A DNA stretch of 32,491 bases from Gemmatimonadota bacterium (lineage in GTDB: Bacteria > Latescibacterota > UBA2968), in NCBI GenBank assembly GCA_026706845.1, contig JAPOXY010000043.1:1-32491 (forward strand), in the 5' to 3' direction. The position numbers and the translations under genes were made by a program. The notes beneath the pieces were generated by a model that made no database searches, had not been told where the DNA came from, and saw only the letters and a list, made by a program, of their open reading frames with translations. Below are positions 1 to 32,491 of this stretch, one piece after another (within the stretch, counting starts at the first letter, position 1; each line of letters opens with the position of its first letter).

Positions 1-67
1 GCATAGTGAAATAAATCCCAGACACAAACGTTTACGCCACAAGCGGCTTACAAATGAATCGGTACAC

Positions 68-100
68 ACAAAAGGTCCAGTAATTAGCTGGACCTTTTGT
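68..100. terminator. Hairpin terminator, probably bidirectional
   Basis: A perfect 13-bp inverted repeat (acaaaaggtccag / ctggaccttttgt) with a 7-nt loop (taattag) lies downstream of the 91-aa gene. The A/T-rich outer stem gives a short T tract in either direction. It would end the minus-strand LTD/91-aa transcript and also any plus-strand gene entering from outside the window. No coding feature can be supported in bases 1-162: the three plus-strand frames reach stops at 4-6, 12-14 and 104-106, and the last of these runs through the hairpin. Confidence 0.75.
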
Positions 101-162
101 ATTTGAATTATCGAACTGATAACTGAAAGGGTATGAGGTATAAGTGCGCCAATTCCTCAAAC

Positions 163-438
163 CTATTCATCTGCTATAGCAGCCGCATCATCTGCTTCTG
201 CTTCAACCTGACTGTTTGATGTCAAAAACTCATACGCTTTATTTAACACCAATACGGCCTTGGGAATATCGTTCACCTTCAAGCTATTGGTGCTTTGCCA
301 ATTCCCTTCTTTATCCAGATAACTTCGCTGAAATGAAACCGTGCGTACAGTGAAAGATTCTTCACCGCGCTTGTATTCATTTTCAAAAATCGAAGCACTA
401 CACAGACCATGACGGAATGTAATTTCGGGTTGTGCCAT
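163..438 (-). CDS. Small conserved-looking protein of unknown function (91 aa)
   Basis: I do not recognise the family with certainty. The start is well supported: an ATG preceded by a strong SD (ggggaggtg) about 7 nt away. The predicted protein has a basic, beta-rich body with an RSYLDKEGNWQ turn, a helix (IPKAVLVLNKAYEFL) and an acidic alanine-rich tail (residues about 77-91). It has no signal peptide or membrane segment, so it is probably cytoplasmic. This overall layout recalls small single-strand-nucleic-acid-binding proteins, but that is only an impression. It lies 58 bp downstream of the secreted LTD gene on the same strand with no terminator between them, so it is probably the second gene of the sigma-54-driven transcript, which ends at the hairpin near position 84. 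Confidence 0.7.
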   Translation of the reverse strand: MAQPEITFRHGLCSASIFENEYKRGEESFTVRTVSFQRSYLDKEGNWQSTNSLKVNDIPKAVLVLNKAYEFLTSNSQVEAEADDAAAIADE

Positions 439-496
439 CCTGTTTCACCTCCCCTCTATTTGGCAAAAGATTAAGATACAAAATACGTCTCGCTTC

Positions 497-3400
497 TCAT
501 TTCAAGAGCGCGACTCGCTGTGTAAATGTCGCTTCTTTGTCTTTTAAAAGGACGATATAAATTCCAGAACCCACAGATACTCCAAAGTCATTTTTACCAT
601 CCCATATACGCCGATAATATCCGGCTGGCAAATGCTGTTGAACCAACCGTCTGATGGGTTGTCCCAAAATATTATATATAGTCACATAAACAGGACCTCC
701 TGTAGTGTAAAAACCCAATACAGTTGTAGAATTGAAGGGATTCGGTGATGGGTAAATGCCCTCTTTGTGATCCTCTTCGATAAGATTATTAACTGTCTGG
801 TCTTCAACCTGAAAAGCAATGGGTTTTCCCGCCCCAATCAGGGTGTCTGATTTCGCCTCTGAAATTGGTGATTTTCCGGGCGACATTGTCCGCCCGTCTG
901 ATATTTGGGGATGTAATAGCGGAGGATTATCGCGCGAAAATAGCCATGAAACGTCTGGTGTAGCTTTTGGCACGCGCACAGACCGCGCCACGGTCTTGCC
1001 ATCGGACATGATCAGATGGACGACATCGCCACCGCTACTGAGTCCATTTCCAATCTGACCTTCAGCAGACAAGACGGTGCCAGAGATGCCCACTGGCGTT
1101 CCCCCACCAAAAATGGTGATATAACCACCGGGTAAGAGCACGATATTATCGGGAAAAGAGAAAAACTGAGAGATAATAATATCGTCATCGCCGATGAGCC
1201 ATCCGCTCAGGTCGAGCGTATCCGCACCGATATTAGTCACTTCGACAAAAGCATCCGCATGTCGATCAATAATCCCATCGTTATTGGCATCCACCTGTTC
1301 GGGCAACATCAGGATTTCGGAAAATACCAGACCGTTGGGGACAGTCAATCCTTTGGGGTCAATTGCATCATCACCATGCCCTAAGCGTCCGACAGATATA
1401 GATTTTCCTTTGTATATCTCATTGTGTAATAGATAATTACCATTATCGTCTCTCGCAAAGGATATGCCCTGACGCGCGTTCTCATACGTCATTTTAGAGA
1501 CCACTGTACTCCCATCTGGTGCCAGTAACTGCACGGTATCACCTCCATTGGCCAGGCCATCGCCAATGCGGCCGTCATCGGCAAATATTCGCTCGCTAAC
1601 TGGCATATCCCCCCCACCAAAGAGCACTACCACTGCTTGCGTATCGAGCACTGTGTTATCGGGAAATCGAAAAAGTTTTTCCACAGGTACATCGTCATCT
1701 CCGAGGTAATAGCCACCAATATCGATGGGATGTACGCCTAAATTTGCTATCTCGACAAACTCATCCTGATAGGTGTGTCGCCCCCCATCGCCATTGGTAT
1801 CGCCTGCATCGCCTGCGGCGGGATTGGGATAGACTTCAGAGATTACCAGACCTTCAGGAGGTTGGAATATGTCGAGTGCCGCCGTATTTATGGAAGGCCC
1901 CTCTTGTCCATCCGGTGATGTACCGGGCGACATCGCGTGCCCGTCGGGGATTTGGGGGTGTAACTTTGGAGGGGCATCAGGCGAAAATAGCCATGAAACG
2001 TCTGGTGTAGCTTTTGGCACGCGCACAGACCGCGCCACGGTCTTGCCATCGGACATGATCAGATGGACGACATCGCCACCGCTACTGAGTCCATTTCCAA
2101 TCTGACCTTCAGCAGACAAGACGGTGCCAGAGATGCCCACTGGCGTTCCCCCACCAAAAATGGTGATATAACCACCGGGTAAGAGCACGATATTATCGGG
2201 AAAAGAGAAAAACTGAGAGATAATAATATCGTCATCGCCGATGAGCCATCCGCTCAGGTCGAGCGTATCCGCACCGATATTAGTCACTTCGACAAAAGCA
2301 TCCGCATGTCGATCAATAATCCCATCGTTATTGGCATCCACCTGTTCGGGCAACATCAGGATTTCGGAAAATACCAGGCTGTCGGGGATAGTCACCAACT
2401 CGGCCAATTTTTCGGGCTCAATCGGATCATCACCTGGCTCTAAGCGTCCGACTGAGGTAGGCTCCTCCTCGTATATCTGATTGTGTAACAGATAATTGCC
2501 GTCCTCATTTCTGGCATAAGATACGCCTCTGGTCGAGCGTTCATACGTCATTGAAAATACCACTGTACTGCTATCGGGTGCCAATAACTGCACGGTATCG
2601 CTCCAATTGGACAGTCCATCGCCAATGCGACCGTCATCAGCAAAAACCCGACCGCTAATCGACATATCCCCCCCACCAAAGAGCACTACCACTGCTTGCG
2701 TATCGAGTACTGTGTTATCGGGAAATCGAAATAGGCGGTCTGCAGAGACATCGTCATCACCGAGAAAATAGCCGCCAATGTCAATGGGATTCTCGCTCAG
2801 ATTCGCCACTTCTATAAACTCATCCTGATAGGTATGTCGCACTCCATCGCCATTGGTATCACCTGCTTCCCCCCAAGCGGGATTGGGATGCACCTCCGAG
2901 ATCACCAATGGCGGTTTTTCTTTTTCTAACACCCGGATATACGTGTGAAGACTCTCGCGACCACGCCAGAAAAACCCGACCTCCGTCTCACCGACACGCA
3001 CAGCAACCACCTTGTTGCTCTGTTCAATTCGCACGATCGTAGTATCCCACGATACCCATAAAACTTCATCCTCAATACGCCTTGTTTCCCCAATTTCGTA
3101 GCTATAAATTGCGGGTATCAGTGAAACGGATTCTCCTTCTCTCATGGTCAGATATTCGGGAAAAGACTGGAGTATATCGAAAAGCGACCGTGGTTTGCCT
3201 GGCGAAAACAATCCCCTGCCAGGGTCAGCACTGTGCAATACCCACCTGCCAGTCCCTTCTGGATACCGCACCAGAGATTGATCTTTTCCCCCCTCTTTCC
3301 CCCATTCTGCTCTTGCAATCGTATCGTTTGAAGTTGTGATGAGAAATACCGCGTCTCCCGAATTGCTCAATCCCCCGCCGATCTTACCATCATCGACAAA

Positions 3401-3739
3401 AACTTGGCCTCCAAATCCGGTTGGCGTCCCTCCGCCAAAAAGTACGATATATTCGCCTGGATCAATCCGTGTATCAGGTGGAAAGGTGAACGGCCCTTTT
3501 GAGCCGGGTTTCAAGTCCGACAATTGCCATCCGCCGATTGCAATAGACTCCGCCCCGGTATTTAGTATTTCCACAAATTCGTCCTCGTAGCTGTTCTGAG
3601 TTCCATCACCATTGGCATCGCCTCTATTTCCCGATGGTGGGTCTGCAAGGACCTCATTGATCACGACAACTGCTTCAGCGGAAAAAACCTGTGCTAACAA
3701 AAGCACTCCCAATATCACAACAATAATCCAGTATCTCAC
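497..3739 (-). CDS. Secreted multi-lamin-tail-domain protein with FlgD/T9SS-like C-terminal domain
   Basis: A 1080-aa exported protein. I prefer the GTG start at 3739 because GAGG lies 8 nt upstream; a TTG at 3757 would add six residues without a good SD. A signal peptide covers residues 1 to about 23 (hydrophobic core WIIVVILGVLLL, ending near AEA). Five lamin-tail (LTD) domains begin near residues 24, 276, 453, 630 and 801, each with a V(I/F)xEV/I start and an (F/Y)xLxDxD-type strand. Each carries a DxNxDG loop followed by DEF or DAF, like a calcium-binding EF-hand/dockerin loop. A BIG2-like beta domain sits at about 190-275. The C-terminus (about 994-1080, YPSPNPFN...YNILGQ...GxYxxxWDGK) is the FlgD-Ig/type A sorting-like domain seen in FCB-group secreted proteins. 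LTD domains are known from surface proteins and nucleases; no catalytic motif is visible here, so adhesion or scaffolding is inferred. Confidence 0.88.
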   Translation of the reverse strand: MRYWIIVVILGVLLLAQVFSAEAVVVINEVLADPPSGNRGDANGDGTQNSYEDEFVEILNTGAESIAIGGWQLSDLKPGSKGPFTFPPDTRIDPGEYIVLFGGGTPTGFGGQVFVDDGKIGGGLSNSGDAVFLITTSNDTIARAEWGKEGGKDQSLVRYPEGTGRWVLHSADPGRGLFSPGKPRSLFDILQSFPEYLTMREGESVSLIPAIYSYEIGETRRIEDEVLWVSWDTTIVRIEQSNKVVAVRVGETEVGFFWRGRESLHTYIRVLEKEKPPLVISEVHPNPAWGEAGDTNGDGVRHTYQDEFIEVANLSENPIDIGGYFLGDDDVSADRLFRFPDNTVLDTQAVVVLFGGGDMSISGRVFADDGRIGDGLSNWSDTVQLLAPDSSTVVFSMTYERSTRGVSYARNEDGNYLLHNQIYEEEPTSVGRLEPGDDPIEPEKLAELVTIPDSLVFSEILMLPEQVDANNDGIIDRHADAFVEVTNIGADTLDLSGWLIGDDDIIISQFFSFPDNIVLLPGGYITIFGGGTPVGISGTVLSAEGQIGNGLSSGGDVVHLIMSDGKTVARSVRVPKATPDVSWLFSPDAPPKLHPQIPDGHAMSPGTSPDGQEGPSINTAALDIFQPPEGLVISEVYPNPAAGDAGDTNGDGGRHTYQDEFVEIANLGVHPIDIGGYYLGDDDVPVEKLFRFPDNTVLDTQAVVVLFGGGDMPVSERIFADDGRIGDGLANGGDTVQLLAPDGSTVVSKMTYENARQGISFARDDNGNYLLHNEIYKGKSISVGRLGHGDDAIDPKGLTVPNGLVFSEILMLPEQVDANNDGIIDRHADAFVEVTNIGADTLDLSGWLIGDDDIIISQFFSFPDNIVLLPGGYITIFGGGTPVGISGTVLSAEGQIGNGLSSGGDVVHLIMSDGKTVARSVRVPKATPDVSWLFSRDNPPLLHPQISDGRTMSPGKSPISEAKSDTLIGAGKPIAFQVEDQTVNNLIEEDHKEGIYPSPNPFNSTTVLGFYTTGGPVYVTIYNILGQPIRRLVQQHLPAGYYRRIWDGKNDFGVSVGSGIYIVLLKDKEATFTQRVALLK
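934..1330 (-). repeat. Perfect 397-bp intragenic repeat, copy in LTD5
   Basis: Read base by base, 934-1330 is identical to 1981-2377 (offset 1047). It encodes most of LTD5. Both flanks diverge at once (933 versus 1980; 1331 versus 2378). Confidence 0.95.
1981..2377 (-). repeat. Perfect 397-bp intragenic repeat, copy in LTD3
   Basis: Second copy of the exact repeat, encoding most of LTD3. LTD2 and LTD4 also correspond to each other (offset about 1059), but with many substitutions. The gene therefore has a two-domain duplication in which only one half is perfectly homogenised. Confidence 0.95.
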
Positions 3740-3778
3740 TATATTGACCTCGCGCAATGTTTTTTAGATCAGGGCATC

Positions 3779-3797
3779 TGCAAATCGCGTGCCAAAA
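3779..3797 (-). promoter_or_regulatory. Sigma-54 (RpoN) -24/-12 promoter for the LTD gene
   Basis: On the minus strand the sequence TTGGCACGCGATTTGCA has the -24 element TGGCACG and the -12 element TTGCA, with exactly 10 nt between the invariant GG (3793-3792) and GC (3781-3780). This matches the established sigma-54 consensus (YTGGCACG-N4-TTGCW) at every conserved position. The expected transcription start (about 12 nt beyond GC, near 3768) leaves a leader of about 29 nt that contains the GAGG SD of the GTG start. A 12-bp palindrome, aattgttcaatt (3878-3889), lies about 110-120 bp upstream of the predicted start, a usual distance for an enhancer-binding activator site. Confidence 0.85.
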
Positions 3798-3922
3798 TCT
3801 GAAAAATTCCGCAAGTGACACTAAATCAGTGAGTTACGTTTCTGAAAGATTGTATAACCAGACTATCTGGGAGTACGAATTGTTCAATTTTGCGGCAATG
3901 AATGAATCAAATTTTTCACTAA

Positions 3923-3962
3923 ATAGCCCCCGACCACTAAAGTGACCGGGGGTTATTTTTTC
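3923..3962 (+). terminator. Rho-independent terminator
   Basis: A GC-rich stem (atagcccccg / cgggggttat) with an inner CACT/AGTG helix is followed by a run of six T on the plus strand. No supportable plus-strand gene precedes it; a 62-codon ORF at 3757-3945 has no SD and ends inside the loop. It probably insulates the divergent region. In the reverse sense it would stop read-through from the rpoN operon before the sigma-54 promoter. Confidence 0.8.
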
Positions 3963-3991
3963 TTGACGTATAGCCTCTTATTGGTTATGTC
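3963..3991 (+). promoter_or_regulatory. Probable sigma-70-type promoter for the plus-strand gene at 4017
   Basis: TTGACG (3963-3968), 17 nt, then TATGTC (3986-3991). The -35 matches 5 of 6 bases and the -10 is weaker. The predicted start, near 3998, leaves a short leader holding the aggaggagg SD of the following gene. Confidence 0.45.
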
Positions 3992-4016
3992 TTCTAACCA
4001 ACAGGAGGAGGATACT

Positions 4017-4793
4017 ATGGACTGTAAATTACCCGAAGACTTTCACACAGTTCTCCAAATAGAGAATGCGTCTGAACGCTTTGACGAAGCCTTGCAAGTG
4101 GCCGAAAAAATTTCTGATGCTGGCGTTAAACTGTATCCCTACATGGACCACGCAGCGATCTTTACAGATCCTCCGTACCTTGTCGCGGGACCTCTAAAAA
4201 CAATGGGTTATATTGCAGGTTGGGACACGAAGTGCTACCCTTCACCCGTCGATGAACGGGATTATATCAACGTGCCATCGGGTTTGCCTCCCGGGCATCC
4301 TGCCCTCGCACGCGGCTGGTTTCACTATGTCGCAGTGGTTCACCCCGTTGATCAACCCGCGCTTGATCAGATGCTCGGGCAGGGATACGGCAATCCCTTT
4401 ATCCACCACCTGACATGGGGAATCGTGCCACCAGATCGAAACGGTGGAGATGATTTTGATTATGCATGCAGGATTATTTCTCACATGGTTAGCACGCGAC
4501 AACGCATTGGAGGTTATCTCAATACAGAACCGGGAACCCTGATTATGGCGTTGCCTCCCAATATTACACAGCACCCACGATTTGAAACCACCCTTCCCCT
4601 ATTGCTCGAAGGATTAGACTCCGATGCTTATCAGGTTGAAACCATGCAAGGTGGCGGGTTTCTGATTCAGTTTTTTGTGCTAACTGGCGGGCGGATTGAA
4701 GTTGCACTTCGCATCAATACCCAACAGACCTTTAATCCCAAAAGCGTACACAAAATCTCAGAAGACGAAATCAGCACTCAACAGACAGACTAA
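4017..4793 (+). CDS. Protein of unknown function, possibly a VOC-like metal-binding fold (258 aa)
   Basis: I do not recognise the family. The start is set by a very strong SD (aggaggagg) 6 nt before ATG 4017; an upstream in-frame ATG at 3942 lies inside the terminator and is rejected. The protein is soluble with no signal peptide. Two segments look like equivalent half-modules: YMDHAAIF (near residue 42) and PFIHHLTWGIV (near residue 130), and a later strand GGRIEVALR supplies a glutamate. Histidine at the start of paired strands plus a downstream glutamate is the pattern of vicinal-oxygen-chelate enzymes, so a VOC-like metal centre is conceivable, but this is inference from pattern only. It stands alone, flanked by a terminator and, 5 bp downstream, by the convergent rpoN stop. 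Confidence 0.85.
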   Translation: MDCKLPEDFHTVLQIENASERFDEALQVAEKISDAGVKLYPYMDHAAIFTDPPYLVAGPLKTMGYIAGWDTKCYPSPVDERDYINVPSGLPPGHPALARGWFHYVAVVHPVDQPALDQMLGQGYGNPFIHHLTWGIVPPDRNGGDDFDYACRIISHMVSTRQRIGGYLNTEPGTLIMALPPNITQHPRFETTLPLLLEGLDSDAYQVETMQGGGFLIQFFVLTGGRIEVALRINTQQTFNPKSVHKISEDEISTQQTD

Positions 4794-4798
4794 AGCAT

Positions 4799-6286
4799 CT
4801 AAAGCGCCTTCCGCAGTCGCGCAGAGCTGATATTGAGTTCATCTCGATATTTGGCTACTGTGCGTCGCGCGATATTAATGCCTTCTTTTTCGAGAATATT
4901 TGATATGTGTTGATCGCTCAACGGATCCTGTACGTCTTCATCGCGAATGAGCGTTGCGATTTTTTCTTTTACACTTCTGGCAGAGATATCGTCGTCGTCG
5001 TATCGACTCAATCCTCCATCAAAAAAATATTTCAACTCATAAACGCCATGCGGTGTTTGCACGTATTTGCCATTGCTCACACGGCTGATGGTCGATATGT
5101 GCATCTGCACCTTATCAGCTACTTCTTGAAGCACCATCGGCTTGAGAAAACCAGGACCTCGGTCAAAGAAGTCAATCTGATTTTCGACAATACATCGCAT
5201 GACCTTTAACATGGTTATGCGTCTTTGGTGAATCGCATTGATAAACCAGCGCGCAGAATTGAGTTTTTCAACGACAAATTTTTTGGTCTCTCGCAGTTTT
5301 GGATCATTTCGCCCAGATTTGTCAGATTGTCTGAGCAAAGAGCGATAAATTGGGCTGACACGCAATTCTGGCAGTGTGCGATCGGTCAGGGAAACAACGT
5401 ACTCGTCACCGATCTTTTGGACTTCGAGGTCGGGAATGACGTGATTGAGATTCAATGTCGGTTCAGGCTCAATATTGGGCTTGGGATTAAGCGATGCGAA
5501 GACTTCTTCGACAATGCGCATATCATCAATACTTGTGTCGAGCGCCTGGCTGATCTGGCCGAACCGGCGTTTGATCCAATCGTCGAGGTGATTGCGCACC
5601 ACTTTTGCAACCAAACCGTTTGTGATATTTTTTTCTTTTAACTGAATCAACAAACACTCTTGAAGGTTTCGTGCACCAACACCTACGGGGTCAAATGTCT
5701 GGATAACGCCCAAAATGCGTTCCACGTTATCGTGACTGACCCCAAGTTCATCAGCCACTTCCCCTGTCGAACATCCCAAAAATCCGTCTTCATCAATATT
5801 GCAAATTAGATATTCGGCGATGATGCGATCGCTCGGCGAAAGATCCGTAACTGCTACCTGTTCTAAAAGTGAATCTCGAAGCGTTTTTTGAGTGGTGCTG
5901 TCGTTGTGCCGGTCTTCGATGGATTCAAATTCTTCGCGTGGGCTGGCATACCCGGATTCATTTAAGTAGTGGTCCCAGTCTTGTTCATCAAATACGTCTG
6001 TATCGAGTGTGTTTAAATCCAATTCTTCGAATTCCAATTCTTCAAGGGGGGCTTCATCCTGCTCTTCGGTATCATCTTCGTCATCCAGTTCGGCTTCGGG
6101 TTCTTCTTGCTCCAAATCCCGGTTAGCGTCTTCATCGATTTCCAGAAGCGGATTGATCTCCAATTCTTGTCGAATTAATTCCACTAATTCCAGAGTTGGC
6201 ATTTGGAGCAGGTGCAAAGATTGGATAAGTTGCGGTGCCAGTTTTTGCTGGAGCATCTGAGATTGTGTATGATCAAGACCAATCAT
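4799..6286 (-). CDS. rpoN: RNA polymerase sigma-54 factor RpoN
   Basis: A full-length sigma-54 of 495 aa (family about 450-500). Region I (residues 1-50) has the glutamine/leucine-rich LAPQLIQSLHLLQMP segment that contacts enhancer-binding ATPases and the -12 element. Region II (about 50-120) is extremely acidic, as is typical. The core-binding region follows. A helix-turn-helix lies near 385-420 (LQEVADKVQMHISTISRVSNGKY), and the RpoN box ARRTVAKYRDEL near the C-terminus (about 472-483) reads the -24 element. It starts at an ATG 3 nt after the MOSC stop, with a weak SD, suggesting translational coupling. It sits at the end of the pyrG-lptC-lptA-lptB run; the lptB-rpoN association is common in Gram-negatives. 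No hpf/ptsN gene follows. Confidence 0.97.
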   Translation of the reverse strand: MIGLDHTQSQMLQQKLAPQLIQSLHLLQMPTLELVELIRQELEINPLLEIDEDANRDLEQEEPEAELDDEDDTEEQDEAPLEELEFEELDLNTLDTDVFDEQDWDHYLNESGYASPREEFESIEDRHNDSTTQKTLRDSLLEQVAVTDLSPSDRIIAEYLICNIDEDGFLGCSTGEVADELGVSHDNVERILGVIQTFDPVGVGARNLQECLLIQLKEKNITNGLVAKVVRNHLDDWIKRRFGQISQALDTSIDDMRIVEEVFASLNPKPNIEPEPTLNLNHVIPDLEVQKIGDEYVVSLTDRTLPELRVSPIYRSLLRQSDKSGRNDPKLRETKKFVVEKLNSARWFINAIHQRRITMLKVMRCIVENQIDFFDRGPGFLKPMVLQEVADKVQMHISTISRVSNGKYVQTPHGVYELKYFFDGGLSRYDDDDISARSVKEKIATLIRDEDVQDPLSDQHISNILEKEGINIARRTVAKYRDELNISSARLRKAL

Positions 6287-6289
6287 AGT

Positions 6290-6838
6290 TTACACTTTCT
6301 CCACAGTATCGCCAATCCGTATCGCGCCAGAGCGAATGACCTTTGCGTTGATTCCGCGCAACTGAAGCTGTTTGCCCACGGGAGAACTGATAAATTTCAG
6401 CGCGTCCAATCCAAAACGCGCGGCAAATTTTTTACAGCCCGTGTGCGGTTGATCTGTTACCTCGATCACCGCTTCCCCCAGACTCAGTCTGGTACCCGGT
6501 GGCACATTATCTGCGCTCAAATCGAGATCCATATACAATTGATCCCCCGCCAGTGCCCAACGCTCCTTTTTCTGTGCCAACAGGGCAATCACGCGGGCGT
6601 TCATAATGTTGAGTTGCATATCTGGATGGGCCGCCCCATCTGCGGTTTGAGAACTGCCGCGTGTTTTCCAGTTGTCGCCCACGAGTCCTTCAAACAGATC
6701 GAGTTCGCCCACTTCCAGGACCTCCCGCGCCTCAACCTGCGGCCGTCGCACAATCAACGCCAGCACACCAGTATCTGGGGGCGACTGACGAATATCTTCC
6801 AATCCCGCTTCCAACTCTGCCATTGTTACATGTTTCAT
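6290..6838 (-). CDS. MOSC-domain protein
   Basis: About 182 aa. I chose ATG 6838 because GAGG lies 6 nt before it; an ATG four codons upstream (6850) lacks an SD. The conserved MOSC cysteine is in HTGCKKFAARFG (near residue 138), followed by the RGINAKVIRSGAIRIGD strand typical of the domain. MOSC domains occur in molybdenum-cofactor sulfurases and in YiiM/YuaD-like stand-alone proteins that handle sulfur or N-hydroxylated substrates via the cysteine. The substrate is not deducible here. The gene lies between lptB (80 bp) and rpoN (3 nt). This is an unusual position, since lptB and rpoN are usually adjacent. No moco biosynthesis gene is in the window. Confidence 0.9.
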   Translation of the reverse strand: MKHVTMAELEAGLEDIRQSPPDTGVLALIVRRPQVEAREVLEVGELDLFEGLVGDNWKTRGSSQTADGAAHPDMQLNIMNARVIALLAQKKERWALAGDQLYMDLDLSADNVPPGTRLSLGEAVIEVTDQPHTGCKKFAARFGLDALKFISSPVGKQLQLRGINAKVIRSGAIRIGDTVEKV

Positions 6839-6930
6839 TCTTGTCCTCATTGGTGTTCAATAAAGAGAAAAGGCAACTTTAAATAAAATAACAAATAACG
6901 GATAGGATTGTAAACCCTTTTCCCCATTTG

Positions 6931-7656
6931 TCACGAATCCAAACGAAACCGGTCACCCAGATAAATGCGACGCGCTTCGTCGCTTGCTGCCAATGCCTGG
7001 GATGTACCTGATAGGAGAATCTTTCCCTCGGAGAGCAAATAGGAGCGGTCTGTAATCGCCAGAGTTTCTCGCACATTGTGATCAGTAATCAAAACCCCAA
7101 TATTCAGGCGTTTCAATTCGGCAATAATATTTTGAATATCTTCAACTGCACGCGGATCCACGCCGGCAAATGGTTCGTCAAGCAGCATAAAAAGCGGATC
7201 TCGAGAGAGTGCCCGTGCGATTTCCAGTCGGCGCGTTTCGCCGCCCGATAAACTATCTGCGCGTTGGTGCGATAAATGTCCAACTCCCAGATCTTTCAAT
7301 ACTTTGTGGGCGCGATCTAACCGTTCTTCCTTACCCATTTTCTCGTATTCGAGCACGGACAGTACATTTTCCAACACGGTCATCTTTCTAAAAACTGTAG
7401 ATTCCTGTGCCAGATAACCAATGCCCAGGCGTGCGCGGCGATACATGGGCAATGCAGTGATGTCTCGATCACCTAAAAAAATGTGTCCTGCATTTGACGA
7501 AATTGCGCCGACAATGAGGTAAAAACAGGTGGTTTTTCCCGCGCCATTAGGCCCTAACAGGCCAACAATTTCACCGGGATTGACAATCAAGTTGACCTGA
7601 TTGACAACCAGACGCCGTGCGTATTTTTTTACCAGTCCCTCGGCTCTCAGGTTCAC
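6931..7656 (-). CDS. lptB: LPS export ABC transporter ATPase LptB
   Basis: Cytoplasmic ATPase of the LptBFGC machine that extracts lipopolysaccharide from the inner membrane. The 241-aa length is normal. Walker A is GPNGAGKTT (residues 35-43), the ABC signature is LSGGE (about 138-142), Walker B is LFMLLDEPFAG, and the switch histidine lies in LITDHNV. The RRLVVNQVNL and RRARLGIGYLAQE segments are characteristic of LptB. The start is GTG with GGAGG 8 nt upstream, and it overlaps the stop of the lptA-like gene by GTGA. lptF and lptG are not in the window. Confidence 0.95.
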   Translation of the reverse strand: MNLRAEGLVKKYARRLVVNQVNLIVNPGEIVGLLGPNGAGKTTCFYLIVGAISSNAGHIFLGDRDITALPMYRRARLGIGYLAQESTVFRKMTVLENVLSVLEYEKMGKEERLDRAHKVLKDLGVGHLSHQRADSLSGGETRRLEIARALSRDPLFMLLDEPFAGVDPRAVEDIQNIIAELKRLNIGVLITDHNVRETLAITDRSYLLSEGKILLSGTSQALAASDEARRIYLGDRFRLDS

Positions 7657-8966
7657 GGCGCATCCTCCAATTCAGCAGCATAGTGCCCTCGCACAGCGCC
7701 CTCCGCCCGGATAGATGACAACTGTCCCGGGGTAAATTTCAAAAGGAGATAATCCCCGGAAACTGTCACATCGTCGCTATCTTGCGTGATCCGCGTGCAA
7801 TATGCTTCATCGGAAATTGCCATCTGGGCTAACTCGCCATTGGAAAACCACAACACACACCGCTTGCCTCCCAGACGGCTTTCCGATAAGCTGTCCTGGG
7901 CAATATAAGAACCGATGCAGCCATCAGATAGTGTCAAACTATCCAATTTTCCATCTCTATAGGCCACTTTGAGGTCTCCACCAGACAACACCGCTCGCGA
8001 CGTATCTCGCTCGCTCAGATTGAGTATCACATTTCCCCAGGCGTGCATGCGCTGTGGGGCCTCATCACGAAAGACAATTCGAGCAGAATCTGAGCGTATT
8101 TTTTGTGCATGACCACTGGCAAGTGCCATAGCATGGATACGTGTGCTATCTGAAAGTACCAGCGCACGGATGGTCTGATCAGATACATCCATAAGAATTT
8201 TTGTGCCTTGTGCCGAAACGGAATCGCGCCTACTGGGATTGGTCCAGGTCATCAAGGGCCTACCAGAAAGGACGATTGCAGAATCCGCATACGCGCCAGA
8301 CCTGGCTTTTCCTCGCGTGTGTCCCTGACGCAAGATGAGGTTGCCATTGAGCAAGAGTTCTCGCCCGCGATTGGCAAAGGCAATAGAATCGGACTGCGTC
8401 TTGAGGGTATCGCCGTGTTCCCCTACTATCTGTAACTGTGTTTGGCCCCACAAATTTCCGCGCTCGCTGATTAAATCGTAGCGCAATTGAGAAGCGCGGA
8501 GGCTGCGGCCTTCCGGCAACAGAAGGATGACATCACCCTCGGCACTAAGCGAGTCCTCTTTGGTAAAAAACTGCACGATATGCGCCTCAAGCGTGTGCTG
8601 GTCGTCGCTTAGAAAGACCTGCCCCCGAAATATCGCGCGGTCTTCGCGGTCTTGAAACACAAGTGTATCAGCTCGAATTTCCCGCACCGTATCTTTGTAG
8701 CTCACTTGATGTACAAAAAGATAAATCGCATCTCCAACGCGTACATGTGCAGAATCGGCTTTTACAGTGAATTGGCGCAAGCTGTCTTCATACACCACGC
8801 TTCCGCGGTAATTGCGCTGTGTCTGGTCGTTTAAGAGCAGCGTTTTCACCCAATCTGCACTGAGCTTCTGCTCGGCATTTACTCCCGAACAGGTACATAT
8901 AAACAGAACTCCGAGAATGCCCCGGAGTTCTGTTAGAAAAATAAAATAATGTCTGATATTTTTCAC
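7653..8966 (-). CDS. lptA: OstA/LptA-like periplasmic LPS transport protein, enlarged
   Basis: A 437-aa exported protein. I place the start at GTG 8966, which overlaps the lptC stop by GTGA exactly as lptB overlaps this gene; a longer reading to 9011 would put 15 extra residues before the signal peptide. The signal peptide is FIFLTELRGILGVLFICTC...VNA (about residues 7-31). The mature part is almost entirely beta, with repeating patterns such as RADTLVFQDRE..IFRGQVFLSDD, which fit stacked OstA/LptA jelly-roll strands. Classical LptA is about 185 aa, so this is more than twice the usual length, as in OstA-like proteins of FCB-type genomes. It is likely the periplasmic bridge between LptC and LptD. 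Symbol by domain and context. Confidence 0.8.
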   Translation of the reverse strand: MKNIRHYFIFLTELRGILGVLFICTCSGVNAEQKLSADWVKTLLLNDQTQRNYRGSVVYEDSLRQFTVKADSAHVRVGDAIYLFVHQVSYKDTVREIRADTLVFQDREDRAIFRGQVFLSDDQHTLEAHIVQFFTKEDSLSAEGDVILLLPEGRSLRASQLRYDLISERGNLWGQTQLQIVGEHGDTLKTQSDSIAFANRGRELLLNGNLILRQGHTRGKARSGAYADSAIVLSGRPLMTWTNPSRRDSVSAQGTKILMDVSDQTIRALVLSDSTRIHAMALASGHAQKIRSDSARIVFRDEAPQRMHAWGNVILNLSERDTSRAVLSGGDLKVAYRDGKLDSLTLSDGCIGSYIAQDSLSESRLGGKRCVLWFSNGELAQMAISDEAYCTRITQDSDDVTVSGDYLLLKFTPGQLSSIRAEGAVRGHYAAELEDAP

Positions 8967-9496
8967 AGCTTTTTGCGTCTCATTCGCGTATTTACAAACA
9001 AAAGCGTCCATTGTTTCAGGTCTGACGAGGCATTAAAACCCACTCCTGTCTCCGTGCCATCGGGCCGAGAAATCATCACATAGCCGTCGCCCATAATGCG
9101 ATCCTCATCGCGTTGCCAGCGCAGCGAATCCGTTTGTAGTTGCGTGCCGTCTCGTGCAACGACAACCACAGATTCATATACTTTCATATCGTCGCCCGAT
9201 GCGTTAATTTCGCCCCTTTCAGCACTCAGCGTGGAAACTGTATCGCCCTGGGAATTAAAAAATACAACCCGAACCCCATCGGAAAATCGGGCGGGTTCAT
9301 TTTCCGACACCTGTTGAAAAGAGCCAGCTCGAACCTGCGCTCGGGATTTGCCACGATCCGTAATCCGCGTGGACCAGTGCCACATTTCTCGGTTAACCGG
9401 CGTTTCTTCCACAGCATGTTCTACCCGATCAGCAGGAGCGCAGGCACACAGGGCGCACAATAGAACCTCAGACGCTTTTTTCAGAAATCGACGCAT
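8963..9496 (-). CDS. lptC: LptC-like LPS export lipoprotein
   Basis: About 177 aa. An N-terminal hydrophobic stretch (EVLLCALCACAP) ends in a plausible lipobox cysteine near residue 19, so it may be membrane-anchored as a lipoprotein rather than by a transmembrane helix. The body is the LptC/YrbK beta fold: FSDGVRVVFFNSQGDTVSTL, then SAERGEINASGDDMKVYESVV and LQTDSLRWQRDEDRI. LptC passes LPS from LptFG to LptA. The start is ambiguous among TTG 9502, GTG 9499 and ATG 9496, which are consecutive codons; AAGGA upstream gives spacings of 5, 8 and 11 nt. All overlap the pyrG 3' end by about 30 nt. The stop is coupled to the next gene by GTGA. Confidence 0.85.
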   Translation of the reverse strand: MRRFLKKASEVLLCALCACAPADRVEHAVEETPVNREMWHWSTRITDRGKSRAQVRAGSFQQVSENEPARFSDGVRVVFFNSQGDTVSTLSAERGEINASGDDMKVYESVVVVARDGTQLQTDSLRWQRDEDRIMGDGYVMISRPDGTETGVGFNASSDLKQWTLLFVNTRMRRKKL

Positions 9497-11249
9497 CACC
9501 AACTCGTTCCTTTGTATGAGCGACGACAGCTTCTACAAAACCGTAAAACAAAGGGGCGGGCTGTTCGAGGCGCGACTTAAATTCGGGATGGGCTTGCGTA
9601 GCTACAAAAAATGGATGATCAGGTAACTCGATAAATTCCATGAGTTTAGTGCCATCCTCTCGGCGGTGATACCCGGAGAAAATCAGGCCAAATTCATCGA
9701 GCAAATCGACGAATTTGGGCGATACTTCATAGCGATGGCGATGGCGTTCAATCACGCAGCGCTCGCTTTCGAGAAGAACACCCAGGCGGAAAGCCTCAGC
9801 CGGATTCTTGCTCAGTTGATCGATGCGCCATGCGTCTTCCTCCAGGCGCCCCGTGCGTTCATACAGGTCGAGTACGACACTCTCTCGGCGGAGTACAGCC
9901 ACATATCCTCCCAGCCGCATCGTACCGCCAAAACGACTTTCTTCAATGATTTCTCGTTGGCTCATCTGAATATCGATCACGGCATGGGGCGTGTCGGGAT
10001 CATTTTCAGCCGAATTGGCATCTTTCAATCCCACCGCGTTTCGCGCATATTCAACAATTGCCATCTGAAGTCCATAACACAGTCCGAGAAATGGCAGACC
10101 ATTTTCACGCGCATAGCGAATGGCCTCAATCACCCCTTCGGCTCCTCCTTCACCAAAAGCCCCCGGCACAATAATGCCATCAAATTCTCCAAGTACATCT
10201 TCGACCCCTCCCATTTCGAGGCTGGCCGAATCAATCCAGGAAATATCGATGCGCGTGTCCAAATTGGCACCGGCGTGTTCGAGGGATTGGTTCACAGAAA
10301 TGTACGAATCTGTAAATTCGTAATCGCCGATCTCGACGTATTTTCCAACCATCGCCACTTTCACCGTCTGTGAAGGCCGACGAATCTTCTGCACCAACTG
10401 CGTCCACCGCGTCCAATCGGGTTCTTTTTTGGGTTCCAGCCCCAGGTGAGCGAGCATTTTAACACCTACCTGCTCGCTTTCATAATGGATCGGAACCTGA
10501 TATACGATATCCAAATCTGGCGCGGAAATAATGCGATCTTTTGGAATATTGGCAGAAACCTCAATTTTGCGTTTTCGCACCTCATCAACCGGTCGCGTGG
10601 CGCGGCAAATAATAAAGTCGGGCACCATGCCATGTCCGCTTAGTAGTTTGACTGCGTGTTGCGTGGGTTTGGTCTTCATCTCGTTGATATGATCGGGTAC
10701 GGGCAAATAGCTAACCAGCACATACATAATATTAGCTTCGCCAATTTCCCGCTCCAGGCCCTTCATTGCAAAGAAAAATGGGATATTCTCATCGTCGCCA
10801 ATGGTGCCGCCAATTTCGACCAGCGCGATATCGGACCCCTGTGCAGCCTGCTGAACCCGATTTTTGATCTCGTCAGTAATATGTGGGATCGGCTGAACGG
10901 TCTGTCCGAGATATTCGCCCCGCCGCTCGCGCTCGATAACCGCGTGGTAAATTTGTCCGGTTGTAAGATTGTTTGTGCGGGGCAAATCCAGGCCGAGAAA
11001 CCGCTCGTAGTTTCCCAAATCGAGATCGATCTCGCCCCCATCATCCGTGACCCACACCTCGCCGTGTTCCGTGGGCCTGAGTGTTCCGGCATCGTAATTC
11101 AAATAGGGATCGATCTTTATGGCCGTGGTTTTATAGCCGTAATACTGCAAAATTTTACCGATAGAAGCCGTGGCGAGTCCTTTCCCCACGCCACTGATCA
11201 CCCCCCCGGCAACCACGATGTATTTTGGTTCGCGATCATTTTTTTTCAC
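9468..11249 (-). CDS. pyrG: CTP synthase PyrG
   Basis: Makes CTP from UTP, ATP and glutamine. The synthetase domain has the P-loop VAGGVISGVGKG (residues about 12-23) and the Mg/UTP loop HGEVWVTDDGGEIDLD. The class I glutamine amidotransferase domain has the nucleophile in LGLCYGLQ and the His-Glu pair in QAHPEF. I place the start at GTG 11249 (GGAGG 6 nt upstream); the open frame runs on to 11306 but without an SD. At 593 aa it exceeds the usual about 545. The extra length is mostly an insertion of roughly 35 residues between the GTMRLGGYVAVL strand and the ERHRHRYEV motif, plus a short C-terminal tail. CTP is needed for CMP-Kdo, which fits its place next to the lpt genes. Confidence 0.95.
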   Translation of the reverse strand: MKKNDREPKYIVVAGGVISGVGKGLATASIGKILQYYGYKTTAIKIDPYLNYDAGTLRPTEHGEVWVTDDGGEIDLDLGNYERFLGLDLPRTNNLTTGQIYHAVIERERRGEYLGQTVQPIPHITDEIKNRVQQAAQGSDIALVEIGGTIGDDENIPFFFAMKGLEREIGEANIMYVLVSYLPVPDHINEMKTKPTQHAVKLLSGHGMVPDFIICRATRPVDEVRKRKIEVSANIPKDRIISAPDLDIVYQVPIHYESEQVGVKMLAHLGLEPKKEPDWTRWTQLVQKIRRPSQTVKVAMVGKYVEIGDYEFTDSYISVNQSLEHAGANLDTRIDISWIDSASLEMGGVEDVLGEFDGIIVPGAFGEGGAEGVIEAIRYARENGLPFLGLCYGLQMAIVEYARNAVGLKDANSAENDPDTPHAVIDIQMSQREIIEESRFGGTMRLGGYVAVLRRESVVLDLYERTGRLEEDAWRIDQLSKNPAEAFRLGVLLESERCVIERHRHRYEVSPKFVDLLDEFGLIFSGYHRREDGTKLMEFIELPDHPFFVATQAHPEFKSRLEQPAPLFYGFVEAVVAHTKERVGDASISEKSV

Positions 11250-11312
11250 AATGTGCCTCCATCTGTATTCGACAAAAGAAAATCGGCGGAAGTTTACCGC
11301 CGACACTTGTGC

Positions 11313-11600
11313 TTATTCAATTACTCTGGGGACGCGGAAGTGACCTTGCCCAGAAAGCGGGGCATTCGCCAGCGCATCTGACCGATCCAATGAACGTCCC
11401 ATTACATCGTCCCGAAACGCATTTTCCAGGGGGAGTACATGCGCTGTTGGGGAGACCTCTGTTGTATCGAGTTGATCAAGTGCCGCAACATATTCGAGCA
11501 TGCGGTTCAAGTCTTCGATTAGTTGCGCCTCTTCTTCCGGCGCAAAATCCAGGCGCGCAAGTTGCGCCACTTTTCGTACATCATCTTTTGAAACAGGCAT
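11313..11600 (-). CDS. gatC: Asp-tRNA(Asn)/Glu-tRNA(Gln) amidotransferase subunit C
   Basis: The 95-aa length is normal for GatC, the belt-like subunit that stabilises GatA in the GatCAB complex, which amidates mischarged Glu-tRNA(Gln) or Asp-tRNA(Asn). Diagnostic segments are VRKVAQLARLDF near the N-terminus, a central LNRMLEYVAALDQLDTTEVSPT helix-turn, and the C-terminal LRxD-like stretch (AFRDDVMG...). The start is ATG with AGGA about 6 nt upstream, 8 nt after the pcrA stop. gatA and gatB are not adjacent; 63 bp separate it from the pyrG start. Confidence 0.93.
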   Translation of the reverse strand: MPVSKDDVRKVAQLARLDFAPEEEAQLIEDLNRMLEYVAALDQLDTTEVSPTAHVLPLENAFRDDVMGRSLDRSDALANAPLSGQGHFRVPRVIE

Positions 11601-11608
11601 AGGGAATC

Positions 11609-13780
11609 CTATCCTGGCTGAAGATTGGCAAATTTGACCATAAGGGTCTTAACGGCTCCACCGTCGAACCGCACTTTGAGTCTGGCTGTTTGTCCCGATC
11701 CCGTGCGGCTTTGAATCTGTCCACGGCCCCAGGCGGGATGCACGACCCAGGATCCGACATCCATCAAAAACGGTTCTCCCGGATTGACCCGTCGGGCGGG
11801 TTCTCTGCCCGATTTTCGACCTGGAGCACTGCTGACCTCGCTAATCTTAAAACCGGCATCGAGCAGGTCTTCGGGGATTTCGGACAAAAACTGCGAGGCC
11901 GAACAGGATACCGCACCGCCGTATCGCTGCCGCCGCATTGCATAAGACAAAAAGAGCCGATCCTGGGCGCGGGTAATGCCTACATAGAAAAGACGGCGCT
12001 CCTCTTCTAACGCATCTTCCATATTGCCCTCTTCGCCAGCGGTTCGCAAAATTGGAAACAGCCCATCTTCGAGGCCGGTAACAAACACAATGGGAAATTC
12101 CAGTCCCTTGGCACTGTGCAAAGTCATCAGTGTGACCGCATCCGCGGCATTTTCCCATTGATCCACATCTGTCACCAGCGAAACTTTCCGCAAATACGCC
12201 TCTAAAGAGATATCGTCCGACTGCTCGACAAAAAGCTGGATATCTGTCAGCAGTTCCGCGACATGCGCTCTTCGCGACATCTGTTCTTCTGGTAGAAGTT
12301 TCTCAAAATCGCCCAAATATCCGGTTTCATCGACAATTTTTGCGGCAAGTTCATCCGCGGGTATCGCTTCCATATCCACGCGAAAACCCTCGATCATGTC
12401 GTAAAACCGCTGCATCGCGTGAGCTGTGCGCTTCGGAATTGTATCAATAGCATCTAAATGTGCAAGTGCCTCATAGGGCGCAACCCCCTCGCGCATGGCA
12501 AACTCATCGAGCCGTCCTGTAGATGTCGCTCCAATGCCGCGGCGCGGTGTGTTAATCACGCGCCAAAAACTGATGGAATCGCGCGGATTGGCCACCAATT
12601 TGAGATATGCGAGCACATCCTTGACTTCCTTGCGCTCGTAAAATCGCACATCCCCCACGATTTGATACGGGATATTGGCGCGTCTAAATCCTTCTTCAAG
12701 GGCGCGAGACTGTGCATTGGTGCGATATAGCACCGCCATATCCCGGTAGGTATGCTCGCGCTTAAAATCTTGTGCCACACCGGCTATCCAGCGTGCCTCT
12801 TCTGCTTCATCGACACATCTTTTCAAACGGATTTTCTCGCCCCGCGTGCGATTTGTCCACAGTTCCTTCCCCTTGCGCCCCGCATTGTTGCGAATCAGGG
12901 CATTGCCAGCATCCAGAATAACCTGCGTGGAACGGTAATTTTGCTCCAGACGCACGACAAGTGCGTTGGGATAATCGGCTTCAAAATCGAGAATATTGCG
13001 AATATCTGCGCCGCGCCATGCATAGATGCTCTGATCATCATCGCCAACAACACATATATTTTGATGCTCCTCAGCCAGATGACGCGCAAAAAGGTATTGT
13101 GGACGATTGGTATCCTGATATTCGTCGATTAAAATATGTGAAAACTGCGTCTGGTAGGTCTGTCTTACATCCTCGTGATCGCGGATCAACTCCACGCTCA
13201 ATGTCAACAAATCGTCAAAGTCAACGGCATTATTCTGCTTCAAGGCATCCTGATAATGGCGGAAGACCCGCGCGATTATTTGCTCCCGAAACGTGCTCGC
13301 ACGCTGGGCAAATACATCGACGCCCACCATCTGATTTTTTGCCTGGCTAATCCGCGTGCGAATCAAACGCGCTGGAAAATCGCGTTCGGAAAGTTCCTCG
13401 TCGGCAATCACCCGTCGCAGAAGTGCGAGTTGATCTGTGGTATCGTAAATCGTAAAGTTGGATCTTAGCCCCACCCGTTCGGCCTGTGACCGCAAAAGAC
13501 GCGCACATAAACTGTGGAACGTGCCAATCCACATGGTTTTGCACGAGCGATGAAGCAAGTCTTCGACCCGCTCGCGCATTTCTCCTGCGGCCTTGTTGGT
13601 AAAGGTCATCGCCAAAATCTGACGTGGATCAACGCCGCATTCACTCAACAGATAGGCGATGCGCCGCGTCAAAACGCGCGTTTTGCCAGATCCGGCCCCC
13701 GCGAGAATGAGCACGGGACCATCTACGACCTGTACAGCTTTGCGTTGTGCATCATTTAATCCATTGAGAATCGAAGACAT
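11609..13780 (-). CDS. pcrA: PcrA/UvrD-type superfamily 1 DNA helicase
   Basis: A 723-aa 3'-5' DNA helicase for repair and removal of RecA or stalled polymerase. The Q motif and Walker A are near the N-terminus (LNDAQRKAV; LAGAGSGKT at residues 26-34). Motif II is IDEYQDTN, motif III is VGDDDQSIYAWRGAD, and motif IV is RLEQNYRST. Motifs V-VI are LMTLHSAKGLEFPIVF and EERRLFYVGITRAQ. The C-terminal 55 residues (VVHPAWGRGQI...VRFDGG..KTLMVKFANL) form the Tudor-like domain that in PcrA binds RNA polymerase. PcrA and UvrD share all of these motifs, so the symbol is a choice within the family. The start ATG has only a weak SD. Confidence 0.94.
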   Translation of the reverse strand: MSSILNGLNDAQRKAVQVVDGPVLILAGAGSGKTRVLTRRIAYLLSECGVDPRQILAMTFTNKAAGEMRERVEDLLHRSCKTMWIGTFHSLCARLLRSQAERVGLRSNFTIYDTTDQLALLRRVIADEELSERDFPARLIRTRISQAKNQMVGVDVFAQRASTFREQIIARVFRHYQDALKQNNAVDFDDLLTLSVELIRDHEDVRQTYQTQFSHILIDEYQDTNRPQYLFARHLAEEHQNICVVGDDDQSIYAWRGADIRNILDFEADYPNALVVRLEQNYRSTQVILDAGNALIRNNAGRKGKELWTNRTRGEKIRLKRCVDEAEEARWIAGVAQDFKREHTYRDMAVLYRTNAQSRALEEGFRRANIPYQIVGDVRFYERKEVKDVLAYLKLVANPRDSISFWRVINTPRRGIGATSTGRLDEFAMREGVAPYEALAHLDAIDTIPKRTAHAMQRFYDMIEGFRVDMEAIPADELAAKIVDETGYLGDFEKLLPEEQMSRRAHVAELLTDIQLFVEQSDDISLEAYLRKVSLVTDVDQWENAADAVTLMTLHSAKGLEFPIVFVTGLEDGLFPILRTAGEEGNMEDALEEERRLFYVGITRAQDRLFLSYAMRRQRYGGAVSCSASQFLSEIPEDLLDAGFKISEVSSAPGRKSGREPARRVNPGEPFLMDVGSWVVHPAWGRGQIQSRTGSGQTARLKVRFDGGAVKTLMVKFANLQPG

Positions 13781-13807
13781 AAGCCAGTTGTCAAAACCCC
13801 CAGGCCT

Positions 13808-14833
13808 CTAATCCCCTGTTACCAGTTTCTTTTTTTGCCAGGTATTTTCTCGTGCAGAAGCGGTTCTCTTTTTTGCAGCTACATGCTCTTGCAAGGTTCG
13901 TGTAAAAACATGACCGCCTGCGCCGGTAGCGACAAAATACAAATAATTGACATCCGCGGGAAAAAGTGCAGCCTCGATAGACGCACGTCCAGGACTGTTA
14001 ATCGGCCCGGGTGGCAATCCCGCATGGCGATAAGTATTATAGGGAGAATCGAAGTCATAATCCTTGTAAAAAAGTCGTCGAGGTTCACCGGGAAGAGCAT
14101 ATTGCACCGTGGGATCGGCTTGCAGACGCATGCCTTTTTTCAGACGATTGTGATAGACTGCCGCAATCGTATCTCGCTCGGAATCCCAACTGGTTTCCCC
14201 TTCGATAATAGATGCGAGGGTGATCACCTCGTGAATACTCATTTCGAGTTCATCTGCGCGTCTCTGAAGCCGTTCTTCAAAAACAGCCTGACAGTGCTCA
14301 ACCATCCTGCGCAAAACCTGTTGTTCTGATGCTGTTGTCGGAAAATTATAGGTTTCGGGAAATAAATAGCCTTCCAGATCTTTGGCCTGCACGGAAAGGG
14401 TTTTGCAAAAAGCGGCACTGTTCATTAACAACAGCAATTTATTCTGGTCGAGTTTTAATTTTTCAGATAAGATCGCCGCAACTTGTTTTTTTTCTAAACC
14501 TTCGAGGACCGTAACATCTTGCGTGACATCGCGTGAACGCTCCAACTCGAGCAAAATCTCCCAGGTCGTCATCTGACCGTCGAAAGGATGAATGCCAGCC
14601 TTCAGGCGGCGACTGCTCCCATTGAGTTGCGCGAGAAACTGCAGCAGTCGCGGGCTGTGGATCAGGCGCTTCCCATAGAGTTGATGACTGATTTGTTTAA
14701 CGGTTGCTCCAGGTCGAATCTCGACCTCTTTCTTCCCCACTCCCGTTGGCCGATTAAAAATAAAAATCCCCGTGCAAGCAACCAAAATGCACACAATTGG
14801 CACAATGCTCAAAATAAAGAGAAACCGTTTCAT
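13808..14833 (-). CDS. mltG: Endolytic peptidoglycan transglycosylase MltG (YceG-like)
   Basis: Inner-membrane lytic transglycosylase that ends nascent glycan strands. The 341-aa length is normal. An N-terminal transmembrane helix (LFILSIVPIVCILVACTGIF, about residues 4-23) is followed by a LysM-like segment (VEIRPGATVKQISHQLYGKRLI). The catalytic domain is marked by LEGYLFPETYNF, the catalytic glutamate in LASIIEGET (near residue 211), RLKKGMRLQADPTVQYAL and YNTYRHAGLPPGPINSPG. Its stop and start are close to pcrA (27 nt) and ruvX (6 nt). The mltG-ruvX pairing is common in bacteria. Confidence 0.95.
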   Translation of the reverse strand: MKRFLFILSIVPIVCILVACTGIFIFNRPTGVGKKEVEIRPGATVKQISHQLYGKRLIHSPRLLQFLAQLNGSSRRLKAGIHPFDGQMTTWEILLELERSRDVTQDVTVLEGLEKKQVAAILSEKLKLDQNKLLLLMNSAAFCKTLSVQAKDLEGYLFPETYNFPTTASEQQVLRRMVEHCQAVFEERLQRRADELEMSIHEVITLASIIEGETSWDSERDTIAAVYHNRLKKGMRLQADPTVQYALPGEPRRLFYKDYDFDSPYNTYRHAGLPPGPINSPGRASIEAALFPADVNYLYFVATGAGGHVFTRTLQEHVAAKKRTASARENTWQKKKLVTGD

Positions 14834-14839
14834 GAGGGG

Positions 14840-15250
14840 CTATTTTCCTTTGTGTTGTAAATAGGTTTCGAGGATTAATACGGCAGCCATGCGATCTATT
14901 TCACCTTTGCGTTTTTTAGTCTGCATGGCCTGTAACTCGCGTTTTGCACCCGCCGATGAAAGCCGTTCATCAAACGTGCGAACGGGCATATTACACAAAA
15001 CAGCGAGTTGGGAAGCGAAATTTTCTACAGCGCTCGCCATTTCTCCACAACTGCCATCCATGTTTAAGGGCAAGCCAATAACCACTTCCCCAACAGCCTC
15101 GTCTTCTGTGACCTGCGCGACCTGCGCGACACTATCATTGAAATTGCGGACTTTGAGTGTGGGCAATCCACGGACAGATATTTGCAATTCGTCGCATACC
15201 GCAAGACCAATGCGGCGCCTCCCAAAATCAACGGCTAAAATCCGCGTCAT
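14840..15250 (-). CDS. ruvX: RuvX/YqgF RNase H-fold nuclease
   Basis: The 136-aa length is normal for this family, which has been linked both to Holliday junction resolution and to 16S rRNA 5' processing. Motifs: DFGRRRIGLAV with the first catalytic Asp at residue 8, VVIGLPLNMDG, FDERLSS, and a C-terminal IDRMAAVLILETYL holding the last acidic residue. It starts at ATG 15250, with a poor SD, directly after the stop of the 58-aa gene (2 nt gap), so coupled translation is likely. It is followed by mltG after 6 nt. Confidence 0.95.
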   Translation of the reverse strand: MTRILAVDFGRRRIGLAVCDELQISVRGLPTLKVRNFNDSVAQVAQVTEDEAVGEVVIGLPLNMDGSCGEMASAVENFASQLAVLCNMPVRTFDERLSSAGAKRELQAMQTKKRKGEIDRMAAVLILETYLQHKGK

Positions 15251-15252
15251 AA

Positions 15253-15429
15253 TCAGGGTTGCCCATCAATATGGCCTCGCAAACGGTCGCGTTTTTCCAT
15301 TGCAACTTTGTGCAGGGCAACCGCGAGTTCGCGTGCATCGACCTGTCCGCGTTTAGCATAGGGCAGCAAATCGTCTCTAAGAGCTTCTATTTCGTCAATA
15401 TGCGCCCGAAGGATCAATGGATTATTCAC
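15253..15429 (-). CDS. Small helical protein of unknown function (58 aa)
   Basis: Not recognised. I choose GTG 15429, which has AAGGGA about 6 nt upstream and overlaps the upstream stop by a few bases. Longer readings (ATG 15456, or to 15492) overlap the neighbour by 35-70 nt and lack a better SD. The product is charged and wholly helical (HIDEIEALRDDLLPYAKRG, ELAVALHKVAMEKRDRLR), with no membrane segment, perhaps a small coiled-coil partner. Its position, overlapping the 115-aa gene and 2 nt before ruvX, supports it as a real cistron. Confidence 0.6.
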   Translation of the reverse strand: MNNPLILRAHIDEIEALRDDLLPYAKRGQVDARELAVALHKVAMEKRDRLRGHIDGQP

Positions 15430-15769
15430 CCTTATTCCCTTTGTTTGTATGACCATTGCGGTGGGGTTTGCCAAATTGAGGCGGCATCCCATACAGGGAT
15501 TCGACAGCCGATGTGTCTGTAACAGGGCGATCCCACAGCGATTTGATAATGGATTGGAACATCACTTGCAGGGATCGCTTGCGATTTTTCAGGCAGAGCT
15601 TGCGAATGCGCTTTCGGGAGGTCCGCCTGGGTTCTTCGCGAATAAAATCAGCCGCACTGATCCCCTGCTCATGTGCGTGTTCCATCAGGTTGTTAAACGC
15701 TTCAATATCGGTATTGTCTGTCAAAACAGACAATATGCGTTCATCTTCGCTAAAATCTGGCTTTTCCAT
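15422..15769 (-). CDS. Uncharacterised basic protein (115 aa)
   Basis: Not recognised. ATG 15769 has a good SD (aggagag) about 5 nt upstream. An acidic helical N-terminal half (EDERILSVLTDNTDIEAFNNLMEHA) is followed by a very basic stretch (EEPRRTSRKRIRKLCLKNRKR, residues about 46-66) and a polar glycine/asparagine-rich end. The layout suggests a nucleic-acid-associated or regulatory protein, but no motif proves it. There is no signal peptide. It is the first gene of the ruvX-mltG-pcrA part of the run; the 90 bp before it hold no clear terminator. Confidence 0.65.
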   Translation of the reverse strand: MEKPDFSEDERILSVLTDNTDIEAFNNLMEHAHEQGISAADFIREEPRRTSRKRIRKLCLKNRKRSLQVMFQSIIKSLWDRPVTDTSAVESLYGMPPQFGKPHRNGHTNKGNKGE

Positions 15770-15859
15770 TTTTCTCTCCTTCAGGCAAACTTAAGCAATA
15801 CACGCATTTCTGTCAATCAATCGACATAAAAAAATCAGGCGGATTGTTTTCATATATCT

Positions 15860-18800
15860 TCATCGAATATACTGAAAAAAAGTATCTTTTGCCACCCGTG
15901 TTCCCGCAACGAGATCCTCAATAATCACAAAGAGGCGATTTTGTCCTGCCTGTGCGTGTTCGAGATGGACTTCGAGGGGCAGGCGTTCCCAATCGCTATT
16001 GCCCACCTGTGTATAGGACAAGGCGACCTCGGGTTGATCAACAGTACCCGGCGCACGCCTCTGCTCTGTTACCGCTGCCTTGACTGCGGTTGTCACGCGA
16101 TAGCGGGTCTGCCCAAACTCGTCTTTTGCCAGATTGTACACTTCGCAATAAAACGCGAGTGGATTGGGCGCGCGAACAGTCCTCCGAGGATTGGGAACAA
16201 CCTGCCAATTCCCCCTTCGAAATCGCGTATGGAGTAGCGTGTCCGACATGCTCTTAACGAGCATAAGATCGCTGATATGAAGCCGTTCTTCACCGTAGTC
16301 ATCAATCGCCACATCGAGCGCGAGCACCCCTTGCCGCGCGGACATAACATCGGTAACGGTCAGTGTAAGATGATACATCCCCGCGGGCACGTCCTGGCGC
16401 GTGATATCCACGACTTCCTGAGTGACGACATTTGAAGTATCTACAAAATGCTGCACTTTTTGCGCGTTTCGATACACCATGCGATATGCCGAATCGGCCA
16501 GCGCAACCGCGTGCTCAAGTACCACCTGGGGCTGTTGCCCATCTGTAACGGCGAGCAGATTTTCAAGCGGTATGCCATACATAATATCCACTCGGGTTTT
16601 GCCTGTACTGCCCCGAAAGTCCGCCAGATCAAAATAAAAAGTGCCCAGCGACAAACGAGGTGCTTTGCGAAATTCGTCGGGTTGGTTTACGGTGGCGTTT
16701 TTGTAGCGAATTTCTGGGGCGTGTTCGGCTATGCGAATATTGTCTCTGAGCATAGTGGGCGGAATGGGCGGAATCGGCGCGAAATCAAACCCGGAGACGC
16801 CACCCAATTCGCGTGTAAAATCGATGACCAGACCGCCATCTATCTCGGTATAAACCCATGATTCCCAGGGTACGATACTGCGGTCGTGTTGCATGGTAAC
16901 AGGCGCATAAGCTTCTTGTGAAGGGTCGCTGAGAGCGGTTTCTTCGCGGCGTCTCTCAACCGGGTCAAAGGTAATCTGGTCTGGAATATCGAGCCTATTA
17001 CTTTCGCGCTCAGCAGCAAATCCGCGATCGCTCCGAATGGGAAAAACCGGGCCAATCAATTCACTTTGATTGGGATCCCGGTACAATTCTCGGTACACCT
17101 TTTCCTTTACTTCCTGCACGCGCGTTGAAGGCAATGATGAGACCCATCCCGATCGGGCGCGGTAATCGGGTTCACCGTAGCGGATATAGACTACACCGCG
17201 CCGGTCCCAGGGATAGTTTTCCCGCCCGAATACCCAGCGCGCCGTCCAGACCCGTTCGTAGTGCGCCAGTTGTCGCTCGTTGTACGCGCTGGACAAATTC
17301 GGATTTTTTGCACGCCAAAAACGCGCCACATACTTTTCCTTTTCCGCATCGTCAAGCGCGCGATAAGTTTCTATTTCCTCTTCTGACAATAGCACCTGAA
17401 TATCGTCGTAAAGCTGGCGTTCGCGCGCGTCAATTTGCGCGAGAAATCGCTCGAATAATTGGGTCGATTCCTCGTAGCGCTTCACCCGCAGTGCTTTGAT
17501 TGCCATAATGGGCAACAAATGCGAGGCTTCGGGTTTTTCGCGTGCGATGGGTGCGATAAAGCGGTCGATATCCCGATAATTTTTCAACTGCAACAGACTT
17601 CTGCCCAGCCGCACAGCGACTTCATCGTCGGGGTTGCGCGTCAAATACGTCTGGTAAAATGCCCGTGCTTTTTGATGGTCTTCGCGATCGGCATACCAAT
17701 CGCCCAGCACGCGGTATGGCGGGAGATATGTCGAATCGCGCCGAATGGCGTTTTCGGCAATTCCCACGCCATCAACCATCCCCTGATCGAGAAGCGCCTG
17801 TGCCAAAAAGCTGTACGCATCCAGATAATCTGGATCAGATCGGATTGCAGATCTGAGTGCTTGCACCCCGTCATCGAAACTCCCGCCTCGCCTCAGCAGC
17901 ACCAGCCCTTTTCCCGCACGCGCCTGTGCCGATGCATCGGGAAAAATCACGGCTTTTTCAAATGCTTCTTCAGCTTGTTTGAGCAATCCCCGCTCGAGAT
18001 AGGCATGTCCCAGAGCACTCCACGATTTCCCGTCTTTTGCCTGGTCGCGTAGCGCTGCGATCTGCGTTTCTGCTGCCCCTGCCCCGTACTGCGAAAGGTC
18101 TTCACCAAGCCGCCCCAGGGTCGCAGATACAATATCCGCCATTTTGTCCCATCTCCAGACCCTTCGCCCGGTTGAAGACCCCATCCAGAGAATTTGTCCG
18201 GTCTCCACTTCAATCAAACGCAATACCAGGCCGATATTGTCTGTTGCGCCATCTTTGCCCAGAACGAGTAAGCTACCTGTCAGAATGGCCTCCGCAAGCG
18301 TTGTCTCTGATGCTTCCCTGCGCAAATCGGGGCTGATGCGAGAAAACCGCTCGCGCCCCTGTCTTCCTTTTAATGCCCCTGGTACGAGAGAAAACAGACC
18401 ATCGCGCTGAATTGCATTTTTAAGATGCATTTCACAATCGGCAGCAAGAGGCAGATAATCCGTAGTATGAAGTGGTTGCACGAGGATATGATGCGGCAAA
18501 TGCGCGGCCTCTGGCGCAGGTACAGGTGTTTCCGCTTCGGCAAATCCAAGCGAAGACCGCACTTCAGCAGCGGGAATCTCTCCCACAGATCGATGCGCTC
18601 GCGTCCATACCCATGCCGGATTGTCCCGCACATCGCCAGTCCAGACAATCATACCCGTCCGGAGATCAATGAGTTTGAGTTTGATCAAATAAATCCCCGT
18701 AAACGCGACAGAACCCGTCAAAAGATAAGTGGCGGGAACCCTTTTGCTCAGGAACTCGCGTAGCTCGGGAGAAAGCTGTCGGTCGGTCTGATCTATCTCC

Positions 18801-19057
18801 CCCATTGGCACATCGGTTTCTATTAAAACGAACCGCGCCCGTCCCAGAGCGGGCACATAAGCGCGGCGATAGAGCTCATAGGCAATGCGATCGGCCATAT
18901 AGACGCCGTAATCGCCATTGTAAGGAGAATAAAAGGGCGCGATTGCCAATCGGAAGGTGGCAGGCGGCTGAGAAAAAGCACTGACGGGCAATAGCAACGC
19001 GGTCAGGACATAAAGACACACCCGATAGAATAAATTTTTTTTTGACAAACGCCTCAA
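15860..19057 (-). CDS. Secreted GWxTD-domain protein with CsgG/TolB-like and TPR regions
   Basis: A 1065-aa protein. TTG is accepted as the start because GGGAGG lies 6 nt upstream. A signal peptide covers residues 1 to about 29 (VCLYVLTALLLPVSAFSQ). Two CsgG/TolB-N-like alpha/beta domains occupy about 32-165 and 190-325; each contains the pattern LTGS...LxLIxxxTGxIxWxG. TPR-like repeats follow at about 340-525 (SALGHAYLERGLLKQAEEAFEKA). The GWxTD domain spans about 575-640 (FWRAKNP, then YPWDRRGVVYIRYGEPDY), with W-D-R replacing the more usual GWxTDRG. The C-terminal 200 residues are beta-rich, Ig-like. GWxTD proteins are typical of Bacteroidetes/FCB and related phyla; their role is unknown. 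It follows two other envelope genes with a 12-nt gap. Confidence 0.88.
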   Translation of the reverse strand: MRRLSKKNLFYRVCLYVLTALLLPVSAFSQPPATFRLAIAPFYSPYNGDYGVYMADRIAYELYRRAYVPALGRARFVLIETDVPMGEIDQTDRQLSPELREFLSKRVPATYLLTGSVAFTGIYLIKLKLIDLRTGMIVWTGDVRDNPAWVWTRAHRSVGEIPAAEVRSSLGFAEAETPVPAPEAAHLPHHILVQPLHTTDYLPLAADCEMHLKNAIQRDGLFSLVPGALKGRQGRERFSRISPDLRREASETTLAEAILTGSLLVLGKDGATDNIGLVLRLIEVETGQILWMGSSTGRRVWRWDKMADIVSATLGRLGEDLSQYGAGAAETQIAALRDQAKDGKSWSALGHAYLERGLLKQAEEAFEKAVIFPDASAQARAGKGLVLLRRGGSFDDGVQALRSAIRSDPDYLDAYSFLAQALLDQGMVDGVGIAENAIRRDSTYLPPYRVLGDWYADREDHQKARAFYQTYLTRNPDDEVAVRLGRSLLQLKNYRDIDRFIAPIAREKPEASHLLPIMAIKALRVKRYEESTQLFERFLAQIDARERQLYDDIQVLLSEEEIETYRALDDAEKEKYVARFWRAKNPNLSSAYNERQLAHYERVWTARWVFGRENYPWDRRGVVYIRYGEPDYRARSGWVSSLPSTRVQEVKEKVYRELYRDPNQSELIGPVFPIRSDRGFAAERESNRLDIPDQITFDPVERRREETALSDPSQEAYAPVTMQHDRSIVPWESWVYTEIDGGLVIDFTRELGGVSGFDFAPIPPIPPTMLRDNIRIAEHAPEIRYKNATVNQPDEFRKAPRLSLGTFYFDLADFRGSTGKTRVDIMYGIPLENLLAVTDGQQPQVVLEHAVALADSAYRMVYRNAQKVQHFVDTSNVVTQEVVDITRQDVPAGMYHLTLTVTDVMSARQGVLALDVAIDDYGEERLHISDLMLVKSMSDTLLHTRFRRGNWQVVPNPRRTVRAPNPLAFYCEVYNLAKDEFGQTRYRVTTAVKAAVTEQRRAPGTVDQPEVALSYTQVGNSDWERLPLEVHLEHAQAGQNRLFVIIEDLVAGTRVAKDTFFQYIR

Positions 19058-19069
19058 GTCCGACCTCCC

Positions 19070-19846
19070 TCACTTGATCGGCACCGACAGGGAAACTTGA
19101 GCTGGCCCGATCACCAGATGATCCAATACACTGGATAACCAGACCGCCGCGAGCAGGCCCAGGACGAGATTGGCCCGCCCCGCACGAGATTCCACGCGTT
19201 CAAAATTTTGGGTAAACGCATCGGAATCCGTACCTGCTATGGGTTGACCCAGTTGCAAATCACTCAGACGCGTACCGCGATAGGTATTATATGCACTGCG
19301 ATAGGATATATCGGTCGCAAACCAGGCCGCAGCGAGCACTGCTGAAGCCCCTATAAAGACATACCCTCGTTTTTTGTGTCCGCGGTACAATTGCCCCCAG
19401 CCCGGCAGGAGAAACGAGCGACCAGTAGCACCCCAAAAGGTCGTTCCCTTAAGGGTTTGCCGCAGCGTTTTGCGGCGCATGCCCAAAAGTAGTGCTCGCG
19501 TATCTGCAAATGCTCGATCTGGAGGAATGTCCATAATTCCCTTGTTGGTTTCTGGATCCAGGTGAAATGTCTCGACAAGTGCCAGACGGGCACGAATCGT
19601 ATCGCCAGAAGCCAGGTGAATGCGCCCCAGATCAAAAAAGATCTCGGCTCTCCGACTCTGCTGCGGTCTGTCCAGGAAAGGCACCACGCCCAACAAGCTC
19701 GGAAGATGAGAGAGCGTCTCAAATGCGCTGGCGTAATCACCTGCGCGATAGGCGGCCTGCGCTTTTTCAATAATTTCCTGGTCATTCGCCCATGCCGAAC
19801 CCATCGCCAGACAAAACAACACCCAGATCAATAGACTACGGTACAT
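19070..19846 (-). CDS. Membrane protein with TPR-like N-terminus and DUF5683-like C-terminal region
   Basis: 258 aa from ATG 19846, which has GGAGGGG 9 nt upstream; the frame is open to 19870 but that start lacks an SD. Signal peptide: LLIWVLFCLAMGSAWA (about residues 4-20). A TPR-like helical pair (AQAAYRAGDYASAFETLSHL; EIFFDLGRIHLASGDTIRARLAL) precedes a glycine-rich SFLLPGWGQLYRGHKKRGY motif and a hydrophobic helix (VFIGASAVLAAAWFA), then a second helix near the C-terminus (LVLGLLAAVWLSSVLDHLVI). The PGWGQLYRG motif plus helices is the DUF5683 pattern of FCB-group envelope proteins. It overlaps the upstream lipoprotein gene by 11 nt and precedes the GWxTD gene by 12 nt, implying a three-gene operon. 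Confidence 0.82.
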   Translation of the reverse strand: MYRSLLIWVLFCLAMGSAWANDQEIIEKAQAAYRAGDYASAFETLSHLPSLLGVVPFLDRPQQSRRAEIFFDLGRIHLASGDTIRARLALVETFHLDPETNKGIMDIPPDRAFADTRALLLGMRRKTLRQTLKGTTFWGATGRSFLLPGWGQLYRGHKKRGYVFIGASAVLAAAWFATDISYRSAYNTYRGTRLSDLQLGQPIAGTDSDAFTQNFERVESRAGRANLVLGLLAAVWLSSVLDHLVIGPAQVSLSVPIK

Positions 19847-21374
19847 ATGTTGTGACCCCTCCACTTTCATCTGAAAGATGGACGAAATTTCTGGCTGATC
19901 CGCCGATAGTTAGATCACCTGCTGAGAATGCGTCCGAAGGCAGTGCCCATGAGAGAAGAGGTGTCCCATCTGCCTGAAATACGCGCACCTGCGTGTGATC
20001 CAATACAAAAACCTGCCCCGCGGTATTGAGCGTTAAAGCACACGGCTCGATCTGAGGATGTGGCACATCCCAGGTGATATCACTGAGGACCTCGTTCGAA
20101 AAGCGCAAAACCCCTCGTTGTACTCGATTTGCCCAGGCAGCCCAGATAATACCATTGTGAACTGCGATATCTACGGGATCTTCTTCGAGATTGAAAGTGC
20201 CCACAGGAGAACCCGCAGCAGAATAGACGCGCAACTGCCGACCTGTCGCAATATAAATCCGCTGTTTATCGTCCTGAGCCAGCCGTACCTGCGAAGATGT
20301 GCTCATCCAATTGTCGGGAATACGCCACACCGTGTTATTATTCATCAGTTCGATACCCACTACTACAACGCGCCCGGCCCGATCCAGACCGCCGATATAA
20401 GCGCGTTGAAAAGCCCCCTGCCCCGCAAGCGAAGGACCAGCCAGATCCACCGATTGCGGCACGAGGTCGTTCAATCGCGGAAAAGAAGTCCCGACGAGGT
20501 GGCGCGATAGCGTATTGGAAATATCGACACTCAGGGTATGCCGCAGGCGAGAAAGCAAAATCTGGTTGGGGCGAACAATCAGAGCGAGCATATCGGCTTC
20601 ACCATCGGAATCAGCTGCTGAAAGTCTCATCCGCTCGTTCGCCCCGCTTAGAGTTTCTACGATATGTCGCCCCACTTCGCGATAAAATTGCACGCGCACG
20701 CTGCGACTTGTGAGCCGCACATCCGTCGAAAGGGGAGATCTTGAGACACGCATAGACCTTATGGCATAAGTATAAGAGCGGTTGTCGGAAATCGACCGAT
20801 CCCAAAATGAGGTCTGTGCACGGCTTTGTATGACGGCAAGAATTTTTTTATCACCACCTTCAGGCATCCGCAGAATTTCATAACTTCTTGCCGTGTTTCC
20901 CTCATCATGCCAGACGAGTTGCACGGCAAGATCAATAGGATCGCGTCGCACTTCGCGCAAACCAGCACCCGGGATAGGAACTTCAACAGCAGAAGTACTC
21001 ACCAGGCCACCCTCGCTATGTTCGGCAACCACGCGGTATTGCAGGCTTTCGCCAGCAATCAGCTTTTGGTCTCGAAACGCACCCACAGTCGCGTATCTGC
21101 TATTGGCATCGGCACCGGAAGAAAGCTCGATATTTCTAAAACCGAAAATATCTCGACGCTGGAGGACAAAGTTCTCAACGCGCTTCTGTCCGAGATACTC
21201 CCACTGCACAGTGACCACTCCCCATGTGTTCTCCTCAACCTTATAGGAGGCATCGAGAATGTGGATGAGCGGTGTATTGTATGGGTCTATGCTCAGATCG
21301 CGTTGGGGGTTATAACATCCGATCAGAAGGCCCATAGCACACATAAATAGCAAATGAGAGAAGCGGTTTCCCAT
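19836..21374 (-). CDS. Lipoprotein with fibronectin-III-like and beta-propeller-like regions
   Basis: 512 aa. The lipoprotein signal ends at Cys20 (MGLLIGC). Residues about 40-235 have fibronectin-III-like patterns (VTVQWEYLG...VENFVLQRRD; SLQYRVVAEHSEGG; VQLVWHDEGN..SYEILRMPEGG). The C-terminal half has repeats such as RIYIATGRQLRVYSAAGSPVGTF and GQVFVLDHTQVRVFQADGTPL, which resemble NHL/YVTN-type propeller blades. It is probably attached to the outer membrane or periplasmic face. It heads the long minus-strand run; GGTG lies 4 nt before the ATG. The 180 bp to the divergent tonB-like gene must hold promoters for both, but I could not define a convincing -10/-35 pair. Confidence 0.85.
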   Translation of the reverse strand: MGNRFSHLLFMCAMGLLIGCYNPQRDLSIDPYNTPLIHILDASYKVEENTWGVVTVQWEYLGQKRVENFVLQRRDIFGFRNIELSSGADANSRYATVGAFRDQKLIAGESLQYRVVAEHSEGGLVSTSAVEVPIPGAGLREVRRDPIDLAVQLVWHDEGNTARSYEILRMPEGGDKKILAVIQSRAQTSFWDRSISDNRSYTYAIRSMRVSRSPLSTDVRLTSRSVRVQFYREVGRHIVETLSGANERMRLSAADSDGEADMLALIVRPNQILLSRLRHTLSVDISNTLSRHLVGTSFPRLNDLVPQSVDLAGPSLAGQGAFQRAYIGGLDRAGRVVVVGIELMNNNTVWRIPDNWMSTSSQVRLAQDDKQRIYIATGRQLRVYSAAGSPVGTFNLEEDPVDIAVHNGIIWAAWANRVQRGVLRFSNEVLSDITWDVPHPQIEPCALTLNTAGQVFVLDHTQVRVFQADGTPLLSWALPSDAFSAGDLTIGGSARNFVHLSDESGGVTTYVP

Positions 21375-21554
21375 TTTTTCACCACGAGAAAGGGGATCAT
21401 TGATTAACGGACTTCAATATATTGATATGAAGCCTGAATAAACAAGTAATTTGTCAAATCGGGGCTTGTAAAAACACCTTGCCTTTCGTTCACAGTGGTA
21501 TTAAAATCATAAATAGTGGTTAGCTGCCCACCATTCTTTCTGCTGAGAAGAACC

Positions 21555-22241
21555 ATGAATAAAAAATTAGATCCGTGGATTACGCCTGAAATCCCGCGTA
21601 CTAAAAATCCAGCCTGTGATCTCAAACGCACGTACAAGCACGCATTTCGCATCAGCATGGTGATTGCATTCATCTTGCATGTGGGCATGGGGCTTATGTT
21701 TCCCACATTCACAGCCGGTACTCGCAAAATAGAGCGGCGCACCATCGTCATTGAGACCGTCGATATACCGGAAACCCGTCAGATTCACCGCGCGCCGCCA
21801 CCGCCACGGCCGTCTATTCCGATTGCAACCGAAAGCGAGGATGTTCCCGACGACGTTACTATTGAAACTACCGACCTCGATTTCGACAAGGTCGATCTCC
21901 ATGTGCCCCCACCCCCTGTTGAGACCGCAGCAATAGAGGAACCTGAAGAAGAGATACTCGAATATTTCATGGTTGAAGAAAAACCCGTACTCATCCATCG
22001 TGTAGCACCTGTATATCCCCCAGTCGCTCTCAAGGCGGGTATTGAAGGCACTATTCATTTGAAAATACTGGTTGACAAAGCCGGAATAGTCGAACAGGCC
22101 CAGGCTGTCAAAGGCAAAGAAATTTTTCACAAAGCAGCCCTTCGGGCCGTTAATCAATACCGCTTTAAGCCAGCCCGTCAAAATGATAGACCTGTTAAAG
22201 TCTATCTCGTCATACCCATACGTTTCCGAATTACTAACTAA
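21555..22241 (+). CDS. TonB-like energy transducer
   Basis: 228 aa. A short cytoplasmic N-terminus is followed by one membrane anchor (about residues 32-50, ISMVIAFILHVGMGLMFP). A periplasmic proline/acid-rich spacer (RAPPPPRPSIP ... HVPPPPVE) comes next, then the TonB C-terminal domain (about 145-228) with YPPVALKAGIEGTIHLKI and AALRAVNQYRFKPARQ, the standard signature. TonB couples the proton-motive force, through ExbB/ExbD, to outer-membrane receptors. No exbB, exbD or receptor is present here, so partners must be elsewhere. I place the start at ATG 21555 (GAGAAG a few nt upstream) rather than 21516, which would add a stretch with no TonB character. Confidence 0.9.
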   Translation: MNKKLDPWITPEIPRTKNPACDLKRTYKHAFRISMVIAFILHVGMGLMFPTFTAGTRKIERRTIVIETVDIPETRQIHRAPPPPRPSIPIATESEDVPDDVTIETTDLDFDKVDLHVPPPPVETAAIEEPEEEILEYFMVEEKPVLIHRVAPVYPPVALKAGIEGTIHLKILVDKAGIVEQAQAVKGKEIFHKAALRAVNQYRFKPARQNDRPVKVYLVIPIRFRITN

Positions 22242-22252
22242 TTTACGAACAT

Positions 22253-22297
22253 AAATAACCAACCCCCCGACAAGTTTATCGGGGGGTTGGTTATTTT
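22253..22297. terminator. Strong bidirectional terminator between tonB-like and parA-like genes
   Basis: A perfect 18-bp stem (left arm aaataaccaaccccccga) with an 8-nt loop sits between the convergent gene ends. T-rich outer arms serve both strands. Confidence 0.93.
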
Positions 22298-22320
22298 AAG
22301 ACATTGCATGTACACATCAC

Positions 22321-23064
22321 TCATCCAAGCATTTGCAATTCTGTCCACAATTCCCGATACGCCTGAGTTGCCTTTGAACGCGGCTTGAAGCATGCCACGG
22401 GTTGTCTCGCCAAGCCCATCCTTTCCACATCTGTCGTGTAAGGAATTTGCGCGTTCAGAAATTTTTCCTTGCGCTCGCCCACCTGTGCGATCATTTCCCT
22501 GTGTATTGTCTTGCGCTGCTCAACCATTGAAAAAAACGACACCATTTTTCTGCGCTTCAAACCATTTTTGTTAAAAAAATCTATTAATTTTTGATGCGTT
22601 AACATCGACAGAGTTGTCGGAATACACGGAACCACCACATAATCAGCCGCTCGGAAAACATGCTCGGCAAGGAGCGTCAGGTTGGGCGGGCAGTCTAAAA
22701 AAATATAATCGTACTCTTTCCTCATCGGCGTCAACAGACGTTTCAAATAGCTTTTCTTCTTCGCCCGCTCGTCCACCAACCCCAAATCCAGATTGCGAAA
22801 AGACATGGCCGAAGGTAATAAGTCCAGACCTTCAAAGTCCGTCCCCCGAATATTATTCTTTAAATGCTTGCCGCCCTTCAAGAAACGCTTGCGTCCAAAC
22901 TTTTTTTTTGCGCGAATGCGAAAATAAAAAGCCGCAGCTCCCTGTGGGTCTAAATCGCACAGCAATGCAGTCGCCCCAGAACGAACCGCTTCATAGGCCA
23001 GATTCACAGCTGCGGCGGTTTTCCCCACGCCACCTTTCATGCTGTACAACGCAAAGATGCTCAC
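22321..23064 (-). CDS. ParA/MinD-family ATPase
   Basis: 247 aa. The deviant Walker A KGGVGKT (residues 10-16), with its signature lysine, and the LCDLDPQGAA and FLDCPPN segments place it in the ParA/Soj/McdA class of dimerising, DNA-associated positioning ATPases. The start is GTG with GAGGAG 5 nt upstream. There is no parB, no parS-like array and no replication gene nearby, so it is an orphan ParA rather than the chromosome segregation pair. It is the last gene after CYTH and CYTH-CHAD genes (22 bp from the latter), which suggests the cargo is something CHAD proteins bind, namely polyphosphate granules. The middle has an unusual lysine-rich stretch (RAKKKFGRKRFLKGGKHLK) that could bind DNA or polyanions. 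Confidence 0.93.
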   Translation of the reverse strand: MSIFALYSMKGGVGKTAAAVNLAYEAVRSGATALLCDLDPQGAAAFYFRIRAKKKFGRKRFLKGGKHLKNNIRGTDFEGLDLLPSAMSFRNLDLGLVDERAKKKSYLKRLLTPMRKEYDYIFLDCPPNLTLLAEHVFRAADYVVVPCIPTTLSMLTHQKLIDFFNKNGLKRRKMVSFFSMVEQRKTIHREMIAQVGERKEKFLNAQIPYTTDVERMGLARQPVACFKPRSKATQAYRELWTELQMLG

Positions 23065-23086
23065 ACCCGCTCCTCAATGAGATTTA

Positions 23087-24613
23087 CTATCCAAATAAAT
23101 CGCGGTACAAACGGACATTTTTTTTTCCCGCATAAACGGCAAATGCACTGGCAAATTCGCGTCTAACAGCTTGCTGCTGGTCGTGCAAACGCGCAATAAG
23201 CCCGCCAATAGCCGCGGCACAAAGCAGGCGGTCTGCACGCCGGCTGCGGGGCAACACCTCGTTTAAATAGGTCGTCAATTCCTGTTGTTGTACCGATAAA
23301 TCGTTAAAATCTCCCAGATTATCCTGCAACTTCTTCATATACCCGATGAGTTTATCCATCTTGTTTTTGGGAAAAAAAGAGGCAAAAAATTCTAACAAAT
23401 ATCGCAATTTCTTGCAGTCGATTCGCAAATTGTGCAATGCCTCATCGGGCGTATCTTCACCAATCGCCTTGCCCCTTTTGAGCACTTGCTTAAAGCGTTT
23501 AAAAATAAATTTTCGCGCAAGGGCTATAGCAGGTACAGCAGAGTCCTTCCCCCCCCGAGACTCTTCGCCCTGAAAAAAAGTCGCCCATGAATCCATCAAG
23601 TCCAGATATTCGGGTTTATCGAGGACCTGCACCATGTCGCTAAGGGCGCGCCGCCGCTCGCTTTTTAAGCGCGAAAACACAGCGTCCAGACCGGGTTGTA
23701 GCGACCGGGGCAACATCGCGCGATAAGTCTCTTCATCGAGCAAATACACATCCAGATCGCGCAACCGATTGGTCGATCTGCCCAGTTGCCGAAACGCATC
23801 CTTAAAATGTGCTACAGCATCTTCGGGCAAAACGCCTTTGATTTGACTCAGCGCCGACCGCGTGCGCCGAATCGCAACCCGAAAATCGTGCAGAAATTCC
23901 GTATCCCAATCCGCGCGAATGCCCGTTTCATTCTGGCGCATCACATCGTGCAGGCATCTCAAAATCTCACATGTTGCTTCACGTCCGCTCGCTTCGTGAT
24001 TCAGGTCGAGATTCAGCTTTGAAGAATAATCGCCCGGCACGCACCCTGCGAGATCCATCACGCGTTCAAATACATCTTCTGCCACAGGCGCAACATCCAA
24101 TTTTCGGAAACGACGGCGTAAATTCTCAAAATCGCGCTCATATCCCCGCACGCTTCGGCAAGTCAAAGTCGCAACGCGTCCATTTTCTGTGCTGGTATGC
24201 GTAATAAATAGCCGAACAACCGTCTTTTCATCTGCATTTAAAACGCCAAATCCGCAAACCTTCTGCCTCACCTGCGCCCGAAGTAACAGCGCTCGAACTG
24301 AGAGCGCGCCCCGTAGTGTGTCGCGTAACTCGCCTTCTGGAAACATCCACCAGAAGCGGCCTTCCAGATGTTGTTTCATTTCGATCTGATTGTGTAAAGG
24401 GTGTTCACCATCTGAAATGCGCTGTAAATACACCGCATTTCCCGCTTGTATCAGCGCAAGTCCCTTTTGATACAAGCGCCAGTCAAACGTGTCGAAATAT
24501 TGCACCGTGTTCTCAACCTCAGATACAGGCAGCAGGCGCTCAGGCGCGAGTTGTTCGACCACATCCCATCCATGTGGTTCACTCAAAATATAAGTTTCAC
24601 TGCGCGTGATCAT
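23087..24613 (-). CDS. CHAD-domain protein with N-terminal CYTH-like region
   Basis: 508 aa from ATG 24613 (AAGGGG about 7 nt upstream; 17-nt overlap with the CYTH gene). Residues 1 to about 200 look like a decayed CYTH/triphosphate-tunnel barrel: TVQYFDTFDWRLYQKGLAL mimics the family's substrate-strand region, but no intact ExExK is visible at the start (SETYIL instead). Residues about 225-505 form the CHAD domain with its two conserved histidine helices, HDFRVAIRRTR (about 240) and HNLRIDCKKLRYLLEFF (about 391), rich in surface Arg/Lys. CHAD domains bind inorganic polyphosphate and localise to polyphosphate granules (established for several bacteria). Together with the neighbours this suggests polyphosphate binding or metabolism. 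Confidence 0.9.
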   Translation of the reverse strand: MITRSETYILSEPHGWDVVEQLAPERLLPVSEVENTVQYFDTFDWRLYQKGLALIQAGNAVYLQRISDGEHPLHNQIEMKQHLEGRFWWMFPEGELRDTLRGALSVRALLLRAQVRQKVCGFGVLNADEKTVVRLFITHTSTENGRVATLTCRSVRGYERDFENLRRRFRKLDVAPVAEDVFERVMDLAGCVPGDYSSKLNLDLNHEASGREATCEILRCLHDVMRQNETGIRADWDTEFLHDFRVAIRRTRSALSQIKGVLPEDAVAHFKDAFRQLGRSTNRLRDLDVYLLDEETYRAMLPRSLQPGLDAVFSRLKSERRRALSDMVQVLDKPEYLDLMDSWATFFQGEESRGGKDSAVPAIALARKFIFKRFKQVLKRGKAIGEDTPDEALHNLRIDCKKLRYLLEFFASFFPKNKMDKLIGYMKKLQDNLGDFNDLSVQQQELTTYLNEVLPRSRRADRLLCAAAIGGLIARLHDQQQAVRREFASAFAVYAGKKNVRLYRDLFG

Positions 24614-25073
24614 CGGGCGTCCCCTTATTTGCGAGGATTGCATTTTTGTAACGGTCATCATCGGTCACCTCTCGGCCAAACCAGAGCGGTGGGACAAATC
24701 GGGAACTTTCATCTATGGTCTCAAATTCGACTTCGGCTACTATCAAGCCCTTCAAGTGGCCGCGGTACACATCCAGTTCAATTGTCCATATCCCTTCGGC
24801 TATCTCATAACGAACTTTTTCGACTCGCCTACCCTCAGTTAAAGGCCAGAGGTTATCAAATTGCGCCTGGCTCAATTCCACCTCGACTTCCGTCCGTTGC
24901 ACACCCTTCCCAATTTTTACTGTCTGATAAAATCGCTCGCCGTTGCGACGCAGCCGAATCTCAGGGTCATTCTCACCTACCGAGAGATAGCCCTGTGAGA
25001 TTTCTACTCCTGTACAGGCCGTCAGATCCGGCATTTTTCGCACGCAAAACTTCCGTTCAATTTCTTTTATCAT
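24597..25073 (-). CDS. CYTH-domain inorganic triphosphatase-like protein
   Basis: 158 aa, the size of the small bacterial triphosphate-tunnel metalloenzymes. The defining ExExK motif is intact right at the N-terminus (EIERKF, E4-I-E6-R-K8). The usual later strands follow: EIRLRRNGERFYQTVK, RTEVEVELS, a VEKVRYEI strand, and the C-terminal AEVEFETIDES..FVPPLWFGREVTDD with a DxRYxN end. These features match the class whose members hydrolyse inorganic tripolyphosphate, although adenylate cyclase and thiamine triphosphatase share the fold. I place the start at ATG 25073 because ExExK must be N-terminal; the open frame continues to 25172 across the promoter. The SD is weak. It is the first gene of the CYTH-CHAD-ParA cluster. 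Confidence 0.92.
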   Translation of the reverse strand: MIKEIERKFCVRKMPDLTACTGVEISQGYLSVGENDPEIRLRRNGERFYQTVKIGKGVQRTEVEVELSQAQFDNLWPLTEGRRVEKVRYEIAEGIWTIELDVYRGHLKGLIVAEVEFETIDESSRFVPPLWFGREVTDDDRYKNAILANKGTPDDHAQ

Positions 25074-25118
25074 AACAAAACGCGAGTTCCCAGATGTGAA
25101 AAGCAGGACAGGACGCTT

Positions 25119-25140
25119 TATTCCCGGTAATCGGGGAATA
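25119..25140. promoter_or_regulatory. 22-bp palindrome at the predicted transcription start of the CYTH operon
   Basis: tattccc and gggaata flank an 8-nt centre. On the minus strand it begins a few nt after the -10 element, so it covers about +1 to +20. It could be a repressor operator or a 5'-leader hairpin. Confidence 0.55.
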
Positions 25141-25143
25141 GTA

Positions 25144-25172
25144 ATGATAACACACCTCATCATTGAAAGCAA
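25144..25172 (-). promoter_or_regulatory. Probable sigma-70-type promoter of the CYTH-CHAD-ParA operon
   Basis: On the minus strand, TTGCTT (25172-25167), 17 nt, then TATCAT (25149-25144). The -10 matches 5 of 6; the -35 is weak. The predicted leader of about 65 nt includes the palindrome. Confidence 0.45.
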
Positions 25173-25209
25173 TTTTTTAGATGATGCATCGCACCGTTTT
25201 TGGTGTATA

Positions 25210-25238
25210 TTGAAATTTGCAAATGTTTTATAAATAAT
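25210..25238 (+). promoter_or_regulatory. Probable sigma-70-type promoter for the SDR gene
   Basis: TTGAAA, 17 nt, AATAAT: 5 of 6 matches in both elements. The predicted start, near 25245, leaves a leader of about 29 nt carrying AAGGGG ahead of the ATG. Confidence 0.55.
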
Positions 25239-25273
25239 AGCCTTGTACTACTATACCAAAAGGGGATCGCACT

Positions 25274-26041
25274 ATGTCACTCGATGGAAAAAAGGCTCTC
25301 GTCACTGGTGGACGCCGCAATATCGGGCGCGGAATTGCCCTTGCTCTGGCTCAGGCGGGCTGTGATGTGGGCATCAACGACCTGGAACGAGATGCCGATG
25401 CCGGCAGGACCCTGGAACTGATCCTGGATCAGGGGCGAGAAGCCGACTTCTTTCAGGCCGATATCTCCAACCGGGCACAGGTGGAAGCAATGTTCACCGC
25501 CTTCATCGACCGTTTTAACCGCCTCGATATCCTGGTCAACAATCCCTATGCCGGAAGCGGGGCTACCTTCCTCGAAATCACCGAAGAAAACTGGGATTTG
25601 ACCCTGGACGTATGTCTCAAAGGCTTTTTTCTTTGCAGTCAGCAGGCTGCCCGCATCATGGTACAACAGGGCGAGGGAGGCTGCATTGTCAGTACTTCTT
25701 CGGTCCATGCCTACCGCGCCTGGCCCGAAGATACGGCCTACGGAGTAGCCAAAGCCGGTGTGCTGCGTCTCACCGAGAGCATGGCCGTGGACTTAGGTCC
25801 TCACAATATCCGCTGCAACGCCGTGATGCCGGGGTATATGGACCTGACCCATATTTTTGGCACTCAGGCTCCGTCTGTGGGCAGCGTGTCCGATGAACTC
25901 AAAACCAATATCCCTCTGGAGCGCCGCGGCACCCCCGAAGACATCGGACGAGCCGTTGCCTTTCTCTGCTCGCCAGCGGCTGGCAATATTACCGGTGCAT
26001 CCCTACCAGTGGATGGCGGTCTCTTGACCACGGGCGTCTAA
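25274..26041 (+). CDS. Short-chain dehydrogenase/reductase (SDR)
   Basis: 255 aa, classical SDR length. The cofactor loop is TGGRRNIGRG (about 11-20). The structural NNAG is altered to NNPYAG. Serine lies in VSTSS (near 141-143), and the catalytic Tyr-Lys pair is in DTAYGVAKAG (about Y156, K160). The NIRCNAVMPGYMDLTHIF loop and the C-terminal NITGASLPVDGGLL are typical of FabG-like sugar or hydroxyacid dehydrogenases. The substrate cannot be read from the sequence. It has its own promoter and terminator and points towards the catabolic operon, so it may supply an oxidation step for the same compound, but it is not co-transcribed with it. Confidence 0.92.
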   Translation: MSLDGKKALVTGGRRNIGRGIALALAQAGCDVGINDLERDADAGRTLELILDQGREADFFQADISNRAQVEAMFTAFIDRFNRLDILVNNPYAGSGATFLEITEENWDLTLDVCLKGFFLCSQQAARIMVQQGEGGCIVSTSSVHAYRAWPEDTAYGVAKAGVLRLTESMAVDLGPHNIRCNAVMPGYMDLTHIFGTQAPSVGSVSDELKTNIPLERRGTPEDIGRAVAFLCSPAAGNITGASLPVDGGLLTTGV

Positions 26042-26073
26042 TGCTGGTGATACCAACGTGCGTACCAGATATA

Positions 26074-26111
26074 AGACAAGCCTTCGGGACTGTTTTCCCA
26101 AAGGCTTGTCT
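26074..26111. terminator. Terminator hairpin between convergent SDR and NTF2-like genes
   Basis: agacaagcctt / aaggcttgtct stem (11 bp) with a further GGG/CCC pairing inside. It lacks a long T run, but its position between the convergent gene ends supports it. Confidence 0.7.
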
Positions 26112-26164
26112 AACTGAATTTGTAACATTTTGAGATAATTTGCATTGTATAGTGAGAGACCTTT

Positions 26165-26926
26165 TTATATTCTCGAAATACCACCGATCGTCCACACGCC
26201 CTCAACTTTGCCGACAACAAGAATAGCCTGTTCGCCGTTGCCAGATGCCTCGTCAGCAGTCACCGCCACAAGAACACCTTCAGGGCCAGATTGTGCAACC
26301 TCGATATTTACATTGCTGAACGATGTGGTTCTTTCATTGACTTGCTGTGCCAGTTCTGTGGCACTTTCGATCCGGGTGACTTCACCAACGCCGACGTCAA
26401 GGAGTGGAAACCGGCAGAGAGCAGCACAGGCATCGCCATCGTTTTTGTCGCGTGCATCGCAATAGCGCCGGACATGATCGGTTGCGATCTCAACGGCCCT
26501 GGCGATCGCTGTTTCGTCGTCCTGCCCGTCGTGATAAGTACCCAATGCAAATCGCGCCTGGATACCCCACGAGTCGGCGGGCTTGGTAACAATGTAGGTG
26601 ACGCGGTTCCAGAGGATGGGATCGTCGTCTGCATTGTAGCGCGTCCATCCGCCTACAAGGTGAACTTTGTTGGACGATTCATGAAAACGAACCGGTTCTC
26701 GCCCTCTCGTTAGAACCCAACCAGTCGCGACCCGTGACGTCCAGTCGGCATCATCAGCGTAGTCTCGAGCTGTATCGAAATACATGGTTGGGCCGTTTGC
26801 GGCAACTCTTACATGGGGATAACTCATCACGGCAGCCCAGGCATCTCCATTTTGAGATGCGTCGGCTTTGTAAAATTCAAAGTAGGCTTCTTCTGGTGTG
26901 TCAAAGTGCATCTTGTATTTGGTCAT
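26165..26926 (-). CDS. Tandem NTF2/SnoaL-like protein (253 aa)
   Basis: Function unknown. ATG 26926 has AGGAGAG about 7 nt upstream. Two similar halves each start with a long helix and a short loop: AYFEFYKADASQNGDAWAAVMSYPHVRV (about 14-41) and HVRRYCDARDKNDGDACAALCRFPLLDV (from about residue 150). This cone-helix pattern is that of NTF2/SnoaL-like folds, which serve as small-molecule isomerases, dehydratases or ligand-binding proteins. No signal peptide is seen. It is the last gene of the catabolic operon, 12 nt after the aldolase stop, so it may act on or bind an intermediate of that pathway. Confidence 0.8.
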   Translation of the reverse strand: MTKYKMHFDTPEEAYFEFYKADASQNGDAWAAVMSYPHVRVAANGPTMYFDTARDYADDADWTSRVATGWVLTRGREPVRFHESSNKVHLVGGWTRYNADDDPILWNRVTYIVTKPADSWGIQARFALGTYHDGQDDETAIARAVEIATDHVRRYCDARDKNDGDACAALCRFPLLDVGVGEVTRIESATELAQQVNERTTSFSNVNIEVAQSGPEGVLVAVTADEASGNGEQAILVVGKVEGVWTIGGISRI

Positions 26927-26938
26927 TTGCGTTCTCTC

Positions 26939-27598
26939 CTAACCGTTTTTGCCGTATTGGCTTTCCACGCCTCTGTTGTGAAACGCGTACCAATCGTCAT
27001 CGGTCAGATATTTTGGTTCGCCAAGCTGACGGGAAAGCACGTATTGTCGGCACATGATTTCCAGACGATGGGCCTGGTTGACAGCGCGTTTTAAGGTTGG
27101 TCCGTGGCAGACCATGCCGTGGTTTCCGAGGAGACACGCGGTGCGGTCATAGAGCGCTTCGGATGCGTCTTCGGCAAGCGATTGGCCGCCAAATGTGGAA
27201 TAAGGGACACAGGGCACATCGTTACCGCCAAACACACCCATGAGGTAGTGAAAGCCCGGTAGAGTCATCACATGGCACGATACCGCAACGCAGTAATCGG
27301 AGTGGGTGTGAACCACTGCTCCGGCTTCGGGGTGCTTTTTATAGATGGCACCATGCATGGGCGATTCCGAAGAGGGTTTGCAGTCGCCTGCATACTCACC
27401 GTCGAAGGTGGCTTTGACAATCGTTTCTATGGTAATATTATCTGCGGTTGCACGGTTGGGAGAGATGAGCATTTTGTCGCCAAATCGGACGCTCAGATTG
27501 CCAGAGGACATTTCGTTTAAGCCAAGCTCTCCAACTTTTTTATAATAAAAAACCAATTGCTCGCGTAAGGCCATTTCATAAACGGGATCATCTTCCAT
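26939..27598 (-). CDS. otnC: Class II aldolase/adducin family, probable 3-oxo-tetronate 4-phosphate decarboxylase
   Basis: 219 aa from ATG 27598 (AAGGA 6 nt upstream); the open frame to 27676 overlaps the kinase gene and is rejected. Zinc-binding histidines are in HTHSDY (near 97 and 99) and GNHGMV (near 158). The catalytic-type glutamate is in KPSSESPMHG, and the phosphate-binding SSGNLSVRFGDKMLISP is near residue 30. The family includes fuculose- and ribulose-phosphate enzymes. Because it directly follows a DUF1537 kinase by 10 nt, the OtnK-OtnC pair of the D-threonate/L-threonate/erythronate pathways, where it converts 3-oxo-tetronate 4-phosphate to dihydroxyacetone phosphate plus CO2, is the best assignment. 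Symbol by context. Confidence 0.82.
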   Translation of the reverse strand: MEDDPVYEMALREQLVFYYKKVGELGLNEMSSGNLSVRFGDKMLISPNRATADNITIETIVKATFDGEYAGDCKPSSESPMHGAIYKKHPEAGAVVHTHSDYCVAVSCHVMTLPGFHYLMGVFGGNDVPCVPYSTFGGQSLAEDASEALYDRTACLLGNHGMVCHGPTLKRAVNQAHRLEIMCRQYVLSRQLGEPKYLTDDDWYAFHNRGVESQYGKNG

Positions 27599-27608
27599 AT
27601 GTATTCCT

Positions 27609-28877
27609 TCATTGGTTTTTGTCTGCTTCACGCATCTGCTCCAGGGCAGTATGAATAAAGTTATCTTCACCAACACCGCCCGCTTTCAGTACCAACGACA
27701 ATGGATCGCTCCCTGCACTATGACAATAACCACCGTTGAGAACGTCGAATGTCGCCACCGAAACTTGCACTATACCTAAAGATGCCATGACGGCCCCTGA
27801 TGTTTCTCCCCCCATCACAACAAATTTACGTACACCGTGCTGATAGAAATGCTGGACAACACTGGACAGAAGCTTATCGGCAAGTGTTGCAGCGCCTTCG
27901 CGCCCGAGCTCTGCCTGGGCTCTTTTTACGCCTTCAGAATCCGTTGAGGTACCCACACCTACAGGCCCTTTTTCTAATCGGTCTTTTGCCCATTCGACAA
28001 TGCGGTCAACCATGTTGGCGTCTTGAGCTGCTTCTAAAAGGTCAATGCGAAACACCGGATGCGTTTGCTCGAAATGCGCAAGTTGCCGGACTGATTTTCC
28101 CGTGCAACTCCCAGAAATAACGGCTTCATAACCAGGTGCAGGCGGCAGTAATGTTTTCGGTTGGCTCTTTTTGTCCCTCTGCCAGTTGCGCGCAAGCATC
28201 ACCGGGAGTAGATCTGCGCCAGTGCTCAATGGCAAATCCTTGGACAGTGTTGCCAATTGCTCAAGATTCGACTCATCAATCACGTCGACAATAAAAAACT
28301 TTACGCCCAGGGCCTTCTGCTCTGAAATGTAGTTCTCGCAAGCGTCTGTTCCTGACGCCACAATTTGATATGGCAAAAGACCAACCTTGACCTGACTTTG
28401 TTTCTGTAGTACTTCAACAAGATTGGAATTGGTCATCGGTGTTACAGGATCATTGCGTCTCGGTGATTCGTGTAGCATGATTGACCCGAGAAACAACCGC
28501 CCTTGATAGATTGTTGTGTTTTTCCAGATGGGACAAAAAAATACGTGGTCGGCCTGGGTCAAGTCCATCAACGTTTCTGCCACAGGCCCGATATTGCCAC
28601 GTGCTGTAGATGAAAAGAGCGCACTGTATTTGTAGTATATCTGTCTCGTACCTTTGGCGAGCAGAGCTTCAGCCGTGCGTTTTGCATCGGCACGGGCATC
28701 GTCAGGGGGTTGGATCAGGAGTTTTCGTCCAACGACCACAGCTTGTGCATCGTCGTCGAGTGTATTGAGTGCATCGCCAGATGTTACCAGTGGACAACGC
28801 ACGCCTTCTCTTTCGAGCAAACTCGCGACCATCATCCCACCTGTGAGATCATCTGCGATTACACCAAGTTCAAGCAT
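27609..28877 (-). CDS. otnK: Four-carbon acid sugar kinase (DUF1537, OtnK/DtnK type)
   Basis: 422 aa from ATG 28877, with GGAG about 9 nt upstream and an 8-nt overlap with the PhyH gene. The N-terminal motif GVIADDLTGGMMVA is the hallmark of DUF1537 kinases (usually DDxTGA). A central YKYSALFSSTARGNIG segment and a C-terminal nucleotide-binding VGTSTDSEGVK and VMGGETSGAV complete the two-domain pattern. Family members phosphorylate D-threonate, D-erythronate or 3-oxo-tetronates. No dedicated DtnA-type PdxA dehydrogenase is adjacent. The pairing with an OtnC-type gene suggests the 3-oxo-tetronate kinase branch. The longer open frame to 29291 lies over PhyH and is a shadow. Confidence 0.88.
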   Translation of the reverse strand: MLELGVIADDLTGGMMVASLLEREGVRCPLVTSGDALNTLDDDAQAVVVGRKLLIQPPDDARADAKRTAEALLAKGTRQIYYKYSALFSSTARGNIGPVAETLMDLTQADHVFFCPIWKNTTIYQGRLFLGSIMLHESPRRNDPVTPMTNSNLVEVLQKQSQVKVGLLPYQIVASGTDACENYISEQKALGVKFFIVDVIDESNLEQLATLSKDLPLSTGADLLPVMLARNWQRDKKSQPKTLLPPAPGYEAVISGSCTGKSVRQLAHFEQTHPVFRIDLLEAAQDANMVDRIVEWAKDRLEKGPVGVGTSTDSEGVKRAQAELGREGAATLADKLLSSVVQHFYQHGVRKFVVMGGETSGAVMASLGIVQVSVATFDVLNGGYCHSAGSDPLSLVLKAGGVGEDNFIHTALEQMREADKNQ

Positions 28878-30015
28878 CGCTTTTATCTCCCGAATTTTGT
28901 GCCTCAGCAACGACTTCCTGCATGCCATCCCACTCACTCCAGGGATCACACAGTTTATCGATAGAAATTTGCCATGGATCATAACCTTCGGGATAGTCGA
29001 GAAATTCGCCTTCCCAACCGCGGTCGGGGTGATCGCTGTCTCCTCGCACTTTGGCACCACCGGGACGATGGCGACGCAATCGAAAGTAGGCACTGATGCG
29101 TGGGTCTGCGCCCAAATCGTTGCGGGTACCGCAATGAGGAATACCGTGAACCGAAATAAAGGCATCGCCTTCTTCAGCGAGCACAGGGGTAGGCTCAGGC
29201 CACATAAGGCCATCAGGTGTGAACTGCGCGCCCTCACGATAATGATTGGCGATCCATTCTGGAAGCGTATTGATACCAACACCCTTGTCACCCACGTGCT
29301 TCAAACGTGGCCAACCATGGCCTTCAGGGCCGATGACGCCACCTTGGTCGCGTTGCCGCCTGAAGAATTCAGCCGTGTGATGATGGGCACCCCGAAGGAC
29401 GGCAAAGTTGCCATAGCCAAATTTGGATTGATCGCTGAGGACAACAACGGCAAAGCATGTAAAACTGCCGAGGGAGAGCGTGCAATCTGGATTCTGAAAC
29501 AAAGGCGTACCGTTTACCCCGAGCACGTTGGCACTGCGATCTCCAAAGTGTGGCGTTTTGGGCACATGCCAATCGTCCACTTCGTCCGCTGTTTTGGGAA
29601 TGGCTCCAGACCACTGGCCATCAATGTGCGGGAAGAAGGCGTGATTGGGCACTTCATCGTCGGGCAGACCGTGGTTGCCGATTTCTCTGGATGGCTCGCG
29701 CGGATACAGGACCGGTGAAAAGCCGTGTGTCGGAGGATCGAATGGCCCCATCGTGTTGGTGAGGATGTCGGTCAGCGCTGTTTTATTAATGAGGTCTGTG
29801 ATGGCATCTTCACAGCCGACATAACGGTTTCTTCTTTTGGGCGGATCCATTGTGCCGTTCAGGATTTTACCTGCGGTGATGTTGACCAGCCGCCGGGCAC
29901 GTTGGGTCAGCTCTTTGGGCACGATGTTTTTGAGGATAATGTACCCATCTCGATAGAAAGCGCGTTTTTGCTCGAGGGTGAGTTCGGTTGGACCGTCTGA
30001 GCGTGTGTGTTTCAT
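28870..30015 (-). CDS. Phytanoyl-CoA dioxygenase (PhyH) family protein
   Basis: 381 aa, longer than the usual 270-310. An Fe(II)/2-oxoglutarate oxygenase with the N-terminal LTLEQKRAFYRDGYIILKNI segment typical of PhyH. The iron ligands are His and Asp in PHIDGQW (about 129 and 131) and the distal His in VHGIPHCGTRN (about 289-293), with an Arg-rich YFRLRRHR that would bind 2-oxoglutarate. ATG 30015 follows AAAGAGG by 6 nt. PhyH proteins act on many small molecules besides phytanoyl-CoA, so the substrate is unknown. It sits between a sulfatase-like gene (34 bp) and the kinase gene, suggesting it removes or modifies a group before the four-carbon acid is phosphorylated. Confidence 0.9.
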   Translation of the reverse strand: MKHTRSDGPTELTLEQKRAFYRDGYIILKNIVPKELTQRARRLVNITAGKILNGTMDPPKRRNRYVGCEDAITDLINKTALTDILTNTMGPFDPPTHGFSPVLYPREPSREIGNHGLPDDEVPNHAFFPHIDGQWSGAIPKTADEVDDWHVPKTPHFGDRSANVLGVNGTPLFQNPDCTLSLGSFTCFAVVVLSDQSKFGYGNFAVLRGAHHHTAEFFRRQRDQGGVIGPEGHGWPRLKHVGDKGVGINTLPEWIANHYREGAQFTPDGLMWPEPTPVLAEEGDAFISVHGIPHCGTRNDLGADPRISAYFRLRRHRPGGAKVRGDSDHPDRGWEGEFLDYPEGYDPWQISIDKLCDPWSEWDGMQEVVAEAQNSGDKSDA

Positions 30016-30049
30016 AACTGGCCTCTTTCTGGTTCGGCACTGCTAAGGA

Positions 30050-31405
30050 CTAGGGCATTCTATTGCGAAAGGATTCCACCATTTCGGGAGGCCCACCATT
30101 CTGACCGATGAAGTTAAGAAATGCGTCGTAGAGTCTTCGAACTTCATCGGCGCTCGAGTCGAACCGATTCTCGTTTTGACCTGGATCGGAAGGCAGATGG
30201 TAAAGCTTGTTGGGCGGACCCTGGTTCTCGAGCAGAAGCGTCCATTCGCCGTCAGTTACCTGGCCCTGGGGATTGCCACCATCGGGACTCCAGCCGCCGA
30301 CCCACGCGCCATGCGTGATGGCGTAATCGTGATTTTGGTCGCCGCCATCCAACACGATGGGCAAAAGGGAATTGCCCTCAACCGGCCCAGAATGCTCCGT
30401 GTTGAAGACGTCCAGAATGGTCGGTGGAATATCGATGATGCTGGTTAATGCCGGCGTTCTCCTGGGCGTGGCTTCTGGATAATAGATCATCAGCGGAATG
30501 TGAGCGACTTCCTCATACATATCAAAGTTCTTCGCCACCAGACCATGCTCACCCAGAAGAAATCCATGATCGGCCATGAAGATAATCATGGTCGAATCCA
30601 TCAGTCCCATATTATCTATTTTCTTCAACAGGTGACCAATCCACGTGTCGACGAGGCAGGCTTCTGCACGGTAAAGCACTTCTGCTCGCTTTGTGGTCTT
30701 CTCGTCCATTGGATTCGATCCGTAAGGCGGATAGATGGGTTCAGGACCCTCGTAGTCTTCCTCCTGGAATCGCCGAACGTACCAATCCGGCGGATCCCAG
30801 GGCTCATGTGGATCGAACGTGTCGACCATAAGATAAAAGCTTTCATGCTGGTAGTTCTGCTCCAACCATCGTGTTGCGCTGCGCATTGTCGTGGCGACAA
30901 ATGTATCTTCCTCTTTCTGCCGAAAGGCCGTGTTTCTCAAATGATTGGCCAATCCCAGCGGAAGTTGCTCGGGATGGGTCCGCGTATGTGTACGAAAGCG
31001 TCTTGCGGCATCTCCATCGTAGTCAAAGGGCTGAGTCCTCAAATGATCGGACTCTTGACCTCGAATCCATTCCCATCCTGTGAACCCCCGATTATAGTTG
31101 AACCCGTTATTAAGATGATGAGGTGTATCTGCAATCATCATGGATACGACACCCGCATCTGAAAGCGAATCTGCTATTACGGGAATGTCCCGCTTGAGCG
31201 GTTCCCAGCCTCTCCTGCACATACCAACCTGGCCAGTGACCAGTTCACCTCGAATGGGTACGGTGGGAAAACTGCACACGTAGGCACGGTCGAACAGGAC
31301 GCATTTCTCGGCAAAAGCATCGAGAAACGGTGCGTGGCCTCTTCCCCCGAATACTTTCAGATTATCGCGTCTAAATGTGTCTGATATGATGTGTATAACG
31401 TTCAT
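30050..31405 (-). CDS. Sulfatase-family hydrolase with Thr at the formylglycine position
   Basis: 451 aa, alkaline phosphatase/sulfatase superfamily. The N-terminus NVIHIISDTFRRDNL replaces the usual DD pair with DT. The nucleophile motif, canonically (C/S)xPxR followed by xxxxTG, here reads TVPIRGELVTG, so Thr48 (codon ACC) occupies the place of the Cys/Ser that is converted to formylglycine. The rest is ordinary: VDTFDPHEPWDPP, the late metal-binding ADHGFLLGEHGLVAK, and a C-terminal NKLYHLPSDPGQNENRF. There is no signal peptide, so it is probably cytoplasmic. With Thr it may work like a phosphodiesterase or phosphonate hydrolase of the superfamily rather than a formylglycine sulfatase. The SD before ATG 31405 is weak. 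Confidence 0.88.
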   Translation of the reverse strand: MNVIHIISDTFRRDNLKVFGGRGHAPFLDAFAEKCVLFDRAYVCSFPTVPIRGELVTGQVGMCRRGWEPLKRDIPVIADSLSDAGVVSMMIADTPHHLNNGFNYNRGFTGWEWIRGQESDHLRTQPFDYDGDAARRFRTHTRTHPEQLPLGLANHLRNTAFRQKEEDTFVATTMRSATRWLEQNYQHESFYLMVDTFDPHEPWDPPDWYVRRFQEEDYEGPEPIYPPYGSNPMDEKTTKRAEVLYRAEACLVDTWIGHLLKKIDNMGLMDSTMIIFMADHGFLLGEHGLVAKNFDMYEEVAHIPLMIYYPEATPRRTPALTSIIDIPPTILDVFNTEHSGPVEGNSLLPIVLDGGDQNHDYAITHGAWVGGWSPDGGNPQGQVTDGEWTLLLENQGPPNKLYHLPSDPGQNENRFDSSADEVRRLYDAFLNFIGQNGGPPEMVESFRNRMP

Positions 31406-31493
31406 GATTGTGTTCTGCTTTCAGTTTAAGAAGCAATTATAGATGGCATCTTCAAGCACGTTGTTGCGTGGTTTTTTGCGATCTTATATCCTG

Positions 31494-32491
31494 TTAGGCT
31501 GGCATCCAGGCTTTTGCAGCAATGCCTTCGAGATGGGTTTTGACATCGACGACGGCGGGTTTGCCTGCGTTGAGGGCTTGCTCAAGAGCACTTTGTAGCT
31601 CGCTGATTTTGTTGACAGTGATGCCAAAGCATCCCATGGCTTCGGCCATTTTGGCAAAGTCTGCATCTGGGAAGAGCCAGAGTTCGTCAGAGCCTTTGGT
31701 ACGACCGCCATAGGTGTGTTCTACACCACCTTGTTCCTGGTTCAGCGAATGGTTGTTGTTGATGACGGTGACGGTGTTGATTTCGGATTTCATGGCGGTG
31801 TCGAGTTCGGTCATGTGATACCAGATGCCCCCATCGCCAGTGAAGCAAATGACGGGACGGTCTGGTGCGGCGCATTTGGCACCGAGGGCTGCAGGGAAAC
31901 CCCAGCCGAGTGAACCAGAACAGCGGATATAAGATTGTGTGGGATATTTGAAGTCGAGCATGGTGCCGGTCCAGATGCCGGAGTGTCCTGTGTCGGAGAC
32001 GAGTATGGCATCGGAAGGAAGAAAGTCAGACAGTTCTTTGCAGAGGCGTTCGGGACGCATGGGTTCCGTGTCGGAGTTGACATGTTTGGCCATGTCTTCT
32101 TTCCAGGCGTTGACGAGTTCGTGGGTGCGGGCGATCCATTGGGTGCGAGGCTCTGCTTTGCTGGCCTGATCAATCATGAGGCGCAATGTGTTTCGCACGT
32201 CGCCTTGAAGGCCGAGGGTGAGGGGATAGTTGCGACCCAATTCTTCGGCATTGATGTCGAGTTGAATGATGGGCGTGCCTTGTGGCGGCACTTTATACCC
32301 ATTGGTAACCTGTCCGCCCGTATGACTGCCGATGAAGAAAACCAGATCGGTTTCAAACATGGCCTGATTGGCACAGGCGCGTGAGTATGAACCGGGTGTG
32401 CCGATAGCGAGTTCGTGATCGGCGGGAAACATGGCTTTGGCATTGAGGGATGTGGCAACGGGGATAGAAAGCTTCTCGGCAAGGGCGATGA
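31494..32491 (-). CDS. Thiamine-diphosphate-dependent enzyme (acetolactate synthase-like), partial
   Basis: The C-terminal about 332 residues; the frame stays open to the window edge, so the 5' part lies outside. The first visible stretch (LAEKLSIPVATSLNAKAMFP) is the beginning of the central domain of the family. Then come DLVFFIGSHTGGQVT and a LDINAEELGRNYP strand. The ThDP/Mg-binding motif is GDGGIWYHMTELDTAM...VINNN (near 31780-31850), the GDG-Xn-NN signature. The family includes acetolactate synthase, glyoxylate carboligase, oxalyl-CoA decarboxylase and sulfoacetaldehyde acetyltransferase; the fragment does not decide between them. A catabolic role is inferred from the operon, 88 bp upstream of the sulfatase-like gene. 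Confidence 0.88.
   Translation of the reverse strand, partial: IALAEKLSIPVATSLNAKAMFPADHELAIGTPGSYSRACANQAMFETDLVFFIGSHTGGQVTNGYKVPPQGTPIIQLDINAEELGRNYPLTLGLQGDVRNTLRLMIDQASKAEPRTQWIARTHELVNAWKEDMAKHVNSDTEPMRPERLCKELSDFLPSDAILVSDTGHSGIWTGTMLDFKYPTQSYIRCSGSLGWGFPAALGAKCAAPDRPVICFTGDGGIWYHMTELDTAMKSEINTVTVINNNHSLNQEQGGVEHTYGGRTKGSDELWLFPDADFAKMAEAMGCFGITVNKISELQSALEQALNAGKPAVVDVKTHLEGIAAKAWMPA

Follow-up and report, generated by a model that had tools for sequence, protein, structure and literature searches.

A CHAD-linked subfamily of ParA ATPases in polyphosphate gene neighborhoods as a candidate system for the placement of polyphosphate granules

Three minus-strand genes, encoding a CYTH-domain protein, a CHAD protein and a ParA-family ATPase, constitute a terminator-bounded operon in a Candidatus Latescibacterota genome; the window analyzed here is an entire 32.5-kb contig from a 5.46-Mb assembly of 279 contigs. 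The CYTH gene occupies positions 24597..25073, its start, previously put near 25140, being better placed at ATG 25073. The longest reading of the CHAD ORF is 23087–24661; from its conserved start, ATG 24613, the gene spans 23087..24613 and overlaps the CYTH gene by 17 nt. The parA gene (22321..23064) begins with GTG 22 nt downstream of the CHAD gene, so that, with the conserved starts used, the spacing of the three genes is as originally predicted. Directly 3′ of parA we observe a perfect 20-bp hairpin with T-rich flanks, spanning 45 nt (22253..22297, –36.5 kcal/mol, z –7.0), which resembles a bidirectional terminator and closes the operon. As the hairpin closes off parA, the CYTH, CHAD and ParA genes look like a single transcription unit.

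The CYTH-domain protein (Pfam CYTH, 2e-7) matches over its full length the structures 2fbl/3typ of NeuTTM from Nitrosomonas europaea (E ~1e-37), a specific tripolyphosphatase with a Tyr28/Lys52 dyad (PMC3440374). The ExExK motif is present as MIKEIERKF, and EIERK, Y29 and K53 are invariant among eight relatives, the two latter residues corresponding to the NeuTTM dyad in the alignment with 2fbl/3typ. As both the motif and the Tyr/Lys dyad are kept and NeuTTM is the closest match, the earlier assignment of this gene to CYTH proteins of the tripolyphosphatase type with intact ExExK is well founded. The protein, a triphosphate tunnel metalloenzyme (TTM) by family, bears the sequence hallmarks of CYTH/TTM tripolyphosphatases of the NeuTTM type.

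In the second protein, the CHAD domain (23276..23959, minus strand) is recognized by Pfam at 1.6e-61, with the PF05235 score of 211.7 bits against the curated cut-off of 25.6. The AlphaFold2 model built with 29 diverse sequences as input has pLDDT 90 and pTM 0.88, whereas in a model from nine close CHADs the N-terminal domain was unreliable (pLDDT 55). Foldseek matched the CHAD part to 6qva, the Chlorobium tepidum CHAD that bound polyphosphate (TM-score 0.95 on the target, 42% identity), and the N-terminal domain (approximately residues 1–200, 24014..24613, minus strand) to YgiF and thiamine triphosphatases, that is, to the CYTH/TTM fold. The CHAD match and the modeled N-terminal fold agree with the initial reading of this gene as encoding a (CYTH-like)CHAD protein. 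With the domain score above the cut-off and the polyphosphate-pore fold, it falls among the CHAD phosins; homologous CHADs bind polyphosphate in vitro and granules in vivo (PMC6537752; also PMC9239181).

The ExExK motif is absent from the first strand of the N-terminal domain in the 29 ParA-linked CHADs examined, and a C-terminal helix, kept in ParA-linked CHADs, extends past the CHAD domain (23087..23230, minus strand); it is a candidate site of ParA contact. Of 26 held-out ParA-linked CHADs from Bacteroidota, 24 have the dead CYTH domain and 25 the C-terminal helix, whereas neither feature occurs in any of the 15 ParA-less CHADs from Latescibacterota. The ParA-linked CHAD is a recognizable distinct form, comprising a dead CYTH fold, a polyphosphate-pore CHAD domain and a C-terminal helix. 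It resembles Escherichia coli YgiF and stand-alone CHAD phosins in predicted polyphosphate binding and in having a CYTH fold followed by CHAD; however, the CYTH domain of YgiF is active and no ParA accompanies it, while here that domain is degenerate, the protein carries the additional C-terminal helix, and the intact ExExK resides in a CYTH enzyme encoded separately. No charged disordered N-terminus was found in the CHAD protein: the first 15 residues have a mean net charge of +0.3 and the model opens with a strand at residue 2, which rules out the N-terminus as a classical ParA-activating peptide.

The third protein belongs to the ParA family (Pfam AAA_31/ParA, 2.2e-33), and its closest named relatives, 89–93% identical, come from Candidatus Latescibacterota nearly without exception, one being from Gemmatimonadota. 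Residues 10–16 form the deviant Walker A motif KGGVGKT, ParA/MinD ATPases being defined by KGGxxK[S/T] with a signature lysine (PMC9178275), and the KGG.GK core is invariant across 54 members of the subfamily described below. Walker A′ (DLDPQG) and Walker B (YDYIFLDCPP) are conserved as well. With intact Walker motifs and no adjoining ParB, the gene encodes, as predicted, an orphan ParA ATPase.

This ATPase scores at ~407 bits with the profile of a CHAD-linked subfamily, whose members score at ≥198 bits, ordinary ParAs reaching ~150 bits at most. The subfamily groups as a single clade in the tree, separate from the ordinary ParAs and on a long branch (node support 0.60), and 33 columns of its alignment are invariant across lineages. 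In a comparison of 54 subfamily ParAs with 29 ordinary ones, both sets have the lysines of the Walker motifs, the aspartates and R184, while Y47, R49, R90, E134, P149/L152/S153, F177, K185, H188, E214, M216-G217, R220 and W240 are private to the subfamily. The subfamily has other residues in place of the “PRN” motif seen in ordinary ParAs, with R184 conserved at 94%. As this leaves a single conserved arginine in what we take to be the DNA-binding region, binding of ParA to the nucleoid is not assured.

Moreover, the segment at approximately residues 44–75 (22840..22935, minus strand) has a mean net charge of +6.7 in the subfamily and –2.9 in ordinary ParAs, and the whole-protein charges are +10.4 and –5.3, respectively. 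The segment length is nearly the same (32.0 residues compared to 32.9); the Lys-rich insert noted earlier is therefore not an insert but a charge-swapped segment of unchanged length, found subfamily-wide. Such a segment leaves room for direct binding of polyphosphate, and ParA itself might be the polyphosphate-binding component, with polyphosphate and DNA competing for it and CHAD acting as a co-receptor rather than an adaptor. The subfamily-wide charge reversal is what this explanation would predict, but the role of the basic face could be in binding DNA instead, and the segment charge varies widely within the subfamily, from 0 to +12; we consider it improbable.

With ParABS (Soj/Spo0J) the system shares the deviant Walker A ATPase fold, Soj/ParA proteins being the best solved relatives; it differs in subfamily residues and charge, in the absence of an adjoining ParB, and in that a chromosomal ParAB pair is encoded elsewhere. 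Indeed, no ParB was found at the CYTH-CHAD-ParA locus, and in the window genome and two complete relatives (G007 and G008) a full ParB adjoins another, ordinary ParA at a distance of ~110–125 nt, all other ParB-like matches being short HTH fragments below the cut-off; in further relatives, too, the full ParB accompanies the other ParA. The only full ParB of the two complete relatives thus sits with a different ParA, in agreement with the claim that the orphan ParA has no parB, and since the ParB of the window genome has its own ParA, the orphan ParA as its chromosomal partner is ruled out. The same data bear on the possibility that this ParA serves ordinary partition of a chromosome or plasmid and lies beside CHAD by accident. 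Its similarity-based annotation is indeed chromosome segregation, and some subfamily members reside on Paracoccus plasmids, but the ParB pairing, the separate clade with its own residues and an adjacency to CHAD kept across phyla already contradict it, making it very improbable.

The subfamily is widespread. Profile surveys separate two classes of ParA by a wide score gap: across 386 genomes, 22 scored at 237–504 bits, and the next ones at ≤130; among 51 genomes from the phylum of genome G176, ten had scores of 284–388 bits, and the rest ≤153. Further sampling yielded 19 more genomes with a subfamily ParA out of 396 from the phylum of genome G148, and 87 more out of 395 from Bacteroidota, the total being 137 sampled genomes from several phyla; the phyla known by name are Latescibacterota, Bacteroidota and, via named plasmids, Pseudomonadota. 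No relatives were found by the ParA-profile search of viral contigs. Genome G048 has CHAD, SixA and ParA together, but with just 23% identity to the window ParA its ParA was left out of the subfamily count.

The CHAD gene lies directly upstream of parA in 116 of these 137 genomes (44 of 50 outside Bacteroidota and 72 of 87 in Bacteroidota), so that the predicted arrangement, ParA next to CHAD without ParB, is conserved far beyond the window; beside ordinary ParAs, CHAD was found at none of 28 loci. Out of the 21 genomes where the two genes are unlinked, 12 encode a complete, strong CHAD at another locus; in one there is a CHAD fragment at the end of a contig, in three a weak short CHAD and in five none, which leaves eight sampled genomes with a subfamily ParA and no strong CHAD. 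The CHAD and ParA trees correlate with r 0.84 over 37 pairs (0 of 2000 permutations), the coefficient being 0.73 when Latescibacterota are omitted; rows with plasmid sequences were left out of one alignment.

At the genus level, the CYTH-CHAD-ParA order is present in all ten genomes that have CHAD, which excludes a chance grouping. A second family of the order retains CHAD-ParA but lacks the CYTH gene there, the next gene being that of the polyphosphate kinase PPK1 in four of five genomes. In the order as a whole, 15 genomes have both CHAD and the subfamily ParA and six (G009, G011–G014, G019) have neither; the absences in these six genomes are not independent losses. Further away within the class, the CHADs of Latescibacterota are different ones, with no adjoining ParA.

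These distributions also bear on the explanation that CHAD and ParA are merely co-inherited neighbors with no joint function. The five genomes with a subfamily ParA and no CHAD at all are what one would expect in that case, but the same gene order and tight spacing over large evolutionary distances, the joint loss within the order, and the strong CHAD retained elsewhere in over half of the unlinked genomes speak to the contrary, and we give this explanation hardly any credence.

The neighborhoods of the subfamily genes are rich in polyphosphate metabolism. The order SixA-CHAD-ParA-PPX-PPX-PPK1 is observed in the phylum of G176 and also in genome G300, CHAD-ParA-PPK1 in G272, and PPK1-CHAD-ParA in two Bacteroidota. 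Outside Bacteroidota, 19 of 50 genomes encode PPK1 or PPX no more than ~6 kb from ParA, and in two genomes where CHAD is not linked to ParA (G798 and G494), the CHAD gene is instead grouped with PPX and PPK1. Members of the window's own genus do have PPK1, but at another locus. Named Paracoccus plasmids, among them those of P. marcusii and P. aestuarii, carry CHAD-ParA-CYTH, in some cases followed by NUDIX, so the triad of the original prediction recurs, in another gene order, in Alphaproteobacteria. With PPK1, PPX and SixA in the same operon, polyphosphate is more firmly tied to this ParA than was known when the prediction was made. On these genomic grounds we are nearly certain of an association of ParA and CHAD with polyphosphate, the ParAs forming a polyphosphate-linked subfamily.

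The dedicated ParA could position or segregate granules, or else it could be a regulator or assembly ATPase of a polyphosphate synthesis and degradation complex (CHAD, PPK1, PPX), setting where or when the polymer is made, or the number or size of granules, without moving them over the nucleoid. The latter is the main rival to granule positioning, and the location of ParA inside PPK1/PPX operons, the altered PRN motif and the absence of the canonical partner peptide are in its favor. Still, known ParA/MinD relatives are mostly positioning factors, the Walker motifs are fully retained, and it is the granule-binding CHAD that constantly accompanies ParA, and not PPK1, which is often unlinked; we regard a regulatory role without movement as unlikely.

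Granule positioning by the polyphosphate-linked ParA seems likely, given the conserved gene associations, and as its best mechanism we propose, with somewhat better than even confidence, that ParA positions or segregates polyphosphate granules with CHAD as the adaptor. The operon would then encode a granule-handling system with a dedicated ParA-type ATPase organizing the granules. The CHAD protein would coat polyphosphate granules via its pore domain, as its closest solved homolog binds polyphosphate. ATP-bound ParA dimers would associate with the nucleoid and/or, via the basic segment, with the granule surface. Contact with CHAD would stimulate ATP hydrolysis by ParA, and as a result granules would be distributed at intervals over the nucleoid and inherited by both daughter cells, similarly to carboxysomes with McdA, while the separate CYTH enzyme would clear tripolyphosphate left over from chain degradation.

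ParA/MinD ATPases place their cargo via a cargo-bound partner (PMC10241942; positioning also PMC13052382), and the known partners contact the ATPase by a positively charged disordered N-terminus (PMC10241942). As the CHAD protein has none, the C-terminal helix or the catalytically dead CYTH domain would probably substitute for it, and the ParA–CHAD contact is the weak point of the mechanism. Against positioning we also count the altered PRN motif and the genomes with no CHAD (five) or only a weak short one (three).

Among the closest known systems is McdAB, which positions carboxysomes with a ParA-type ATPase that acts without ParB and whose gene adjoins that of a protein associated with the cargo; for our locus, the even distribution of a cytoplasmic body over the nucleoid is a proposal. 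The differences are the Walker A motif (SGGQGKT in McdA, PMC9178275, and KGGVGKT here), the partner, which is a CHAD protein instead of McdB, the cargo, which would be polyphosphate, and the lack of a disordered charged N-terminal peptide; no McdB-like gene was recognized in the operon. In systems of the AlgP/PhaM type, polyphosphate (AlgP) or PHB granules are likewise spaced through attachment to the nucleoid, but AlgP is a histone-like DNA-binding protein and not an ATPase (PMC9239181, PMC13052382).

In open-access full texts on ParA with polyphosphate granules, phosins or CHAD, we found no study assigning a ParA to polyphosphate. A 2025 review of organelle positioning names no ATPase for the placement of polyphosphate granules, describes the granule-positioning proteins of Caulobacter as unidentified, and leaves the use of energy open (PMC13052382). 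The locus thus offers a concrete ATPase/adaptor candidate pair for granule placement, with a searchable signature. Taken together, the data point to a dedicated system that would place or divide polyphosphate granules across several bacterial phyla. The fuller proposal, that a widespread ParA subfamily, marked by its basic segment and by partnership with a CHAD protein whose CYTH domain is dead and which ends in a helix, is a dedicated ATPase for positioning or segregating these granules without ParB or an N-terminal activator peptide, possibly with polyphosphate as a ligand competing with DNA, seems to us evenly poised. If true, the known cargoes of such ATPases would come to include a widespread storage body, and those “orphan” ParAs of this class that are annotated as chromosome segregation proteins would acquire a function.

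The signature reaches culturable bacteria: Paracoccus and, by published gene order, Acidithiobacillus. The folD-ppk-parA-CHAD locus of the latter, compared here by gene order, has the same neighbors and was published as conserved (PMC10892726, PMC6416229). For its parA, located between ppk and CYTH-CHAD, no function beyond plasmid partition was offered, and CYTH-CHAD was discussed in relation to copper resistance or cAMP (PMC10892726, PMC6416229).

Downstream of the window parA lie a gene for a TonB-family protein (21516-22241, plus strand) and one for a 512-aa protein without a Pfam match (19836-21374, minus strand), and this downstream neighbourhood is conserved throughout the genus. Upstream of the operon, at 26939-29291 and 30050-31405 on the minus strand, the window encodes sugar-acid catabolism proteins (class II aldolase, 3-oxo-tetronate kinase-like) as well as a sulfatase. 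Two reading frames in surveyed genomes are interrupted, the CHAD frame of G020 (loci L014/L045) by TAG and the ParA frame of G017 (L012/L043) by TAA; decay and assembly error are both possible.

The gene set CHAD-ParA-CYTH-NUDIX is also found on plasmids of the culturable Alphaproteobacteria Paracoccus marcusii and P. aestuarii (L191, L196), where the ParA is annotated simply as an AAA family ATPase, and these plasmids offer a handy system for testing.

Some ParAs of the subfamily are found without a CHAD beside them. One, encoded on the Marinobacter nauticus VT8 plasmid pMAQU02 (L195, 3998-4744; 272 bits), adjoins polyhydroxybutyrate genes (phbB) at a locus without CHAD, and could have a role with a different storage granule. 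Solitary subfamily ParAs are observed in Bacteroidota (L228-L233, from G924, G1133, G1216, G850, G959 and G983), as well as in G368 (L092) and G1087 (L234). Their neighbours are unrelated (uvrB, an esterase, a chromate transporter, and others), and in all these genomes CHAD is either absent or represented by weak and short matches only.

G048, which belongs to a different class of the phylum, encodes a less closely related ParA together with CHAD and a SixA-like phosphatase (L055, 5897-8279, minus strand). This grouping may be an earlier version of the ParA-CHAD association, or one that arose independently.
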